A stretch of DNA of 64,000 bases. It comes from Acidobacteriota bacterium (GTDB lineage: Bacteria > Acidobacteriota > Vicinamibacteria > Vicinamibacterales > CAVVIG01). Below, piece after piece: positions 1-64,000 of the stretch. Position 1 is the stretch's first letter. Every line of letters starts with the position of its first letter. The position numbers and the translations under genes were made by a program. Below the pieces are notes generated by a model. That model ran no database searches and was not told where the DNA came from. It worked only from the letters and a program-made list of their open reading frames with translations. The DNA is taken from the NCBI GenBank assembly GCA_003222395.1, contig QHWB01000038.1:62001-126000 (forward strand), in the 5' to 3' direction.

Positions 1-648
1 GGGACGACGAGTCATTACGGCCGGATCTACAACGTGCTCTGCCTCAATGACGGCTACCACGTCGAGCATCATCGATATCCCGGCGTCGGGTGGACGCGGC
101 TGCCTGCGCTGCGCGCGCCGGATGCGCGTCCGAGCAGGTGGCCGGCGCCGCTGCGATGGATCGAAGGGCTCGTTCCGGCCGCGCTGAACGTCCTCGAACG
201 CATCGTCCTGCGCTCGCGGATGCTGCAGCGGTTCGTGGTGCGGGCGCACGAACGCGCGTTTCGCGGCATGTTGAATCCAGGGACCGCTGATCTCGCTGTG
301 GCAATCATCGGCGGCGGATTGTTTCCCCGCACCGCGCTGATCGTTCGTGAGCTGCTGCCGCGGGCGAGGATCACGATCATCGACGAGCGCCGCGAGCACC
401 TCGACGTCGCACGCGCGTTTCTCGACGATGACACGTTCGCGTTCGTGCACGGTCGATACGACCGCGGCGGCGTCGCGCCGTTCGATGCGATCGTGTTCCC
501 CCTTGCGTTCCACGGCGATCGCGAGGCGATCTATGCGCATCCGCCGGCGCCGCTGACGATCGTGCACGACTGGATCTGGCGGCGGCGCGGCGCCGGCCGC
601 GTCGTGTCGCTCGCGCTGTTGAAGCGCATCAATCTCGTCCACCGATGA
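1..648 (+). CDS. Fatty acid desaturase C-terminus fused to a Rossmann-like domain (5'-truncated by window)
   Basis: The frame is open from base 1, so the gene begins outside the window; the GTG at 34 is only an internal valine. The first residues include HVEHH at window residues 20-24, the third histidine box (HxxHH) of membrane fatty acid desaturases, followed by a typical PGVGW. About 170 more residues follow, which ordinary desaturases lack. They contain a glycine-rich strand-turn (VAIIGGG) and an acidic strand end (ITIIDE), resembling a nucleotide- or SAM-binding Rossmann fold. The first two histidine boxes cannot be seen here. The stop overlaps the start of the next gene by four bases (ATGA), so the two are probably translated together and both act on membrane lipids. 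The desaturase call is fairly sure; the role of the C-terminal domain is not. Confidence 0.7.
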   Translation, partial: GTTSHYGRIYNVLCLNDGYHVEHHRYPGVGWTRLPALRAPDARPSRWPAPLRWIEGLVPAALNVLERIVLRSRMLQRFVVRAHERAFRGMLNPGTADLAVAIIGGGLFPRTALIVRELLPRARITIIDERREHLDVARAFLDDDTFAFVHGRYDRGGVAPFDAIVFPLAFHGDREAIYAHPPAPLTIVHDWIWRRRGAGRVVSLALLKRINLVHR

Positions 649-2483
649 AAGCCGCGAGCGTGCTCGTTGTCTTGCTCCTCGCACGCGTGGGAGCGCTGTA
701 TGGACATCGGCTCGACTGGTCGTGGTGGACGCCGATCGCGTATCTGTGGCACGACGCCGCGGTCGCGGCGGTGTTCGGGCTCTGCGATCGCATGCTCGTT
801 CGCCGGCCGCGGGCGATGTGGGCCATCTATGCGGTCGCCGTCGCGTACGTCGCCATCAACGTGCCGGTGACGCGCGTGCTCTCCACGCCTATGACGTGGC
901 CGATGTGGCAGGCCGCGCGCGGACCGCTCGTCGATTCGATCCGGCACTACGCGACGCTTTCCAACATCGCGTGGATGATGGCGGTCGTCGCTGCCGGTGC
1001 GGCCGCGCCGATCGTGTTCCGCGGCACGCCGGCGTCTGCGCTGATCGCATCGCTGCTGCTGATCGCCGCCGCAGGACCGATCGCATCGGCGCACGTGGCG
1101 ACGCGCGGGCTCGAGCGGAACGCGTGGACGGCGCTCGCGCTCACCGCCGCTCCGCGCGTTGCGCCCGCGCCCGTGGACCGGAACTGGCGCGCGCCGCGCG
1201 GTCAGCGCCGCGCCTCTGACGACCTCACGTGGCTGCGCGGCGCCGCGGCGGGACGACACCTCGTGCTCGTCAGCCTCGAATCGACCGCCGCGCAGTACCT
1301 CGGTATCTACGGCATGAATCCAGACGTGACGCCGAACGTCTCGGCGCTGGCGCGCGACGGCGTCGTGTTCGAGAACGCGTACGCCGTCTATCCGGAGAGC
1401 ATCAAGGGACTCTTATCGGTTCTATGCTCCACGTATCCCGCGCTCGGGACACAAGCTGAGATTTATGCCGGCGCGCCTTGCGAATCGCTGGCGTCGGCGC
1501 TGCGCGAGCATGGGTACCGCACGGCTCTGTTCCATTCGGGACGCTTCGGATACCTCGGGATGGACGCCGTCGTCGGCAACCGCGGATTCCAGGTGCTGGC
1601 CGATGCGGGCGACATCGGCGGCCGCCGCGAGTCGAGCTTCGGCGTCGACGAGGAGTCGACAGTGGCGCGGATCCTCGAATGGATCGATCGCGTGCCGCCG
1701 GACGCGCGGTTCTTCGTCACGTATCTGCCGATAGCGGGACATCACCCGTACGAGGTGCCACGCTCGGCTGAAGGGCTCCGCTTGGCTGAAGGGCTCCGCT
1801 CGGCTGAAGGGCTCCGCTCGGCTGAAAGCCTCGCGCTACAGAAATCAGGTAGCGCGAGCCTTTCGTCAGGTAGCGCGAGCCTTTCAGGCGAGCGTAGCGC
1901 GAGCCTTTCAGGCGAGCGACGTCGATTCACAACCGAATTCGATCGGTATCTGAACGCGCTGCGCTATGGCGACTCGGCGCTCGGCGCGCTGATGGCGGGC
2001 ATCCGCGATCGCGGCCTGTACGACCGAACGGCGTGGATCGTGTTCGGCGATCACGGCGAGGCCTTCGGGCAGCACGAGGGCAACTACGGTCACACATTTC
2101 AGGTGTACGAAGAGAACGTTCACGTGCCGCTCATCGTCGCCGTGCCTGGCCGCGTCGCGCGCCGGCAGCGCAGCGATCGCGTTGTCAGCTCGATCGACAT
2201 CGCGCCGACGCTCCTCGATATCGCCGGCATCGCCGCACCGAACTCGTATCAAGGCACGTCGGCCATCGACGACAACCGCCGCATGGCGACGTTCTTCGCC
2301 GACTACTCACTTCGCCTGCTCGGCCTGCGCGACGGCGCGATGAAGTACATCCGCGAGCTCGACTCGGGACGATCGCAGCTCTTCGATCTGCGCGCCGATC
2401 CCGGTGAGACGCGCAACGTCGCCGACCGCTATCCGGAGGACGTCCGCTGGTACGCGCAGAAACTGAACGAGTGGATGAAGTAA
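645..2483 (+). CDS. Membrane-anchored sulfatase-fold transferase, LtaS/phosphoglycerol transferase-like
   Basis: The 612-residue protein begins with several hydrophobic segments (roughly residues 5-160) and continues as an alkaline-phosphatase/sulfatase domain from about residue 200. The metal site appears as VSLEST, the FGDHGEAFGQHEGNYGH segment and the IAGHHPY motif. Ser252 in PESIKG lies where LtaS-type enzymes have the nucleophile Thr. Such enzymes move phosphoglycerol or phosphoethanolamine groups from lipids onto glycans or lipids at the outer face of the membrane; the exact substrate is unknown. An odd feature is a low-complexity stretch at about residues 373-425 made of SAEGLR and SGSASL units. 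It is encoded by a dispersed DNA repeat that sits in the loop between GHHPY and DRYLNALRY. The gene overlaps the desaturase fusion by ATGA. Confidence 0.8.
   Translation: MKAASVLVVLLLARVGALYGHRLDWSWWTPIAYLWHDAAVAAVFGLCDRMLVRRPRAMWAIYAVAVAYVAINVPVTRVLSTPMTWPMWQAARGPLVDSIRHYATLSNIAWMMAVVAAGAAAPIVFRGTPASALIASLLLIAAAGPIASAHVATRGLERNAWTALALTAAPRVAPAPVDRNWRAPRGQRRASDDLTWLRGAAAGRHLVLVSLESTAAQYLGIYGMNPDVTPNVSALARDGVVFENAYAVYPESIKGLLSVLCSTYPALGTQAEIYAGAPCESLASALREHGYRTALFHSGRFGYLGMDAVVGNRGFQVLADAGDIGGRRESSFGVDEESTVARILEWIDRVPPDARFFVTYLPIAGHHPYEVPRSAEGLRLAEGLRSAEGLRSAESLALQKSGSASLSSGSASLSGERSASLSGERRRFTTEFDRYLNALRYGDSALGALMAGIRDRGLYDRTAWIVFGDHGEAFGQHEGNYGHTFQVYEENVHVPLIVAVPGRVARRQRSDRVVSSIDIAPTLLDIAGIAAPNSYQGTSAIDDNRRMATFFADYSLRLLGLRDGAMKYIRELDSGRSQLFDLRADPGETRNVADRYPEDVRWYAQKLNEWMK
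1761..1918 (+). repeat. Tandem hairpin-repeat array lying in frame inside a gene
   Basis: Three 18-base units of the type CGCTCGGCTGAAGGGCTC (1761, 1779, 1797) are followed by one longer copy CGCTCGGCTGAAAGCC-TCGCGCTAC (1815-1839). After eight other bases the array continues in the opposite orientation with GTAGCGCGAGCCTTTC copies at 1848, 1869 and 1895. The same family recurs at 18456 and 51277. The array keeps the sulfatase frame open. Confidence 0.9.
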
Positions 2484-2486
2484 GGT

Positions 2487-4922
<2,436 letters not shown>

Positions 4923-4957
4923 CGGCGGGGGTCGCCATGTGCAAGCGGGCTGCCCGA

Positions 4958-4963
4958 TATAAT
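4958..4963 (+). promoter_or_regulatory. Putative -10 box of the citramalate synthase gene
   Basis: A perfect TATAAT lies 16 bases before the ATG at 4980, inside GC-rich DNA. No ribosome binding site lies between them, so the transcript would have a very short leader or none. No convincing -35 box was found. Confidence 0.5.
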
Positions 4964-4979
4964 GACCAGCTCGTAACAG

Positions 4980-6554
4980 ATGAGCCCGACGATCGAGATC
5001 TACGACACCACGCTTCGCGACGGGACGCAGGGACACGGCATCACGTTCTCCGTCGCGGACAAGCTGCGGATTGCCGAGCGGCTCGACGCGTTCGGCGTCG
5101 CGTACGTCGAAGGCGGATGGCCCGGATCGAATCCGCGCGACATCGAGTTCTTCGACGAGGCGAAGCGGCGCACGTTCGCGCGCGCGAAGCTCGCGGCGTT
5201 CGGATCGACGCGGCGCAAAGGCGTCCGCGCCGAAGACGACGACCAGGTGCGCCTGCTCATCGACGCCGCCACGGCGGTCGTGACGATCTTCGGCAAGACG
5301 TCGCTGCTGCACGTCCGCGAAGTGCTGCAGACGTCGCGCGAGGAGAATCTCGCGATGATTGCGGACACGGTCCGCTTCCTCAAATCGCACGGCCGCTTCG
5401 TCGTCTACGACGCCGAACACTGCTTCGACGGCTTCACGGAGGATCGCGAGTACGCGATGGCGACGCTGCGCGCGGCCGAGGATGCGGGCGCCGACGTGGT
5501 GACGCTGTGCGATACGAACGGCGGATCGCTGCCGGGCGACGTGGCGGCGATTACGCGGCTCGCCTGCGAAGCGCTGCGCGTGCGCGTCGGGATTCACACG
5601 CACGACGACATCGGCCTCGGCGTCGCCAACGCGCTGGCGGCGGTCGAGGCCGGCGCGACGCACGTGCAGGGGACGATCAACGGGTTCGGCGAACGCACCG
5701 GCAACTGCAACCTGATCTCTGTCATTCCGAACCTGCACTTCAAGCTGAAGAAGCCGTGCGTGCCGGTGGAATCGCTGCCGACGCTCACCGAGCTCTCGCA
5801 GTTCGTCGACGAGACCGCGAACCTGCGGCCCAACCCGCGGCTCCCCTGGGTCGGCGCGGCGGCGTTCTCGCACAAAGGCGGGACGCACGTGAACGCCGTG
5901 CAGAAGGTGCTCCGCAGCTACGAGCACATCGATCCCTCGGCCGTCGGCAACACGCGCCACGTGCTCGTCAGCGATCTCGCCGGCCGCAGCAACATCGTGA
6001 TGAAGGCGCGCGAGCTCGGCATCGATCTCACGAGCGACACGCCGCACCTGAGGACGATGCTGAAGCGGATCAAGGAGCTCGAGCACCGGGGATACGAGTT
6101 CGAGGCCGCGGACGGATCGCTGTCGCTGCTGATCCGGCGTGCGCTGAGGAACGCGGCGCCGCCGTTCACCGTCGACGCGTATCACGTGTCGATGCGGTCG
6201 GACGGCAAGGCGTCGGTGTGCGAGGCGACGGTCAAGGTCAGCGTGGGCGGCGGGACGGCGCATACCGTCGCCGACGGGGACGGACCGGTCAACGCGCTGG
6301 ACGCGGCGCTGCGCTCGGCGCTCGTGACGTTCTACCCGGCGCTGCAGTCGGTACGGCTGACCGACTACAAAGTCCGCATCATCGATTCGAGGTCAGGCAC
6401 CGCGGCTGTGACGCGCGTGCTCATCGAGTCGACCGACGGCGCCGCCGAGTGGGGCACGATCGGCGTCAGCGAGAACATCATCGAAGCGAGCCTCGAAGCG
6501 CTGGTCGACAGCCTCGAGTACGCGCTGGTTCGCGCGGGAGATAGACCATCCTGA
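4980..6554 (+). CDS. cimA: (R)-citramalate synthase
   Basis: The enzyme condenses pyruvate with acetyl-CoA to citramalate, the first step of the threonine-independent route to 2-oxobutyrate and isoleucine. The 524-residue protein has the DRE-TIM signature as TTLRDGTQ at its N-terminus, the metal-binding HTHDD segment, the GTINGFGERTGN loop and a C-terminal LeuA-type allosteric domain from about residue 390. The length fits the family. The YVEGGWPGSNPRD segment and overall pattern fit CimA better than 2-isopropylmalate synthase or homocitrate synthase, though paralogue assignment by eye is not absolute. It is transcribed away from the BACON gene. A thrA gene about 2 kb downstream on the other strand would offer the competing threonine route. 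Confidence 0.87.
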   Translation: MSPTIEIYDTTLRDGTQGHGITFSVADKLRIAERLDAFGVAYVEGGWPGSNPRDIEFFDEAKRRTFARAKLAAFGSTRRKGVRAEDDDQVRLLIDAATAVVTIFGKTSLLHVREVLQTSREENLAMIADTVRFLKSHGRFVVYDAEHCFDGFTEDREYAMATLRAAEDAGADVVTLCDTNGGSLPGDVAAITRLACEALRVRVGIHTHDDIGLGVANALAAVEAGATHVQGTINGFGERTGNCNLISVIPNLHFKLKKPCVPVESLPTLTELSQFVDETANLRPNPRLPWVGAAAFSHKGGTHVNAVQKVLRSYEHIDPSAVGNTRHVLVSDLAGRSNIVMKARELGIDLTSDTPHLRTMLKRIKELEHRGYEFEAADGSLSLLIRRALRNAAPPFTVDAYHVSMRSDGKASVCEATVKVSVGGGTAHTVADGDGPVNALDAALRSALVTFYPALQSVRLTDYKVRIIDSRSGTAAVTRVLIESTDGAAEWGTIGVSENIIEASLEALVDSLEYALVRAGDRPS

Positions 6555-6600
6555 GGTCGGGGCGTCACGCAGCCGGGCACGGTCGAGAACGTGCAAAGGC

Positions 6601-6634
6601 GATCTCCGGTTCCGTACTATCCGGTTTCGTATCA
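6601..6634 (+). repeat. Dispersed paired CGTA-box motif, copy 1
   Basis: GATCTCCGGTTCCGTACTATCC is followed by a second, diverged CGTATCATC box. The core matches copies at 30930-30968 and 59061-59100. It lies in the 83-base gap just after the cimA stop, in the sense orientation of that gene. Confidence 0.6.
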
Positions 6635-6637
6635 TCA

Positions 6638-8362
6638 TCAGGCCTGATACACCGTCGACCCGCCGACCACGGTGCGCACGACCTGGATGTCCTTGATCTT
6701 CGCCTGGTCGACCGTGTGCGGATCCTCCGCCAGCACGACGAAGTCCGCGAGCTTGCCCGGTGTGATCGATCCCTTGATCTTTTCCTCGCGTGAGGCGTAG
6801 GCGCCGTTGAGCGTGTTGATGCGCAGCGCTTCGTCCATGCTGACGCGTTGATTGGCGCCCCAGGTCTCGCCGTTCCAGCCGGTGCGCGTCACCATCCCCT
6901 GCATGCCCATCAGCGGCGCGAAGGGACCGGGGCTGAAGTCCGAGCCCGCGCATGCCGGCACGCCGGCGTCGAGGAACGAGCGAAACGCCATCGCATGCTT
7001 CATGAACTCTTCGCCGTAGAAGTGGAACTTGTCGGTGTTGTAGTACGCGTAGGAGGTGAAGCACGCCGGAATCGTGCCGGTCGCTTTGATCCGCCGCAGC
7101 AGATCGTCGTTGATCATCGTGCAGTGCGTGATCTTCGGGCGCGAGTCGGGTCGCGGGAACAGCTTCTGCGCGCGTTCGACGGCGGTGAGCACCATGTCGA
7201 TCGCGACGTCGCCGTTCGCGTGGCAGTTGACCTGGATGCCGGCGCGGTGCACGCGCTCGATCCACGCGTTGAGGTCGTCCTGCGTCTCGGTGACGTTCCC
7301 TTTGTACGGCGGCGTCACGCCCGGATACGGCGTGCTCAGCGCCATCGTCCGCTCGGAGAAGGAGCCGTCGACCGTGTGCTCGGAGGTCGCGCCGAATCTG
7401 ATCCACTCGTCGCCGAATCCGGTCGCGATGCCGCTCGTGATCATTCCTTCGAGCACCCGGCCGCTCATCTCGTAGCTCACGCGGTGCAGCAGCTCGCCGC
7501 GCTCGCGCACCTGCTGCAGCGCGAGGAGATTGCCGCCTTCGTGGTGAACGCTCGTCAGGCCATAGCGTACGAACTGCTTCGAGATGTACGCCAGCCCGTC
7601 GCGGTCTCGTTGCGCCGTCTGCTCCGGCGTGAACGTCCGGCGTCTGCCGACGTTGTTGAACACGCCCCGCGCCCGGTCGGTGACGCGGCCGTTCAAATCG
7701 CCGATCTCGTCGCGGTCGAACGTGCCGCCGGCGGGATCCTTCGTGTTCTTCGTCACGCCCGCGAGCTCGAGCGCCTTGCTGTTGTAGAACGAGGTGTGCC
7801 CGCCGCGATGGTGCACGACGACGGGGTGCTCCTTCGAGACCTCGTCGAGATCGTGGACGTTGAGCAGACGCTGGTCCTTCACCTTCGTGTCGTCGAAGAA
7901 GAACCCTTCGACCCACGTCCCCGCAGGCGTCTCGCGCGCTCTCGCGCGGAGCTTGTCGACGATGCTGCGGATCGTCACGAACTCGACTTCGTACGGATTG
8001 CCGACGAGCACTTCGTAGAGCAGCGTGCTGCCCGGCGCGTGATTGTGGCAATCGGTGAACCCGGGCACCACGGTCATCTGCTTCGCGTCGAACGTCTGTG
8101 TCCCTTTGCCGACGAGGCCCCTGATGTCCGCGCTGCTCCCGACAGCGACGATCCGGCCGCCCTTCACCGCGAACGCCTCCGCCCGCGGCGCGCCGGGATC
8201 GACGGTGTGAACCGTCGCGTTGAGCACCACGAGATCCACGTCGTGCGCATCGACCGTCTGCGCCGCGGCCGGCGTCCCGCCGCCCAGCCACGGCGCGGCG
8301 ATTGCGCCCGCCACGCCGGCGCCCGTCAAGCCGATGAATTCTCTGCGCCCGGGGCGCGTCAT
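6638..8362 (-). CDS. Tat-exported amidohydrolase, YtcJ-like (amidohydrolase 3)
   Basis: The 574-residue protein begins with a twin-arginine signal (RREFIGLTGAG) followed by an AAAQ cleavage region, so it is folded and then exported. The mature part is a metal-dependent amidohydrolase: DLVVLNATVHTVD strands at the start, the FTDCHNHAPGS metal-binding motif, and conserved His and Asp segments such as CHANGD and GSDFSPGPF. The family hydrolyses amide or ester bonds in varied small substrates; the substrate here cannot be told. The start at 8362 has a strong AAAGGAG site. Only 20 bases separate it from the end of thrA, so the two are probably one transcript, although an exported hydrolase has no obvious link to threonine synthesis. 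Confidence 0.8.
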   Translation of the reverse strand: MTRPGRREFIGLTGAGVAGAIAAPWLGGGTPAAAQTVDAHDVDLVVLNATVHTVDPGAPRAEAFAVKGGRIVAVGSSADIRGLVGKGTQTFDAKQMTVVPGFTDCHNHAPGSTLLYEVLVGNPYEVEFVTIRSIVDKLRARARETPAGTWVEGFFFDDTKVKDQRLLNVHDLDEVSKEHPVVVHHRGGHTSFYNSKALELAGVTKNTKDPAGGTFDRDEIGDLNGRVTDRARGVFNNVGRRRTFTPEQTAQRDRDGLAYISKQFVRYGLTSVHHEGGNLLALQQVRERGELLHRVSYEMSGRVLEGMITSGIATGFGDEWIRFGATSEHTVDGSFSERTMALSTPYPGVTPPYKGNVTETQDDLNAWIERVHRAGIQVNCHANGDVAIDMVLTAVERAQKLFPRPDSRPKITHCTMINDDLLRRIKATGTIPACFTSYAYYNTDKFHFYGEEFMKHAMAFRSFLDAGVPACAGSDFSPGPFAPLMGMQGMVTRTGWNGETWGANQRVSMDEALRINTLNGAYASREEKIKGSITPGKLADFVVLAEDPHTVDQAKIKDIQVVRTVVGGSTVYQA

Positions 8363-8382
8363 ATCGTCTCCTTTCAATCCAA

Positions 8383-10842
8383 TTACCGCGGCAGATAATG
8401 CAGCAGCTTCAAGATGTCCGAGAACACCCCCATCGCGGTGACGTCGGCGCCGGCGCCGGGCCCCTGCACGACGAGCGGCGTGCGTGAATAGCGCTTCGTG
8501 GTGAACGCGATGACGTTGTCGCTCCCCTTCGCCGACGCGACCGGGTGGTTGCGCGGGAATTCCTTCAGCCCTGCGCGCGCGCGGCCGTTCTCGAGCGTGC
8601 CGACGTAGCGCAGGACGTTGCCGCGCGCCGCCGCGGCGGCGAACCGCTTCGCCATCTGCTTGTCGTACGCCGCGTACGCGGTGAGAAACCGGTCCGAATA
8701 CGCGCCGCGCGTGAGCGGCGCCGGCACGAGGCTGTCCACCTCCACGTCTTTCAGGTCCATCTTCAGACCGATCATCCGCGCGAGGATCAGCAGCTTGCGC
8801 GCGACGTCGTTGCCCGACAGATCCTCGCGCGGATCCGGCTCGGTGAACCCGTTGCGGTGCGCCTCTGCGACCAGCGTGCTGAACGCCGTCTCGCCTTCGA
8901 ATGTGTTGAACAGGTAGCTGAGCGTGCCCGACAGGATGCCGTCGATGCGGACGATCTCGTCGCCGCTCGCGATCAGGTCGCGCAGCGTCGACACGATCGG
9001 CAGACCGGCGCCCACGTTCGCCTCGAACAGGAAATGCTTCTTCCGCCGCTCGAGCAGCGCCATCAGCGCCGTGTAGCGGTTCCACGGCAGCGCGTTCGCC
9101 CACTTGTTCGGCGTGATGATGTGCAGGTTCGCGTCGATGAAGGCGGGATACGCGTCGACCACCGCCGGGCCGACCGTGCAGTCGACGAGCGCGCCGTTGG
9201 TCAGCTCCATCGCGGCGATCCGCTTCGCCAGCGTCGTCGGCTCCATGCGGTGAGACGACTCGCGGAGCAGCTCCTTCCACGACGCGAGGTTCACGCCGTT
9301 TGCGTCGGCGAGGTAGCGCGTGCTGTTCGCGAGCCCGACGACGGTGACGTCGAAGCCGCGCGACAGCAGGTACTCGCGCTGCTGATGCAGCTGCCGCAGC
9401 ACCGCGCTGCCGACGTTGCCGACGCCGACGAACGCGAGGGCGAGCTTCGTCCGCGTCTCGAAGAAGGCCTGATGAATCGCGTTCAGCGCACGCCCCTGCT
9501 GCGGCGCGTCGATGACGCAGGAGATGTTCCGCTCCGACGCCCCCTGTGCGATCGCGCTGATGTTGATGTTCTGGCGTCCGAGCGAGTCGAACACCTTTCC
9601 GGCGACGCCGGGCCGCCCTTTCATCCCTTCGCCGACGACGGCGAGGATCGCCTGATCCTCCTTCCGATCGACGCGCATCAGCTGCTCGTGCACCTCGAAC
9701 CTGAAGTCCTCGTTGATCGCCGCGACCGCGCGGTCGGCGTCGGCGGTCCGGACGCCGAAGCAGATCGTGTGCTCGGATGACGCCTGAGAAATCAGGACGA
9801 CGCTGACGCGGCGCGCCGCGAGCGCGCGGAACAGCCGTTCGGCCACGCCGGGTACGCCGACCATCCCCGGCCCGCGGAGCGTCAGCAGCGACAGGTCGCC
9901 GACCGACGTAATCCCCTTCGCCATCCGTCCGTCATCGTCGGCGAAAGTGGAGATCAGCGTGCCGGGCGCGTCGGGCTTGAACGTGTTCTTGATCAGAATC
10001 GGAATGCGCTTCGCGACCGCCGGGGCGATCGTCGCCGAGTGGAGCACCTTCGCGCCGAAGTACGACAGCTCCATCGCCTCTTCGTACGTCATCTGCGGCA
10101 GGACGAACGCCGACGGCACGACGCGCGGATCGGCGCTGAGCACGCCGTCCACGTCGGTCCAGATCTCGATGACCGATGCGCCCAGCGCGGCGCCGACAAT
10201 CGCGGCGCTGTAGTCCGAGCCATTCCGCCCGATCGTCGTCGTCTGCCCGTCCTCGGTGGCGCCGATGAAACCTGTGACGACGGGCACGACGCGGTCGCCA
10301 TGCGCTCTCGTGACGCGTTTGAACAGCCGGCGTCCTCGCGGGTTGGTCTTCTTGAAGTTCACGTTCGCGTGCGTGAACTGATCGTCGGTGACGACGAAGT
10401 CGCGCGCGTCGACGAACGCGGCGGGATGCCGGCGGTTCAGGTATCCAGCGACGATCACCGCCGACAACCGCTCGCCGAAGCTCGCCGTCATGTCGAGCGC
10501 GCGCAGCGGACAGTGCCGCAGCAGGTGGACCCCCTCGAGGGTGCTCGCCAGCTCGGCGAGCAGCGCGTCGACGTGGACGCGCGTCCGGTTCTGTCCCGTG
10601 CCGACGAGCTGCGAGACCGCCGCGCGGTGCCGCCGCGCGATGTCGTTGAGCGCGCGCCGGTATTTCACGTCGGCGCGCTCGGCGATCCGCGCCGCTTCGA
10701 TCAGCTGATTGGTGACGCCCTGAAACGCCGAGACGACGGCGACGACCGGCTCGCGCCGATGCGCGTCGAGAACGATGTTGCCGACCTGTCGTATCGTCGC
10801 AGGAGTCGACAGCGAGGACCCGCCGAACTTTTGAATCTTCAT
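8383..10842 (-). CDS. thrA: Bifunctional aspartokinase / homoserine dehydrogenase I
   Basis: The protein catalyses the first and third steps of the pathway from aspartate to homoserine and threonine. Its 819 residues match the 820 of the Escherichia coli enzyme. It opens with the aspartokinase signature KIQKFGGSSL, has two ACT regulatory domains at about residues 310-460 (VGDLSLLTLRG and AVVGEGMKGRPG), then a dehydrogenase half starting near residue 465 with the NAD(P)-binding LAFVGVGNVGSAV. The ACT pair implies feedback control by threonine. The ATG at 10842 begins directly with the kinase signature, so the start is secure; there is no clear ribosome binding site. Confidence 0.93.
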   Translation of the reverse strand: MKIQKFGGSSLSTPATIRQVGNIVLDAHRREPVVAVVSAFQGVTNQLIEAARIAERADVKYRRALNDIARRHRAAVSQLVGTGQNRTRVHVDALLAELASTLEGVHLLRHCPLRALDMTASFGERLSAVIVAGYLNRRHPAAFVDARDFVVTDDQFTHANVNFKKTNPRGRRLFKRVTRAHGDRVVPVVTGFIGATEDGQTTTIGRNGSDYSAAIVGAALGASVIEIWTDVDGVLSADPRVVPSAFVLPQMTYEEAMELSYFGAKVLHSATIAPAVAKRIPILIKNTFKPDAPGTLISTFADDDGRMAKGITSVGDLSLLTLRGPGMVGVPGVAERLFRALAARRVSVVLISQASSEHTICFGVRTADADRAVAAINEDFRFEVHEQLMRVDRKEDQAILAVVGEGMKGRPGVAGKVFDSLGRQNINISAIAQGASERNISCVIDAPQQGRALNAIHQAFFETRTKLALAFVGVGNVGSAVLRQLHQQREYLLSRGFDVTVVGLANSTRYLADANGVNLASWKELLRESSHRMEPTTLAKRIAAMELTNGALVDCTVGPAVVDAYPAFIDANLHIITPNKWANALPWNRYTALMALLERRKKHFLFEANVGAGLPIVSTLRDLIASGDEIVRIDGILSGTLSYLFNTFEGETAFSTLVAEAHRNGFTEPDPREDLSGNDVARKLLILARMIGLKMDLKDVEVDSLVPAPLTRGAYSDRFLTAYAAYDKQMAKRFAAAAARGNVLRYVGTLENGRARAGLKEFPRNHPVASAKGSDNVIAFTTKRYSRTPLVVQGPGAGADVTAMGVFSDILKLLHYLPR

Positions 10843-10861
10843 CGTGACTGAGTGTGGACAT

Positions 10862-11135
10862 TATGTCTCACTCGCGGAGACACGGAGTTAATCGAGAACA
10901 CAGAGATGTTAGCCACAGAGACGCAGAGAAAGCCTTCGCTCGTTGCGATATCACGAGCCTGGGCACGGCAAGCGCAGAGCCCGCAGAGTGAACGCCGATC
11001 CGTTCGGCGGCAGGCCCAAGGCGGGGTCCCCAGCGCGCGGTTTGTGCGCGCTGGGGTACCGTAGCGGGCCTGCATGCGCCGCTTTGCGGCGCCGCCGAAC
11101 GGAGGCGCTCCGAGTCTCTGTGTCTCAGTGGCAGC
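10862..11135. repeat. Nested palindromic intergenic element (MITE-like)
   Basis: The 369-base gap between thrA and the aminoacylase is mostly one folded element. Outer CACAGAGACGCAGAG-type sequence near 10913 is mirrored by TCTCTGTGTCTCAGTGG near 11115. Inside are perfect arms CCGTTCGGCGG (11000-11010) and CCGCCGAACGG (11092-11102), then GCAGGCCC (11010-11017) with GGGCCTGC (11066-11073), then CCCCAGCGCGC (11028-11038) with GCGCGCTGGGG (11045-11055). A side hairpin GCGCCGC-TTT-GCGGCGC lies at 11076-11092. No open frame with plausible coding content is present. Confidence 0.75.
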
Positions 11136-11176
11136 AATTCCTGCGGGCTCTGCACAGCGGACGCGCGTAACGCGTC

Positions 11177-11182
11177 TATAAT
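11177..11182 (+). promoter_or_regulatory. Putative -10 box of the D-aminoacylase gene
   Basis: A perfect TATAAT lies 29 bases before the GTG start, just outside the palindromic element. No recognisable -35 hexamer was found at the usual distance. Confidence 0.45.
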
Positions 11183-11211
11183 CCGCGCACGCGCGAACGC
11201 GGAGGTGCAAC

Positions 11212-12891
11212 GTGGTGTGGATGCGTCGGTTGTTGTCGCTCGCGGTCCTGCTCGCGGTCATCGTCGCTGGAGCCGCGGCTCAACCTGGTTCGTACGACAT
11301 CGTGATTCGCGGCGGCCACATCGTGGACGGCTCCGGCAACCCGTGGTTCGCCGGCGACGTCGCGATCCGGAACGGGCGCATCGCGGCCGTCGGACGCGTG
11401 TCGAACGCCGCCGCCGCGCGAACGATCGAGGCGCGCGGCCTCGTCGTCTCGCCTGGTTTCATCGACCTGCACACGCACTCCGACATCGCAGTGCTCGCCG
11501 ACGGCACTGCTCAGAGCAAGGTGCGCCAGGGCGTCACGCTCGACGTCATGGGCGAGAGCACGTCGGTGGCGCCGCGCGACGGGTTGAAGGACGAGGGCGC
11601 CAACGACGGCGGCGTCACGGCAGCCGGCGCGGTCACGCCGGACTGGACGACGTTCACCGGCTACTTCCAGCGCGTGGAGCGGGAAGGCGTCTCGATCAAT
11701 CTGATCTCACACGTCTCGAGCGAACAGGTGCGCCGCGTCGTCATGGGATACGACGCGCGTCCCGCCACGCCCGCCGAGCTCGATCGCATGAAGAAGCTCG
11801 TGGCGCGATCGATGGAAGAAGGCGCGTGGGGGCTCGTCACGCGGTTCGAGAGCGGTGGACCGGATCATCCCGCGGAAATCGTCGAGCTCGCCAGGGTGGT
11901 CGCGTCCTACGGCGGCAACTACACGTCGCACGTCGGCAGCGAAGGCTTCGAGCAGGAGAAGGAAATCCAGTTCGCGATCCGCGTGGCCGAAGAAGCGAAG
12001 ATCCCCGTCCACATCTTTCATCTGAAGATTCGCGCGCGCGACAACTGGGGCACCGTCGGCAAGTACGTCAGGATGATCGAGGAGGCGCGGTCGCGCGGGC
12101 TGGACGTCACCGCGAATCAGTATCCGTACACCGCGATGAACCACGGATGGAGCGCGTTCTTCCCCGTCTGGGCGCGCGAGGGCGGTCCGGCGAAGTTCGC
12201 CGAGCGGCTCCGCGATCCGGCGGTCCGCGAGCGGATCAAGACCGACAAGGATTTCATCGCCTGGGCGAAAGAGCACGGCTGGTGGGAAGGCATCGTGATG
12301 GGCCGCGCCGGCAGCGAGAAGAACCGCAGGTACGAGGGAATGCGCGTCTCCGAGATCGCGAAGCAGCGCGGCGACGCGGATCCGGCCGACACGTGCCTCA
12401 CGCTGATGGCCGAGGACGGCGGCCGCATCAGCGGCATGTTCCACACGATGTCGGAAGACGATGTGCGGCTCGTGATGCGGCAGCCGTGGGTGGCCATCGC
12501 GAGCGACGGGTCGGCCATCAATCTCGACGCGCCCGGCGTGCCGCACCCGCGCAACTACAGCACCAACGTCCGCGTGCTCGGCTACTACGTCCGCGATCAG
12601 CGCGTGCTGACGCTCGAGGACGCCGTTCGCAGGATGACGTCGCTGCCGGCGCAGATTCTCGGTCTGCGCGATCGCGGCCAGCTGCGCGAGGGACTTGCCG
12701 CCGACGTCGCGGTGTTCGACCCCGCCGTGGTCGGCGAGACGAACTCGTTCGAGAAGCCGAAGTCGTACGCGAAGGGTGTTCAGTACGTGATCGTGAACGG
12801 CACGATCGTCATCGACAGAGGCGAGCACACCGGCGCGAAGCCGGGGAGAGTCGTTCGCTCGTACGCGTCGTCAGCAGCCAAGACTCATTAG
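11212..12891 (+). CDS. Secreted N-acyl-D-amino-acid deacylase family amidohydrolase
   Basis: The family removes acyl groups from N-acyl-D-amino acids with a metal-dependent TIM barrel. The 559-residue protein starts with a signal peptide (MRRLLSLAVLLAVIVAGAAAQ), then YDIVIRGGHIVDGSGNPWF, the metal-binding PGFIDLHTHSD motif and the GVTLDVMGES loop typical of D-aminoacylases. Later segments IFHLKIR and ASDGSAINLD fit the metal ligands. The GTG at 11212 has GGAGG six bases upstream, so it is preferred over the ATG three codons later. Export suggests scavenging of D-amino acid derivatives or peptidoglycan fragments. It faces convergently the small secreted protein that follows. Confidence 0.82.
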   Translation: MVWMRRLLSLAVLLAVIVAGAAAQPGSYDIVIRGGHIVDGSGNPWFAGDVAIRNGRIAAVGRVSNAAAARTIEARGLVVSPGFIDLHTHSDIAVLADGTAQSKVRQGVTLDVMGESTSVAPRDGLKDEGANDGGVTAAGAVTPDWTTFTGYFQRVEREGVSINLISHVSSEQVRRVVMGYDARPATPAELDRMKKLVARSMEEGAWGLVTRFESGGPDHPAEIVELARVVASYGGNYTSHVGSEGFEQEKEIQFAIRVAEEAKIPVHIFHLKIRARDNWGTVGKYVRMIEEARSRGLDVTANQYPYTAMNHGWSAFFPVWAREGGPAKFAERLRDPAVRERIKTDKDFIAWAKEHGWWEGIVMGRAGSEKNRRYEGMRVSEIAKQRGDADPADTCLTLMAEDGGRISGMFHTMSEDDVRLVMRQPWVAIASDGSAINLDAPGVPHPRNYSTNVRVLGYYVRDQRVLTLEDAVRRMTSLPAQILGLRDRGQLREGLAADVAVFDPAVVGETNSFEKPKSYAKGVQYVIVNGTIVIDRGEHTGAKPGRVVRSYASSAAKTH

Positions 12892-12905
12892 TGGCGACCA
12901 GCCCG

Positions 12906-13406
12906 CTACTTCGCGCTGCACTTCTGGGCGACGGTTTCGATCGCCGCAACCCGCAGCCGCTTCGCGCTCGACTTCAGATCGTGGCTTCCGCCGGTCGTAC
13001 CGGCGACTTCCGGAACGCCGGTGTCCGCGCCGCGGCCGTCGAGCGTCATCGTACCCTGCACGCGCACGCGCTCGCCGAGGTGCGCGTCGAGCTTGGCGGC
13101 GTCGCCGACGAGCACGTAAGTCGTCGGCCTGGCATCCTTCGCGAGGCTCGTGCTCGCGTCGGTCGCCTGCGCCAGCATGTACCCGGGCGCCGGCTCCTGG
13201 CTGTTCGCGAGCTTGCCTGCTTCCTCGGGCCGCGCCGCGGTGCCCGACGCCGTCGTGCCGAGCGTGCCCGACTGGCCGATCCTCTGCAGACAGCCGACGA
13301 CGGTCACCGGATTCGCGGTGGACCCGCTGCGATCGCCCTGCGCCGCGACGGCACAGCCGAGCACCAGCACGATGCTCAGCGTCTCAGCCCATCTGTGATG
13401 TGACAT
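12906..13406 (-). CDS. Small secreted protein of unknown function
   Basis: The 166-residue protein has an N-terminal signal sequence ending near AVAAQG. A VTVVGCLQR motif follows, which I recall from many short exported acidobacterial proteins, and the C-terminal half contains GERVRVQGTM, which could be an OB-like strand. Nothing catalytic is visible. It lies 80 bases downstream of the TonB receptor gene on the same strand and may share its transcript. I do not recognise a named family with confidence. Confidence 0.6.
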   Translation of the reverse strand: MSHHRWAETLSIVLVLGCAVAAQGDRSGSTANPVTVVGCLQRIGQSGTLGTTASGTAARPEEAGKLANSQEPAPGYMLAQATDASTSLAKDARPTTYVLVGDAAKLDAHLGERVRVQGTMTLDGRGADTGVPEVAGTTGGSHDLKSSAKRLRVAAIETVAQKCSAK

Positions 13407-13485
13407 GGATATGCCTCCGCGTCACATCGCTGCAACGGCGGCGCCAGTTTGAATGGCTGAAATGTTGTGGGGCGGCCCATGATTT

Positions 13486-16400
13486 CTAGAACGTCATCTT
13501 GATGGCCACCTGGACCTGTCGCGGGTCTCCGACGCCCTGTCGCAGGAACCCGTCGAAATTGAACAGCGCCGGCGTCGTGAGCGGATTCACGTTGTTGGCG
13601 TTGTTGAGGGTGTTGAACATCTCGACGCTCGGGATGATGTCGACGCGCATGCCGACGCGGATCGGCCGCTGGAGGCGCCAGTCGAGCGAGAAGTACTGGT
13701 TGTCCTTGCGATCCCAGTTGCGGCCGCGATCGGTGCCGTTCAACACGCGCGGCGACGTGGTGATCGGCTGCGCGGTGCGACCCTGCATGCGCACGTTGAT
13801 CAGGAAGCGCTGCGGCAGCTCCGCATAGGTGAAGAAGTTGAATTTGTGGCGGATGTCGCGATCCGACGGCCCGTAGTCGAGGCTCAAATCGTAGAAGTTG
13901 AACGAGCGATCGGTGAACGGATCGCGCTCGTTCGAGTCGTCGTCTTCGTCCTTCGACAGGACGTAGTTCGCTTCGAGCTGATACCGCTGCGAGAAACGTT
14001 TCCGCACGCCGAATGTGGCGCCGCGGTAGAGGCCGTGCCCGCGGCTGTTCGTCACGAACACGTCGCTCAACTGCGGCTCGAACGGATTGCCGCCGGTGTA
14101 GGTCGTGGTGTCGCGCGTCGGCGGCTGCACGGACGCGGCTGCCGTTCCGTGGACGTTGTAATTGAGGAAGCGCGTGAGGTGCACCCCTTTCGCGACGGTG
14201 ACGTCGACGTAGGCCGCCACGCTCGACGCGAGCTCACGGTCGAAGCCGACGTTGACGCTGTAGACGCGCGGGTTGCGGTAGTCGCGATCGAACACGCGCA
14301 CGCCGGTGAAGAGTGGAAACGTGCCGGCGGGCACCGCGCTCGGCGCGAGGAGATTCGGCCACACCGGCATGTCGGCGAACGCCGTGAACGCGGTGTTGCG
14401 GAAATCGCTCTTCTGCTGAATCCCGTTGGTGGTGACCGATCCGACCTGGCTCAGCATGTTCTGCCGCGCGTAGTAGATGCCGGCGCTTCCGCGGACGACC
14501 GACTTGCCGTCCTCGGCCACGTCCCACGCAAATCCGCCTCGCGGCTGAAGCTGGTTCCATTGATTGTGAATCGTGCCGTCGGAGGGGAATCGCGGATCGT
14601 TCAGGAAGCTAGCGTACGCCGTGGTCTTCGGATCGACTGTTGACGGCATCATCTGGCCGTCCCACCGCAGACCGTAATCGACCGTCAGGCCGTGGCCCGC
14701 CTGCCATCGGTCCTGAACGAACAGCGCGAGCTCCTCATTGTTGATGTCCGAGGCGCCGGCCGCGTCGCGCGCGATGCCATCGGGGCTGGTGCTCTGAAGG
14801 TAGAACAGCAGCGGTCCGCCGGTCGGTGTCGAGTTGCCCGGGCACGCAGCCGGCGCGGTGACGTACGCGCCGTTCGAGCAGCCGACGGTGAACGGCCCGA
14901 ATCCGCCGGGCGCCCCAGGTGAGGCATAGCGCAGGAAGCCGGGCACGCTGTCGAAGATGTACCGCCCTTCGAAGAAGCCGCGAAAGACCTGGGCGTTGTT
15001 CGTGTGGATCCATTCGGCGCCGGTTTTGACCGTGTGTCTGCCGGCGACGATCGAGAAGTTGTCCTTGACTTGAAACCGCTTGACCAGCTCGTCGACGTTC
15101 GGTTCCAGGAAAAACGGATTGCCGAAGCGGAACGTCGTGGCGAAGCCCATCGCCGTGTCGGCTGGAACGGACGAAGCCACGGCGGACCGCGGACGATTTT
15201 CGCGCGAGTAGGTCGCATGGAACTCATTCAGTTTGTTTGCCGTGACGGTGCTGAACAGGTTCAGGTTCAGAACGTTGATCTTCGAGGGCCCTTCGATGCC
15301 GTTGGCCGAGCTGCCGTACGTCGCGACGTCGAACGTCTGGTTCGTGTTCTTCGAGTAATCGAAGTTGTACGACGCCGACAGGTTGTTCCGCGGCGAGAGG
15401 CTGAAGTCCACCTTCGCCAGCGTCGCGTTGTTGTTGATCGAATGCTGAACAGGCTGTCCTTCGTCCTGGCCTCGACCGGTGCGGAAGAACCCGAGCAGCG
15501 CGAGTCTCTGGCAGTCGGCGCTGGCGGCGATCAACGCCTCGTTGGCCGCGAGCGTCGGCGCGCTCACCGGACAGGGCGCTCCAATCGCCTCCGACAGGTT
15601 CGGACGCAGAAGATTCTCGCGGACGCCTTCGAGCGCGAGGAAGTAGAAGGCCTTGTCCCTGACGATCGGGCCGCCGATCGTGCCGCCGAACTGCTCGCGG
15701 TGAAAGTCGTCGAGCGGCTTGCCGTCCGACGTATTCGACGTGAGCCCTTCGACGCGCTGGTAATGGAACAGCGAGCCGGTGATCTGATTCGTGCCCGACT
15801 TGGTGATGACGTTGACGACGCCTCCGGCGGTATGGCCGAACTCGGCGCTGGCGCCGGTGGCGATCACCTGAAACTGCTTGACCGCCTCGAGCGTGATGTC
15901 GATCGCCGCGCGCTGCCCGCCGACCTGCTCGCCGAAGAACCCGTTGGTGTAGTCGCCGCCGTCGAGGCTGATGTTGTTGAAGACGCCGCGCTGGCCGGCG
16001 AACGTGATCTCGTCGCCGTCGGGGCCCTGCACGATGCTCACGCCGGGCGTCAACGTGAGGAGATCCTCGAACTTGCGCCCGAGGATCGGCGTCGACTCGA
16101 TCGTCGTTTCGTCGAGCGTGCTGGCGGCCGTCGTGCGCGTCGTCTCGACGGCGGGGCTCGTCGTCGTCACCGTGACGGTTTCGGCGATCCCGGACAATTT
16201 CATCGTCGGACTGAGCCGCACCGTTTCGCCGACCGTGACAATCACGCCTTCCTGCACGACGGTCGCAAAGCCCGAGAGCTTCAGCGTGATCGTGTAGCGC
16301 CCCGGCGGCAGCTGCAGCGCCACGAACCGTCCCTCGCGATCCGTCGTCAGCGTGCGCGTCAGGTTGGTGTCGGCGTTGCGGATCTCCACCTCGACTCCGG

Positions 16401-16530
16401 GCAGAACCGCGCCGCTGGCGTCGACGACGGTGCCGTCGATGACGGCGGTCGTGATCTGCGATTGCGCCGCGGCGGACGCGGCGGCCGCCAGCGAGATGAT
16501 CACTACGGTGAGCAGGTGCAAGGACCGCAT
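13486..16530 (-). CDS. Oar-like TonB-dependent receptor with carboxypeptidase-regulatory domain
   Basis: The 1014-residue outer-membrane protein begins with a signal peptide (SLAAAASAAAQ). A carboxypeptidase regulatory-like beta-sandwich follows (about residues 25-110: GTVVDASGAVLPGVEVEI), then a plug domain (about 120-260, with NISLDGGDYTNGFFGEQVGG and GGVVNVITKSGT) and a 22-strand barrel ending in the aromatic VAIKMTF. Such receptors import large ligands, often glycans or peptides, using TonB energy; the ligand is unknown. The start at 16530 is chosen because AGGAGG precedes it at the right distance; an upstream start at 16563 lacks one. It is divergent from the kinase-BRCT gene. Confidence 0.87.
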   Translation of the reverse strand: MRSLHLLTVVIISLAAAASAAAQSQITTAVIDGTVVDASGAVLPGVEVEIRNADTNLTRTLTTDREGRFVALQLPPGRYTITLKLSGFATVVQEGVIVTVGETVRLSPTMKLSGIAETVTVTTTSPAVETTRTTAASTLDETTIESTPILGRKFEDLLTLTPGVSIVQGPDGDEITFAGQRGVFNNISLDGGDYTNGFFGEQVGGQRAAIDITLEAVKQFQVIATGASAEFGHTAGGVVNVITKSGTNQITGSLFHYQRVEGLTSNTSDGKPLDDFHREQFGGTIGGPIVRDKAFYFLALEGVRENLLRPNLSEAIGAPCPVSAPTLAANEALIAASADCQRLALLGFFRTGRGQDEGQPVQHSINNNATLAKVDFSLSPRNNLSASYNFDYSKNTNQTFDVATYGSSANGIEGPSKINVLNLNLFSTVTANKLNEFHATYSRENRPRSAVASSVPADTAMGFATTFRFGNPFFLEPNVDELVKRFQVKDNFSIVAGRHTVKTGAEWIHTNNAQVFRGFFEGRYIFDSVPGFLRYASPGAPGGFGPFTVGCSNGAYVTAPAACPGNSTPTGGPLLFYLQSTSPDGIARDAAGASDINNEELALFVQDRWQAGHGLTVDYGLRWDGQMMPSTVDPKTTAYASFLNDPRFPSDGTIHNQWNQLQPRGGFAWDVAEDGKSVVRGSAGIYYARQNMLSQVGSVTTNGIQQKSDFRNTAFTAFADMPVWPNLLAPSAVPAGTFPLFTGVRVFDRDYRNPRVYSVNVGFDRELASSVAAYVDVTVAKGVHLTRFLNYNVHGTAAASVQPPTRDTTTYTGGNPFEPQLSDVFVTNSRGHGLYRGATFGVRKRFSQRYQLEANYVLSKDEDDDSNERDPFTDRSFNFYDLSLDYGPSDRDIRHKFNFFTYAELPQRFLINVRMQGRTAQPITTSPRVLNGTDRGRNWDRKDNQYFSLDWRLQRPIRVGMRVDIIPSVEMFNTLNNANNVNPLTTPALFNFDGFLRQGVGDPRQVQVAIKMTF

Positions 16531-16611
16531 GAGACCTCCTGTCTTCGAAGCGTGCGCCATCATGGGTCAATCGCGGCGCGGCGGCAAGTGTTCGTACTGC
16601 GGCGGAGCGTT

Positions 16612-16617
16612 TAGAAT
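16612..16617 (+). promoter_or_regulatory. Putative -10 box of the kinase-BRCT gene
   Basis: TAGAAT lies 11 bases before the ATG at 16629, with no ribosome binding site between, which fits a leaderless or near-leaderless transcript. Confidence 0.4.
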
Positions 16618-16628
16618 AGCGGGCGTCG

Positions 16629-17783
16629 ATGTACGCCACCTCCGCGACCACCCGTGCGAGAACGCTCCCCGTGTCGGGCGATCGCGCGTCGCCGCTGCTC
16701 GCGGCCCCGCAAATCGTCACGAGCCCCGAGACGCAGATTCAGTATCGCGTCGAACGGCTGCTCGGCGAGGGCGGGTTCGGTCAGGTGTATCTTGCGACGC
16801 GGCTCGGGCACTCGGCGTTGGTGCCAGAGATTGTGTGCATCAAAGTCAGTCCGCGCATCGATGGCTGGCTGCGGGAGGCGTATTTCGGGCAGCTGCTCGA
16901 CGGCCATCCCCGGGCGATTCGCGTGTTCGATCGATTTCCGCTGATGCGCGGCGGCCAGGTGCTGTACTGCCTGACGCTCGAGTACGCGCGCCACGGCGAT
17001 CTGAGCGCGTTCCTGTCGCGCTCGGGCAAGGGATGGTCGGAGCGGCTCGCGCGGCGGGAAATTTCAGGCCTGCTCGAAGTGCTCGGCAAACTTCATCGCG
17101 GCCAGACGCTTCATCGCGACCTCACGCCGCTGAACGTCTTCGTCTGCGACGGCCGGCGGCTCAAGCTCGGAGACTTCGGCATCGTCCGCCAACAGAGCGA
17201 TCGGCGCGGCATCACGGCTCGAACGATGAACGCGCTCACCGCGCCCAGCGAGATTCTCGAGCGCGCGGCGCCGAAGTGGCAGGCGCGCGACGATGTCTAT
17301 CAGGTCGGACAGCTGCTGGGCATGTTGATCAGAGGCGACGCGCGGACGCGGATCCGCACGCACGACATTCGCGCGCTCCCCTGCACCGATCATCTGAAGG
17401 AGATTGTGTATCGGTGCATCGGCGAGCGCAGGAAGCGCTACGAGAGCGCCGACGAAATGATCAACGCGCTGCGGAATCCGCCGGCGACACTCAGAGCCGG
17501 CGTGCGCCGGACGCTCAAAGGCGTGCACCTCGCGTTCACCGGCATCCTCAGCAAACGCCGCAGCGAAGCGATTCGCGCCGCTCGCCGGGCCGGCGCCATC
17601 GTCCACGGCGGCCCGTCGGTCGGCACGACGGTCGTCGTCCGGGGCCGCCCCAATCCGCTACAGGCCGCAGGCCGCGACGGTGGACGCAAGCTGATGGAGA
17701 TCAAGCGGCTGCGCGAGAAGGGTCACCGCATCACGCTGCTCAACGAGCGACAGTTCTGGGCGCTCGTGGCCCGTCCACGCTGA
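16629..17783 (+). CDS. Soluble Ser/Thr protein kinase with C-terminal BRCT domain
   Basis: The 384-residue protein is a Hanks-type kinase: glycine loop LGEGGFGQVY, ATP-binding Lys72 (CIKVS), catalytic HRD at 162-164 (HRDLTPLN) and Asp182 in DFG. All catalytic residues are present, but no membrane segment is seen, unlike most bacterial kinases of this class. Residues from about 296 (LKGVHLAFTG) to the end look like a BRCT domain: a strand, an RRSEAIRAARRAGAIV helix with the small-residue turn, a TTVVVRG strand and a final FWALV helix with its tryptophan. BRCT domains bind DNA ends or phosphopeptides in DNA repair proteins such as LigA. The pairing suggests a kinase tied to DNA damage or replication, which is inference. 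The stop is followed by a T-rich tract at 17794-17802, but the nearest stem is weak. Confidence 0.8.
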   Translation: MYATSATTRARTLPVSGDRASPLLAAPQIVTSPETQIQYRVERLLGEGGFGQVYLATRLGHSALVPEIVCIKVSPRIDGWLREAYFGQLLDGHPRAIRVFDRFPLMRGGQVLYCLTLEYARHGDLSAFLSRSGKGWSERLARREISGLLEVLGKLHRGQTLHRDLTPLNVFVCDGRRLKLGDFGIVRQQSDRRGITARTMNALTAPSEILERAAPKWQARDDVYQVGQLLGMLIRGDARTRIRTHDIRALPCTDHLKEIVYRCIGERRKRYESADEMINALRNPPATLRAGVRRTLKGVHLAFTGILSKRRSEAIRAARRAGAIVHGGPSVGTTVVVRGRPNPLQAAGRDGGRKLMEIKRLREKGHRITLLNERQFWALVARPR

Positions 17784-17849
17784 TCAAGGATTCTATTTTT
17801 TCCTGCGTCTCGCTCCCCCGCAAGCGCGCCGACGTCGCCCTGTCCGCGG

Positions 17850-17855
17850 TAAGAT
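17850..17855 (+). promoter_or_regulatory. Putative -10 box of the DinB gene
   Basis: TAAGAT lies eight bases before the ATG, with no ribosome binding site: the classic spacing for a leaderless message. Confidence 0.35.
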
Positions 17856-17863
17856 CGCCGGTC

Positions 17864-18439
17864 ATGCCGGCGCAGTACGAAGTCACCGCGATCGGTTCCG
17901 ACGAGATCCCGCGCGCGAGCGATCCCGCCCACCAGCACCTGCTCGACGTGTACGCGAGCGAGATCAACAAGGTCGCCTCCGTCTGGCGCGGATTCGACGA
18001 CGGCGTGATCGGGTACCGGCCACATCCGAAATCGATGACGGTCGCCGACGTGTTCAGGCACGAGCTGCTGTCGGGCCGGCGCTTCTTCGGCGAGTTCCTC
18101 GGCCTGCCCGAACCCGACGCGGCTTCGCTCGTGCCCTCGCCCCTTACAGTGAACGCGTCCGTCGTGCGGCTGGCCGAGCTCGCGCGCGCACGCCTGCCGC
18201 GCCTGGCGCGCGAACCGCAGTCATGGTGGGAAGCGGCCGTGCCGTTCTTCGACGTCGAGCGCACGCGCATCTGGGTCTTCTGGAGACGAGTCCTGCACAG
18301 CGCTCATCACCGCACGCAGCTGACGGTCTATCTGCGTTTGCTCGACCGCCCGGTGCCGGCCATTTACGGGCCGACGGCCGATGTCACGTGGACCGGCGCC
18401 GATCCGACGCGCACCGTCGACGCCGCGCGGCGCCATTGA
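17864..18439 (+). CDS. DinB-family putative metal-dependent enzyme
   Basis: The 191-residue protein fits the DinB/YfiT four-helix family. One helix carries VFRHELLSGRRF, whose His would be the first metal ligand. A later helix carries HSAHHRTQ, giving the typical HxxxH pair. Family members include thiol transferases (bacillithiol- or mycothiol-type) and proteins induced by DNA damage, but the substrate is unknown for most. The start at 17864 is chosen because upstream codons are atypical and a TANNNT box sits eight bases before it. The gene follows the kinase-BRCT gene in the same direction by 80 bases, and a repeat array begins 17 bases after its stop. Confidence 0.72.
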   Translation: MPAQYEVTAIGSDEIPRASDPAHQHLLDVYASEINKVASVWRGFDDGVIGYRPHPKSMTVADVFRHELLSGRRFFGEFLGLPEPDAASLVPSPLTVNASVVRLAELARARLPRLAREPQSWWEAAVPFFDVERTRIWVFWRRVLHSAHHRTQLTVYLRLLDRPVPAIYGPTADVTWTGADPTRTVDAARRH

Positions 18440-18455
18440 TCAGGTCGATGTAGAC

Positions 18456-18600
18456 CGCTCGGCTGAAAGCCTCGCGCTACCACGGACGTGCGGCCTCGCG
18501 GTACCACGGACGTGCGGCCTCGCGGTACCACGGACGTGCGGCCTCGCGGTACCACGGACGTGCGGCCTCGCGCTGCCACGGACGTGCGGACTCGCGCTGC
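18456..18600. repeat. Modular repeat array: one hairpin unit plus five 24-base tandem units
   Basis: One copy of CGCTCGGCTGAAAGCC-TCGCGCTAC (18456-18480) is followed by five tandem 24-base units beginning CACGGACGTGCGGCC at 18481, 18505, 18529, 18553 and 18577. Read on the minus strand, both unit types start with the same head (GTAGCGCGAGGC or GTACCGCGAGGC) and differ in their tails. There are no unique spacers. The array fills most of the gap between the DinB and YCII genes. Confidence 0.85.
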
Positions 18601-18668
18601 CAGGACCTGTCGATCGCGCGCCTGCCCGTTCGACAAGAGCCATGAAGGGTCAAACAGAGGAGAGAGAC

Positions 18669-19088
18669 ATGAGATTCATGGTCATCGTCAAAGCGAGCAA
18701 GGAATCGGAAGCGGGCGTCATGCCGGATCGAAAGCTTCTGACCGAAATGGGCAAGTACAATGAACAGCTCTCGAAGGCCGGCGTGTTCCTGGCCGGCGAG
18801 GGGCTGCACCCGACCTCGAAAGGAAAACGGGTGAAGTTCTCCGGAACGCAGAGGACGGTCATCGACGGCCCGTTCGCCGAAACGAAGGAGCTCATCGCCG
18901 GGTACTGGCTATGGCAGGCCAAGTCCATGGACGAAGCGGTCGAGTGGCTGAAGCGGGCGCCGTTCGACGGCGGGACCGAAGTCGAGATCCGGCAGGTGTT
19001 CGAGGCGGCGGATTTCGGAGACGAATTCACGCCGGAGCTGCGACGTCAGGAAGAGGCGATCCGGGCGCAGGCGGCCGCGAAGAAGTAA
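18669..19088 (+). CDS. YCII-related (DGPF) domain protein
   Basis: The 139-residue protein is a single YCII-like ferredoxin-fold domain: MRFMVIVKASKESE at the N-terminus, then VIDGPFAETKELIAGYWL, the DGPF signature of the family, and a WLKRAPF helix. In other bacteria these proteins often sit beside ECF sigma factors and may act on small molecules or in regulation, but no reaction is established. A GGAGAG site six bases upstream supports the start. It comes right after the tandem-repeat array and is followed by the cytochrome-like gene in the same direction. Confidence 0.8.
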   Translation: MRFMVIVKASKESEAGVMPDRKLLTEMGKYNEQLSKAGVFLAGEGLHPTSKGKRVKFSGTQRTVIDGPFAETKELIAGYWLWQAKSMDEAVEWLKRAPFDGGTEVEIRQVFEAADFGDEFTPELRRQEEAIRAQAAAKK

Positions 19089-19116
19089 AACCGTTTCCGC
19101 GCGCGTCCGCGGGAGG

Positions 19117-19683
19117 ATGATGAGGATGATGCGAAGCGTTGTCGGATTCATGACGGTCCTGCTGCTCGCGACTGCCATGGCCGCGCAGGCGCCGTCACCC
19201 AAACCTGCCCCCGCAGCCGCGACGCGTCCGGCGGGCACGCTCGCGCAGGTGATGCGCGGGATCTATTTTCCGAATTCGAACGTGATCTTCGACGTCCAGC
19301 AGACCGATCCTGCGGCGCCGAAGAAAGCGCCGACCGAGATCGGACGTTCCGCGTCAGAGACGTACGCCAACACGTACTCCGGATGGGAAGCGGTCGAAAA
19401 CGCCGCCGTCGCGCTGACCGACGGCGTCGATCTCATCCTGAAGCCGGGACGCTCGTGTCAGAACGGCAAGCCGGTGCCGCTGCAGCAGGCGGACTTTCAG
19501 AAGTTCGCGCGCGAGATGCGCGCCGCGGGCCTCGCCGTGCTCGAAGCGGCGCGAACGAAGAACCAGGAGAAGGTGTCGGACGCCACCAACACGCTCGCCG
19601 ATGCGTGTTCGAACTGCCACGAGGTGTACCGCGACAAGGGGCCGGCCGACAGCCCGGCCCGATGCACGCCGCCCCGCAAGTAG
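19117..19683 (+). CDS. Exported cytochrome c'-like heme protein
   Basis: The protein (about 188 residues) has a signal peptide (FMTVLLLATAMAAQA). Near the C-terminus it carries the heme attachment motif CSNCH followed by EVYRDKG, with helices before it. A single heme motif at the end of a helical bundle is the layout of cytochrome c' and related proteins, which bind gases such as NO or CO or carry electrons in the periplasm. The start is uncertain: ATG codons at 19117, 19120, 19126 and 19129 follow a GGGAGG, and 19126 has the best spacing. It is convergent with the DUF885 gene, 13 bases away. Confidence 0.7.
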   Translation: MMRMMRSVVGFMTVLLLATAMAAQAPSPKPAPAAATRPAGTLAQVMRGIYFPNSNVIFDVQQTDPAAPKKAPTEIGRSASETYANTYSGWEAVENAAVALTDGVDLILKPGRSCQNGKPVPLQQADFQKFAREMRAAGLAVLEAARTKNQEKVSDATNTLADACSNCHEVYRDKGPADSPARCTPPRK

Positions 19684-19696
19684 ATCGCGAAACCAC

Positions 19697-21457
19697 TCAG
19701 AACAGCTGGCCGACATCGCCCAGCATGGCGCGGCGAATGAGCGGCAGCGGCAGCGGACCGATGCGGATGAACGCGTCGTGGAAACCGCGGAGGCTGTAGC
19801 CGCTCCCCTTCTTCGCCTTGTAGTCCTCGCGCAGCTTCAGGATCATCAGCTTGCCCATCGTGTAGTAGCCGTATAACGCATCGGACGTGCCGCGCTTCGC
19901 TTCCGACACCGCGACAGGATGCGGTTGATGGCCGGCGGTCTCGAAGAGCTTCGTCGCCTCCTCCACGTCCATCCCCTGCACGTGCATCTTGATGCCGACG
20001 ATGAATCGAACGTCGCGGAGGAGCGCGTCCTGGAGTTGGGCGAGCCGATACTTCGGCTCGCCGGCGTGAAATCCTTCGTCGAGCATCATCTGCTCGGCGT
20101 AATGCGCCCACCCTTCTGCGTTCGAAGCAGCGCCGTAGACCTTGCGGACGTCCGACGGGAAGTCCTTCGCATACAGAAACTGAGTGTAGTGGCCGGGATA
20201 CACCTCGTGAACCGACGTGTTGGCGATCGCCGCGTAATACCACTGCCGCATGAAATCGGCGCGCTCGGCGGCGGACCAGCGCGGGTCGGGCAGCGTCATG
20301 TTGTAGTACGCGACCAGCTTCGCGCGCTCGAACGGTCCGGGCGTGTCCATCGACGCCGACGTCGTCGACCGCATGAACGGCGGCGTCTCCTTCACCTTCG
20401 CGGGATCGGACGGCGGAATCGTGATGATGTGATGATCGACGATGAACTGGCGGATCGAATCGAGCGTGTCCTGCGTGGCCTGGAGCAGCCTGTCGGCGGG
20501 TGGATGGTCGGCCTGCATCGCGGCGAGCACCTGGTCGGCACTCTTGTTCGCATCGATTTGCCTGGCCGTCGCCTGGAACGCCGCCTCGTTCTTCCGGCGA
20601 TCCGCTTCGGCGGTCGAGAGGAGATCGGCCGGCGACATATCGATCATCTCGTAGTCGGCGAGCGCGAGCCGGTACACCTCGTCTCCGTATGCGAAGCTGC
20701 CGGTCGACTTCGCCAGCAGCGTCTTCTGGAGATACGTTTTGTAGTCACCGAGCGCGCCGATCACATCGTCGTTGCTCTTTCGGAAGGCATCGAGGAGCGC
20801 CTTGTCACTGACCTCGGTGAACGCGGCCGGCAGATCGTTCTTGAAGAACCGGATGTTGCCGTCGATCTGCTCGATCGCGATCTCGGTGTAGATCCGCGGC
20901 GGCGACCCGAGATTTTTGCGCGCCTCGAGGAGCACACCCGGCATCTTCTTCTCGCGCGCAATCAGGGCGGTGAGGCGCTCCGACGCGGGCGCGTAATTGC
21001 GCTTCATGATCACGTACGCCGAGTTGGTGATCGCGCCGCTGTACGAATCGGGATCCTTCGCCCATTGCCGGATGCGGTCGAGCGCGAGCACGCCGGCGTC
21101 GAGCGCGCGCTGCAGCTGCTCGCGATCGAGCTGTCTGTCGGTGGTCAGCGTCGCGGCATCGATCGCCGCGAGCTTCGTGCGGAACTGTTGCAGCGCCTGC
21201 GATTCGGCGTGGATCGCGGCTTCCGACGCATCTTCGAGCTCGGCATCGTATTGGTGGAGGCCGAGGTCGGTCGCCGCGCTCGGATGGCGCTTGTGGTGAT
21301 CGTCCAGAATCTGCCGCGCGAGCTCGGTGAACGCCGCGTCGCCCGGGCCCGCACCGGACGGTGGAGGCTGCGCCGGTCGATCGGAACACGAAATCGTCGC
21401 GCCGAATCCGAGCATGAGCACCGAGAGCGTCCCGCGCAATCGCAACGGTGATTGCAT
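19697..21457 (-). CDS. DUF885 family lipoprotein, putative zinc metallopeptidase
   Basis: The 586-residue protein has a signal peptide with lipobox (GATISC) and should be anchored to a membrane. It matches the DUF885 family of all-helical proteins with a thermolysin-like zinc motif. HEVYPGH is visible at about residue 415 and a second acidic helix follows (EGWAHYAEQMM), whose Glu would be the third ligand. Function is thought to be peptide or ester hydrolysis in the envelope. The length is normal. It ends 13 bases from the end of the cytochrome-like gene and lies next to mocA on the same strand, with a nine-base gap. Confidence 0.8.
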   Translation of the reverse strand: MQSPLRLRGTLSVLMLGFGATISCSDRPAQPPPSGAGPGDAAFTELARQILDDHHKRHPSAATDLGLHQYDAELEDASEAAIHAESQALQQFRTKLAAIDAATLTTDRQLDREQLQRALDAGVLALDRIRQWAKDPDSYSGAITNSAYVIMKRNYAPASERLTALIAREKKMPGVLLEARKNLGSPPRIYTEIAIEQIDGNIRFFKNDLPAAFTEVSDKALLDAFRKSNDDVIGALGDYKTYLQKTLLAKSTGSFAYGDEVYRLALADYEMIDMSPADLLSTAEADRRKNEAAFQATARQIDANKSADQVLAAMQADHPPADRLLQATQDTLDSIRQFIVDHHIITIPPSDPAKVKETPPFMRSTTSASMDTPGPFERAKLVAYYNMTLPDPRWSAAERADFMRQWYYAAIANTSVHEVYPGHYTQFLYAKDFPSDVRKVYGAASNAEGWAHYAEQMMLDEGFHAGEPKYRLAQLQDALLRDVRFIVGIKMHVQGMDVEEATKLFETAGHQPHPVAVSEAKRGTSDALYGYYTMGKLMILKLREDYKAKKGSGYSLRGFHDAFIRIGPLPLPLIRRAMLGDVGQLF

Positions 21458-21466
21458 GGCGTCCTA

Positions 21467-22051
21467 TCACCTCTTCAAAAGGCGCTTCGCGCGTTCGTAA
21501 TCATCCGGCGTGTCGATGTCCTCGAGGAGCTCGCGTGGAAACTCGAGCTCGAGCATCTCGCCGGCGTGCCGCCGGAGGACCGATCGCGCGCCGTGCTGGA
21601 GGACGGCGAGCTCAGAGTACAGCGCGCGGGTGAACAAGTGCGGCGGAGCGATCACATCGCCGTACCGCACGCTGACGATCGCCGGCCGCCCGCCGACGTA
21701 AGCATCGAGGAGCGCGCGATAGTCGCACGCCGTGACGAACGGCTGGTCCGCCAGAGCGAACATCGCGGCGTCGGTGTCGGTCAGGTGCTCGATCGCCGTC
21801 CGAAACGAGCTGCCCATTCCCGTCGCGTACTCCGGGTTCACCGCGTGGCGGATCGGCAGCCCGTCGAGCGCGGCCAATACTTTGCCGTGTTCGTGTCCGA
21901 TGACCACGAGCACCTCGTCGAAGCCCGCCTCGCAGACCTGGCGCACCGTCCGGCGCACCAGCGGCTCGTCGTCGAGGGGCAACAGGAGCTTCTGCGTCCC
22001 CATCCGGGTCGACGCCCCAGCGGCGAGCACGACGGCGGCGACGTGGGTCAT
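21467..22051 (-). CDS. mocA: Molybdenum cofactor nucleotidyltransferase (MocA/MobA-like)
   Basis: The 194-residue protein is a GT-A-fold nucleotidyltransferase: VAAVVLAAGASTRMGTQK gives the nucleotide-binding loop, and FALADQPFV gives the metal-binding Asp. MocA adds CMP to molybdopterin to form the MCD cofactor used by xanthine-oxidase-family enzymes, including CO dehydrogenase. The gene is divergent from coxM and only 99 bases away, which fits that role. MobA (the GMP version) is the main alternative. The start at 22051 is chosen because the domain begins there and a TACGCT box lies seven bases upstream; the longer frame to 22123 adds a basic tail not seen in the family. Confidence 0.78.
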   Translation of the reverse strand: MTHVAAVVLAAGASTRMGTQKLLLPLDDEPLVRRTVRQVCEAGFDEVLVVIGHEHGKVLAALDGLPIRHAVNPEYATGMGSSFRTAIEHLTDTDAAMFALADQPFVTACDYRALLDAYVGGRPAIVSVRYGDVIAPPHLFTRALYSELAVLQHGARSVLRRHAGEMLELEFPRELLEDIDTPDDYERAKRLLKR

Positions 22052-22105
22052 CGCCTTAAGCGTAGCCAGACGTTGAGAAGCACACCCAAGTTTTTCGTGT
22101 TGGCG

Positions 22106-22111
22106 TAGAAT
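22106..22111 (+). promoter_or_regulatory. Putative -10 box of the cox operon
   Basis: TAGAAT lies in the 99-base gap between mocA and coxM, 39 bases before the GTG start. No clear -35 hexamer precedes it. Confidence 0.3.
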
Positions 22112-22150
22112 CACGCCTTCCAACCAACGGTCTCAGGGCAGGAGGTCCGC

Positions 22151-23029
22151 GTGATTCCCGCAGCCTTCGAGTACGTTCGGGCCCACTCCATCGACGAAGC
22201 GATCGCGCATCTGCAGCAGCACGGCGGCGACGCGCGCGTGCTGGCCGGCGGGCAGAGCCTCATTCCCGCGATGCGCTTCCGGCTCGCGCGGCCGGCCGTC
22301 CTCGTCGACATCAACTCCGTCCGCGATCTGAGCTACCTGCGCGCGAGCGACGGCGTGCTGGAGATCGGCGCCACCTCGCGCGACAGCGACGTCGAGCGCG
22401 CGGGCTGGATCGGCGATCGCCGCTGGAGCCTGATCCACGATGTGTCGCGCGTGGTCGCCGATCCGGTGGTCCGTCAGATGGGCACGGTTGTCGGCAGCCT
22501 GTGCCACAACGATCCGTCCGGCGATTGGACGACTGCGGCGCTCGCTTCGCGCGCCGAAGTCGTCGTGCGCGGCAAGGCCGGTGCACGCACGGTTCCGATC
22601 GACGAGTTCCTCGTCGACAGCTTCACGACCGCCGTCGGCGAGGGCGAGATGGCGGTGGCCGCGCGGTTTCCGAAGCCCGACGATCGCACCGCGGGCTCGT
22701 ACCAGAAGATCGAGCGGAAGGTCGGCGACTTCGCGACGGCGGCGGCTGCGGTGCAGATCTCGCTGAACGCGGACGGAACCGTGCGCGCCGCGGGCATCGC
22801 GTTGTCGGCGGCGGGGCCGTGCGCGCTCCGCGTCGACGAAGCGGAGCGGCTGCTGGTCGGACGGGAGCCGCGCGACGAGACGATCCGCGCGGCCGCCGAC
22901 GCGGCGTCGCGCAGGAGCGCGCCGCAGGCGGATCTGCGCGGCGGCGTCGATTACAAGAAACATCTGGCCGGCGTGCTCGTCGCGCGCGGCCTTCGTCAGG
23001 CGCTGGCGCGCCTCGGAGCGCGGGCATGA
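22151..23029 (+). CDS. coxM: Aerobic CO dehydrogenase, FAD-binding medium subunit
   Basis: The subunit passes electrons from the iron-sulfur subunit to FAD and on to quinones. The 292-residue protein has the two FAD-binding motifs of the family: [10 protein letters not shown] at about residue 32 and a [15 protein letters not shown] segment near residue 113, matching the (T)IGG-type loop in diverged form. It starts with GTG at 22151 behind a strong AGGAGG. It overlaps coxS by ATGA. The gene order M-S-L matches canonical CO dehydrogenase operons. Confidence 0.88.
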
Positions 23030-23511
23030 AGATCCACGTCACGATCAACGGCGCCGCTTACGAACGCGACGTCGAGCCGCGCACGCTGCTCGTGCACTTC
23101 CTGCGCGACGACTGCGGCCAGACCGGCACGCACGTCGGCTGCGACACCTCGAGCTGCGGCTGCTGCGTCGTCGTCGTCGACGGCGACCGCGCGGTGAAAT
23201 CGTGCACGATGTTCGCCGTGCAGGCCGACGGACGGGAGATCCGCACCGTCGAAGGACTTGCCGACGGCGGCACGCTGCATCCGCTCCAGCAGGCGTTCTG
23301 GGATCAGCACGGATTGCAGTGCGGCTACTGCACGCCGGGCATGCTGCTGACGGCGTACGCGCTGCTGAAGCACAATCCCGCGCCCACCGACGCCGACATC
23401 CGCGAAGGTCTTGCCGGCAATCTGTGCCGCTGCACCGGATATCAGAACATCGTCAAGTCGGTTCAGCAGGCCGCCGGCACGCTGGGCCATCCGTCTGCCG
23501 CGACAGCATGA
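23026..23511 (+). CDS. coxS: Aerobic CO dehydrogenase, 2Fe-2S small subunit
   Basis: The 161-residue protein carries two [2Fe-2S] clusters. The N-terminal plant-ferredoxin site is visible as [12 protein letters not shown] with a further Cys in VKSCTMF. The C-terminal helical-bundle site is visible as QCGYCTPGM and [11 protein letters not shown]. These relay electrons from the molybdenum centre of CoxL to the FAD of CoxM. Length and motif order are normal. Its ATG overlaps the coxM stop. Confidence 0.92.
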
Positions 23512-23532
23512 CGCGGCACGCGAGGGACACTC

Positions 23533-25887
23533 ATGAGCACTGAACCGAAACCCGGAGGCTCTCTCGGCGTCGCGATGAAGCGAAAGGAAGACCCGCGCTT
23601 CATCCAGGGCAAGGGACGGTACGTCGACGACATCTCGTTGCCGGGCATGCTTCACCTCGCCATCGTTCGCAGCCCGTATCCTCACGCCGGAATCACATCG
23701 ATCGACATCAGCGAGGCGATGCGGGTTCCGGGCGTCAGGGCCGTCATCACCGGAAAGGATCTCGAGGCCGCGGGTCTCGGATGGCTGCCGACCTTCCACG
23801 GCTTCGACAAGCAGATGGTGCTCGCAATCGGCAAGGTGCTCTTCCAGTATCAGGAAGTCGCCGCCGTGTTCGCCGAGTCGCGGGGTGCGGCGGCCGATGG
23901 CGCCGAGGCGGTGCACGTCGAGTACGCGCCGCTGCCGGTCGTCACCGATCCGTTCGCGGCCAGGACCGATCAGGTGATCCTCCGTCCGGACCGCGAGAAG
24001 AAGACCAACCACATCTATCACTGGGAGGTCGGCGACAAGGACGCGACCGCGCGTGCGCTCCGAACGAGCCCGCGGCGAATCTCGCAGCGCATCTGGTTCC
24101 AGCGCTGCCATCCGGCGCCGCTCGAGCCGTGCGGCTGCGTCGCCCAGTTCGACGCGATGGGCCGCCTGCAGTTCTACGTGACGTCGCAGGCGCCGCACGT
24201 CTACCGCACCGCGCTCGCGATCGTCACCGGAATCGCCGAGGACAAGATCCACGTCATCTCGCCCGACATCGGCGGCGGATTCGGCAACAAGGTGCCGGTC
24301 TATCCCGGATACGTCTGCGCTATCGTCGGCGCACTGAAGCTGGGACGCCCGGTGAAATGGATCGAGAGCCGCACGGAGAACCTGACGAGCACCGGCTTCG
24401 CTCGCGATTACCACATGGACGTCGAGATCGGCGCGACCGACGACGGTCGGATGACGGCGCTGCACGTGGCGACGACGGCCGATCATGGGGCGTTCGATGC
24501 GGCGGCGGATCCGACGAAGTATCCGGCGGGCATGTTCGGCATCGTCACCGGCAGCTACGACGTGCCGGCGGCGCACGCCGAAGTCGATGCCTATTTCACC
24601 AACAAGGCGCCGGGCGGCATCGCGTACCGCTGCTCGTTCCGCGTCACCGAGGCGAGCTACGCGATCGAGCGCGCGATGGACATCCTGGCCGACGAGCTCC
24701 GCATGGATCCGGTGGAAGTGCGCCGCAAGAACTTCGTGCGGAAGGATCAATTCCCGTATCAATCGCGCCTCGGCTTCACGTACGACAGCGGCGACTATCA
24801 GAAGGCGCTCGACGTCGCGCTCGAGAAGATTGGCTACAAGGAACTGCTGAAGGAGCAGACCGCAAAGCGTCTTCGCGGCGAGCTGATGGGGATCGGCTTC
24901 TCGACGTTCACCGAGGTCGTGGGCGCCGGTCCCTCGAAGCATTTCGACATCCTCGGGATCAAGATGTTCGACAGCGCCGAGATCCGGATTCACCCGACCG
25001 GCGCCGGCATCGTCCGCACCGGAACCAAATCGCAGGGCCAGGGACACGAGACGACGTGGGCGCAGATCGTGGCCGAGGAGCTCGGCCTCGATCCGCAGAA
25101 CATCATGGTCGAGGAAGGCGACACCGACACGGCGCCGTACGGGCTCGGCACCTACGCGAGCCGCAGCACGCCGGTCGCCGGTGGAGCGATCGCGATGGCG
25201 GCGCGCCGCGTTCGCGAGAAGGCAAAGAAAGTGGCGGCGCACCTGCTCGAAGTCGGCGAGGCCGACGTCGAGTGGCAGGACTACAAGTTCCAGGTGAAGG
25301 GCGTGCCGGCGAAAAGCGTCACGATGAAAGAAGTGGCGTTTGCCGCCTACACGAACATGTCGCAGAACGAACCGGGCCTCGAGGCGTCGTACTACTACGA
25401 TCCGCCGAACATGACGTTTCCAAGCGGCTGTTACGTCGCGGTGGTCGACGTCGATCGCGAGACCGGCGAGGTCAAGGTGCGCAGGTTCCTCGCCGTCGAC
25501 GATTGCGGCATCATCATCAACCCGCTCATCGTCGAAGGACAGATCCACGGCGGCCTCACCGAAGGCTTCGCGATCGCGTTCATGCAGGAGATCCAGTACG
25601 ACAGCGACGGCAACAACCTGAACACGAACTTCACCGACTACCTGTTGCCGACGTCGCTCGAGACGCCGCACTGGGAGACGGCAAAGGTCACCACGCCGAG
25701 CCCTCACCATCCGATTGGCGCGAAAGGGGTCGGCGAGAGCCCGAACGTCGGCAGCCCTGCGGCGTTCGTCAACGCGGTCATCGACGCGCTGTCGCCGCTC
25801 GGCGTCCGACATCTCGACATGCCGATCACGCGCGACAAGGTGTGGCGCGCCATCCGAGCGGCGGAAGCGAAGACGGCACTGGCGTGA
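23533..25887 (+). CDS. coxL: Form I aerobic CO dehydrogenase, molybdenum-copper large subunit
   Basis: The enzyme oxidises CO to CO2 at a Mo-Cu centre and feeds electrons to respiration. The 784-residue protein contains AYRCSFR at residues 364-370. This active-site loop defines form I, or true, CO dehydrogenase, and Cys367 would bind copper. Form II homologues have a different loop at this point. Other family segments are present: the SPDIGGGFGNKVP cofactor loop, SQGQGHETTWAQ and GAKGVGESPN with the catalytic Glu near the end. It is slightly shorter than the roughly 809-residue Oligotropha enzyme. It starts 21 bases after coxS and overlaps coxG by GTGA. Confidence 0.93.
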   Translation: MSTEPKPGGSLGVAMKRKEDPRFIQGKGRYVDDISLPGMLHLAIVRSPYPHAGITSIDISEAMRVPGVRAVITGKDLEAAGLGWLPTFHGFDKQMVLAIGKVLFQYQEVAAVFAESRGAAADGAEAVHVEYAPLPVVTDPFAARTDQVILRPDREKKTNHIYHWEVGDKDATARALRTSPRRISQRIWFQRCHPAPLEPCGCVAQFDAMGRLQFYVTSQAPHVYRTALAIVTGIAEDKIHVISPDIGGGFGNKVPVYPGYVCAIVGALKLGRPVKWIESRTENLTSTGFARDYHMDVEIGATDDGRMTALHVATTADHGAFDAAADPTKYPAGMFGIVTGSYDVPAAHAEVDAYFTNKAPGGIAYRCSFRVTEASYAIERAMDILADELRMDPVEVRRKNFVRKDQFPYQSRLGFTYDSGDYQKALDVALEKIGYKELLKEQTAKRLRGELMGIGFSTFTEVVGAGPSKHFDILGIKMFDSAEIRIHPTGAGIVRTGTKSQGQGHETTWAQIVAEELGLDPQNIMVEEGDTDTAPYGLGTYASRSTPVAGGAIAMAARRVREKAKKVAAHLLEVGEADVEWQDYKFQVKGVPAKSVTMKEVAFAAYTNMSQNEPGLEASYYYDPPNMTFPSGCYVAVVDVDRETGEVKVRRFLAVDDCGIIINPLIVEGQIHGGLTEGFAIAFMQEIQYDSDGNNLNTNFTDYLLPTSLETPHWETAKVTTPSPHHPIGAKGVGESPNVGSPAAFVNAVIDALSPLGVRHLDMPITRDKVWRAIRAAEAKTALA

Positions 25888-26348
25888 ACCTTCAGTACAG
25901 CGGCGAAGAGAAGATCGCTGTCGGTCCCGGCGTGGTCTGGGCGTTCGTGACGGATCCGGGCAAGGTCGGCCGCTGCATGCCCGAGGTGAAAGAAGTCGCC
26001 GTGCAGGATCAGACGCACGTCGACGCCGTGGTGCAGGTTGCGGTCGGACCGGTTCGCGGCAAGTTCAAGCTGAAGGTCGAGCTGCTGCCGGACGCGTCGG
26101 GACGCCGGATCGACATGAAGATTTCCGGCGGCGGCTTCGGCAGCGCCGTCGACATGACCGCCGGCGCCGACGTCGTGGACGCCGGCGACGGCACGACGCT
26201 GCTCAAGTGGAGCGGCCAGGCGATCGCGCGCGGACCCGTGGCCGCCGTCGGCGGACGCGTGCTCGATGCCCAGGCCAAGAAACTGATCGAGCAGGCGTTC
26301 GCGAACGTCCGCCGGGAACTCTCTGCACCAATGGTCGATCAGGCATGA
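25884..26348 (+). CDS. coxG: CoxG, SRPBCC-fold CO dehydrogenase accessory protein
   Basis: The 154-residue protein matches the carbon monoxide dehydrogenase subunit G family (SRPBCC fold). It has the opening YSGEEKIAVGPGVVWAF, the VGRCMPEVKEV helix and a C-terminal amphipathic helix ending AFANVRREL. CoxG is proposed to help anchor the enzyme to the membrane and is linked to use of quinone. It starts with GTG at 25884, overlapping the coxL stop by four bases, and its stop overlaps coxD by ATGA, so translation is coupled. Confidence 0.87.
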   Translation: MNLQYSGEEKIAVGPGVVWAFVTDPGKVGRCMPEVKEVAVQDQTHVDAVVQVAVGPVRGKFKLKVELLPDASGRRIDMKISGGGFGSAVDMTAGADVVDAGDGTTLLKWSGQAIARGPVAAVGGRVLDAQAKKLIEQAFANVRRELSAPMVDQA

Positions 26349-27301
26349 GCCGCGTGGATGCGGCCGCCATTCGCGCCGCGTTCCGCGAGCGCGGCTTCAT
26401 CGCCGACGAGGCGTTCGGCACGGCGCTGCAGCTCGCGCTCGCGCTCGAGAAACCGCTGCTCATCGAAGGTCCGGCCGGCGTCGGCAAAACGGAGAGCGCG
26501 AAGGTGCTCGCCGACGTGCTGCACACGCGGCTGATTCGGCTGCAGTGCTACGAGGGACTCGACGCGATGTCGGCGCTCTACGAGTGGAACTACCCGCGGC
26601 AGATGCTGCACGCGCGGTTGACGGAGACCGACGGCTCGAGCCTCGAACAGCGCGAGGCGCAGATCTTTAGCGAGCGGTTCCTGCTGAAACGGCCGCTGCT
26701 CGAAGCGATTACCGAAGAGCGTTCCCCCGTGCTGCTCGTGGACGAAGTCGATCGCGCCGACGAAGCGTTCGAAGCGTTCCTCCTCGAGATGCTGGCCGAG
26801 TGGCAGGTGACGATCCCCGAGCTCGGCACGATTCGAGCGCGGCACAAGCCGTCGGTCATCCTCACGAGCAACCGTACGCGCGAGTTGTCGGACGCGCTCC
26901 GCCGCCGGTGTTTGTTCGTGTGGCTGCCCTACCCCTCGCTCGAGCAGGAAATCGACATCCTGCACGCACGCGTGCCCGGGCTGTCCGAGCGGCTCGCTCT
27001 GCAGATCGCGCGGCTGATGCACGCGCTGCGCGGCCTGTCGCTTCAGAAGGCGCCCGGCGTCGCCGAGAGCCTGGACTGGGCGCTGGCGCTCATGAGCCTG
27101 CACCGCGATCACCTCGACGCGAAGACGCTCGAACAGACGATCGGCTGCGTGCTCAAGGTCCACGAGGACCGTGCCGTCCTCGACGCTCATCGTGACGCAG
27201 TGGCACCGATTCTGTCCGACACCTCGTCGCGCACCGAGCCCGGAGGCTACGGTCTCGAGACCGATTTCGGATTCGGGTCGGTGTCGGCGCCGCGCGGCTG
27301 A
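26345..27301 (+). CDS. coxD: CoxD, MoxR-type AAA+ ATPase for Mo-Cu cofactor assembly
   Basis: The 318-residue protein is an AAA+ ATPase with a Walker A motif (GPAGVGKTES), Walker B (VLLVDEVDRADE) and sensor 1 (ILTSNRTREL). In Oligotropha, CoxD is a membrane-associated chaperone needed to insert sulfur and copper at the CoxL active site. The neighbouring VWA protein CoxE is its usual partner, as in other MoxR-VWA pairs. It overlaps coxG by ATGA and coxE by one base (TGATG). Confidence 0.9.
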   Translation: MSRVDAAAIRAAFRERGFIADEAFGTALQLALALEKPLLIEGPAGVGKTESAKVLADVLHTRLIRLQCYEGLDAMSALYEWNYPRQMLHARLTETDGSSLEQREAQIFSERFLLKRPLLEAITEERSPVLLVDEVDRADEAFEAFLLEMLAEWQVTIPELGTIRARHKPSVILTSNRTRELSDALRRRCLFVWLPYPSLEQEIDILHARVPGLSERLALQIARLMHALRGLSLQKAPGVAESLDWALALMSLHRDHLDAKTLEQTIGCVLKVHEDRAVLDAHRDAVAPILSDTSSRTEPGGYGLETDFGFGSVSAPRG

Positions 27302-28503
27302 TGTATCCGTTCCGGAGTCTTCCTGAAAATCTGATCGCGTTCTGCGCGTTCCTGCGCGACGACCACGGCTTCGCCATCGGGCCGCGCGAGGCGCACGACG
27401 CCGCGCGTGCGCTCGAGATCGCCGATCTCGCCGACGAGCGCGCCGTGCGCCATGTGCTCCGACCGGTTCTGAGCGGAACGCGCGAGGACGCCGCGTGTTT
27501 CGACGCGGCCTTCAGCGCCTTCTTCTTTCCGGGGCCGTCGCGCGTCGTGCAGTCCGAGCTGTCCGCGCGGCCGCGCGCGCTCAATCGCGCCGACGCAAAC
27601 GAACCAGCTCCCGATCGCATGCGAGCGAGTGCGACAGCTGAAGGAGGGATCGACGAATCGAGGCTCACGGTCGACGGTCAACTCGTACCGGCGCCACCGA
27701 GCGAGGTCACCGACGCGGCACGCGTGTCGCTGGCTCGCGCCAGCTACAGTCCGTACGACGCGGAGGGCGAGGTCGGCGGGCCCGAGATTCGTCGTGCGGA
27801 TCCCGAGTGGTGCGATGCGGCGCGCTCGCTCGTTCGCCGCCTCCACGTCGGCTTGTCCCGCAGCTGGCGTCCTTCGACGAAGGGGCAGCGTTTCGATCTG
27901 CGGCGGACGCTGAGGGTGAGCCTTCAGAGTGGCGGCGAACCGCTGAATATCCGGTGGCTGCGGCGTCCGAAACGCGCGCCTCGATTCGTCGTGCTCGTCG
28001 ACGGCAGCCGCTCGATGAGCGGCGCCGCATCGACGGCGCTCGAGCTCGCCGTCGCGATTGCCGCTGCGACGATGCGCATAGAGGCGTTCACGTTCTCGAC
28101 GGGGCTGCGCCGCGTCACCGACGAAGTGCAGCGCGCGGCTGCGGGAGACACGGTCCGCATCAATCGTCTTCAGCATGCATGGGGCGGCGGCACCGCCATC
28201 GGCGAGTGCCTCCGCGATTTTCTGCGAAGGTTCGGGGATCGACTTCTCGGACGGCAGACGCTCGTCGTGATCGCCAGCGACGGCCTCGACGTCGGACAAC
28301 CCGACGTGCTGCGCGACGCGATGCGTGAGATTCGCCGCCGATCGGCCGGGGTGGTGTGGTTGAACCCGCTGCTCGAGACCGCAGGCTACGAGCCGACGGC
28401 GAGCGGCATGCTGGCGGCCCGGCCCTACATCACGACGTTCGCCGCTGTGAACGACGCGGCCGGCCTCGCGCGGCTGTCGCGTCTCGTACGAATCCGGATG
28501 TAG
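27301..28503 (+). CDS. coxE: CoxE, VWA-domain protein for CO dehydrogenase maturation
   Basis: The 400-residue protein has a C-terminal von Willebrand A domain. The metal-ion site DGSRSMS is visible at about residue 238, after RFVVLVD, with GGGTAIGE further on and SDGLDVGQPD supplying a later ligand. It belongs to the CoxE/VWA-containing family that works with the MoxR ATPase CoxD to sulfurate and load copper on the enzyme. It shares one base with coxD and ends the cluster; no coxF or coxI follows. Confidence 0.88.
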   Translation: MYPFRSLPENLIAFCAFLRDDHGFAIGPREAHDAARALEIADLADERAVRHVLRPVLSGTREDAACFDAAFSAFFFPGPSRVVQSELSARPRALNRADANEPAPDRMRASATAEGGIDESRLTVDGQLVPAPPSEVTDAARVSLARASYSPYDAEGEVGGPEIRRADPEWCDAARSLVRRLHVGLSRSWRPSTKGQRFDLRRTLRVSLQSGGEPLNIRWLRRPKRAPRFVVLVDGSRSMSGAASTALELAVAIAAATMRIEAFTFSTGLRRVTDEVQRAAAGDTVRINRLQHAWGGGTAIGECLRDFLRRFGDRLLGRQTLVVIASDGLDVGQPDVLRDAMREIRRRSAGVVWLNPLLETAGYEPTASGMLAARPYITTFAAVNDAAGLARLSRLVRIRM

Positions 28504-28731
28504 GTCATCAACTCGAACATGAAGAACGAGAGCTTTGGCCCTCCGCTTGTATTCTCGCGCCGCTCACCGAAGTGCACGCGGCGTGCTGAAGCAACGTGTA
28601 GCGGCGATCGCCAACAAGAGAACCGGATTTACCACTTTTATAGATGCCGTCGCTCCCGCTCCCGCAGCCAGATGGCCTCGATTTCGTTCGCGTCAGTCAT
28701 TCCCTGCTCTACCGCACCCCGAGGTGATGTG

Positions 28732-30909
28732 ATGTATCGAACGACGTGCGGCTTGATTGCGGCCTCGCTTGTGACGTTCGCCGCGTGCTCACGCGACCCG
28801 GCCACGCGTACCCGCGAGTACATCGCGAGCGGCGACGCGTTCGCGCGCGCCGGCAAATATCGCGAGGCGTCGGTCGAGTACCGCAACGCGATCAAGGTCA
28901 CGCCGACCTCGGCCGAAGCGCACGAAAAGCTCGCCGATGCGGCCGCCCGCGCGCAGGATCCGCAAACCGCCGCCGGCGCCATCCTTCGTGTGGCGGAACT
29001 GAAACCGGACGATCCGGCCGCTCAAATCCGCGCAGCTTCGCTCTATCTGCTCGCCGGCCGGTACGAAGACGCACGCGATCGCGCCGTGGCGGCTGTCGAG
29101 TCGGACCGCGCGGACGCGAATGCTCATCTCGTGCTGGCCCAGGCGCTCGCAGGGCTGCACGACGCGGCGCGCAGCGAGAAGGAGCTGCGTGAAGCCGTGC
29201 GGCTGGCGCCGGAGGCGCCCGAGCCTCTCGTCGCCGTCGGAAGCTTTCACTGGGCTGCCGGCAGAACCGCCGATGCGGAAACGGCATTTCGAAAAGCGGT
29301 CGCGCTCGGTCCGCAGCACGTCGCCGCGAATCAGGCGCTGGCATTGTTCTTCATGGCCACCGGGCGTCCCGCCGACGCCGAACCGCTGTGGCGAGTCGTC
29401 GCTGCGAGTCCGCAAGGACTGCCCTTTGCGCTGGTCGATTATCTCGTCGCTATGAACCGACTGGCTGACGCCGAGCAGGCACTAGGTGACTTGATCGCCC
29501 GCGAGCCAACCCGCGACGGCGCCAGCGTGCGGCTCGCAGCCGTGCAGTACGCGCGGGGCGATCGGCGCGATGCCGCGCACGCGACGCTTCGCGCGATGCT
29601 GGAACGGAATCCGCTCAGCGTTCCCGCTCTCCTGCTCCAGGCGCGGTTCTTTCAGGCCGAGCAGCGGCTCGACGCCGCCCTTCGCGCCGCGCAGGCGGCC
29701 GCGGCGGCGGATCCGAAGCGTGCAGAAGCTGCACTGGTCGAAGGCGAGATCCACGCAGCCTTGCGTGACGATGTCCGGGCCCTCCGCGCGTTCGAGACGG
29801 CGTCGAGGCTCAATCCGAAGGATGCGTCGCCGCATCTGGCCATCGCTCGCGTGCGAATGCGCCAGGGACAGGCGGTCGAGGCCGTGATGGCCGCCGACCG
29901 CGCTGCGGCACTGCGGCCCGACGATCCCGCCGCGCGCCTGCTGCTCATCGAGGCGCTGGCGAATTCGAATCAGCGTGCTCGCGCGATCGAAGAGACTCAG
30001 TCCGCAATCGCGCGTTGGCCGAAGGCGGCAGGGCTGCACGTGCAGCTCGCAGGCCTCCAGGCGACGGAGGGTCGCACGGAGCAGGCGCGACGCGAGTTGT
30101 CCGCCGCTCTGGAGATCGATCCGACCTCCATCGCCGCGCTCGCCGCGGTGGCGGAGCTCGACGTGCGCGCCGGCCGCGGCCAGGCGGCGTTGGCGGCAAT
30201 CGACAATCGTCTGCGTCGGCAGCCGGACGATCCGGCGCTGCTGCTGCTCGCCGCGCGTACGCACGCAGCGGTTGGCCAATATGACAAGGCGGAGACGACG
30301 CTCCGCCGGCTGGTTCACGACAATTCGTCGAACCTCGACGCGTTCTCGGCTCTCGGCCGTCTGTACCTCGCGACCGGCCGGCTCGACGAGGCGCGCGAAC
30401 AGTTCGAGCGGATCGCGCGCGACGACAAGAAAGCCGGCGCGGGCACGATGGTGGGCATGATTCTGGAAGCACAGCACCGTCGCGACGAGGCGCAGCGGGC
30501 GTTCGAGCACGCGCTCGAAACCAACCCTCGCGCTGGCGTCGCCGCGAACAACCTGGCGTGGCTCTATCAGGAGCAGGGACGCCTCGACGATGCGCTCAGA
30601 TGGGCGCTCGTCGCGAAGGACGAGCTGCACAATGTGCCTGAAGCGAAGGACACGCTCGGCTGGACTCACGTGCGTCGTGAAGAGTACGGAGAAGCGCTTC
30701 CACTACTGGCGGCAATAGTGGAGGCCCGCCCCGACAACCCGCTGTACCGGTATCACCTCGGGTACGCGTATTGGAAAACCGGCGCGGTTTCGCGAGCGCG
30801 AGAGGAGCTGCGGCGCGCGCTCGGATCGAAAGATTCGTTTTCTGCGCGCAAGGAGGCGGAGCAGCTGCTGAGCGAAATGGACGCCGACCCGCGCAACGCC
30901 TCGCGCTAA
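28732..30909 (+). CDS. TPR-repeat lipoprotein, PrsT/PelB/AlgK-like
   Basis: The 725-residue protein has a signal peptide with lipobox (TFAACS) and then about 17 tetratricopeptide repeats to its end, for example YREASVEYRNAIKVTPTSAEA and the late NPRAGVAANNLAWLYQEQGR. Long TPR lipoproteins of this form occur in exopolysaccharide and exosortase loci, where they bridge the inner-membrane synthase and the outer-membrane pore. The start at 28732 has GAGGTG five bases upstream; an ATG at 28537 precedes a stretch with unusual codons and no signal peptide. The 228 bases after coxE hold no other gene. It precedes the glycosyltransferase operon by about 180 bases, so a shared role is likely but not proved. 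Confidence 0.75.
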   Translation: MYRTTCGLIAASLVTFAACSRDPATRTREYIASGDAFARAGKYREASVEYRNAIKVTPTSAEAHEKLADAAARAQDPQTAAGAILRVAELKPDDPAAQIRAASLYLLAGRYEDARDRAVAAVESDRADANAHLVLAQALAGLHDAARSEKELREAVRLAPEAPEPLVAVGSFHWAAGRTADAETAFRKAVALGPQHVAANQALALFFMATGRPADAEPLWRVVAASPQGLPFALVDYLVAMNRLADAEQALGDLIAREPTRDGASVRLAAVQYARGDRRDAAHATLRAMLERNPLSVPALLLQARFFQAEQRLDAALRAAQAAAAADPKRAEAALVEGEIHAALRDDVRALRAFETASRLNPKDASPHLAIARVRMRQGQAVEAVMAADRAAALRPDDPAARLLLIEALANSNQRARAIEETQSAIARWPKAAGLHVQLAGLQATEGRTEQARRELSAALEIDPTSIAALAAVAELDVRAGRGQAALAAIDNRLRRQPDDPALLLLAARTHAAVGQYDKAETTLRRLVHDNSSNLDAFSALGRLYLATGRLDEAREQFERIARDDKKAGAGTMVGMILEAQHRRDEAQRAFEHALETNPRAGVAANNLAWLYQEQGRLDDALRWALVAKDELHNVPEAKDTLGWTHVRREEYGEALPLLAAIVEARPDNPLYRYHLGYAYWKTGAVSRAREELRRALGSKDSFSARKEAEQLLSEMDADPRNASR

Positions 30910-30929
30910 CGACCGTCCGCGCGACCCTC

Positions 30930-30968
30930 TCCGATTTCGTATTATCCCAATCTCGTAATATCTCTCTA
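30930..30968 (+). repeat. Dispersed paired CGTA-box motif, copy 2
   Basis: CTCCGATTT is followed by CGTATTATC (30938-30946) and CGTAATATC (30954-30962), two boxes 16 bases apart. The copy at 59061-59100 has the same two boxes 15 bases apart. It lies just after the TPR gene stop in sense orientation. Confidence 0.7.
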
Positions 30969-30992
30969 TCCCTCCGCAGACCGCTCGTTCGT

Positions 30993-31030
30993 GTGCCGAA
31001 GTGGCACAGCTGAGTGTCAAAGTCGCACAG
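30993..31030 (+). promoter_or_regulatory. Putative activator or operator site: two 17-base direct repeats, 21-base period
   Basis: GTGCCGAAGTGGCACAG at 30993 and GTGTCAAAGTCGCACAG at 31014 agree at 14 of 17 positions. They are spaced by two helical turns and stand 62-99 bases before the radical SAM start. The first is also a dyad, TGTGCC-N5-GGCACA. Such a layout fits a dimeric regulator, possibly the LuxR-type response regulator at the end of the operon; that link is inference. Confidence 0.5.
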
Positions 31031-31091
31031 GCTACCGCCCGCGAAAAACTCGGCCGATAGACCGAATTGTAGTGCTGAGACTCCAGCGGAC

Positions 31092-32762
31092 ATGGCCGAC
31101 AGGGCCGACTCAATGATTCCTTTAGCGTCGCTTCGAACTGGCTCGACGAGCGGGGACATTCGCGTTCTGCTCATCGGTCCGTACGATCCGCACGGGGGCG
31201 AATACACGTTTCTCGCGCCGCCGCTCGGCGTATGGCGGCTTGCCGGCGTCCTGCAGCAGCACGGTATTGCGGCTGAAGTCTTCGATCCGAATTGCTGCTC
31301 GGAATCGCCCGAATACCTGCTCTCCTCGCTCATCGAGCGCCATCGCTGGGATGTGATCGGCGTGTCGACGACGGGAATGACGCTGCGGTACGACCTCGCG
31401 CTGGCGCACCTTGCGAAGCGCCTGAGGCCGGACGCCTGCCTGATCGCAGGCGGCATGGAGGCAACCTTCGAACCGGAAACCATGCTGCGCCTCGCGCCGT
31501 TCGATCTCGTCGTATTGGGCGAAGGCGAAGAACCACTGCTCGAAATCGTGAACCGGCTCAGGGCGCGCACCGGGCTGGAGAACATCCGTGGAACGGTGTG
31601 GCGCGATGCCGACGGCAGCGTGCGGAGATCATCGGCCGCGGCGCTCGGTCGCGACGAGCTCAAGAACTCGATCTTCGCGATTCCGTACGAGCGGATGCCG
31701 TACCCGCAGTATTGGGAACGGTTGGAGGAGAGCTACGGACTCGGCGCGCTGCCACACAAGGCCGATCGGGAAGCCCGCCTCGCCGAAATCCGCTCGGTGC
31801 GATTGATTACGCTGAACTACTGCCCGATGCGGTGCACGTTCTGTTCTTCGACCAACTTCCTGAACGCCGCGCAGGGCAGCACGGCGAAGATCGCGAGGCT
31901 GGACGCCGCCGAGTGCGTGTCGATGATCGCGCGCATCGTCGCCGCGCAGCCGGGCGTGCGCACCGTCATCTTCCAGGATGACATCTTCGTCTTCCGAAAC
32001 GACGATCGCATTCTGCCGCTGTGCCACGCCATCGTCGAGGCGAAGGAGTGCGGGCGCATCCCGGACGATCTTCGGTTCATCAGCACCAACCGAATCGACG
32101 CGATGTCCCCGAGTTGTCTCGCCGCGATGCGTCGGGCCGGCTTTCGCGTGCTCGGCTTCGGCGTCGAGAGCTTTTCGCTCGACATCCTCCGCGAATTCAA
32201 CAAGGCGCAGATCTATCCGTTCATCGAACCCGTCCTCGAGAACGCGCTGAGCCTCGGCATCACGCCGTTTCTGGACATGATTCTCAGCTCGCCTCACTGC
32301 GAGCTGGCGGACGTCGCCGAGAACGTGCGTCAGGCGTTCAAGTGGACCGTGGCGGGATGTGAAGTCGGGTTGTATCCGTACGTCATTCCGTTTTCCGGTG
32401 CGGCCATGGCCAGTGATCCTGCGCTCCGCACGTCGACGATTTCGACGACACGTTCCGTCGCCGGCACACCAGTTCGCTGGGAGCAGGCGGTCAAGATTCT
32501 GCCGCTGGATCGGGCTGTACGCGACGCCATCCTGCGCATCGAAGCCGCTTATGAAGATTGGCTCGGCCGATTCACGGAGGTCGTGCCCCATTTGCCATCC
32601 CGTGTTCGATCACTCCTGTGGATTCTGAGCGCCGCGCCCGTGTTGGAACGACGAGGCTGCCGCGTTCCGTCGCAGGAGGCCGTCGCGCAGGCGCTCGTTC
32701 AGCGAGTGCCTGAGACCGCTGCGACCCTCGTGACGCTGATGCCGGATGAACAACACGTGTAA
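31092..32762 (+). CDS. B12-binding-domain radical SAM enzyme
   Basis: The protein (556 residues from this start) has an N-terminal cobalamin-binding-like domain (VLLIGPYDP, VIGVSTTGMT, LIAGGMEATF, VVLGEGEE). It is followed by a radical SAM core with the cluster motif CPMRCTFC. Members of this class methylate or rearrange unreactive carbons, or cleave C-S bonds, in lipids, hopanoids, sugars and natural products. The substrate here is unknown, but the position at the head of a glycosyltransferase operon points to a sugar, lipid carrier or polymer. The ATG at 31092 is preferred over a GTG at 31014 because the bases between use codons rare in this genome and hold the direct-repeat site. The GT2 gene follows after three bases. 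Confidence 0.8.
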   Translation: MADRADSMIPLASLRTGSTSGDIRVLLIGPYDPHGGEYTFLAPPLGVWRLAGVLQQHGIAAEVFDPNCCSESPEYLLSSLIERHRWDVIGVSTTGMTLRYDLALAHLAKRLRPDACLIAGGMEATFEPETMLRLAPFDLVVLGEGEEPLLEIVNRLRARTGLENIRGTVWRDADGSVRRSSAAALGRDELKNSIFAIPYERMPYPQYWERLEESYGLGALPHKADREARLAEIRSVRLITLNYCPMRCTFCSSTNFLNAAQGSTAKIARLDAAECVSMIARIVAAQPGVRTVIFQDDIFVFRNDDRILPLCHAIVEAKECGRIPDDLRFISTNRIDAMSPSCLAAMRRAGFRVLGFGVESFSLDILREFNKAQIYPFIEPVLENALSLGITPFLDMILSSPHCELADVAENVRQAFKWTVAGCEVGLYPYVIPFSGAAMASDPALRTSTISTTRSVAGTPVRWEQAVKILPLDRAVRDAILRIEAAYEDWLGRFTEVVPHLPSRVRSLLWILSAAPVLERRGCRVPSQEAVAQALVQRVPETAATLVTLMPDEQHV

Positions 32763-32765
32763 CCG

Positions 32766-34055
32766 ATGCGGCCGCATTTCGATCCAGGCGTTTACGTACT
32801 TGCGACGCTGACGTTCTTCATCGATCTGATTGATGTGCTGATTCGGCTGTATCTCCGGCACGAGCACACCCTCTCCGGACCGGCCGGCCTCCCCGCACCG
32901 ACATCGATTCCGCTCGAAATCGGCAATTTCACTCCGTACGAGGCGCAAGTGCATCTCCGTCCGTACGCAATCGTCGTGTCCGTCCGCAACGTCGACGGCC
33001 CGAGTCTCAATCGATTCCTGGAAAACATGGCGCCGTTTCGCCACCGGCTCTGGGTGATCGACGATGCGTCGACCGACGACACATGGCAACGGCTTCAGGA
33101 CTCCGGCGTTCACTGCGTGCAGGGCGTGCATAACCGGAAGAAGCCGGGCGCGGTGAAGGCGTTGGTGGCCGCTCTTCCGCCTTCAATCGAGTCCGTGATG
33201 GTGATCGATCCCGACATCCGCATTCTCAACTCGATTACCGAGTTCGAGAAAATCCTCTTCGAGTTCCAGCGGAGTGGAATGGGCGCTGCGTGTCCACGGA
33301 TCTCGATTCGACACGCCGGCGCACTCTCACGATTTCAGCAGCTGGAGTACTGCCTTTCTTTCACGCTCGGCCGCAAGGCGTTGGGCGATCAGAGTACGAC
33401 CTCGGGCATCGCTCTGTACAGGCGCGACGCGCTCCAACGCGCCCTCGATCGGCACAGTCTGTCGGTCTACGCCGAGGATCTCGAAAACGCCCTCTTGCTG
33501 CTGATCGAAGGAGAACAGATCTACTACGACGGGCGACTCGTGATTGAGACCGATGGCATGGCGACGGTGCAGCAGTTGTTCTCCCAGCGCGTCGGCTGGA
33601 GCTTCGGCCTAATCAAGGTGTACTCCGAACACTGGCGCGAATTGCTCAACAATACGGGCAAGGGATTCATTTTCACCTATCAGTACGTCGTGTACACAGG
33701 CGTCCTGGGACTCCTGCTTCATCCGCTGAAGCTGGCCGGTTTGTCGATCTTGATCGCGAGCGCTCTCAACGCCGCCGACAACCTGGCCGGGCTTCAGCTG
33801 ATTCCCGACACGATCTTCACCAACGAGACATATATCGCGGCGATGTATCTGAAGTACACCTTTCTGATCATGGCGGTGATGCCGCTGGTCACTCCACGCG
33901 GTGACCGCCGCCACGTTCTGCCGATCCTTCCGTTCTACATCTTTTACGGCGTCGCACAGATCGTTCCCGCCACGGTGGGGTATCTGAATTGGTTCTCGCT
34001 CCGATGGTGGGGGCGCCGCGTCTACCGAGACCACTATCAGCCGGTGGGACCGTGA
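32766..34055 (+). CDS. Membrane-embedded family 2 glycosyltransferase, processive type
   Basis: The 429-residue protein has one N-terminal membrane segment, a GT-A catalytic domain and about four C-terminal membrane segments. Catalytic motifs are visible in order: IDDASTDDT, VIDPDIRI (the DxD-like metal site), TTSGIALYRRD, the YAEDLEN acid and SQRVGW, which matches QxxRW of processive synthases such as cellulose, hyaluronan and alginate synthases. It probably polymerises and moves a glycan across the inner membrane. No PilZ domain is seen in it. Its stop overlaps the next gene by GTGA. Confidence 0.83.
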   Translation: MRPHFDPGVYVLATLTFFIDLIDVLIRLYLRHEHTLSGPAGLPAPTSIPLEIGNFTPYEAQVHLRPYAIVVSVRNVDGPSLNRFLENMAPFRHRLWVIDDASTDDTWQRLQDSGVHCVQGVHNRKKPGAVKALVAALPPSIESVMVIDPDIRILNSITEFEKILFEFQRSGMGAACPRISIRHAGALSRFQQLEYCLSFTLGRKALGDQSTTSGIALYRRDALQRALDRHSLSVYAEDLENALLLLIEGEQIYYDGRLVIETDGMATVQQLFSQRVGWSFGLIKVYSEHWRELLNNTGKGFIFTYQYVVYTGVLGLLLHPLKLAGLSILIASALNAADNLAGLQLIPDTIFTNETYIAAMYLKYTFLIMAVMPLVTPRGDRRHVLPILPFYIFYGVAQIVPATVGYLNWFSLRWWGRRVYRDHYQPVGP

Positions 34056-34882
34056 CACCACGCATCGTCGACATGGAGTCGGCCGACTCGATGCAGGTGA
34101 GCGCTCGCGGCGCGCCAGCGCATACGTATTGGGAAACCCGCGCTCGGCGGTTTGCGAGGGGCGGCTGGGGACTGCGCGCTGTCTGCTCGTACGGAATGCC
34201 GGGGTTCTACAACGGGTACATCCATCTCGTTCAAGCGTGCGCGCTCAGGCGGTGGCTGCGCGTCGCGCCAGGTGTGAGGGTGCTGGACGTCGGGTGTGGT
34301 GTCGGCCGCTGGAGCCGTCGCCTCGCGGCATCAGGAGCACGTGTCACAGGGACTGATTTGGTCCCTGCCATGGTGGCCGAGGCAAGGCGCCGCGCGCGCG
34401 CCGAGCACGTGGACGACCGCTGCGAGTTCCTGCAATGTGACGCCGCGGAGTTGTCGTTCGAGCAGCCGTTCGACGTGATTCTGTGCGTGACGGTGCTTCA
34501 GCACATCCTGGATCCGGACCGGATGCAGATGGCGCTCGATCGCATGAGCGCGCACCTGGCGCCCGGCGGTCGCATCGTGTTGCTCGAAGCCGCCCCATCG
34601 TGGAGCGACGCGCGATGTAATACATCGGTATTCACCGCTCGCGACGAGCGGACGTTCCACGAAGCGTTCGCTCGCGCCGGCCTGGGCTGCACGGCGATTC
34701 ACGGTATCGACCCACTGCCGCTCAAGACGCGCTTTCTCCCGTTGTATGGACGTCTACCACGTCCGCTGGCGCTCCTCGGCCTTGCGGCAATCACCGCGGT
34801 GAGTCTCCCCTACGATCTGCTGTTCGGAGGGCGCCAACCGCAACGCTCGTGGCACAAGCTGTTCGTCCTCACTCGGACATGA
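34052..34882 (+). CDS. SAM-dependent class I methyltransferase
   Basis: The 276-residue protein has the class I methyltransferase motifs: VLDVGCGVGRWSRRL (SAM-binding motif I), GTDLVPAMV (motif II acid), FLQCDAAEL and FDVILCVTVLQHI. The C-terminal part has hydrophobic stretches (LALLGLAAITAVSLPYDLL) that may touch the membrane. Within this operon it would methylate the sugar polymer, its precursor or its lipid carrier. It starts with GTG overlapping the glycosyltransferase stop; an ATG seven codons later is a possible alternative. Confidence 0.8.
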   Translation: MTPRIVDMESADSMQVSARGAPAHTYWETRARRFARGGWGLRAVCSYGMPGFYNGYIHLVQACALRRWLRVAPGVRVLDVGCGVGRWSRRLAASGARVTGTDLVPAMVAEARRRARAEHVDDRCEFLQCDAAELSFEQPFDVILCVTVLQHILDPDRMQMALDRMSAHLAPGGRIVLLEAAPSWSDARCNTSVFTARDERTFHEAFARAGLGCTAIHGIDPLPLKTRFLPLYGRLPRPLALLGLAAITAVSLPYDLLFGGRQPQRSWHKLFVLTRT

Positions 34883-36216
34883 GTCGCCGCTTCCTGTCAC
34901 GGCGCATGGGTCCCGCGTGGATAGCGGCGATTCTGGCGGGCATTCTCGCGGCCGCGGCGCCGTGGCTCGAGCGGCTGCGACCGCTGTCGATTGGGGAACG
35001 GACCGCGTCCGAGGTGCACGTCACCAGCGGCGAGGACAGGGGCATCGGATCGCTGCGCGAAGCCATCTTCCTGGCAGACCGGGCCGACCGTCGTGTCCGC
35101 ATCCTGATCCAGGTGCCGCTGATCCGGCTCGGCGATCCTCTGCCGCCCATCATCAACCCGAAAGGGGTATCGATCGAGGCCGGAGCCGGGAGCGTGAGAC
35201 TGGACGCGACCGGTGTCACGGCCGGCGCCGTGCTCGACGTCTCTGCGCCGGAAACCCTCATCTCAGGCGTCGAAGTCTACGGAGCGCCGGAACAGGCCAT
35301 CCTGTTGCGGAACGGCGGCGCGAGGCTGACCAACGTGAGCCTCCGAAAGTCGCAGACTGGAATTTACGTCGTGGACGGCGTCGCCGATCTGACAGTCAGC
35401 CAATCGCTGTTCGACGGCAACGCGGTCGGGATCCACGTCGATTCGCGCACGGACGGCATTCGTCTCGTGGACAACCGCTTTCAAGCGCACTCGAACGCGG
35501 CCATCTGGTCGGTCGCGCCTGACGGTCCCGATCCTGGCTCGTCGGCGCCCATCGTCATCGTGGGAAACCGTTTCGACCGCGACCGGGTGTCCGTCGTGTT
35601 GATCAATGCCGCGGCACGTCTCGAGCGCAACACATTCGTTGGAGCGCGTACGGCCGCGATGCTCCTCAACGGCGCCGCCGCCATCGTCCGGAACAATCAC
35701 ATACGGTCCGGTCTTGGCTTCGGCATCAGCGCGGAGTCGCTCGACCACTCCGTCATCTCCGACAACGAGATCGATCACAACTGCGCCGGCGGCATTCTCG
35801 TGCGCAACGCTCAAGACACGCTCGTGGTGTCGAACCGCCTGTACACCAACGGATACGGCATCGTGATGGTCCTCGGTGCCGTGCGCAGTCCGAATACCGT
35901 CGCCGACAACCTGATCGTGAGGCATGTCGAGGACGGCCTGTACATCATCGGAGCCTCGCCGCGAATCCAGCGAAACCGGTTGATGCAGAACCGGCGCGCG
36001 GGTCTGCGCCTGTCATCGCTCCTGGCGGTCGGAACAGCTGCGGTCAGTTCCGAACCGTTCGTCGAAGCCAATCTGCTCGAGGGGAATGGCACCGACGTCC
36101 CGGTGCTCGATTCCTTCCGGACATCGACCGGCGCAGAACCTTCCGGCGGTCCACCTGACTGTGCGTGGCGGCTGGACCCGATCGAACCGCGCCAGCAGAT
36201 CGCGAGATCTCAATGA
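34879..36216 (+). CDS. Exported right-handed beta-helix protein, NosD/AlgG-like
   Basis: The 445-residue protein has an N-terminal membrane segment (AWIAAILAGILAAAAPWL) and an opening GIGSLREAIFLA typical of polymorphic-outer-membrane-like beta-helix proteins. Many short coils with Asn ladders follow (NRFQAHSNAAIW, NNHIRSGLGFGI, NEIDHNCAGGI, NRLYTNGYGI). This is the parallel beta-helix fold used by pectate lyases, NosD and the alginate epimerase AlgG. In a glycosyltransferase operon it most likely binds, epimerises or trims the polymer in the periplasm. No specific catalytic triad can be assigned by eye. It overlaps both neighbours by ATGA. Confidence 0.75.
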   Translation: MSRRFLSRRMGPAWIAAILAGILAAAAPWLERLRPLSIGERTASEVHVTSGEDRGIGSLREAIFLADRADRRVRILIQVPLIRLGDPLPPIINPKGVSIEAGAGSVRLDATGVTAGAVLDVSAPETLISGVEVYGAPEQAILLRNGGARLTNVSLRKSQTGIYVVDGVADLTVSQSLFDGNAVGIHVDSRTDGIRLVDNRFQAHSNAAIWSVAPDGPDPGSSAPIVIVGNRFDRDRVSVVLINAAARLERNTFVGARTAAMLLNGAAAIVRNNHIRSGLGFGISAESLDHSVISDNEIDHNCAGGILVRNAQDTLVVSNRLYTNGYGIVMVLGAVRSPNTVADNLIVRHVEDGLYIIGASPRIQRNRLMQNRRAGLRLSSLLAVGTAAVSSEPFVEANLLEGNGTDVPVLDSFRTSTGAEPSGGPPDCAWRLDPIEPRQQIARSQ

Positions 36217-38057
36217 CGGTCGCAGCCCGTCTCGAGCGGCCTCACGACAATCTCGTCGGGATGCTCGAGCGCAAACGCATGATCGACGGCGCATGGGTGG
36301 TGTGTCTGGGCGTCGTGCTCGGCGCCGTCACGGTGACGTGGTTCGTTCGCGCACTGGACATCAATCTGTTGCGTGTTGCGGCGTCGGTATTCGCGTATGT
36401 GCTGATCCAGCTCGCCGTCTCGACTGCGACAGAACGGCTCGAATCGAGCGCGGCCGTCACCTTCGCTCTGCGGACGATGCTCCTCGCCGGCGTCGCGTTT
36501 CTGACGGTTCTTTGGCATCTCGTCGGCGGACTCGAGAACCCGGTCTTCCTGGCGGCGTTCACGCTGCCCGTCATCATGAGCGGCTTGATGATGACCGGAT
36601 CGCAGACGCTGGTGACCGCCCTCGTGTCGGTGTTGCTCGTGACGGGCATCGCCCTCGTCGAATCACCGGATCTTCGCTGGTACGCCGCCCAGCTCCACAT
36701 GCTCCCGCTGGCGAAAGCGGCTGCCCTGGCCGCGTCGCACATCCCACGCGTCGACGCGGTGACGGGCTTCGAGACGAGCGCGACGTATCAATTCACGGTG
36801 CTGGTCATGTTCGCGGCCGTGCAGATGACCGTGGCATTTCTGTCACGTCCACTCGCCGTGCTTCTGGTTCGCGTGAACAGCCGGCTCGAGGTCTCGGGCA
36901 AGATGCTCACGGAGGTGCAGGGACTGTTTCACGCGGTGCTGTGCGCCGCGCCGGAGCCAGCCGCCATCGTATATGCCGACACCGGTCAGATGATCCAGGC
37001 GAGCGACAGCTTCTTCAAGCGAATGCTCGTCAGACCGAGCGAGGTCGTCGGACGCGGACTGTTCGAGGTCGTGCGGTTCGCCGATCCCGACGGCGTCACC
37101 GCCGCCCTCGAGGCGCAGAGCGGGGAGCTGCCCTTCTGCGTCTACCGCGTGCACGACGAGACGCGCGTCGCGAACGTCTATTTTTATCGCACCGAACACC
37201 GCGGCCTCCGGTACCTCTACGTCGGCTTCCAGGAAGTCACCGAGCTCTACTACCTTCAATCCGCATTCGATGCCGTCGACGATCCGCTGATGGTCGTCGC
37301 CGGGGATGCGCGTCTGCACTACGCGAACCGGACTGCGAAGGCGATCTTCGGTGACTTGTATTTCGGAATGGAGTTGTCGTCCGTTCCGAAGCTGACGGCG
37401 CTCCTTGCCGAGTCCGATGGCGCTGGCGACGGAGAAGACGACGCGCATCATGTCGTCGATGGCCGGCCTTACGACGTTCGACGCCTCGTGGCGCGCCTGC
37501 CGGGAGAGACGGGAGCCTGCACGATCCTCTGGCTGCACTGCATCGCGAAAGAACAGGCACTGTTCGAACAGGCTGTTCGAGATCCGCTCACCGGCGCGTA
37601 TAACCGGCGATACTTCCACGACGCTCTCGTGCGTCATCTCGGGAAAGGCAAGGTCGGACGCCAGCTTGCCTGTGCGTACTTCGATCTCGACGACTTCAAA
37701 CCCATCAACGATCGCTTGGGGCATGCCGCGGGCGACGCGGCATTGATAGGGTTCATCACGACAACGAAGAGCCAGCTTCGAGCGGTCGACGTGCTCGCTC
37801 GCCTCGGCGGTGACGAATTCGCGGTCCTGTTCGTCAACTGCGACCTGACGGTCGCCGATTCCGCCATTACGCGGATCCGAACGCTTTTGAACACCGAAGG
37901 GTGGATGTTCGAAGGGCAGCGCAGGACCCTCAGTTTTTCTTCCGGACTCGCTGCGTGCCATCCCGAGGATGACGTCCGGTCGCTGTTGCAGCGGACGGAC
38001 CGGGCGGTCTACGCGGCGAAGGCCGCGGGGAAGGGGCGCAGCGCAATCGAGTCATGA
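36213..38057 (+). CDS. Membrane diguanylate cyclase with two PAS-like domains
   Basis: The 614-residue protein has about five or six membrane segments (residues 25-225), two PAS-like regions (about 245-345 and 350-440) and a GGDEF domain with an intact GGDEF at residues 532-536. A RxxD inhibitory site (RAVD) lies five residues before it. It should make c-di-GMP, with product inhibition. Synthase-dependent exopolysaccharide systems are commonly switched on by c-di-GMP, so a cyclase within the operon suggests local control. It overlaps its neighbours by ATGA. Confidence 0.85.
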   Translation: MTVAARLERPHDNLVGMLERKRMIDGAWVVCLGVVLGAVTVTWFVRALDINLLRVAASVFAYVLIQLAVSTATERLESSAAVTFALRTMLLAGVAFLTVLWHLVGGLENPVFLAAFTLPVIMSGLMMTGSQTLVTALVSVLLVTGIALVESPDLRWYAAQLHMLPLAKAAALAASHIPRVDAVTGFETSATYQFTVLVMFAAVQMTVAFLSRPLAVLLVRVNSRLEVSGKMLTEVQGLFHAVLCAAPEPAAIVYADTGQMIQASDSFFKRMLVRPSEVVGRGLFEVVRFADPDGVTAALEAQSGELPFCVYRVHDETRVANVYFYRTEHRGLRYLYVGFQEVTELYYLQSAFDAVDDPLMVVAGDARLHYANRTAKAIFGDLYFGMELSSVPKLTALLAESDGAGDGEDDAHHVVDGRPYDVRRLVARLPGETGACTILWLHCIAKEQALFEQAVRDPLTGAYNRRYFHDALVRHLGKGKVGRQLACAYFDLDDFKPINDRLGHAAGDAALIGFITTTKSQLRAVDVLARLGGDEFAVLFVNCDLTVADSAITRIRTLLNTEGWMFEGQRRTLSFSSGLAACHPEDDVRSLLQRTDRAVYAAKAAGKGRSAIES

Positions 38058-38848
38058 AGACTCTTGCCGCGCTTACCGTCGGCCTCATCGCGTTCCACCG
38101 TCCGGCATTCGCTCAGGACAGGGAACCCAATGCCTTGTACCTGACCGGCGAGGCCGATTCGAGTCCGACGTTCTCGGGCGGTGCCGCCGAAGCTGATTGG
38201 GTGCACGCCGTCTCGTCTCGTTCCGGCATCACACTCGGCGGCGGATCGACGGCCGTCGCCGACCTCCATTGGCATTACGGGCTGGCCGGCGGCTATCTGC
38301 GCCGCCACCGCGTTGTTTACGCTGGCCGCATCGGCCTGGGAGGCGGACGGGCGCATGAAGACGGCTTCTCGTACGCCCGATATGTCGGAACAGTGGCCGT
38401 GCCAATTGCAGGCGGCGTTCACGGAGAAGCCGAGGCGCAGTACGTGCGGGTCGCGGGCAGTGCGGCAATGGTGTTCAAGGTGGGTTCTGTATATTCCGGA
38501 ATTCGCGGAGTGAGCCTGCGAGCGGCGTACTACTCGACTTCGTCGGCAATGTCGCGTGCACATTTGGTATCAGGCCAGGGCGAGTGGAACGGCGGTCGCT
38601 TTTCAGTGCTCGGCGGGGGGGCCAAGGCAGCCGGATCGGTGCGGCCGGTCGTTGTGGCGCCGACCGATCTGACGACGCACCCGTCGGCTGAACTGTTCGG
38701 CGGCGCGTCGGTAGCCGTGGGGCGCTCACGCCTGATCGGTTCAGTACAGATGGTGCCGCAGACACCGGGCAGGCTGATTCGAGTCGTCACGACGTTGAAG
38801 CTCTCGCTCGAGTCTTCCGCAGAACCGCCGCGGCAGGACGCTCGATGA
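38054..38848 (+). CDS. Putative outer-membrane beta-barrel protein of the glycosyltransferase operon
   Basis: The 264-residue protein has a signal peptide (LTVGLIAFHRPAFAQD) and then repeated amphipathic glycine- and aromatic-rich strands (HWHYGLAGGYLRRHRVVYAGRIGLGG, GEAEAQYVRVAG) ending in VTTLKLSLES. This looks like a small outer-membrane barrel, but I do not recognise the family. In context it could be the export pore or a surface partner of the polymer, though about 240 residues is small for an 18-strand exporter such as AlgE. It overlaps both neighbours by ATGA. Confidence 0.6.
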   Translation: MKTLAALTVGLIAFHRPAFAQDREPNALYLTGEADSSPTFSGGAAEADWVHAVSSRSGITLGGGSTAVADLHWHYGLAGGYLRRHRVVYAGRIGLGGGRAHEDGFSYARYVGTVAVPIAGGVHGEAEAQYVRVAGSAAMVFKVGSVYSGIRGVSLRAAYYSTSSAMSRAHLVSGQGEWNGGRFSVLGGGAKAAGSVRPVVVAPTDLTTHPSAELFGGASVAVGRSRLIGSVQMVPQTPGRLIRVVTTLKLSLESSAEPPRQDAR

Positions 38849-39582
38849 CTCGTCAGAATGGGAACCGGCGCACGGTGACATGGTCGACCGAGGCCGTTCA
38901 GGCACGCGAGCAGGCGCGGGAAGCGGAGCGTCGCCGGCTCGCCCGCGAGCTTCACGACGAACTTGGCCACGCGCTGTTCGGATTGAAGATGCACATTGCA
39001 TGGCTTCAGCACCGCGTGTTGACGCTTCCGAGCGCCGAGTCGGCCGACATTCGCGAGCGGCTGCCCGCGATGCTCGACCTCGTCGAGCGCTCGGTGCGCA
39101 CGGTCAACGAAATCGTGACCGATCTCCGGCCGCCGGCGCTGGACCAGCTCGGGTTGATCGCGGCGCTCGAATGGCAGGCCGAATCGTTCGCGCGGCGATC
39201 CGGGTTGCGATGCCGATTCCTGGGAACCGGCGACGTGGACGAACTGGACGCCGGCCGCGCGACGGCGGTGTTCCGGATGTTTCAGGAGATGCTCACCAAC
39301 GTCGAGCGACACGCGCGCGCCAGCCGCGTCAACGTGGTCGTTCGGCGCCTGAACGATCGACTGAGTCTTCGCGTCCGCGACAACGGCCGCGGCGTTCATC
39401 CCGGGAAAGTCGCGGCGCCCGACTCCTTCGGGCTGCTGGGTATGCGCGAGCGCGCGTTGCTGCTCGGGGGCGACTTGACGATTCGCAGCGCGCCGCGCCG
39501 GGGCACGACAGTCGTCGCGACGATTCCGCTGGCGAACCGCCGCTTCAAATCGCGCGCGGTCAAGGATGGCAACGGCCGATGA
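38845..39582 (+). CDS. Cytosolic NarL-type sensor histidine kinase
   Basis: The 245-residue protein is a HisKA_3 kinase: phosphoacceptor His37 in ARELHDELGHAL, an N-box MLTNVERHARA and G-boxes DNGRGVHP and GLLGMRERA. It has no sensor or membrane domain, so it must get its signal from a partner protein, perhaps the cyclase or the barrel encoded just upstream. It overlaps the response-regulator gene by ATGA, making a cognate pair. Confidence 0.85.
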   Translation: MTRQNGNRRTVTWSTEAVQAREQAREAERRRLARELHDELGHALFGLKMHIAWLQHRVLTLPSAESADIRERLPAMLDLVERSVRTVNEIVTDLRPPALDQLGLIAALEWQAESFARRSGLRCRFLGTGDVDELDAGRATAVFRMFQEMLTNVERHARASRVNVVVRRLNDRLSLRVRDNGRGVHPGKVAAPDSFGLLGMRERALLLGGDLTIRSAPRRGTTVVATIPLANRRFKSRAVKDGNGR

Positions 39583-40211
39583 TTCGAGTCCTCGTCATCG
39601 ACGACCACGGCCTCGTCCGGCAGGGCATCCGCCAGTTTCTCGCCGATACCCCCGACATCATCGTCGGCGCAGATGCATCGAATGCCGCGGACGGCCTCGC
39701 GCGCGCGCGCCGTGAACAGTGGGGCGCAGTTCTGCTCGATCTCACGCTGCCGGACAGTCACGGTCTGGACGTTTTGAAGGAGCTGCGGAGGGAACAACCG
39801 GATGTGCCGATCCTCGTCTTGAGCATGCACCCGGAAGATCAGTTTGCGCTGCGCGCCATTCGAGCGGGAGCGTCCGGCTATCTCACGAAAAACAGCGCAC
39901 CGGAGGAGCTCGTGACCGCCATTCGCGCCGTCGTCTCCGGGCGGCATTACCTCAGTCCTTGGCTGGCGGAGCGCCTGGCCCGAGAGGCGACCGGGCATCC
40001 ATTCAACGCCGCACACGAACAGTTATCCGATCGTGAATATCAGGTGCTGATGCGAATTGCCTCGGGGAAGACCACCAAGCAGATTGCCTCTGAGATGAAT
40101 ATCAGCCCGAAGACCGTGAGCACGTATCGCACGCGGCTGTCCGAGAAGATGCATCTCACAACGGACGCCGAGTTGACCGCCTACGTGTTTCGTAATCGTC
40201 TGCTCGAATAA
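39579..40211 (+). CDS. NarL/LuxR-family response regulator
   Basis: The 210-residue protein has a receiver domain with Asp54 (LLDLTLPD) and a conserved Lys in YLTKNSAP. Its C-terminal LuxR helix-turn-helix is SDREYQVLMRIASGKTTKQI followed by SPKTVSTYR. It is paired with the kinase before it and closes the eight-gene overlapping operon. It may act on the direct-repeat site at 30993-31030, which is inference. Confidence 0.88.
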   Translation: MIRVLVIDDHGLVRQGIRQFLADTPDIIVGADASNAADGLARARREQWGAVLLDLTLPDSHGLDVLKELRREQPDVPILVLSMHPEDQFALRAIRAGASGYLTKNSAPEELVTAIRAVVSGRHYLSPWLAERLAREATGHPFNAAHEQLSDREYQVLMRIASGKTTKQIASEMNISPKTVSTYRTRLSEKMHLTTDAELTAYVFRNRLLE

Positions 40212-40263
40212 GCACGCCGCTTCGCGCCTGTCAGGTTCAGACCTACATCCGACCGCCCTCAAA

Positions 40264-40321
40264 GCGCACGCCGAATCGGGATATCTGCTGAGCTCACGAT
40301 CAGGATCTAACCGGCGTGCGC
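40264..40321. promoter_or_regulatory. 10-base inverted repeat in the gap before the HD-GYP gene
   Basis: GCGCACGCCG (40264-40273) is perfectly mirrored by CGGCGTGCGC (40312-40321) with 38 bases between. It sits 58 bases before the HD-GYP start. It could be an operator or an RNA stem; no T-run follows, so it is not a simple terminator. Confidence 0.35.
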
Positions 40322-40378
40322 CTCTGCAGCTCGGGTCCTAGCATTACTGACGAGTTACGGACGACATCAGGAGCGAAC

Positions 40379-40942
40379 ATGAAAACAATTTCCATGGATG
40401 TGTTGACCGCGGCGATCTCGTCCGACCCGGCGACACGCGAGCACATGAACCGCGTCCGCGGCTACGCCGTCAGCCTCGCCCTCGTGCTCGGCGTGCGAAA
40501 CCACTCGCTGCTCGAGGCGATCGACGAGGCCGCGTTGCTCCACGACATCGGAAAGGTCGCGATTCCCTCCCACATCCTCAACAAACCGGATCGGCTCACA
40601 ACGGCTGAATTCGAGGAAATGAAACGGCACGTCGACGTCGGCGCCGACATGCTGGCGCAATTTTCGCTGCACGCGGCGGTCGCTCCCATCGTGCGGGCCC
40701 ACCACGAGAACTGGGACGGCACCGGATACCTCAGAGGGTTGCAACGACGCACGATCCCGCTCGGGGCGCGCATCGTTTCGGTGGTCGATTGCTTCGATGC
40801 GCTGACGTCCGACCGTCCGTATCGTGCGCGTATTCCTCGTGAGGAAGCGCTGCAAATCGTCCGGAGCCGCCAGGGAACGATGTACGACCCGGCGGTCGTC
40901 GATGCGTTCGTGCGCGTCTATGACATGGAGACCGAATCATGA
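40379..40942 (+). CDS. HD-GYP-like phosphohydrolase
   Basis: The 187-residue protein is almost only an HD-GYP-type domain: ALLHDIGKVAIP (the HD pair), a long helix HVDVGADML, then AHHENWDGTGYL. The last motif matches HHExxDGxGYP except that Leu replaces Pro. A later SVVDCFDALTSDRPYR also fits. Such proteins degrade c-di-GMP and would balance the cyclase upstream; the altered GYP motif leaves activity uncertain. The start at 40379 has CAGGAG upstream. It overlaps the hybrid kinase by ATGA. Confidence 0.8.
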   Translation: MKTISMDVLTAAISSDPATREHMNRVRGYAVSLALVLGVRNHSLLEAIDEAALLHDIGKVAIPSHILNKPDRLTTAEFEEMKRHVDVGADMLAQFSLHAAVAPIVRAHHENWDGTGYLRGLQRRTIPLGARIVSVVDCFDALTSDRPYRARIPREEALQIVRSRQGTMYDPAVVDAFVRVYDMETES

Positions 40943-43305
40943 ATACAACGGCGATTCAGGCCGGGCCCCGGGCGCTCGTCAGCGCGATCGCCGATTTCGG
41001 CGCGCTCGCGAACCGCGACACCGACGTCCGCGTGCTTCTCGATCGCGCCGTGCAGGTCGTGGCGGCGAACCTTTGTATCGACTGCTGCCACATCTATCGG
41101 GCGTCGCTTGCCATGCACGAGCTCGAGCTCGCCGACGGCGTTGGTCGAGGCTCCGCATCCATCCGGTGCGACGCGCGGCGCATCGCCCGCGAGACGCTCG
41201 ACAGGCTCGAAGCCGGCATCACCGAACCGCTCCGGACCGACACGGCGTTGTCGCTCGTCATCGATGGCGATTCGTCCCCGTTCGGGATCCTCGTCGCCTG
41301 CGGCACGACGCGGCGCACGTTCACGCGCCCGGACGAGGAGTTCGTGCGATCGGTCGTCGGCGTGCTCACCGACGCGATTCGCCGAGCTCACTCCGTGCGC
41401 GACAAGGCTCGCTTCCAGGCCGTCGTGACGTCGACCGGCGACGCCATCATCGAGGTGACGAAAGAGGGGCGCATTTTCAACTGGAACGCGGCTGCCGAAG
41501 CGCTGTTCGAGCGGCCGGGCCACGACGCCATCGGCACGTCGGCGGCTGCGCTGTTTCCCGAAAGCGATGCCGACGCGTTCTTTCCGATGCTCGCGCTGGT
41601 CTCCCGCGGAACCACGCTCGGTCCGATGGAAATGGATCTTCGGAAGACCGGTGGGAACACGGTCGAAGCGCTGCTCCGCCTCTCCCCGATCGTTCTCTCC
41701 GATGGCCGGATCACCGCCGTCTCTATGAGCGTGCGGGACTTGCGTGAGAAACGACTCGCGGATCGGGCTCTGAGGATGCATGGCGACATTCTCGAGAACA
41801 TGCCCGCGGCGGTGATCGTCTGGCGACTGGACGATCTCGAGGATCCTTCGTCGCTGCGCCTGGTCACGGCGAATCGTCAGGCCGACGCCGTGGTCGGCGT
41901 CTCGCTCGGAGAAAGGATCGGCGAGCGATTCGCCGATGTTCCGCTCGAATTGAGCGGTCCCGACGATCCGATCGCGTACGCCACGGTCGTGCGGACATCG
42001 GAGCCGATCGATTTCGGGGAGCGTTCGACGGGCGCCGGTCGCGGCGGAGTGCGATGGCACCAGGTGCGCGCATTCCCGCTTCCCGATCGGTCGGTCGGCA
42101 TCGTCTTCCACGATGTGACCGATCAGCGCGAGCTCGCCACTCAACTGCAGCACGCGCAGCGGCTGGAAGTCATCGGGCGGCTCGCCGGCGGAGTCGCCCA
42201 CGATTTCAACAACCTGCTGACGATCATCAACGGGTACAGCGAGATGCTTCGGCCGAAGATTGACGGCGACGCCTCGGCGATCGAGGACCTCGACGAGATC
42301 GAACGCGCGTCGCATTCGGCCCACCAGCTGACACGGCAGCTCCTCGCGTTCGGCCGTCGCCAGGTGCTCCGGCCGGAACCGATCGATCTGCGCAGCTTCC
42401 TCGGCTCGTCGCGTCGCATGTTGAACCGTCTGATCGGAGAAGACATCGAACTGTGTGTCGTCGGACATGATCCCGTCATCGTCTGTGCCGATGCCGGCCA
42501 ACTCGAGCAGGTCCTCCTGAACCTGGCCGTAAACGCCCGCGATGCGATGCCCGCCGGCGGGAAACTCTTCGTCGAGTCGAATCTCGTCGAGATCGGAACG
42601 GACCCGGTCGTGCCGGCCGGGAAGTACGGAATGCTGACCGTGAGCGATACAGGTCTCGGTATGGACGCCTCGACGCTTGCCCGCGCATTCGAGCCGTTCT
42701 TCACCACGAAGGAAGTGGGCAGAGGGACCGGACTTGGCCTGTCGACGGTTCACGGGATCGTCAAGCAGAGCGGCGGCCACATTACCGTGAAGAGCGAGCC
42801 GGGAGAAGGATCGACGTTCACGATTTATCTGCCTGCCATTGACGAGACGGTGATCGAACCCGAACCTGTCACATCGCCCGTTCGGATCTGCTCGATGGCC
42901 TCGCACACGGTCTTGCTGGTCGAAGACGACGAGACGGTGCGGTTCCTCGTGCAGAAAGTGCTGAATCGCGCCGGCCTGACCGTTCTGGAGGCACGCGATC
43001 CTGACCAGGCGATGCGGCTCGCGGATCGATTCACCGGCTCCATCGATCTGCTCATCACCGACGTGGTGATGCCGCGTCAGAGCGGATCGGAGCTGGCCGC
43101 GCGTCTGGCGATGCGCTTTCCGGCGATCAAAGTGATCTATATGTCCGGTTACATGCGGGAGGCCTGCTCCGGTCACTGCAAGCTGCCGCCAAACGCGATG
43201 TTCGTCCAGAAGCCATTCGTGCCGGCCGACCTGATCGACGGTGTGCAGCGTGTGCTCCAGGCCGGAACGAGTCGGACGAACCGGACCGATCAGCAACCGA
43301 TGTGA
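40939..43305 (+). CDS. Soluble hybrid histidine kinase (GAF-PAS-PAS-HK-REC)
   Basis: The 788-residue protein has a GAF-like domain (about residues 15-150), two PAS domains (about 155-275 and 280-400), a HisKA domain with His421 in GVAHDFNNLL, an ATPase domain with GRGTGLGLSTVHGIV, and a C-terminal receiver with Asp708 in LLITDVVMP. There are no membrane segments, so it senses an internal signal. It is translationally coupled to the HD-GYP gene, suggesting that the pair links a signal to c-di-GMP turnover. Confidence 0.87.
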   Translation: MNTTAIQAGPRALVSAIADFGALANRDTDVRVLLDRAVQVVAANLCIDCCHIYRASLAMHELELADGVGRGSASIRCDARRIARETLDRLEAGITEPLRTDTALSLVIDGDSSPFGILVACGTTRRTFTRPDEEFVRSVVGVLTDAIRRAHSVRDKARFQAVVTSTGDAIIEVTKEGRIFNWNAAAEALFERPGHDAIGTSAAALFPESDADAFFPMLALVSRGTTLGPMEMDLRKTGGNTVEALLRLSPIVLSDGRITAVSMSVRDLREKRLADRALRMHGDILENMPAAVIVWRLDDLEDPSSLRLVTANRQADAVVGVSLGERIGERFADVPLELSGPDDPIAYATVVRTSEPIDFGERSTGAGRGGVRWHQVRAFPLPDRSVGIVFHDVTDQRELATQLQHAQRLEVIGRLAGGVAHDFNNLLTIINGYSEMLRPKIDGDASAIEDLDEIERASHSAHQLTRQLLAFGRRQVLRPEPIDLRSFLGSSRRMLNRLIGEDIELCVVGHDPVIVCADAGQLEQVLLNLAVNARDAMPAGGKLFVESNLVEIGTDPVVPAGKYGMLTVSDTGLGMDASTLARAFEPFFTTKEVGRGTGLGLSTVHGIVKQSGGHITVKSEPGEGSTFTIYLPAIDETVIEPEPVTSPVRICSMASHTVLLVEDDETVRFLVQKVLNRAGLTVLEARDPDQAMRLADRFTGSIDLLITDVVMPRQSGSELAARLAMRFPAIKVIYMSGYMREACSGHCKLPPNAMFVQKPFVPADLIDGVQRVLQAGTSRTNRTDQQPM

Positions 43306-43311
43306 TCGGTT
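43295..43311. terminator. Short stem-loop between convergent genes
   Basis: AACCGAT-GTG-ATCGGTT is a perfect 7-base stem with a 3-base loop that spans the hybrid-kinase stop codon. It lies in the 10-base gap to the end of the DUF1501 gene. It has no long T-run, so terminator strength is doubtful. Confidence 0.35.
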
Positions 43312-43315
43312 CCCT

Positions 43316-44575
43316 CTAGACGAACATGCCGAGCGGTTCGAAGCGGCCTTTCAGGATCGCCTCGGTCTGATCGCACCCGAGCCACTCGCGGATCGCGGTC
43401 GCGTAGACGCGTCTGAAATCGGTCGTCATCTTCAGGTTGCCGTCGTCGAGATCGGTGAGGCTCGGCGGCGTTCCGTAGAAGCCGCCCTTGACGCCTTTGC
43501 CGATCACGAACATCGGCGTCGCCGTGCCGTGATCCGTTCCAAGGCTTCCGTTCTCTTCGACGCGACGTCCGAACTCCGTGAAGATCATCACGGCGACTTC
43601 GTCCGCGTGCCCGATGCGTCTGAGGTCCTCGATGAAGCCGCGGACGGCGTCGGCCGTATACATCAGCAGGCGGCTGTGCAGATCCGCCTGCTGCACGTGC
43701 GTATCGAACGAGTTGCCCTGATACGTCACGTAGTACAGCCGCGTCGCCATCCCCGCGGCGATGAGCGCCGCGACGCGCCGGAGGTTGCCGCCGAGGCCGC
43801 CGCCCTGGCCGTAGTCCACCGACGTCTGATAGGCGGCTGTCGTCTGCCGAACGAAGTCGGAGCTGTCGGTGGCGTTCTCGGCCGTCGACTTCAGAAATTC
43901 CAGCGTCGCGTTCGACGTCGTCACCGGGTGGCTCAGCCCCGCGAGCACTCGCTTCTCTTCGTCATTACCCTCACGACGGAAGCGCGCCGGATCGTCGAAG
44001 ACGAGCGGTGAATGCCGCCCGCTTCGTACCGCGAGCGACTGCGACGTTCCCACGTCGACGATGACGTTGCGCGTGGACGGTGTGTAGCGCGCGTCGGCGA
44101 GCCGTCCGATCCATCCCAGCGTCTCGCCGCCGTTGGGCACGCCCGTATGCCAGAAGCCCATCGACGAAAAATGCGACAGGCTCGGATGATCGTAGCCGCA
44201 GCCGTGAACGACGGCGAGCGTGCCGTCTTTGTACAGTCGCTCGAACCCGACCATCGACGGGTGGAAGCCGAATCCGCCGGAAGCTTTGATCACGTCGCGC
44301 TCGGCGATGCCAAGCTTCGGCCTCGCGCGATAGTACGCCGGATCCGAATACGGCACGACCGTGTTCAGGCCGTCGTTGCCGCCGGACAGCTCGATGACGA
44401 CGAGAATCCGCTCGGGGTGTTTCTCGACGCTGGTGCCTTGGAGCGCCTCGGCGGCAAGGGCCGCCGACGTGCGGCTCAGCACGAGCGGCAATCCGGCGCC
44501 GATGCCGATGCCGTACAACCCGCGCGCGAGAAAATCGCGGCGCGAACACGAACAGCCCGAGTGTCTGCGCGACAT
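43316..44575 (-). CDS. Tat-exported DUF1501 protein
   Basis: The protein (419 residues from the ATG at 44575) has a twin-arginine signal (SRRDFLARGLYG) and matches DUF1501, a sulfatase/phosphatase-fold family: VVIELSGGNDGLNTV at the N-terminus, FHPSMVGFERLY, VIFTEFGRRVEENGSLGTDHGT and GKGVKGG. DUF1501 genes are nearly always next to DUF1800 genes, as here, in Planctomycetes, Acidobacteria and proteobacteria. The biochemical role is not established. GAGG five bases before 44575 supports that start over the GTG three bases upstream. Confidence 0.85.
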   Translation of the reverse strand: MSRRHSGCSCSRRDFLARGLYGIGIGAGLPLVLSRTSAALAAEALQGTSVEKHPERILVVIELSGGNDGLNTVVPYSDPAYYRARPKLGIAERDVIKASGGFGFHPSMVGFERLYKDGTLAVVHGCGYDHPSLSHFSSMGFWHTGVPNGGETLGWIGRLADARYTPSTRNVIVDVGTSQSLAVRSGRHSPLVFDDPARFRREGNDEEKRVLAGLSHPVTTSNATLEFLKSTAENATDSSDFVRQTTAAYQTSVDYGQGGGLGGNLRRVAALIAAGMATRLYYVTYQGNSFDTHVQQADLHSRLLMYTADAVRGFIEDLRRIGHADEVAVMIFTEFGRRVEENGSLGTDHGTATPMFVIGKGVKGGFYGTPPSLTDLDDGNLKMTTDFRRVYATAIREWLGCDQTEAILKGRFEPLGMFV

Positions 44576-44588
44576 CACGACCTCTTTC

Positions 44589-44705
44589 AGCTATCAGCTA
44601 TCAGCTATCAGCTTTCAGCTTTCTGCTTTCTGCTTTCTGGTTTCTGCTTTCGCTTCATCGGTGTTGGCCGAGAGCTGATAGCTGATAGCTGATAGCTGAT
44701 AGCTG
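44589..44705. repeat. Inverted pair of heptamer tandem arrays
   Basis: From 44589 the heptamer AGCTATC repeats and decays through AGCTTTC and TGCTTTC to about 44650. From 44673 the complementary heptamer (TAGCTGA units) repeats four to five times to 44705. The two arrays can pair into a long imperfect hairpin. They fill the gap between DUF1800 and DUF1501. Confidence 0.85.
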
Positions 44706-44707
44706 GA

Positions 44708-46531
44708 TCATCCCATTTGATACTCAGGAGCGCTCAACACGAGATAGAGCAGCTCTCTCAGCGACTCTTCGAGCTTCCCGCCCGGCTGAATCGTGGACGA
44801 GCCGAGTTTGCCGCGGAGGAACTCGACGAGCAGACCGCGCTCCCTGTCGCCGAGAGTCACCGACAGGAAGCGACGGACGAAATGATCGACGACCTTGTCG
44901 ACGGTATCGGCGCCGGCCGCGCGGACCATCGCCGTCAGATCGATCTTCGCCGGGCTGCGCGGAATGAGCTTGGTCCGCTCGAAGGCGAGCAGGTTCCCTT
45001 TGTATCCGCCGTAGCGCGTGTTGTAGTCCTCGTCGCGGTCGACCATCATGTTCGACTCGGCCATCGTCTTCGGGTCCACGTCTTCCCTCGTCGCTTCGGT
45101 CATCGACAGCCCCTCGACGAACCGCTGTCCCACGCGCGCGTCAGTGGCGGACATCGCCCGATCGGGCGGGCGGAATCCTTTGACGTCGGGGAACAGCACA
45201 CTACGAAACAGGTTGCCGCGGTTCAGCAGCGTCGACGGCGTGATCCAGGTGCGGCCGCCGGCCCAGCCGGCGACGTTCGGCGGATCGAACAGCGACTGGC
45301 CGAGGCCGCTCGTCATACGCCCGAAATCGGGAATCGTCGGCACCTGGCCCAGCGACATCTTCCTGTACGTGGACACGACCAGGTGGACCGGACTCTTGAT
45401 CTGCGTCGCGAACGCCGACGGACTGTAGAAGTCTTTCGACAGGAAGATGCGCTTCAGCAGCGGCTTCATCTGGTAGCCGCTGTCGCGATACGTGCGGCCA
45501 AGGTCCGCCTTCACCGGGCCGGCGATCTCATCGCGCACGAAGAATCGATAGACCTTTGCCGCCACGAACTCCGCGGTGACCGGCTGCGCGAGGATGGCGT
45601 CGATGATGTCCTCGCCGTCGAAGGTTCCGGTCCGGCCGAGAAAGGTCTTCTGGCCGAAGTCGTGCTGATCGGCGTCGAACCTGAACGCGAGCACGTCGTT
45701 GGTCCAGCCGGTGAACGCGCGCGCGGCCTCGCGAACGTCGCGCTCCGTGTAGTTGCCGACGCCCATCGTGAACAGCTCGAGGAGCTCGCGGCCGAAGTTC
45801 TCGTTCGGGTGCTTCTTGACGTTCTCGCCGTTGTCGAGATACACGAGCATCGCCGGATCTTTCAGGATGCCGACGAGCAGATCGCGGAACGCTCCCGACG
45901 CGCGCGCGCGCAGCATCTCGTTCTGCCGGATCATCATCCGGTAGTCGCGCACTTTGTTCTCGCCCGTCGCGAAGTGGCCGTGCCAGAAGAGCGTGAGCTT
46001 TTCCTCGAGCGGCCGCCGGGTGGAGAACATGCGATTCGCCCACCAGAGCCCGAGCCGCTGGGTTTCGATCGCGTTCGCGTACAGACCGTAGAAGAATTTG
46101 TCGACCACCGGCTGCAGCCGGCGTTGCGCGCCTTCCGGCAGGACCTTCTCGCCGAGGCCCACGCCGCGCTCGCGCGCGATTCGCACGGCCTCGGCCCGGC
46201 TCGGCGGGAACGGATCCATGCCGGGATCCCAGATGACCGATTCGTCGAACGGCTTCAGGTCGTTCGCGATCGACTCGTAGTCGACGAGCTCGTCGACGGC
46301 CTGCCGCGGCGTGAGCGCGGCCAGGCGCGCCACTTCGTCGGGCGCCGCGCCGAAACCGGCGCGCTCGATGAGATGCGCGGCGCGTTCGTAGCTCCAGTCG
46401 CTCGCGGCGATCGGCGACAGGTCGCCCGTCCAGTCCACGGGCCCGGCAGCCATGGCGTTGTCGGAGGGGACCGTTCGCGCCGTCGCGCACAGCGCGACGA
46501 CGAGCAAGGCAGTCATCGCCGGACGGCTCAT
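44708..46531 (-). CDS. DUF1800 family exported protein
   Basis: The 607-residue protein has a signal peptide and matches DUF1800: AAHLIERAGFGAAPDEV near the start, LTLFWHGHFATG with its His pair, the NENFGRELLELFTMGVGNYTE signature, AARAFTGW and DPPNVAGWAGG. These proteins are partners of DUF1501 and of unknown function; roles in the envelope or in handling polymers have been suggested. The start has GGGAGG four to five bases upstream. The heptamer array separates it from its DUF1501 partner on the same strand. Confidence 0.87.
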   Translation of the reverse strand: MSRPAMTALLVVALCATARTVPSDNAMAAGPVDWTGDLSPIAASDWSYERAAHLIERAGFGAAPDEVARLAALTPRQAVDELVDYESIANDLKPFDESVIWDPGMDPFPPSRAEAVRIARERGVGLGEKVLPEGAQRRLQPVVDKFFYGLYANAIETQRLGLWWANRMFSTRRPLEEKLTLFWHGHFATGENKVRDYRMMIRQNEMLRARASGAFRDLLVGILKDPAMLVYLDNGENVKKHPNENFGRELLELFTMGVGNYTERDVREAARAFTGWTNDVLAFRFDADQHDFGQKTFLGRTGTFDGEDIIDAILAQPVTAEFVAAKVYRFFVRDEIAGPVKADLGRTYRDSGYQMKPLLKRIFLSKDFYSPSAFATQIKSPVHLVVSTYRKMSLGQVPTIPDFGRMTSGLGQSLFDPPNVAGWAGGRTWITPSTLLNRGNLFRSVLFPDVKGFRPPDRAMSATDARVGQRFVEGLSMTEATREDVDPKTMAESNMMVDRDEDYNTRYGGYKGNLLAFERTKLIPRSPAKIDLTAMVRAAGADTVDKVVDHFVRRFLSVTLGDRERGLLVEFLRGKLGSSTIQPGGKLEESLRELLYLVLSAPEYQMG

Positions 46532-46614
46532 CGCGTCCTCCCGGACCGGTTCACGCGGCTACGAAGAAATCCGCTGGGTGCGCGCCGCGAATTATACGAG
46601 ACGTGGGCTGACGC

Positions 46615-47001
46615 CTACACCTGTTGGGCGGAGGCCGCTTCCAGCCAGCGCTCGGCATCCTCGCGATTTCGAAACACGCTCGCCTTGTACCTCGACCCTT
46701 CGGCGATCGCTGCATACATTCGGGCGATGCCAACGCGCGTCTGGCTGGCCGCGACGAACCCGACCGGCCCTCGGGGGCCGTGCGCAGCCACGATCGCCGC
46801 GATGTGGACGACGATCGCGACGACATCGTCGGGCGACGGGATCCAGGTGACGAGCCGCGCATCGTGCAGCGAGCCGTAGGACCACGCCCCGTCACGAACC
46901 TGGCCGTCCAGCAGCGCGATCACGTCGGACAAGCCGACCGGATCGCGACCGACGATGGTGACGCGTTTGCGATCGTGTTCGATGTCGACGAAGTACGGCA
47001 T
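46615..47001 (-). CDS. Small STAS/SpoIIAA-like protein
   Basis: The 128-residue protein alternates strands and helices: VDIEHDRKRVTIVGRD, ARLVTWIPSPDDVVAIVVHIAAIV, VGFVAASQTRVGIARMYAAIA, and a C-terminal FRNREDAERWLEA helix. This pattern resembles STAS-like or SpoIIAA-like small regulatory proteins, but the match is only by fold impression. It has no signal peptide. It lies 54 bases after the exported kinase-fold gene on the same strand. Confidence 0.5.
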   Translation of the reverse strand: MPYFVDIEHDRKRVTIVGRDPVGLSDVIALLDGQVRDGAWSYGSLHDARLVTWIPSPDDVVAIVVHIAAIVAAHGPRGPVGFVAASQTRVGIARMYAAIAEGSRYKASVFRNREDAERWLEAASAQQV

Positions 47002-47055
47002 GCACTCAGTCGCCGGTCAAACTGTCCGTTCGCGAAGGTGCGTACGTCAAGCACG

Positions 47056-48723
47056 TTATGCCTCCGGCAGCCGGCCGACGCCGGCGAGGCGCCATTGGCC
47101 GTCGCCGTAGCGAAAGAAGACATCGATCGGCTTCTCCCACGATGGCAGCAGTGCACCGACGCCGCTCAATTGCACCTTCACGAATGCGCCGGCGCGGCGA
47201 GGCAGCCCGACCGGCGCCTCGATCCGGCTGGTCCTTCCAGACGTTTCGCCGATACGGTCGCTGGTCGCGGTCGCGTTGTCGAACCGGAACCACACGGCGC
47301 GGTAACCGCCCGGCGCCTTCGCGAAATCCGCATCGACGGCTGCGTTCCGGAACGTGAGCACTCCGTCGTCGTCGAGCGCCGGATCCACGATCGGATTGAT
47401 GGCCGTCAGGTAGGCGCGTCCGATCGCGTCGCGGCGTTCGGCGAGCGCCCGCGCCAGGAACGCTTCGGATTTCGGATCGCGGAAGTCGCCGGCGCGGATT
47501 GCGGCGCGCAGCAGGTCGGTCTTCAGCGTCATGAGCTTCCGCGCCGCCCAGAACTTGTCGTCGGCGCGCGCGTGGAGGAACGCCTGGTTCGGCACGCGCG
47601 GCTTCCAGAGATCCGGATTGAAATTCGTGTTGTCGTCGGGCAGCCTCCCGATGGACGGCGCTTCGTAGAACTTCGTCGTATGCCATTTCGGAAACGAGAA
47701 TCCGAACGACATCATCTGCCTGACCATGTCTCCCGGCTCGATCAGGTACTCGGACCCCTCCCAGAAGTCTGCCGGCGCGACGCCGGCGCTGCCGAGCGCC
47801 GATCCGAAGTCGAGGAGATGGTGGCGGACGAACGACCGGCCGTTCTCGGTGATCAGCGTGTCGAGCGAATTGATCGCCTTCGCGTCCGTGTGATTGAGCC
47901 AGGCGGCGAATACACCGTACGCACGCAGCTCGCGCCGGTGCTGGTGCGGGACGACGTCGTTGGGATCGTCCGGCCGCGTGTCGAAGAAGCGCATTCTTCC
48001 GATCGGCTTGCCCGGAAGCGCCTTGCTGGCCACGATGCGGTAGGCGCCGTCGGGTTCGCGATCGGCGCGCTCGAGCAGCGTGTCGAGGTCGTCGATCCGC
48101 ATCGGGCGACGCGTTCCTCCCGGCGGCGTGAACTTCGCGCCGTCGGCGATGACGAGCTGATCGCGCCGCATGTAGGCGATGTGGTTCTCGGGCACGTGAT
48201 AACCGAGCGCCCACATCAACTTCGTCACCGCCACCTCGGTGCCCGTCGCCATTCCCCGATACCCGGGCGGATCGAACTTCAGGAACCACAGCTGCCCCTT
48301 CGTGTCCTTGATCGTGAAGCCCGGCGTGACGCCGTCGCTCTTGGACGAGGTGACCGTCCACGTGCCGGGCTCGGGCCCGGGCGTCGTGTCGGGTCCGATG
48401 AACACGTCCTCGGGAGTCAGCGGTCGACGGCCCGCGCGGTTCGTGAACCAGCTCGAATCCGGAACCTCGCCGAGCGTGTTCACGTTCTGCGCGCGCGCAT
48501 CGCCCGCCGCGCTTCGCGCGAGCAGGTTCGTCGTCAGATCGACGATCAGGTCGACTTCCAGCGGCTTCATGCCCGACGCGTCCTCGGTGTCGCGCTCCTG
48601 CCAAATCGGGTCGTCCTCGTAGAAACGCGGCGACGCGGCTGAAGCGCCCATCGTCAGCGCGGCTGCAACGCCGAGCGCGCCGGCGACGATGACGGCGAGT
48701 CGTGATCGTTTCGTGGTGTTCAT
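47056..48723 (-). CDS. Exported protein with an atypical kinase-like fold (HipA/PI3K-like motifs)
   Basis: The protein (555 residues) has a signal peptide (RLAVIVAGALGVAAALTMGASAA). The mature part shows kinase-like motifs in the right order. Lys149 lies in QLWFLKFDP, placed like the ATP-binding Lys. H278-T-D280-A-K-A-I-N285 resembles the catalytic HxDxxxxN. Asp305 lies in LLDFGSALG like the metal-binding DFG. The spacing resembles HipA/PI3K-type and other atypical kinases rather than Hanks kinases. I do not recognise a named family. Kinase activity outside the cytoplasm would need exported nucleotide. The start at 48723 has AAAGGA upstream; the in-frame ATG at 48750 does not. It follows the transporter-barrel gene by 43 bases. 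Confidence 0.65.
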   Translation of the reverse strand: MNTTKRSRLAVIVAGALGVAAALTMGASAASPRFYEDDPIWQERDTEDASGMKPLEVDLIVDLTTNLLARSAAGDARAQNVNTLGEVPDSSWFTNRAGRRPLTPEDVFIGPDTTPGPEPGTWTVTSSKSDGVTPGFTIKDTKGQLWFLKFDPPGYRGMATGTEVAVTKLMWALGYHVPENHIAYMRRDQLVIADGAKFTPPGGTRRPMRIDDLDTLLERADREPDGAYRIVASKALPGKPIGRMRFFDTRPDDPNDVVPHQHRRELRAYGVFAAWLNHTDAKAINSLDTLITENGRSFVRHHLLDFGSALGSAGVAPADFWEGSEYLIEPGDMVRQMMSFGFSFPKWHTTKFYEAPSIGRLPDDNTNFNPDLWKPRVPNQAFLHARADDKFWAARKLMTLKTDLLRAAIRAGDFRDPKSEAFLARALAERRDAIGRAYLTAINPIVDPALDDDGVLTFRNAAVDADFAKAPGGYRAVWFRFDNATATSDRIGETSGRTSRIEAPVGLPRRAGAFVKVQLSGVGALLPSWEKPIDVFFRYGDGQWRLAGVGRLPEA

Positions 48724-48766
48724 AACAATCCTTTTGATGGCGGCGTTCATGAGAGCACGTCGTTCG

Positions 48767-51214
48767 TCAGAAGCTCGGGCTGAAGGAGAACGAGAGGCCC
48801 ATGCCTTCGCGCGTGCGGGCGAGCTCGATCCGCGTGACGGTTCTGTTCAGCGTGTGCAGCGTGAGGCCGATCCCGTACGACTTCTTCAGGTCGTGCAGAT
48901 CGAGGTCGCTGAACCTGGCGGCGACCTTGCCGGCGTCGGCGAACAGCGCCATGTCGACGAACGGTCCTGCGGTCCAGCGGTACTCACCCGTGAACAGCAG
49001 CCGGTTGCGATCGCGGAAGCGCCACGTCGAATATCCGCGAAGCGTGTGGCTGCCTCCGAGATCCGGCATCAGGAAATACGGCACGTCGTTTCCGTTCGAC
49101 GTCTCAGTCGAAGACGTGGCGGCGCGAAGCGCGATCACCCAGTTCTCGCGCAGGAGCGGGATGAACTGATCGACCTCTGCGTCGACGCGACGGAAGCTGT
49201 CGCGGCCTCCGCTCTTCGTGTCGTGATGGTCGGACCAGTCGAGGCGATAGAATCCGCCGCGCCTGGTATAGGAAGGCGAAGTACGCCAGTCGAGCTCGGC
49301 GAAGAGGCGGCTCCGCCGGTACGTCGGGTTCGCGTCGGTCGCGTCGACGGCGAGCATGTCGACGCCGCCGCCGACCGCGACGAACGGCGCCGCCTGGACG
49401 CGGACGGAGGCGCCGGCGGTCGCAGTGCGGTACGCGAAGTCGCCCCGGTGTCCGCTCGAATCGTTGCCGATGCCGTAGAACGGCACGTTCGGCGCGTCGA
49501 GCCAGTGACCGTACATCTGGATCGTGACGCGTTGGTTCGCGAACGCGGGCAGCGTGAACGACGCGTCTGCGACTTTGTAGTTCCTGATCGACCAGGCGGC
49601 GTGCGCGTCGAACCTGCCGGAGTCGGCAAAGCGCGCGCGATAGCCGGGACCAATGGCCAGCCCGCCGCCATCGAACGCGCTGCCAATGAATGCGTAGATC
49701 GGGCGCTCGGCGAGGAATGCGTTCTCGACCATCAGAATCCGCCGTTCGCTCGCGGTCGGCTCGTATGGATGGAGATGCGTCGCCTTTTCGGCGCGCTCGG
49801 CAGCGAGCTGCGCTTCGCGCGTGCCCTGCGCCGTTGCGGGCGCCGCGAGCGCGAGCACGGTGACCGCTGCGGCGGCTGCGGCCGCCCGGCGCATCTCTAC
49901 GCGCGGCAACGCGAGACGCCGACAGGCGATCCGCGCGGCAATGGTCAGCCAGGCCAGCGTCAGCGCGACGTTGACGCCCGCGAACTGCGCAACGCTCAAA
50001 TGCAGGATGGTGGTGCCGGAGTAGACCGCGGCCGCCGAGAGCACGTCGCCTCCGCGGACGAAGAACGTGTCGATGGCCTGCTTCGCCTTGTACTTCTCGT
50101 CTCGCGTGGTCGGCAGCCACAGCAGTTGGCGCGCGGTGTTCATGATCGAGTAATCCGTCGCGTTCTCGGCGGTCTTGATCCAGCGGACGAGCGAAAATCC
50201 GGCGCCGGCCGCGATGATCGAGTAGCCGCCGAGCGCGATGAGCGGCAGCGCGAGCAGCACGCCCGCGAGCCCTCTGTGCTTGACGAGGCGCGAGGCCACG
50301 AACGCCTGGAGCAGGAACGCCGTCACGTTGACCCAGAACTGATAGTCGCCGACGTACGCGCCGATGAAGGCCTGCCGGTTGAATGCCGGATCGAGCAGTG
50401 CCAGCTGTTTGACGTGATCGGTCAGCAGCCGTGAAATCAAGTACTCGCCGGTAGTGTTCACGACGTTGAGCAGAACGATCAGCGCGGCGATCATTCGCAG
50501 ATAGCTGCTGCTCAACACGAGCCGGAAGCCGCCGGACGAAGACATGGACGGTTGCGGCGCGGAGCTGTGACGTGAATCACGTGCGTTGATCCACACATAC
50601 AGCAGCACGCTCGCCGCCAGCAGCAGCGCCGAAAGCTGCAGGATGCTCTGCGGAGTGAAGCCCAGACGAAACAGGCGCGCCGATATGAACGACCCGAGCG
50701 GCGCGCCCGCCGTCATGCCGATCGCGATGATCGGGAACAGCCGACCGCCCGCTTCCTTGCTGTAGATGTCGTTGGCGAACGACCAGAACTGCGCGACGAG
50801 CGACATGTTGAAGATGCCGACCCAGATGAAGAACGCGACGCCGACGTACGGCACGCGTGCGGCGACCGCCGCCGCGAACAGCTCGATGCACACGACGAAG
50901 AACGTCGTGACGCCGACGAGCAGCCTGACGCGATCGACTCGCGACGCGAACCAGCCGTACATCGGCACGAATCCCATCAGCAGCAGCGCTTGTCCGGCTG
51001 CCGTATACGAGCGGACCTCGGCGCCGCCGCCGAGCAGGATCAGCGGCTCGCGCACGGTCTTGATGACGGAGTAGCAGACGAGCAGCACGAAGATGTTGAT
51101 CAGCATCAACACCGCCGTCGCGCCTTCGCCGGCACGGACGGCCGTGAAGAGCGACAGCGCACGATCCAGCGGCGACTTCTCGGAGCGGGTCGGGGTGATG
51201 CGAAGTCCGGGCAT
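48767..51214 (-). CDS. ATP/ADP-translocase-like transporter fused to an outer-membrane beta-barrel
   Basis: One open frame of 815 codons holds two proteins by content. Residues 1-440 are a 12-helix carrier of the Npt1/Npt2 (Tlc) nucleotide transporter type, with SVIKTVREPLILLGGG and LLWLPTTRDEKYKAKQ plus IDTFFVRGGD. Residues 441-815 begin with what looks like a signal peptide (MRRAAAAAAAVTVLALAAPATAQ) and continue as a BamA/TamA-like barrel (FYGIGNDSSGHRGDF, SHTLRGYSTWRFRDRNRLLFTGEYRW, ending SFSFSPSF). No stop separates them. Either it is a true inner-to-outer membrane fusion, or translation restarts at the ATG at 49894 and the stop has been lost by mutation or sequencing error. The start at 51214 is supported by GGAGAG upstream. 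Confidence 0.75.
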   Translation of the reverse strand: MPGLRITPTRSEKSPLDRALSLFTAVRAGEGATAVLMLINIFVLLVCYSVIKTVREPLILLGGGAEVRSYTAAGQALLLMGFVPMYGWFASRVDRVRLLVGVTTFFVVCIELFAAAVAARVPYVGVAFFIWVGIFNMSLVAQFWSFANDIYSKEAGGRLFPIIAIGMTAGAPLGSFISARLFRLGFTPQSILQLSALLLAASVLLYVWINARDSRHSSAPQPSMSSSGGFRLVLSSSYLRMIAALIVLLNVVNTTGEYLISRLLTDHVKQLALLDPAFNRQAFIGAYVGDYQFWVNVTAFLLQAFVASRLVKHRGLAGVLLALPLIALGGYSIIAAGAGFSLVRWIKTAENATDYSIMNTARQLLWLPTTRDEKYKAKQAIDTFFVRGGDVLSAAAVYSGTTILHLSVAQFAGVNVALTLAWLTIAARIACRRLALPRVEMRRAAAAAAAVTVLALAAPATAQGTREAQLAAERAEKATHLHPYEPTASERRILMVENAFLAERPIYAFIGSAFDGGGLAIGPGYRARFADSGRFDAHAAWSIRNYKVADASFTLPAFANQRVTIQMYGHWLDAPNVPFYGIGNDSSGHRGDFAYRTATAGASVRVQAAPFVAVGGGVDMLAVDATDANPTYRRSRLFAELDWRTSPSYTRRGGFYRLDWSDHHDTKSGGRDSFRRVDAEVDQFIPLLRENWVIALRAATSSTETSNGNDVPYFLMPDLGGSHTLRGYSTWRFRDRNRLLFTGEYRWTAGPFVDMALFADAGKVAARFSDLDLHDLKKSYGIGLTLHTLNRTVTRIELARTREGMGLSFSFSPSF

Positions 51215-51233
51215 TCTGGTCTCTCCTCGGACC

Positions 51234-51265
51234 GGTAACGCGCCAAGCGCGGCGAAACCCCGCAA
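51234..51265 (-). promoter_or_regulatory. Two-block leader motif, copy A
   Basis: On the minus strand, TTGCGGGGTTTCG, 11 other bases and GCGTTACC stand 19 bases before the transporter-barrel start. The same two blocks with the same 11-base spacing precede the second transporter (55350-55381). It looks like a promoter recognised by an alternative sigma factor or a shared operator. Confidence 0.55.
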
Positions 51266-51276
51266 TCGGCACGCCT

Positions 51277-51497
51277 CGCTCGGCTGAAAGCCTCGCGCTA
51301 CTGGGTGAGCGATGTGACGTTGGTAGCGCGAGCCTTTCAGGCGAGCGCGGCGACCCGCGTAGCGCGCGCCTTTCAGGCGAGCGTGGCGACCCGCCGCGTA
51401 GCGCGAGCCTTTCAGGCGAGCGTGGCGACCCGCCGCGTAGCGCGAGCCTTTCAGGCGAGCGTGGCGACCCGCGTAGCGCGAGCCTTTCAGGCGAGCG
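51277..51497. repeat. Hairpin-repeat array at the 3' end of a kinase gene
   Basis: One copy in the form CGCTCGGCTGAAAGCC-TCGCGCTAC (51277-51301) faces five copies of GTAGCGCGAGCCTTTCAGG-CGAGCG at 51322, 51359, 51398, 51437 and 51473, joined by TGGCGACCCGC-type linkers. The last copy contains the TGA stop codon of the kinase read on the minus strand. The core folds as GCCT-TTC-AGGC flanked by GA/GA mismatches and a CGC/GCG stem. Confidence 0.9.
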
Positions 51498-53097
51498 TGG
51501 CGACAGCGGCTGCTTCTGTGACGGTGAGCGGCGCGGTGAGCTCGACCAGGTGCCGTTCCCACCACGTTCTGGCCGATTCGTTGTCCCAGCGCTCGCGGGG
51601 ACGGCATCGGCCCAGCCAGTCGAGCACGGCTGCCGCGTCCTGCGGACGCCGGCGCGGATCCTTCTCGAGACACGCCAGCACGAGCGCCTCGAGCTCGGAG
51701 GGAATCGGCATCTCGGTCCGCTGTGACGGCGGGACCGGGGACGCCTGCAGGTGCAGGAGGAACATGTCGGCCGGGTTGTCGGCTTCGAACACCGGCTGTC
51801 CCGTCAGCACGTAATAGGCGACGCAGCCGATCGCGTACACGTCCGCGCGCTGATCGACTTCGCCGCCGAGCACGATTTCGGGCGCCATGAACGCGGGCGT
51901 TCCCGTCGTGCGGCCCGCCTCCGTCGATCGCGGCCCGAGCGACCGACCGCCGTCGCACGTCACCAGGCCGAAGTCGAGGACCTTGACGAAGTCGTAATCG
52001 AGGCCCATCCGGCAGATATAGATGTTCGACGGCGTCACGTCGCGGTGGACGAGCCCGCGAGCATGCGCCTCGCCGAGCGAATGACACACCTGCCGCAGCA
52101 GGAACAGCGCGCGCCCCGCTGAGACCGGTCCGAACTCCCGCACCAGCGACTGCAGGTCGCGGCCGGCGAGCAGCTCCATCACGTAATAGAACGTCTGGTC
52201 GGTCGTCACGCCGAAGTCGAATACCTGGATCGTGTGCGGCGAGCTCAGAGACGCCGTCGTCTGCGCCTCTTGCTCGAAGCGGCGGAGCATGGTCCGGGCC
52301 TCGGCCTCCGTGCCCGCGCCGAGCAGTTCGGGGCGTACGAGCTTGATCGCCGCGCCGCGTGCGAGCAACCGATGCCGCGCGCGCCAGACTTCGCCCATGC
52401 CGCCGCGCCCGAGCAGCTCCACGAGCTCGTAGCTGCCCATCTCCTGCGCGCGGCGCAGCCGGCGTCCGATCCGGTGCAGGACGTGCGACGGCAGCGTTGC
52501 GACGACGGCGCACGCAAAATTGGGCATGTAGAAGACGAGCGTGGTCGCCAGCGACGCTGACGGCGCGCCGCTCAAATGCACGATCGACGACGCGAGCGGA
52601 TCCATCGACGCCGCGGCCAGCGACGCGGCCAGCATCCTGCGCGGTGTCGCAGGCAGAATCATGGCGGCCACGAGAATCACGACCGTGTTCCACGACAAGC
52701 CGCGGCCGCTGCTGACCGCTGCAAGGCCTGTCAAGGTGTTGAGCAGCGCCACCGCGGCCGCGTTCAGCACCACATACAGCAGCCCGGCGTCTGTTTTCCG
52801 CGCGTACGCGTCCGGCGCGTACCGCGCGTAGACGAACATGATCAGCGAGACGGCGATCGCGACGGTCTCGACGACCAGGACGGGCCGCGGAATGGAAACG
52901 GCGATCGTGATCGGCCGGACGATCGCATCCATCGCCAGCCCGTAGGTCCACAAGCCCGCTCCGACGGCCGCGCACACCGCGAGCCGACGGATATGTTCGG
53001 AAACGAGCGCGTCTGGAAGCCGCTGCGACTCCCCCGAATCGGAAGTGTCCGGCGGCGGTGTGTCGAGGCGCGGTGCGAGGAGCTTCGGCGTGGCCAT
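51487..53097 (-). CDS. Membrane Ser/Thr protein kinase with N-terminal transmembrane domain
   Basis: The 536-residue protein has about six membrane segments in residues 35-205 and then a Hanks-type kinase: LGRGGMGEVWRA, Lys in AAIKLV, VHRDVTPSN, LDFGLVT and GTPAFMAPE with YAIGCVAYYVLTG. All catalytic residues are present. The membrane-first order is the reverse of PknB-type kinases, and no external sensor domain is visible. Its ATG is one base after the stop of the upstream transporter, so both belong to one operon. The last residues (VATLA) and the stop come from the hairpin-repeat array, so the C-terminus may have been trimmed or replaced by the repeat. Confidence 0.85.
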   Translation of the reverse strand: MATPKLLAPRLDTPPPDTSDSGESQRLPDALVSEHIRRLAVCAAVGAGLWTYGLAMDAIVRPITIAVSIPRPVLVVETVAIAVSLIMFVYARYAPDAYARKTDAGLLYVVLNAAAVALLNTLTGLAAVSSGRGLSWNTVVILVAAMILPATPRRMLAASLAAASMDPLASSIVHLSGAPSASLATTLVFYMPNFACAVVATLPSHVLHRIGRRLRRAQEMGSYELVELLGRGGMGEVWRARHRLLARGAAIKLVRPELLGAGTEAEARTMLRRFEQEAQTTASLSSPHTIQVFDFGVTTDQTFYYVMELLAGRDLQSLVREFGPVSAGRALFLLRQVCHSLGEAHARGLVHRDVTPSNIYICRMGLDYDFVKVLDFGLVTCDGGRSLGPRSTEAGRTTGTPAFMAPEIVLGGEVDQRADVYAIGCVAYYVLTGQPVFEADNPADMFLLHLQASPVPPSQRTEMPIPSELEALVLACLEKDPRRRPQDAAAVLDWLGRCRPRERWDNESARTWWERHLVELTAPLTVTEAAAVATLA

Positions 53098-53098
53098 A

Positions 53099-55327
53099 TC
53101 AAGACGCCGCTGAACCTGCGGACACCACCGAGGCGCGCAGCCGCAGTTCCTCGAGGTTCAGCATGATGGAATGGTTGGACCGCAGGAGCTCCGCCATGAC
53201 CTCGTCACGCGTACGGGCGGAACGCTTCACGGATCGGCGCTCGATGAATGGCCACAGCCGCCTTCGGATGGCCGGCGGCAGGACGCCTTCGAGGTATTCG
53301 AGCGCGGTGCCCTGCAGGTACTCGTCGTCGGTGTGAAGGCTCCGAAACGCGATCTGCAGCGGCTCGCGCGGGAGCACGAGCGACAGCAGGGTGAAGACGT
53401 GCGCGAGGCTCTCGCCCGCCCGGGTCCGAACGAACTCGTCGAGCGCCGAATGGCTGTCGCCCGCGTCGACCACGTCCAGCAGGCGACGGCTTTCCCACAC
53501 GCCTCGCCCCACGGCGACCTCGCGGAGTACGACGGCGAAGATCTGGTCGCGGTCGATCTCAACGCGGGGATTGCTGTCCACGATCGCCGCCAGCGATCGC
53601 GCCGATTGGTATCTGACATCGAAACGCAGATCGTCGAGCCCGAACATGAGACCGCTCGCGGCGCGCTGAGAGACGCACACCGAGAACACGCGTGCAAGCC
53701 GCCGCCTGACGGCAAAGTCCTGATTGGGATCGAGCAAGGCGTCGACGAGCTGACCGACGCGCTCTTCTGCGACCTTGCGGAGCGCAAACATCGCGTGATC
53801 GGCCACCTGATCCCACGCGAGCAACGTAATCGCGTGCGGCACGAGGCCCGGCGTCAGCCCCTCATCTCTCGAGAGGACTTCGACGACGCGGGCTCGATTG
53901 CGGGAGCGAAGGCTCAGCACGTCGCGCACTTCGGGCTCGAGCGAGACTGAATCGATCGCGGTGTGCCGAGCGTTCATCGCCTCTCTGGCTCCCGGGTCGA
54001 TCCGATCGCGTCTGATCAATCCGAGCAGTCGAGTGCCGGTGACCAGCGCCGCGTCCGACGGATCGATGCGGCTCGCGCGCTTCGAGAGATCGACGAGGCT
54101 GCTTGCCAGCGTACCGAGATAGCCTCGATTCAGCCGGCTCGCCGCGAGCACGGCGCCTGCCGAGCACAGCATCGCCAGCGAGAGAATGCCGGACGATTGC
54201 GACATTGGAGCGAGCAAGACGACCAATCGGACCAGTCCGCCGCCGACACCGTCGCCCAGACGGTCGAATCCGACGTCGATCAGCGTTTTGGCGGCGCGCT
54301 TCTCGTCAGCTGGAATCGGCGAGTAGAACAGTTCGTACCCGGCGCGAAAGAAGGAGCTGCGGAACACCGACTCGCCGCCTCGCGCGACGAGCACGCTGCC
54401 GAAGCCAGGCGCGACGAGACCGGCCAGGCTCCCGGCGAACAAGGCTCCGGACGGCGTCGCCGCCGACACGCCGAGCCCGAATCGCTCGAGGACGACGCGC
54501 GACGCCGACGTCTGAAGCGCGAACGCCAGCAGGCTCGTCGCGGCGTAATACAGCGCGAAAAAGCGCAGCAGGTTGTCGCCGCGCCCGAAAGTCTCGATCG
54601 ACTGTGCCTTGAACAGATAGTCGACGAGCGCCGCGCCGGTCGTGCCGAGCAGCACCAGCGCCGCGAGATTGCGCAGATAAGGCGCGTCACTCAACACGCG
54701 CAGCGCGGAGCGCGATGGCGCCGCGCTCGCTCGCTCGTCGGTCGATCCCATCCCTCCGGCGACCGCGGAGACGGCGGTCTGTCGCACGACCCACGCGCTC
54801 GCGAACTGCAGCAGGGCGAGCAGCGGAAGCATGAGCGGAGCGCCGAACGTGGCCGCAACGCGCTCGGTCGCCAGCGCGCTGATGAGTCCGCCCAGCGTGC
54901 CGGCCGCCGCGATGTGGCCGTAGCGCTTTTTCGCCGTTCGCGGGTCGAAACGCTCGCTCGCGATCAGCCAGAACCCGGACGCAAGCACCGGGCCCGCGCC
55001 GGAGATGTGAAGGTAGATGATGACCGCGGTCGTCGACGGCGCATGCGACCGGACGATCCATTCGATCAGAAACAGCGCGCCGCTGACCGCGAAGGATGCG
55101 GGCACCAGGGCGGCCGGCGCGATCCGACGGCCGGTTCTCGCGTTGGCAATGACGATCAGGATCGAACACAGCGAGGTCGCCATCAGCATCGCCGGCAACG
55201 CCGACAGGTCCAGCGACGTGAGGAACAGCGCGTCCCGCACCGCCTTTCCGCTGACGAACTGCGCTGTGACCGCCGCGGCGCCAATCATCGCCGGTACCAC
55301 CGACGGCGATGTGCCTTTCGTGTCCAT
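53099..55327 (-). CDS. ATP/ADP-translocase-like transporter with C-terminal HEAT repeats
   Basis: The 742-residue protein has a 12-helix carrier (residues 1-410) with the family features VSGKAVRDALFLTSL and YELFYSPIPADEKRAAKTLID plus GFDRLGDG. These match the Npt1/Npt2-type nucleotide transporters known from intracellular bacteria and plastids, and divergent copies occur in free-living bacteria. Residues from about 430 form HEAT-like helical pairs (ARVVEVLSRDEGLTP, VDALLDPNQDFAVRRRLARVF). The cargo could be ATP/ADP or another solute. GGGAG six bases before 55327 fixes the start; an upstream in-frame ATG at 55381 lacks one. It is paralogous to the transporter half of the 48767-51214 gene. Confidence 0.8.
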   Translation of the reverse strand: MDTKGTSPSVVPAMIGAAAVTAQFVSGKAVRDALFLTSLDLSALPAMLMATSLCSILIVIANARTGRRIAPAALVPASFAVSGALFLIEWIVRSHAPSTTAVIIYLHISGAGPVLASGFWLIASERFDPRTAKKRYGHIAAAGTLGGLISALATERVAATFGAPLMLPLLALLQFASAWVVRQTAVSAVAGGMGSTDERASAAPSRSALRVLSDAPYLRNLAALVLLGTTGAALVDYLFKAQSIETFGRGDNLLRFFALYYAATSLLAFALQTSASRVVLERFGLGVSAATPSGALFAGSLAGLVAPGFGSVLVARGGESVFRSSFFRAGYELFYSPIPADEKRAAKTLIDVGFDRLGDGVGGGLVRLVVLLAPMSQSSGILSLAMLCSAGAVLAASRLNRGYLGTLASSLVDLSKRASRIDPSDAALVTGTRLLGLIRRDRIDPGAREAMNARHTAIDSVSLEPEVRDVLSLRSRNRARVVEVLSRDEGLTPGLVPHAITLLAWDQVADHAMFALRKVAEERVGQLVDALLDPNQDFAVRRRLARVFSVCVSQRAASGLMFGLDDLRFDVRYQSARSLAAIVDSNPRVEIDRDQIFAVVLREVAVGRGVWESRRLLDVVDAGDSHSALDEFVRTRAGESLAHVFTLLSLVLPREPLQIAFRSLHTDDEYLQGTALEYLEGVLPPAIRRRLWPFIERRSVKRSARTRDEVMAELLRSNHSIMLNLEELRLRASVVSAGSAAS

Positions 55328-55349
55328 GCGGTTCTCCCACTCTCCAGCG

Positions 55350-55381
55350 GGTAACGCGACGTACAGTCCGAAACCCCGCAA
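55350..55381 (-). promoter_or_regulatory. Two-block leader motif, copy B
   Basis: TTGCGGGGTTTCG, 11 bases and GCGTTACC on the minus strand, 22 bases before the transporter start. The two blocks are identical to copy A at 51234-51265, while the bases between them differ. Confidence 0.55.
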
Positions 55382-55447
55382 CTCCGGTTAAACTCGTTGA
55401 AACTAGACAGGAACGCGTCACCCGGCCGAGGACCCCGCAGGAGTGAG

Positions 55448-55984
55448 ATGCCGACCAAACGGCCGGAGGCTGCCGAGCTCTTCCCCGTGATCTACGGCGA
55501 GTTGCGCCGCGTGGCGGGCCGATATCTGTCCCGGGAGCGGCGCAACCACACGCTGCAGCCGACGGCGCTGGTGCATGAGGCGTGGTTGAAGCTGCAAAAC
55601 GAACGCAGCGTGCAGCTGCACGGCCGCACTCACGGCCTGGCGCTCGCGGCGCAGGCCATGCGGCGGCTGCTCGTCGATCACGGCCGGCATCAGAAACGCG
55701 ACAAACGCGGCGGCGGCGTTCAGCCAGTTGCGTTCGATGACCTCCTGAAAGCGGCGGCCACGGCGGCCGTGCCGGTCGAGGATCTGCTCACGCTCGAGGC
55801 GGCGCTCACGCGTCTGGAAGCCGAGGATCCGCGCGCGGCGCAGGTGGTCGTGCTGCGGTTCTTTTCAGGCATGTCGAGTCCCGAGGTCGCCGAGTATCTG
55901 CAGGTGTCGTTGCGGACCGTCGAGAGCGAGTGGACGTACGCCCGCGCGTGGCTCAAGCGCGAGCTGTCGGGAGAGAAGACGTGA
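55448..55984 (+). CDS. ECF-family RNA polymerase sigma factor
   Basis: The 178-residue protein fits the ECF sub-family common in Acidobacteria and Planctomycetes: region 2 as RVAGRYLSRERRNHTLQPTALVHEAWLKL and AMRRLLVDHGRHQKR, region 4 as VVVLRFFSGMSSPEVAEYLQVS followed by LRTVESEWTYARAWLKREL. No anti-sigma gene is beside it. Instead it ends 20 bases from a convergent kinase-TPR gene, a pairing often seen in these phyla. The start at 55448 has GGAG five bases upstream. It is divergent from the transporter operon. Confidence 0.87.
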   Translation: MPTKRPEAAELFPVIYGELRRVAGRYLSRERRNHTLQPTALVHEAWLKLQNERSVQLHGRTHGLALAAQAMRRLLVDHGRHQKRDKRGGGVQPVAFDDLLKAAATAAVPVEDLLTLEAALTRLEAEDPRAAQVVVLRFFSGMSSPEVAEYLQVSLRTVESEWTYARAWLKRELSGEKT

Positions 55985-56004
55985 CAGGGCGGTGGGGCTG
56001 TCTT

Positions 56005-58917
56005 CTAGCGGAGCAGCGCATACTCGCGGCGCGCTTCCCGCAGCGGTCGAAGATCTGAATCCGCATCGCGCCACAGGGCTAGGAAGCTTTCATAGGCCTT
56101 GCGTGCCTTCGCCGTTTCTCCAGCCAGCGCCGCCGCGCGACCGAGGCCGAGATGCGCCAACGGATACAGCGGCGAGTCCGGAGCCTCGCCGCGATGATTC
56201 ACGATGGTCTCGAACTGTGCGACAGCCTCCCTGGCATCCTTTAGCGTCAGGTATGCCTGGCCTCTGAGATACGCTGGCCAGAATTCCGCGCCTCGAGCAT
56301 GGTCGTAAGGCCTGACCGGCTCGAGTACCGCGAGTGCCCGCGCCGGCTCGCCCGCTTGAATGGCTGATGCAGCCACCGACAGTGGGATCTGGATCCGACT
56401 GGTAAGCGTCGCGCTTGGAAACCGATCGACCAGCTCGTTCGACAGCCTGGACGCCTCGGTGTCGGCGCCGCACATCGCCAGGACGCGAGCGCTTCGTTCC
56501 AGCGTCACGTTATCGCGGCTCAGCGCAATCGCGCCGGCGGTCTCGCGGCGGGCCTCGGCGCACTGGCCCATGAACGCGTGCGTCTCGGCGTCGGTGGTCG
56601 ACCATTCAGCCGCGGTTTCCGCAAGATCGGACTGCGTGGCCGTCAGGATCGCGAGGCGAAGGTGCTCGTGCGCGGCTCGGACGCGTCCGGCGAACGCAGA
56701 GACGCGCGCGTCCCAGCCGGACGTCGAAATTGCATCCGGCAGACGCCGGGCGGCGTCCAGCTCGCGTGCCATCGCCGCCGAATCCCCTTCGACGAATGCG
56801 ACGAGATACGCTAACCGCCGAAGGCTGACGAGGTCGGGCCGATGCGCACTCGCCTGCCGAACGACGTCCTTCGCCTCGTCGAGCCGATTGAGCGCCACGA
56901 ACGCCGACGCGAGATTTTCCAGCGGCGCGACGAAGGTTGGATCCAGACGCGCGGCTGTTCGAAACGGGTCGATGGCCTGGCCGTACTGACCGAACACATT
57001 GAACGCGACACCGAGGCTGTTGAACGCAAAGGCCTCCCGCGGATACGTCGACGTCCACGAGCGGGCCAGATCGATCGCCTTGTCCCAGTCCTGCGTTGCA
57101 TCGTGATAGTAGCGCCACGAAATGAAGAATCGCTCTCGCTCGCTCACTCTGTGGCGCAGATCGAACGCTCTGCGGGAGAACTCGGGCGCCAGCGCCGACC
57201 GGCGTGTGTTGGCGTAAACGCCCGACAGCAGCGCCTGCGCCAGGGCGAAGTCGGGGTCGAGATCGATCGCGCGCTTGAGATGCGGCACGGCTCCAACGCG
57301 GGCCACGAGTCTGTCGCGGTCGAGCGCGAGCGCGTAGGAATGCAGCGCCTCGAGCGACGATGTCGTGGCTCTCGGGAGCGGCACGTCGAATTTCTGTATC
57401 GACGCGAGCGACTCGCCCATTTTCTCGCGCAGCCGCGCGGCCGCCTTCCCCAGCGCCGCCAGAACCTGCTCCTTCTGCGTGACCTCGACCTGTTCGCGCG
57501 CCATCACGTCGGCCGTCTCGGAATTGATGGCCTCGAGCGCGATCACGTAATTGCGGCCCAGACCGCCGATCGACCCGGTCAGCAGCGCTTTCAGCCGTTC
57601 ACGCTGCGCGATCTCGCGTCCGATGGAGCGGGTGATGCGCTCGTCAGGCGAGCGGTTCATCAGGCGCAGCGCCTCGCGCACACGCTCGTCAGGAAAAACC
57701 TTGATGAACGGCGACTGCTCCAACGCGACCGCCAGCGCAACCTTGAGCGTGCCGTCGAACACCGCTTCTCCCGTGGTGTTCACGAAGTCCGCGAGCAGAA
57801 TCGTGTCCTGGCCGGTCAACGTGCCGGCGCCGCCGCCGATACCGAATGTCGACACGACGATGACGAGCGCGGCCGCCGCCGCCAGCGCCGCCGCGACGGG
57901 CCACAAACGGGATCGCGAGGCGACGGCCCTGGGGCGGGCTACGGCGAGGCTCGCGGCCATCGCGGCGGCCGACTCGGGACGCTCGCGCGGGTCCGGCAAC
58001 AGGGCTTGCATGATGACGCGTTCCAGTTGAGGGTCGACGCCCGGAACCGTCGTAGATGGCCACGGCAATTGGCCGCCGCCTTCTCGCTCGTACTTGCCGC
58101 GCGTCTCGCGTCCGACGAGGAGCTCGTACAGCAGCAGACCGAGCGCGTAGATGTCGGTCTTCTCCGAGATCAACGCTCCGCTCGCCAACTGTTCGGGTGC
58201 CATGTACCCCGGCGTCCCGACGCCGACGATGTGCCCCGTGTCTTCGTCGCGCGTGACGGCGATGCCGAAGTCGGTGATCCGCACCGAACCGTTCTCGTCG
58301 ATGAGCACGTTCGCGGGCTTCAGGTCGCGGTGCAGAATGCCCCGTGCGTGCGCCGCGGCCAGCGCCTCACACAACTGACGCCCGATGTCGGCGACCTTTT
58401 CAGATGGCAGCCGGCCGACGCGCTGGATGAGCGCGGCGAGATCTTCGCCCTGCACGAGCTCCATCGACAGGAATATCTGCCCCTGCTCCTCGCCGATGTC
58501 GAATACGCGGCACACGGACGGATGCGTGATTTGCCGCGCAAGACGAACCTCGTTCAGAAGCAGACGCCGCGCTTCCGCGCCGGTCGAGCGCACCAGCTTG
58601 AGCGCGACCGGAATTCCGAGCACGAGATCGTCGGCGCGCCAGACATCTCCCATGCCGCCGTGGCCCAGACGCGTCACCATCCGGTAGCGGCGGGCGAACA
58701 TCTCGCCCGGCGCGAACAGCTCGGTCGCGGAATCGAGTGAAGACGGCTCGCTGTCAGCACGCTCGTACTGGTCGTGCGCGGCGAGCAGCGACTCGACGTC
58801 GACCCGCAGCTCCGCGTTGTCGCCGCAGGCCGTCTCGACGAACTCCTGCCGCTCGGCCGGCGGACGGCTCAACGCCGCGAGAAAAAGCTCTTTCGAGCGA
58901 GCGTTGGCTGGCGCCAT
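56005..58917 (-). CDS. Ser/Thr protein kinase with transmembrane segment and TPR tail
   Basis: The 970-residue protein has an N-terminal helical region with an ELRVDVESLLAAH motif, then a Hanks-type kinase from about residue 78: LGHGGMGDVWRA, ALKLVRS, LHRDLKPAN, TDFGIAV and GTPGYMAPE. One membrane helix follows (LWPVAAALAAAAALVIVVS). The outer part has a FlgO-like region (LLADFVNTTGEAVFDGTL) and then TPR repeats to the end. This is the common architecture of acidobacterial sensor kinases whose periplasmic part detects an unknown signal. All catalytic motifs are intact. The 331-base gap upstream holds the paired-box repeat. Confidence 0.88.
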   Translation of the reverse strand: MAPANARSKELFLAALSRPPAERQEFVETACGDNAELRVDVESLLAAHDQYERADSEPSSLDSATELFAPGEMFARRYRMVTRLGHGGMGDVWRADDLVLGIPVALKLVRSTGAEARRLLLNEVRLARQITHPSVCRVFDIGEEQGQIFLSMELVQGEDLAALIQRVGRLPSEKVADIGRQLCEALAAAHARGILHRDLKPANVLIDENGSVRITDFGIAVTRDEDTGHIVGVGTPGYMAPEQLASGALISEKTDIYALGLLLYELLVGRETRGKYEREGGGQLPWPSTTVPGVDPQLERVIMQALLPDPRERPESAAAMAASLAVARPRAVASRSRLWPVAAALAAAAALVIVVSTFGIGGGAGTLTGQDTILLADFVNTTGEAVFDGTLKVALAVALEQSPFIKVFPDERVREALRLMNRSPDERITRSIGREIAQRERLKALLTGSIGGLGRNYVIALEAINSETADVMAREQVEVTQKEQVLAALGKAAARLREKMGESLASIQKFDVPLPRATTSSLEALHSYALALDRDRLVARVGAVPHLKRAIDLDPDFALAQALLSGVYANTRRSALAPEFSRRAFDLRHRVSERERFFISWRYYHDATQDWDKAIDLARSWTSTYPREAFAFNSLGVAFNVFGQYGQAIDPFRTAARLDPTFVAPLENLASAFVALNRLDEAKDVVRQASAHRPDLVSLRRLAYLVAFVEGDSAAMARELDAARRLPDAISTSGWDARVSAFAGRVRAAHEHLRLAILTATQSDLAETAAEWSTTDAETHAFMGQCAEARRETAGAIALSRDNVTLERSARVLAMCGADTEASRLSNELVDRFPSATLTSRIQIPLSVAASAIQAGEPARALAVLEPVRPYDHARGAEFWPAYLRGQAYLTLKDAREAVAQFETIVNHRGEAPDSPLYPLAHLGLGRAAALAGETAKARKAYESFLALWRDADSDLRPLREARREYALLR

Positions 58918-59248
58918 GACCGTTCGAGTCTACTCGCGGATTCCCGGTTCGGCACCATGAGAATCGCGTCGCAGCAAAGCTGCGTGAACGTCAGGAGATT
59001 TTGAGGGCCGGGCGCGCAAATCATCACTCGGCGTGCGTCGGACACACGGCGTTCGATCGAGATATTACGAGATGGGATAATACGAAACCGGAGATCGTCT
59101 TTGCACGGGGCGCGGGCTGGCACGTGACCGAGCACATGTGGATCGAACGGCGGCCCGCGAAACAGACACAATCTTCGCGTTGCCCTCGCCAACCAGGTCC
59201 GTACGGCGTTCGTGAACCGCCCTATGCTGTAACCAGCTCGAGCGTCGT
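58918..59248. other. 331-base gap without a gene
   Basis: No plausible coding frame is seen between the amidohydrolase stop and the kinase start. It holds the third copy of the dispersed paired-box motif (59061-59100) and a small stem CGCAGC-AAA-GCTGCG near 58971-58985. The rest shows nothing I can name. Confidence 0.6.
59061..59100 (-). repeat. Dispersed paired CGTA-box motif, copy 3
   Basis: GATATTACG (59061) and GATAATACG (59076) are followed by AAACCGGAGATC. Read on the minus strand this is GATCTCCGGTTT-CGTATTATC-N6-CGTAATATC, matching the copies at 6601 and 30930. It is downstream of the amidohydrolase in sense orientation and upstream of the kinase gene. Confidence 0.7.
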
Positions 59249-60634
59249 TCAGCGGGCGGCCGTCGACGGTGCGGGACGAGACGCGAGCTCGTTCTTCATC
59301 ACGACGCCGCCCTTCATGACGAACTTGACGCGCTCCATCTCGGTGACGTCGGTGAGCGGATTGCCTGCCACCGCGATGATGTCGGCGAACTTTCCCTTCT
59401 CGAGGCTTCCGACGCGGTTCGCCCAGTCGTAGTTGAGCACACCGGCTGCAGGCATGAAGGCCGACTGGAGCGCCTGTGCCGGCGTCATCCCCCACCTGAC
59501 CATCCACGCGAACTGGTCGGCCTGCTTCCCGTGAGGAAACGCGCCGTCACCGGCAACGGCGCCGCTGCCGAACACGAGCGGCACTCCGGCCTTCAGGAGT
59601 TTCCTGAACGTCAGTTCGGTCATCCGGAGACGCGTCACCGCTTTGTCGCCGGTCAACCCGAGGCTCGCGAGCAGCCGCTTGTCGCCGCTGTCGAGACCGG
59701 CCAGATCGTCGATCGTGATCATGATCGGCAGCTTCTTCTGGAGCAGCGTATTCACCAGGGCGTCGTCTTTGTACAGCTCGGTGACGTGCATGCTGAGATC
59801 GACGCCCGCGTTGATGCACGAGCGCATGCCTTCGCCGCCGTACGTGTGGCAGGCGACTCTCAGTCCCATCCGATGCGCCTCGTCGACGATGGCCTGAACT
59901 TCCTCGAACGTCAGCGACGGTGATGCGACCAGCGAACCATCCGGTTTGAATTCATCCAGCTCTTCGCCGACGAAATCCTGCGTCGTGTAGATCTTGATCC
60001 AGTCGACGCCGTGCAGCTTCGATTCGCGCACGGCGGCGCGCGCGAGCCACGGTCCGTTGATGTTCTTGCCTTCCGTGAAGCCCGCATAGGCGCCTGGTCC
60101 GGGGTTCGGGTAAGGCGCGCTCGCTCTCTGGTTCAGCGACTGCCCCGCGACCTGCATCCTGGGCCCTTTGATCAGTCCGGCAGCGATCGCGTTTCTCAGA
60201 TCCACGGTGCCAAAGCCGCCGCGTGAGTCCATGTCGACCGTCGTCGTGAATCCGGCTTCGAGGTCACGGGACGCGCTCTGCACCATGACGATCGTTTTCA
60301 TTTCGAGCGAGTCGCCGCGTCCGGCATTGTGCACGTGCGCGTCGATCATTCCCGGCAGAACGGTCGCCCCACTCAGATCGATCACGCGCGCCTCCGGCGG
60401 GATTTGCACCGATGGACCGACGTCGGCGATACGGTCGCCTCTGATCAGAATGATCTGGTTGTTCAGGATCGTGCCGGCCCTGGCATCGAACATCCGGCTG
60501 GAGCGCAGCGCGACAAGATTGTCTGCCGGCGCCAGGTAGGGCGACTGCGGCGGCCGCGCAGTCTGAGACCACAGAACCGCGCTCGACGCGGCGATCACGA
60601 TGGCGAGGCTCGCGGATCGAACAAGGCTGCGCAT
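59249..60634 (-). CDS. Secreted imidazolonepropionase-like amidohydrolase
   Basis: The protein (461 residues) has a signal peptide (SLAIVIAASSAVLWSQ) and a metal-dependent amidohydrolase fold: VIDLSGATVLPGMIDAHVHN with its HxH, KIYTTQDF with the bridging Lys, VACHTYGG with a His ligand, and GSGAVAGDG near the last Asp site. One departure is that the usual GTD motif reads GSGAVAGD. Substrates of this group include dipeptides and imidazolones; none can be assigned. The start at 60634 is chosen for its GGAGG five bases upstream. A consensus TTGACA lies at 60724-60729 on the minus strand, but no good -10 follows. Confidence 0.8.
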   Translation of the reverse strand: MRSLVRSASLAIVIAASSAVLWSQTARPPQSPYLAPADNLVALRSSRMFDARAGTILNNQIILIRGDRIADVGPSVQIPPEARVIDLSGATVLPGMIDAHVHNAGRGDSLEMKTIVMVQSASRDLEAGFTTTVDMDSRGGFGTVDLRNAIAAGLIKGPRMQVAGQSLNQRASAPYPNPGPGAYAGFTEGKNINGPWLARAAVRESKLHGVDWIKIYTTQDFVGEELDEFKPDGSLVASPSLTFEEVQAIVDEAHRMGLRVACHTYGGEGMRSCINAGVDLSMHVTELYKDDALVNTLLQKKLPIMITIDDLAGLDSGDKRLLASLGLTGDKAVTRLRMTELTFRKLLKAGVPLVFGSGAVAGDGAFPHGKQADQFAWMVRWGMTPAQALQSAFMPAAGVLNYDWANRVGSLEKGKFADIIAVAGNPLTDVTEMERVKFVMKGGVVMKNELASRPAPSTAAR

Positions 60635-60775
60635 CGAGTCCTCCATTTCAGTGGTTCAGACGGCGGTCCATGCACCGTGGCGATTCGGGCCGAAGGGCTT
60701 CTTCTGACCGATAGCAACAGCATTGTCAAGATGAAAGAGGCTCGACACGACCTCGCGCTGCCGCGCGGTGCATGT

Positions 60776-61189
60776 TCAGGGGATGATATCGATGGTGTAG
60801 TGGCGGTGCCCGCGGCGGACGCGGTAAGCTTCGAAGTCCTTGCGGTCGACCGTGAAGACTTTGCGGCTCCCGAGTGTTTCAGCCGCGACAATCAGCGACG
60901 CGTCCGCGAGATCCATGGGATGGTCCGAGTCCATGTCCATCAGTTCGAAGGCGCGCGGCAATGTGGCCGAGTCGAACCACCACACCGACAGTCCTCCCTT
61001 CAACACGAATTCCCTCAAGCGATCCGATCCCACGCTTCCTGGCCCAAGCATGTGGAAGGCTTCCGTCAGCACCGGCACCGTCGTTCGGATCGGCTCCCGC
61101 ACGAGTTTGAGTGCCTTGGCGCACCGTTGATGTTGACCATCTTTGGGATCGAACAATGCGACGAGCGGGCCGGTATCGACAAGGATCAT
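60776..61189 (-). CDS. vapC: PIN-domain ribonuclease toxin, VapC-like
   Basis: The 137-residue protein is a PIN domain with the expected acidic residues: Asp5 in MILVDTGPL, Glu in VLTEAFHML, Asp in MDLADASL and Asp in FTVDRKDF. VapC toxins cleave tRNA or rRNA when freed from the antitoxin. Its ATG overlaps the stop of the upstream ribbon-helix-helix gene by four bases, the standard vapBC order. Family assignment by sequence is firm; the RNA target is not known. Confidence 0.87.
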   Translation of the reverse strand: MILVDTGPLVALFDPKDGQHQRCAKALKLVREPIRTTVPVLTEAFHMLGPGSVGSDRLREFVLKGGLSVWWFDSATLPRAFELMDMDSDHPMDLADASLIVAAETLGSRKVFTVDRKDFEAYRVRRGHRHYTIDIIP

Positions 61190-61446
61190 CGGCGCAGTTT
61201 CCGGCGAACCGCCTCGCGCACACCGCGGCGAGTCGCGGTGGACGGCGCGATGGCATACCCACCGGGACCGAGGTCCAATTCCTGGTAGAGGTCGTACGGC
61301 GTGCGCGTGGCCTCGAGCCTTACCTGCTCCTGCAGCGATCGCAGCCCGCGCTTGAGCGCCTCGGAAATGGGCAATCCTGTCGCCGCCTGGACCTCCTGAA
61401 GGGCCTTCTCTGCTTCGGCGTCCAGCCTGACCGTCCGCGTCGCCAT
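61186..61446 (-). CDS. vapB: Ribbon-helix-helix antitoxin, VapB-like
   Basis: The 86-residue protein begins with a strand and helix pair typical of ribbon-helix-helix proteins (TRTVRLDAEAEKALQEV, then GLPISEALKRGLRSL). A flexible tail rich in Arg and Tyr would wrap the toxin. It should bind its own promoter as a repressor with VapC. GGGAGG sits four to five bases before the start, and a dyad operator lies 11-35 bases upstream. Confidence 0.85.
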   Translation of the reverse strand: MATRTVRLDAEAEKALQEVQAATGLPISEALKRGLRSLQEQVRLEATRTPYDLYQELDLGPGGYAIAPSTATRRGVREAVRRKLRR

Positions 61447-61456
61447 TGGTCCTCCC

Positions 61457-61481
61457 GATGTATTACATATCGTATTACATC
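61457..61481. promoter_or_regulatory. Dyad operator and AT-rich promoter of vapBC
   Basis: GATGTATTAC and GTATTACATC form an inverted repeat with one mismatch around ATATC. An inner ATGTATTACAT is itself a palindrome, and TATTACAT occurs twice in the same direction. The AT-rich block stands out from its surroundings and sits directly before the antitoxin ribosome binding site, fitting autorepression by VapBC. Confidence 0.6.
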
Positions 61482-61511
61482 GACACGGCCAGGCTCAAGG
61501 AAACGGCGACC

Positions 61512-61661
61512 TCAGTCTCGTCCAACATGCAAGCGGACGAACAGATGCGCCGAATACGCCGACGGGTAATTCACGTTCAAGTTGCGCGGCACATCGTAGA
61601 CGGTGACGTCGGCACCGATGCCGATAATCCGTGAAACCTCCCGGACGTATCCCGGCCGTCG
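61512..61661 (-). pseudogene. Remnant of an exported or outer-membrane protein C-terminus
   Basis: On the minus strand about 45 codons in one frame end with a stop and read as strands RIIGIGADVTVYDVPRNL, then YSAHLFVRLHVGRD. This resembles the C-terminal strand pair I recall from acidobacterial outer-membrane-like proteins near TonB receptors. No start or N-terminal part is present; the frame abuts the TonB receptor stop at 61664. It may be what is left after a deletion that placed vapBC next door. Confidence is limited because the match is from memory. Confidence 0.35.
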
Positions 61662-61663
61662 CC

Positions 61664-64000
61664 TCAGAAATTCACGCCGACCTGGAACTGATACGACCGC
61701 GGCGTCACGAAGTGCGTGCCCGTGAACGTCGAGAGGAAGTTGTAGAGCGCTTCCTTGTTCGTGAGGTTGATGACGCTGAACCGGAGCCGCACCCTGGCCT
61801 TGTCGTTGCGCAACAGGTTGTCGACGCCGAAGCCGAGATCGACGATGTGGCGCGGCGCGATTCGCGGCGGATTCTGCACGTCGTCTTCGGTGCCGTCGGC
61901 CGGGATGCGCAAGCGGCTCGCGCTGTAGTTGGACGGCGTGCAGTCGGCGCTGGTCAGCGGGTTGTCGCGCGTGGCGGCGACACCACCGCAGGAGAAGCCG
62001 ATTGCCGCCTGCTGATCGCCGGTCAAGCCGAGCGCGTCCGCAAGGCTGCCGACCGATCCGGCGACGAGCCCCGAATCGTACCGCCACGAGAGCGCCGCCC
62101 ACGCGCCGAGGGGCCGACTGAAGACGTACTGCACGTTCGTCGTCGAGTTGAATTTCTGATCGTGGTCGATCCGGAAATCACCCGCTGGCGCCTCGAGCAA
62201 CAGGCCGCCGACGCCCGGCGGCGAGTAAATCGCGTTGGTGTGCGCCATCACGAAGAAGGCGCTGAAGCCGCCGTGCTCGACGAAGTTGATCCGGCCGGTG
62301 AAGCCGTCGATCCTGGAATGGTCCCACGCGACCGGGAACACGATCGGAGTACCGAATAGAACGTTGAAGTCGTATCCGTTGTCCGTTCGCTTGTTGAAAT
62401 AGCCGAAATCGAAGACGACCCAGTTGCTGACGCCCTGCTGGATGCCGAGCTCGATCTGGTGGCGCTTGCCGGGCTCGAGGATCTGACCTTCGCCGAACAG
62501 ACCGTTCAAGCCGACGCCGCTCGAGAGGAGCAGGTTCTCATTGTACGGCGTTTCCATCGTGCGTCCGTACGAGGCGCGCAGCACGGTGCCCGTTCCCGAC
62601 GGCGCGATCGAGACGCCGACCCGCGGCTGCAGGAGCGTCGACGTCGTCAGCCCGTCGTAGTGATCGAGCCGCAGACCGATCTTCAACGTCGCGATGCCGG
62701 CCTTGATGTCGTCCTGGATGTAGGCCGCCTGCTCTTTGATCGTACCGGTCTGGTGGTACGACAGCGGCGATCCTGCGCGCGTCAGGTCGAACGGCAACAG
62801 ATCGGGATTGAAATCCGGATTCGCCGTCAGGCCGCCGCGGCACTGCGTCGCGCTGCGCAGCCCCGCGTTGTCCGACGGATCGCCGTCCGCGGTCAGACAC
62901 GGCGAGTTGATCGTCGGATCCGTAAAGCCGAGCGTGAACGCCTCGTCGAGCTTCGTCGCGCTGATCGTGCCGCCCAGCTTCAGGTTGTGGCTGCCGGTGC
63001 TGTATGCGACGTCGGCCTTGACGCCGATGTTCGTCAGCGTCCGATCCTGCGACACGCTGCCGCTCTCGTCGCTGAGCGGATCGGGACTCGGCTTATACGT
63101 CAGATGATCGCGGCGCACGAAGCCGTTGGCGCTGAACAGCGTCTTCGATCCGATGACGCGCGTGTAGCCCGGCGCGACGTTGACGGTGTCGATGTCCTGA
63201 TGCTGCGCCTGCGCCGCGTCCTGCTGATCGAAGGTGTTCGGCACGTCGAAGCCGGACTGCGCGACGTGCAGGTTCAGATGGAACGAGTCGGTTGCGTTCG
63301 GGTGCACGTCGAAGCGGTTGAAGAACGATGCGTTGTGCCCCGCGTCGTGGAGCGCTTCGAACTCCGGCGGATCCAGATAGCGTTGGGTCCGGAGTCCGCT
63401 GAACGACGCGAAATCGCCGACGGTGTGCGATCCGCCGCCGATGTTCGCGTCGCCGGTCGGCGTCTTGAACGACCCGTACCCGAACGAGGCGCTGCCCGTC
63501 GGCTTCGGCTGATCGAGACCCGATTTCGTCACGATGTGGACGGCGAGGCTGCTCTTGTCGCCGTACTCGGCCGGCGCCACGCCGGTGATCAGCTCCATCG
63601 ATTGCACGGCGGCGGGAGAGATTTGGTTCGAGTACACGCGGCTCTGCTGATCGGTGACCGGCTGGTTGTCGATCGAAAACTGCGTCTGCGCGTGATCGCC
63701 AACCGGATGGAAAAAGCCGTTCGAATCGGCGACGACGCCGGGCGAGGCGAGCGTGATGACCTGATTGAGCCCGGCCTGCGCCTCGATCGGCATCTTGTCG
63801 ATGCGGCTCGCGTCGATGTCGGTGTGCGCCGTCGGATCGTGCTCGAGCAGATCTTCGGCGTGGCCGACGACGCTGACCGCTTCGGTCATGCCAATCTCGA
63901 GCGCCAGATCGAGGGCGATCGGCACGGCCGACCGCACGTCCACGTCGCGCTCGAACGTCTTGAAGCCCTGCGCGTCCACGGTGATGTGGTACGGGTTCGG
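61664..64000 (-). CDS. TonB-dependent receptor with carboxypeptidase-regulatory domain (5' end outside window)
   Basis: The frame is open to the window edge, so the N-terminus is missing; 778 residues are visible. They begin inside a carboxypeptidase regulatory-like domain (PNPYHITVDAQGFKTFERDV), continue with a plug (VYSNQISPAAVQSMELITG, APAEYGDKSSLAVHIVTKSG) and a barrel ending in the aromatic FQVGVNF. It imports an unknown ligand through the outer membrane. It is distinct from the receptor at 13486: the visible plug motifs differ, and it is nearer the shorter receptors of this class. The start and TonB box are not visible. Confidence 0.85.
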   Translation of the reverse strand, partial: PNPYHITVDAQGFKTFERDVDVRSAVPIALDLALEIGMTEAVSVVGHAEDLLEHDPTAHTDIDASRIDKMPIEAQAGLNQVITLASPGVVADSNGFFHPVGDHAQTQFSIDNQPVTDQQSRVYSNQISPAAVQSMELITGVAPAEYGDKSSLAVHIVTKSGLDQPKPTGSASFGYGSFKTPTGDANIGGGSHTVGDFASFSGLRTQRYLDPPEFEALHDAGHNASFFNRFDVHPNATDSFHLNLHVAQSGFDVPNTFDQQDAAQAQHQDIDTVNVAPGYTRVIGSKTLFSANGFVRRDHLTYKPSPDPLSDESGSVSQDRTLTNIGVKADVAYSTGSHNLKLGGTISATKLDEAFTLGFTDPTINSPCLTADGDPSDNAGLRSATQCRGGLTANPDFNPDLLPFDLTRAGSPLSYHQTGTIKEQAAYIQDDIKAGIATLKIGLRLDHYDGLTTSTLLQPRVGVSIAPSGTGTVLRASYGRTMETPYNENLLLSSGVGLNGLFGEGQILEPGKRHQIELGIQQGVSNWVVFDFGYFNKRTDNGYDFNVLFGTPIVFPVAWDHSRIDGFTGRINFVEHGGFSAFFVMAHTNAIYSPPGVGGLLLEAPAGDFRIDHDQKFNSTTNVQYVFSRPLGAWAALSWRYDSGLVAGSVGSLADALGLTGDQQAAIGFSCGGVAATRDNPLTSADCTPSNYSASRLRIPADGTEDDVQNPPRIAPRHIVDLGFGVDNLLRNDKARVRLRFSVINLTNKEALYNFLSTFTGTHFVTPRSYQFQVGVNF

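Follow-up and report, generated by a model that had tools for sequence, protein, structure and literature searches.

A REP-anchored tandem array with half a palindrome in each unit in an Acidobacteriota genome

The closest described systems are the REPs of the GTAG superfamily, which occur with a RAYT transposase gene in arrangements termed REPtrons (Nunvar 2010, Di Nocera 2013, Corneloup 2021). As far as the available portions of these papers describe them, REPtrons share with the elements reported here the GTAG tag, an imperfect hairpin in which each side has two conserved mismatches, a copy number in the hundreds and a single RAYT located among the REPs. The present REPs differ in having their own stem and loop sequence, in occurring as two mirror types and in the tag, which is GGAG in several relatives. 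We describe a locus in the genome of an Acidobacteriota bacterium where half of such a REP has become part of a tandem repeat. The window is a stretch of 64,000 nucleotides of contig QHWB01000038.1, and the feature, at 18456–18602, is a short minisatellite with a REP as its anchor.

Structure of the array and origin of its second tail

Read on the minus strand, 18456–18602 consists of five 24-nt units followed by a single intact 25-nt REP. The REP (18480 to 18456, minus strand) is an exact copy of the type A consensus GTAGCGCGAGGCTTTCAGCCGAGCG, with a GTAG tag and an imperfect hairpin in which positions 5–7 pair with 23–25 below a GA/GA internal loop and positions 10–13 pair with 17–20 below a 3-nt loop. 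The predicted DNA fold, ....(((..((((...))))..))), has an energy of −5.7 kcal/mol, a stability that 16 of 200 shuffles also reach (z −1.37). The half-REP tandem array (18469–18602, minus strand) has a period of 24 and 5.6 copies over this span (TRF gives 5.3 copies with 96% matches), and it stops at REP position 12, the top of the 5′ arm. The repeat unit contains 12 of the 25 nt of the REP, which is complete only once, at the array end nearest to a DinB-like gene. Each unit is made of a 12-nt head and the 12-mer CGCACGTCCGTG. The truncated heads on the minus strand are GTACCGCGAGGC (three copies, 18493–18504, 18517–18528 and 18541–18552), GCAGCGCGAGGC (18565–18576) and GCAGCGCGAGTC (18589–18600). 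The 12-mer that follows them adjoins the REP in its first copy (18481–18492) and recurs at 18505–18516, 18529–18540, 18553–18564 and 18577–18588. It is the same in all five units; constant repeats with differing spacers, as in a CRISPR, were not found. GTAG is present only in the hairpin unit, the array heads having GTAC (n = 3) or GCAG (n = 2). Counted outward from the REP, the five heads show 1, 1, 1, 1 and 2 mismatches to the REP head, the most divergent being the one farthest away. No other REP lies within 250 nt of the array, and a further decayed unit beyond 18602 was not significant (125 of 1000 shuffles were as good).

The original prediction described the hairpin unit and the 24-base units as one repeat family with a common head and two alternative tails, one of them tandemly amplified. 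The heads do diverge as described, the hairpin unit (head GTAGCGCGAGGC, 18469–18480, minus strand) continuing into the hairpin tail TTTCAGCCGAGCG and the other five into the 12-mer, and the period-24 array bears out the amplification. The membership of both kinds of unit in one family also stands: the head GTASCGCGAGGC has 190 exact copies in the 7,741,373-base genome compared to 10 for the reversed pattern. The prediction had named two observations that together would make the family link a coincidence, namely a head at chance frequency and tails that never meet in other arrays. The frequency of the head greatly exceeds chance, and the link is therefore no coincidence; the two tails indeed share no other array, as one of them is confined to this locus. 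What fails is the idea of alternative family modules. CGCACGTCCGTG occurs exactly five times in the 7.74-Mb genome, all five in the window array (reversed pattern, one). Among 194 exact heads in 2.0 Mb, 165 had REP tails (at most 4 of 13 mismatches), and the remaining 29 heads, at 17 loci, carried other tails with no 8-mer tail start common to two loci; a few of these 17 loci are not arrays but REPs altered by an insertion or deletion, or isolated heads that arose by chance.

Since the array precedes the hairpin unit (minus strand, 5′ to 3′), each 12-mer also lies directly upstream of the next head, and this order settles how the second tail is interpreted. With the 12-mer unique and the other tails locus-specific, the family has one tail, to which local DNA caught in tandem duplications is added. 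The second tail is local DNA that adjoins the REP on its GTAG side and was amplified along with the palindrome's 5′ half. A second repeat family made of the same head and CGCACGTCCGTG, surviving at one locus, would agree with the initial description of this single site. It is highly improbable and was rejected, as the genome holds no other copy and other loci carry different tails.

The REP is extragenic at this locus, lying between a stop codon at 18439 and a start codon at 18669. The upstream DinB-like gene (17864–18439, plus strand), whose stop codon is 16 nt before the REP, has weak Pfam matches below the curated cut-off (PF12867, E 1.1e-4, 23.1 bits against 24.8), and its start codon is our choice. 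The downstream gene (18669–19088, plus strand) encodes a YCII-related domain protein (PF03795, E 1.5e-19). Among eight relatives of the DinB-like protein, six carry the label Acidobacteria or a group within it and two that of Gemmatimonadales, a weak taxonomic hint. The search for close relatives yielded no second genome of the genus. Both flanking genes occur together at none of 28 relative loci other than the window's own, and a search of the relative loci for an orthologous empty site did not find one. ORFs cross the array on both strands, but the array sits between two Pfam-matched genes and a coding repeat was rejected. As the periods of other arrays include 19, 20, 22 and 23, the divisibility of 24 by three is no sign of coding. 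An RNA element (no Rfam match at the gathering score), a promoter or terminator (no sigma-70-like promoter or terminator-like site by simple consensus search) and a folded array (shuffles fold at least as well, z +1.71) were likewise rejected; overall, these checks gave no indication of a protein-coding or RNA role of the array.

The array could have been kept as a binding site, a transcript end or a regulatory structure, given its place between two genes of the same direction and 16 nt past the first stop codon. Binding of gyrase or IHF by other REP arrays is stated in the accessible part of PMC2817692. We consider such a selected element improbable in view of the missing promoter, terminator and Rfam signals, the poor fold of the array, and the periods and sequences that vary from locus to locus.

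The REP family and its RAYT gene

In the window, 45 head-like sites were found at up to two mismatches (shuffle mean 23.7), a number reached in none of 100 shuffles. Near-complete REPs occur at 477 places in the genome at up to two mismatches; the reversed-pattern control gave 0. There are two mirror types, A (GTAGCGCGAGGCTTTCAGCCGAGCG) and B (GTAGCGCGAGCCTTTCAGGCGAGCG), with arms GAGGC...GCCGAG and GAGCC...GGCGAG, respectively. Both are predicted to fold alike, with GTAG unpaired, a 3-bp stem, the GA/GA internal loop, a 4-bp stem and a 3-nt loop (−5.7 kcal/mol; z −1.37 for A and −1.77 for B). In a first sample of 64 type A copies, the tag is conserved at G1 in 62, T2 in 62, A3 in 51 and G4 in 63. 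The family thus shows the GTAG at one end, the adjoining stem-loop and the high copy number of the GTAG REP superfamily.

At up to two mismatches, the REPs are present in 10 of the 100 genomes searched, the own genome included (477 copies). The others are G041 (216), G010 (70), G024 (67), G016 (17), G040 (6), G005 (5), G017 (2), and G002 and G006 (1 each). In G010, most REPs among the matches listed start with GGAG and not GTAG; it is possible that tag and transposase changed together in this genome.

One Y1_Tnp gene was found by searching the genome, and a search with the protein itself also gives one match. The 163-residue RAYT protein matches Pfam Y1_Tnp with E 9.7e-11, and its sole match among solved structures is TnpA-REP (4er8, E 1.5e-5). 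The alignment sets HLH against HMH and Tyr125 against chain position 115. In the TnpA-REP study (PMC8266576, consulted in part), Y115 was mutated as the catalytic residue. REPs of both types lie on both sides of the gene, matching the flanked Y1/HUH gene that characterises a REPtron; the original prediction had suggested looking for a RAYT-type gene. The nearest relative of the protein (60% identical, in G041) is likewise flanked by these REPs. These two are the only ones of 30 RAYT-like loci checked that have REPs beside them; the other 28 have none nearby. In G010, a RAYT fragment (50% identity, 60 residues; C448, 41115–41394) adjoins one REP. Upstream of the RAYT gene of the own genome (locus L036, 858–1400, on C106), there is a long array of mixed type A and type B units separated by TGGATATCACCG, and the mixing of arm types suggests exchange between copies.

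Recurrence, end points and growth of half-REP arrays

Tandem arrays with periods of 14–100 were surveyed with a single array finder in 2,377,454 bases (31%) of the own genome. The survey gave 173 arrays, of which 42 touch one of 278 REPs. When the REP positions were shifted circularly in 1000 trials, the mean was 1.5 and the largest value 8. Some of the surveyed stretches had been picked for their hits, so five whole contigs serve as the fair sample; here, 31 of 145 arrays touch a REP (1.1 expected, largest 7). In an earlier 2.0-Mb sample, some stretches of which had also been chosen, 39 of 152 arrays touched a REP (shifted control 1.6). The 42 REP-touching arrays comprise 14 with whole REPs, 21 that run into a REP from its GTAG side and end there, and 7 that do so from the tail side. 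Four of the 21 end inside a REP at both ends, between two inward-facing REPs. Strict half-REP arrays, without a whole REP inside, number 20 beside the 278 REPs, 11 of them one-sided on the GTAG side, 4 ending in REPs at both ends and 5 on the tail side. The local DNA differs from array to array; examples are the 18-nt unit GCGGTGTAGCGCGAGGCT, the 20-nt unit GCCGATTGGTAGCGCGAGCC and units of 21 nt in which two REP heads enclose TACATCTGCGAACC. In the relative G041, which has the same REP, four of five REP-touching arrays are half-REP arrays (31 fetched loci, some overlapping).

The window contains further examples. A type A REP (1815–1839, minus strand) has an array on its tail side (1761–1826, period 18) whose unit is the 3′ half of the REP plus 6 nt. 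A type B cluster (1849–1918, plus strand) faces it and includes a half-REP array (1845–1885, period 21) and a whole-REP array (1870–1918, period 24), giving two inward-facing REPs, each with arrays, at 1761–1918. The cluster at 51290–51504 is a whole-REP array; a minus-strand type A head is followed by five tandem type B REPs at 36–39-nt spacing, inverted with respect to type A. Two other repeats of the window were noted. At 44584–44705, two heptamer arrays face each other, about 10 CTTTCAG/CTATCAG-like units being followed by 4.7 copies of AGCTGAT, which is nearly their reverse complement, and a long hairpin is possible. The 294-nt tandem repeat at 2508–3895 (4.8 copies) probably represents repeated protein domains.

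The end points of the arrays within the REP are not uniform. The 25 GTAG-side ends concentrate at REP positions 7, 9, 12–13 and 18 (P 0.0005 against uniformity), and the 15 strict ones, counted once per array, give P 0.02, although part of this clustering comes from chance base matches at the junctions and, between inverted heads, from their common GCGC. Steps of the predicted hairpin fall at positions 7, 9 and 13 but not at position 18. In 18 arrays with at least two units, the head of the far unit matches the REP head worse in 11, that of the near unit in none and the two equally in 7. This is as expected if the youngest units adjoin the REP, but the choice of reference favours the result; the REP serves as the reference and also forms the near edge, and adjacent copies tend to resemble each other in arrays of any kind, which weakens the evidence.

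The excess of ends inside REPs, the clustering of these ends and the divergence of the far units fit slippage or template switching at the hairpin. We regard it as probable that REP hairpins seed tandem duplication in this way, with the end point inside the palindrome. At the window locus, the starting state would have been a GTAG-tagged REP of the large RAYT-associated family, 16 nt after the DinB-like gene. In a first tandem duplication, REP position 12, where the 5′ arm reaches its top, would have become joined to a site 24 nt farther upstream, giving a unit of half a REP and 12 nt of local DNA. More rounds would have led to five units, with one complete REP remaining at the edge. We infer that the REP forms its hairpin on single-stranded DNA during replication or repair and that the polymerase slips or switches template there; REPs would then act as nucleation points of tandem duplication. 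Against seeding by the hairpin stands its modest stability in the window. The window array has no second REP nearby, whereas 6 of the 10 other one-sided strict arrays sit between two inward-facing REPs, and hairpins of REP pairs may therefore outweigh single hairpins.

The transposase itself might make the arrays, by cutting the single-stranded REP in or beside the hairpin and joining the end to upstream DNA to give tandem units. Aligned with E. coli TnpA-REP, the RAYT shows the HxH motif and has a tyrosine in the place of residue 115, and its gene is flanked by the same REPs. According to the consulted part of PMC8266576, the E. coli enzyme cuts at C|T and can join strands. The window REP is broken precisely at C12|T13, and the GTAG side is preferred (15 versus 5 strict arrays, P 0.04; 21 versus 7 overall, P 0.013). 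A C|T cut would, however, be expected to leave T across the junction, which holds for 3 of the 11 strict one-sided arrays, the junction here being C|CGCACG; C|T cutting was rejected as a general cause. In addition, arrays end at many REP positions. E. coli K-12 possesses both REPs and RAYT, and half-REP arrays are absent in 450 kb of its genome. Production of the arrays by RAYT is unlikely.

The order of events could also be the reverse, REPs having inserted into or beside pre-existing arrays, with the common head marking a preferred target. In the array at approximately 94390–94474 of contig C34, far units have TTCGCGA and AGCGCGA in place of GTAGCGCGA and look as if the local DNA had resembled the head beforehand. 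Yet in most arrays, the units match 7–12 nt of the REP exactly to the break point, REPs would need to pick head-like arrays in more than 12 unrelated sequences, and the conservation of the head extends past the part able to serve as target. Insertion is quite improbable, and seeding by REP hairpins remains our preferred explanation.

The birth of short tandem repeats in bacteria is seldom visible. As many differing arrays share the edge of one 25-nt palindrome, the break point can be mapped on a known hairpin, making the process testable. The results also call for caution, in that REP heads with odd tails are not necessarily new REP classes. A wider proposal, which we consider doubtful, is that RAYT or nucleases acting on hairpins break REPs inside the palindrome and turn any adjoining DNA into tandem arrays, such that a domesticated transposase system generates locus-specific intergenic repeats of variable length throughout the lineage. 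If true, REPs would be a standing source of minisatellites.

Comparison with known REP arrays

For comparison, nine 50-kb stretches of E. coli K-12 (450 kb, about a tenth of the genome) were analysed, with REPs identified by a simple pattern. They contain 97 REPs, and four of seven arrays touch REPs. The periods of these four are 92, 100, 113 and 123 nt, the units are whole REP pairs, and no half-REP array was found beside the 97 REPs. The difference between 20 of 278 here and 0 of 97 in K-12 has a Fisher P of 0.003, and with whole contigs only (16 of 222 versus 0 of 97) P is 0.004; both values treat REPs as independent, which is untrue within one array. Tandem growth of REP-containing DNA is common to the window array and the BIME-2 arrays of E. 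coli. The four REP arrays in the 450 kb of K-12 repeat whole REP pairs with periods of 92–123 nt, whereas the window array has a 24-nt unit with only half a REP and lacks the one or two whole REPs per unit that define BIME-2 and tandem REPINs. In the tandem REPIN clusters of Pseudomonas fluorescens SBW25, as presented in the consulted part of PMC3116915, flanking DNA is repeated with the element, as here. The SBW25 unit consists of flank, whole REPIN and flank; in our array, each unit holds a cut palindrome, and the one complete copy stands at the edge. Among published statements in the portions of the literature consulted, the closest to the half-REP design concerns the repetition of singletons or dimers, not of half elements. 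REPs and RAYT are already known; set against those portions, half-REP arrays look like an undescribed variant of tandem growth at these elements.

Follow-up and report, generated by a model that had tools for sequence, protein, structure and literature searches.

A predicted exported protein with a kinase fold and a putative outer-membrane barrel of the Omp85 type, devoid of POTRA domains, are encoded side by side across the phylum Acidobacteriota. Judging from gene neighbourhoods, NTT carriers, a membrane Ser/Thr kinase and an apparently exported phosphatase of the PAP2 or metallophosphatase type accompany this pair far above chance (as tested for the NTT and PAP2 genes). In the lineage of the window, which is the whole stretch of 64,000 nucleotides analysed, one carrier and the barrel appear as a single reading frame. 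These genes almost certainly constitute a conserved functional module. The most far-reaching interpretation, with a probability of about 0.38, is an ATP-fed phosphorylation in the periplasm or at the outer membrane: NTT carriers would pass nucleotide out, an exported Fam20/HipA-like kinase would use it on an envelope target, exported phosphatases would reverse the reaction and, in one lineage, a polyprotein would be split by signal peptidase to give equal numbers of carrier and barrel. No published description of such a system was found in the literature searched, which excluded most subscription journals.

Organization of the locus

The first-pass annotation had described a co-directed cluster of four genes, and this cluster is indeed present, with all genes on the minus strand and its coordinates unchanged. 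A fifth component, the Omp85-type barrel, was absent from that reading, as were the carrier-barrel fusion and the phosphatases. A chance grouping of the cluster was excluded because the gene set is conserved in other genomes.

The membrane Ser/Thr kinase listed in the annotation was readily recognized at positions 51,487-53,097 (minus strand; Pkinase E = 7e-38). Some six or seven hydrophobic helices occupy residues ~39-201 of the protein, ahead of the Pkinase domain (residues 223-486), and a basic stretch, HRIGRRLRR, comes after the last transmembrane helix. The kinase domain is most likely cytoplasmic according to this predicted topology, and for this reason the protein is regarded as a putative regulator and not as the envelope kinase. 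The latter role was rejected on the predicted topology and the position of HRIGRRLRR.

The exported kinase-fold protein

The exported protein (564 residues; 47,056-48,750, minus strand) displays a signal segment at residues ~14-38 and no other transmembrane segment in the window copy. An N-terminal hydrophobic segment, again with no other transmembrane segment, was observed in 39 of 40 members of the family, and the enzyme is very likely exported. No relative with a meaningful E-value was detected in Pfam, NCBIfam or the PDB sequences, the best Pfam match being HipA_C with E = 0.28. Since the sequence family look-ups were empty, the protein was placed among the kinases by structure search alone. 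The AlphaFold model is of high confidence (pLDDT 91), and the search returned CtkA (Z 14.8), Fam20C (14.0), PI4KII (13), CotH (12.5) and HipA (11.4), with rmsd values of 3.6-4.3 over 215-256 residues. The kinase domain spans residues 123-450 (47,401-48,384, minus strand) and includes K137, K158, E172, D289, N294 and the motif D314-F-G. It is followed by an Ig/FN3-like C-terminal domain (residues 451-555; 47,086-47,400, minus strand), which in VIA-align matched FN3/cytokine-receptor modules with Z 7-8, a similarity of common fold only.

The catalytic residues are nearly invariant in the family: D289 is found in 75 of 77 members, while N294 and the DFG aspartate D314 are found in all 77, and K137 is almost invariant as well. 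As modelled, the kinase fold is genuine and its catalytic residues are conserved, and the description of the protein as an exported kinase-fold protein in the first-pass annotation stands. The beta-3 lysine (K158 in the window) is more variable, being Lys in 50 of 77 members and Glu, Ser, Gln or Thr in the other 27; the alpha-C glutamate (E172) is Glu in 56 of 77. The window protein keeps both. In WNK kinases another lysine replaces the beta-3 lysine, and by analogy K137 could stand in for it here. A link between loss of the beta-3 lysine and loss of the carrier was rejected, as an NTT neighbour was present in 17 of the 27 members lacking the lysine vs 23 of the 50 having it. There is a good probability that catalysis by the exported enzyme is ATP-dependent.

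The NTT-type carriers

The first carrier, termed NTT-HEAT, is encoded at 53,099-55,327 (minus strand). The listed open reading frame starts from a TTG at 55,381; the ATG at 55,327 is the likelier start and yields a protein of 742 residues. It scores 25.2 bits with Pfam TLC (cut-off of 21 bits for both carriers), and its profile A3 matches AtNTT1 (9j3j) with E = 6e-15. Positions ~495-587 of the same profile match alpha/HEAT-repeat proteins, pointing to a HEAT-type C-terminal tail. The second carrier, NTT2, forms the 12-helix, MFS-like domain of the fused chain (residues 1-440; 49,895-51,214, minus strand; TLC 46.8 bits). Its profile A2 matches Npt1 (9j3n, E = 4e-20) and AtNTT1 (E = 6e-14), and the fold of its model superimposes on AtNTT1 with Z 36.0 and rmsd 2.5 Å over 411 residues, the next match being a generic MFS protein with Z 29.5. 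Both carriers are members of the NTT family, and no further gene of this family was found in the 7.74 Mb genome.

The ATP/ADP exchange of AtNTT1 depends on an essential charged quartet, K155, E245, E385 and K527 (numbering of PMC3306366 and PMC10654386). In the alignment to AtNTT1, the equivalents of E245 and K527 are missing from both carriers, and those of K155 and E385 are partly kept at best. In case of NTT2, the E245 position is occupied by G133 and the K527 position falls in a gap beside RxGD. The K155 position is ambiguous, corresponding to Ala72 without gaps or, with a small gap, to the always-basic position 68. The KxKxKxAID segment and a basic motif in TM1 are retained in NTT2. In NTT-HEAT (760-residue reading frame numbering), Asp377 and Asp254 are found at the K527 and E385 positions, respectively, and E245 is lost. 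Because the E245 and K527 equivalents are missing, the carriers were not classed as canonical ATP/ADP exchangers; this assignment was rejected for either of them, at least two of the four essential charged residues being lost. Of the earlier term "ATP/ADP-translocase-like", the family membership holds by profile, and for NTT2 also by fold, but the essential E245 and K527 equivalents that the exchange would call for do not.

The outer-membrane barrel and its fusion to a carrier

NTT2, an internal signal peptide and the barrel are encoded by a single open reading frame of 815 residues (48,767-51,214, minus strand). The predicted signal peptide, MRRAAAAAAAVTVLALAAPATA, covers residues 441-462 (49,829-49,894, minus strand), with cleavage expected before Q463. 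The mature barrel (48,767-49,828, minus strand) belongs to the Omp85 superfamily, with 34.9 bits for Pfam Omp85 (cut-off 24) and E = 1e-19 for NF047779. Its model shows 16 strands at residues 506-810 of the fused chain and resembles TamA (Z 27) and BamA (Z 26). The LRGY loop motif is conserved, with Arg286 present in 40 of 41 sequences. No POTRA domain was found in the barrel model, where a short helical stretch is all that comes before the first strand, and the missing N-terminal POTRA excludes an identification as BamA, TamA or TpsB. The barrel is therefore like the Omp85 superfamily barrels (TamA, BamA, patatin-type) in strand number, loop motif and structure scores, and differs from them in lacking POTRA and in that one lineage produces it as a C-terminal extension of an inner-membrane carrier.

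No stop codon separates the two domains in the window or in L032-L036, i.e. in six genomes, and the barrel's signal peptide is retained inside the fused frame in the window and its five relatives. The length of the junction varies among the six genomes with the reading frame preserved. Carrier and barrel are separate genes in L037, L050, L069, L080-L082, L085 and L111, and a junction consisting of AxA-Q followed by TR is common to fused and unfused barrels. When the whole fused chain was modelled, pLDDT was 89.8, with a low-confidence linker at residues 437-464. The fusion is very probably real. Cleavage of the chain is likely, and the reading frame probably encodes a polyprotein of inner-membrane carrier and outer-membrane barrel that would be cut by signal peptidase.

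Conservation of the gene set

Conservation across genomes was the first check proposed in the first-pass annotation, and the genes were found to be co-conserved. An NTT gene lies within 5 kb in 29 of 112 exported-kinase loci vs ~0.35 expected, i.e. about 80 times the expectation (class-wide figures, with shared ancestry not fully corrected). By genome, NTT genes are present in 75 of 81 genomes with the exported kinase and in 33 of 112 without it, where shared ancestry is likewise not fully corrected; several of the six genomes having the kinase and no NTT found are incomplete. Most of the genomes compared are draft metagenome assemblies. On the tree of the exported enzyme, built from a set enriched for NTT loci (39 with an NTT gene within 5 kb, 37 with adequate flank and none), the presence or absence of an adjacent NTT gene switches at least 13 times. 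A carrier close by is not required, because many exported-kinase loci with enough flank have none within 5 kb.

The barrel is the most constant partner of the exported kinase, adjoining it at 40 of 40 loci in a first set and 76 of 80 in a second. The full five-gene set occurs in several families in reshuffled order, some of these neighbourhoods having been chosen for an NTT already seen. In the cultured soil strain Edaphobacter aggregans DSM 19364, which belongs to a different class (Terriglobia), all five gene families are present at two loci, and the exported kinase and the carriers sit together.

A PAP2 phosphatase, apparently exported, was found within 3 kb at 22 of 101 exported-kinase loci, and in 20 of these 22 cases it lies downstream on the same strand. 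The background was taken from 21 genomes, most of which contain 0-4 PAP2 genes. In the window's own locus no PAP2 gene is found beside the exported kinase. A metallophosphatase, apparently exported as well, is present at 6 loci and a second exported kinase-fold gene at 5, numbers too few for statistics.

Proposed mechanism and alternatives

In the favoured mechanism, the carrier part of the fused chain would insert in the inner membrane, and signal peptidase I would cut the internal signal peptide, setting the barrel free to enter the outer membrane. The NTT carriers would move ATP or a related nucleotide from the cytoplasm to the periplasm and return the spent nucleotide. The exported enzyme would use the nucleotide to phosphorylate a protein, lipid or glycan of the envelope, a phosphatase would reverse or trim this phosphorylation, and the membrane kinase would regulate the system from the cytoplasm. 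An envelope phosphoryl-transfer module as such has good support. That the locus is such a module with nucleotide passed out by NTT carriers is given even chances, and the more specific claim that the carriers supply the nucleotide of the exported enzyme, made from gene context and sequence, even chances at best. The earlier proposal that the carriers feed an envelope kinase thus survives in part: co-conservation and the kinase fold speak for it, and the missing E245 and K527 equivalents, the likely cytoplasmic membrane kinase and the dispensable local carrier against it.

The missing carrier residues could mean that the solute is a different one (NAD, a nucleotide-sugar or some phosphorylated product generated outside) and that the phosphate donor comes from elsewhere, be it leaked or environmental ATP or another phospho-donor. 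PamNTT4, which lies outside the canonical NTT clade, is a carrier of NAD, and ATP has been reported at micromolar levels in the periplasm of E. coli without any translocase (PMC7432876); the many enzyme loci without a nearby NTT gene also fit. Against this stand the fold of NTT2, which is closer to AtNTT1 than to generic MFS proteins, its retained basic TM1 motif and KxKxKxAID segment and the excess of NTT genes at the enzyme loci, and this alternative is considered rather unlikely. A different role for the barrel, as a secretion pore or assembly factor that delivers the exported enzyme to the cell surface, would place phosphorylation on or outside the cell. Such a role agrees with the near-obligate pairing of enzyme and barrel and with the TamA/BamA type of the latter; two-partner secretion pores, however, bind their cargo through a POTRA domain, which the barrel model lacks, and the enzyme has no recognisable anchor, making this explanation unlikely.

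Slightly less likely still is that the exported protein does not transfer phosphate and is a pseudokinase or an enzyme of another reaction (AMPylation, glutamylation), serving as a scaffold or as a partner to the barrel. The replaced beta-3 lysine in 27 members would suit this, as would the weak appearance in the Foldseek list of SidJ, a kinase fold that glutamylates; yet the catalytic Asp and Asn, the DFG aspartate and K137 are almost invariant, K158 and E172 are both retained in the window protein, and phosphatases adjoin the enzyme. Finally, with most genomes being draft metagenome assemblies, an assembly artefact or chance could be invoked for the fusion or the gene grouping. This is scarcely credible: for the fusion it was ruled out by the presence of the same fusion in six genomes that differ in junction length, and for the grouping the 29 co-locations vs 0.35 expected and the same gene families in the named Edaphobacter strain argue against it.

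Relation to known systems

The recurring gene set suggests nucleotide-fed phosphate chemistry, in soil Acidobacteriota, in a compartment thought to lack nucleotides. A close parallel is that of the eukaryotic Fam20 secretory-pathway kinases, e.g. the Golgi casein kinase Fam20C, which share with the exported protein the fold, the catalytic Asp and the DFG-type Asp, and which also act in a non-cytosolic compartment needing delivered ATP. The similarity is remote (11-14% identity), and membership of the Fam20 family proper was rejected, there being no Pfam Fam20C match over cut-off. Further differences are the bacterial envelope in place of the Golgi, the extra Ig/FN3-like domain, the near-obligate barrel partner and a beta-3 Lys that is not universal. 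The HipA/CtkA/CotH/PI4K-II superfamily shares the fold (Z 11-15) and, as in HipA-type kinases, a D-x4-N catalytic loop. HipA, unlike the exported enzyme, is a cytoplasmic toxin and CotH acts on spore coats, and we know of no member of this superfamily that is accompanied by an outer-membrane barrel or by NTT carriers. Phosphate is also transferred outside the cytoplasm by LpxT, a periplasmic PAP2-family enzyme without kinase fold that takes phosphate from undecaprenyl pyrophosphate. The present locus resembles that system in the site of transfer and the PAP2-family enzyme, and differs from it in its kinase-fold enzyme and nucleotide-type carriers.

The carriers resemble AtNTT1, Chlamydia Npt1 and NTT-HEAT fusions in profile and fold, and depart from known NTT carriers in the missing E245 and K527 equivalents, the exported-kinase gene context and the in-frame barrel fusion. 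NTT-HEAT fusions have already been described in free-living bacteria (PMC5381601), and the carrier-barrel fusion is not among the architectures in the part of that source consulted. For the NTT and NTT-HEAT proteins of such bacteria, so far unexplained, the locus offers a concrete context, and the question of nucleotide supply can now be put to the test with named genes, some of them in a cultured strain.

The carrier-barrel reading frame matters independently of the ATP question. To our knowledge, there is no precedent for a single frame joining an inner-membrane carrier and an outer-membrane barrel that is conserved across genera. The cytochrome b/c1 precursor of Bradyrhizobium, a polyprotein cut by signal peptidase, has the same order of inner-membrane protein, internal signal peptide and exported protein; in the fused frame, the first part is instead a solute carrier and the part predicted to be released is an outer-membrane barrel.

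Organization of the cluster

The cluster at 47056-55327 is best read as a module for phosphoryl transfer in the envelope, equipped with nucleotide-type carriers. Four co-directed genes were found on the minus strand: at 55327..53099 a carrier of the NTT family with a HEAT-repeat tail (NTT-HEAT), at 53097..51487 a membrane Ser/Thr kinase, from 51214 onwards another NTT-family carrier (NTT2), and at 48750..47056 a protein that carries a signal segment and kinase-like motifs (here called the exported enzyme). The first-pass annotation had described this content and its coordinates correctly; it overlooked that the NTT2 frame continues without a stop codon to 48767, and that an outer-membrane barrel makes up the C-terminal half of this ORF (Pfam Omp85, 34.9 bits; NF047779, E = 1e-19). 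No NTT-family gene other than NTT-HEAT and NTT2 was found in the 7.74 Mb genome.

A direct repeat of 39 bp (4.9 copies, 51323-51504) spans the end of the membrane-kinase gene and the region upstream of NTT2. Its core, GCGAGCCTTTCAGGC, was found again at 1875 and 1899, and the repeat resembles an element of the REP type. An ECF-type sigma factor is predicted at 55397-55984 (plus strand), divergent from the cluster, and a TPR-repeat Ser/Thr kinase lies at 56005-58917 (minus strand). Both adjoin the cluster in several relatives (loci L032-L036, in part) and are possibly its regulators. At 60776-61189 (minus strand), a protein beginning MILVDTGPLVALFD reads like a putative PIN-domain toxin.

The exported enzyme

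Searches of Pfam, NCBIfam and PDB sequences gave no family covering the window's exported enzyme. Its AlphaFold model, built on 40 sequences, reached a pLDDT of 91. Residues 123-450 matched CtkA (Z 14.8), Fam20C (14.0), PI4K-II (about 13), CotH (12.5) and HipA (11.4), while residues 451-555 formed an Ig/FN3-type domain (Z 7-8), which indicates a common fold only. Catalytic-type residues were well kept among 77 sequences: N294 and D314 (of DFG) in all 77 and D289 in 75. The beta-3 lysine, K158, is less constant: the window protein has it, but no more than 50/77 sequences do. K137 of the first strand region, which 75/77 share, may stand in for it, by analogy with WNK kinases. An N-terminal hydrophobic segment was detected in 39 of 40 relatives by a simple hydrophobicity test rather than a trained predictor, a second such segment in none of the 40 and a lipobox-like motif in one.

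In the clade of L055, L064, L053 and relatives, DVG replaces DFG, and Ser or Gln replaces the beta-3 lysine; its chemistry may be different. The window's own genome also holds a shorter relative (L173 4470-5579, contig C94; 369-aa ORF) with the motifs SVKF, SDLKNSNN and RDLGTALGE, and short matches of this kind are present in many genomes of the phylum.

The carriers and the fused barrel

The carriers had been proposed to be ATP/ADP-translocase-like and to feed an envelope kinase. Profile searches upheld membership of the NTT family for both. The reference ATP/ADP carrier AtNTT1 requires the charged residues K155, E245, E385 and K527 (PMC3306366, PMC10654386). The printed alignments were used to derive an offset of 84 between full-length AtNTT1 and chain 9j3j; on them K71, E161, E301 and K443 fit all four residues. 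With this numbering, E245 and K527 are absent from both carriers. NTT-HEAT also lacks K155, which is ambiguous in NTT2, and has Asp at the E385 position. Therefore, ATP/ADP exchange cannot be assumed. NAD is carried by one NTT outside the characterised clade.

Carrier and barrel share a single stop-free frame in the window and in five relatives, L032-L036 (71-85% carrier identity), and are separate genes in L037, L050, L069, L080-L082, L085 and L111. The fusion junction retains a segment that resembles a signal peptide and closes with AxA or a similar motif, Q and TR being next in the chain; this Q-TR start of the mature barrel is common to fused and unfused copies, and junction spacing among fused copies differs by whole codons only. 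Signal peptidase I most likely cuts the fused chain. The whole-chain model comprises a 12-helix carrier, a low-confidence linker (437-464) and 16 strands. Its carrier part matched AtNTT1 with Z 36, against 29.5 for the next generic carrier, and its barrel part matched TamA and BamA (Z 26-27).

Conservation of the gene set

The exported enzyme was detected in 100/193 genomes of the class (E ≤ 0.001, matches to short paralogues included) and occurs across many of the phylum's families. Scanning 84,980 species yielded 370 relatives, of which 80 were kept, nearly all titled Acidobacteria. The barrel adjoins the enzyme in 40/40 loci of a first set and in 76/80 of a second, partly overlapping one, the exceptions being mostly at contig ends. 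An NTT gene lies within 5 kb of the enzyme in 29/112 loci of the class, against about 0.35 expected from random placement in a 5 Mb genome. NTT genes occur in 75/81 genomes having the enzyme versus 33/112 without it (Fisher p = 5e-20, uncorrected for ancestry). A tree of 77 enzymes calls for a minimum of 13 changes in whether an NTT gene is adjacent; the NTT proportion on this tree is inflated, since some loci were fetched because an NTT had already been seen there, and 29/112 gives the fairer estimate.

The arrangement of the full set differs between loci. In the window's family and in L081 and L082, NTT-HEAT, membrane kinase, NTT2, barrel and enzyme run in one direction. In L073, L075, L077-L079 and L084, and in L074, whose contig begins within the enzyme, the barrel, enzyme and NTT2 face NTT-HEAT and the membrane kinase. 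The cultured Edaphobacter aggregans DSM 19364, from a different class, carries in one run NTT2, a second NTT-like carrier, the barrel, the enzyme and a metallophosphatase whose leader is of the twin-arginine type. This additional carrier (L178 10416-11705), the third of NTT type in the strain, sits between NTT2 and the barrel, has no HEAT repeats and scored 16.6 bits for TLC, below the cut-off. The membrane kinase and NTT-HEAT are at another locus.

Each part of the set is a member of a known superfamily, and NTT-HEAT proteins of free-living bacteria are already known, with no function assigned (PMC5381601). In the openly available literature, neither the gene set as a system nor a fusion between an inner-membrane carrier and an outer-membrane barrel was found described. 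The function of the set is inferred. The proposed module would work like the Golgi Fam20 kinases, which act in the lumen and need an ATP supply.

Neighbouring phosphatases

In 22/101 loci a PAP2-family gene lies no more than 3 kb from the enzyme (for example, L034 14707-15606), in 20 of the 22 downstream on the same strand, and a signal segment was present in those of its sequences that were inspected. In most of the 21 genomes that were searched, PAP2 genes number 0-4 (15 in one), so by our own arithmetic the expectation would be roughly 0.2-0.4 such neighbours. Less frequent neighbours were a metallophosphatase (6 loci; L061 7328-8398) and a second exported kinase-fold protein (5 loci; L055 14780-15616) with weak Pfam matches to PI3/PI4 kinase, HipA_2 and Fam20C. 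The PAP2 gene is present in the window's closest relatives and absent beside the window's own copy. Immediately downstream of the enzyme gene, the window encodes a 128-aa protein (46615-47001, minus strand) that has no assigned family and occupies the position of the relatives' PAP2 gene.
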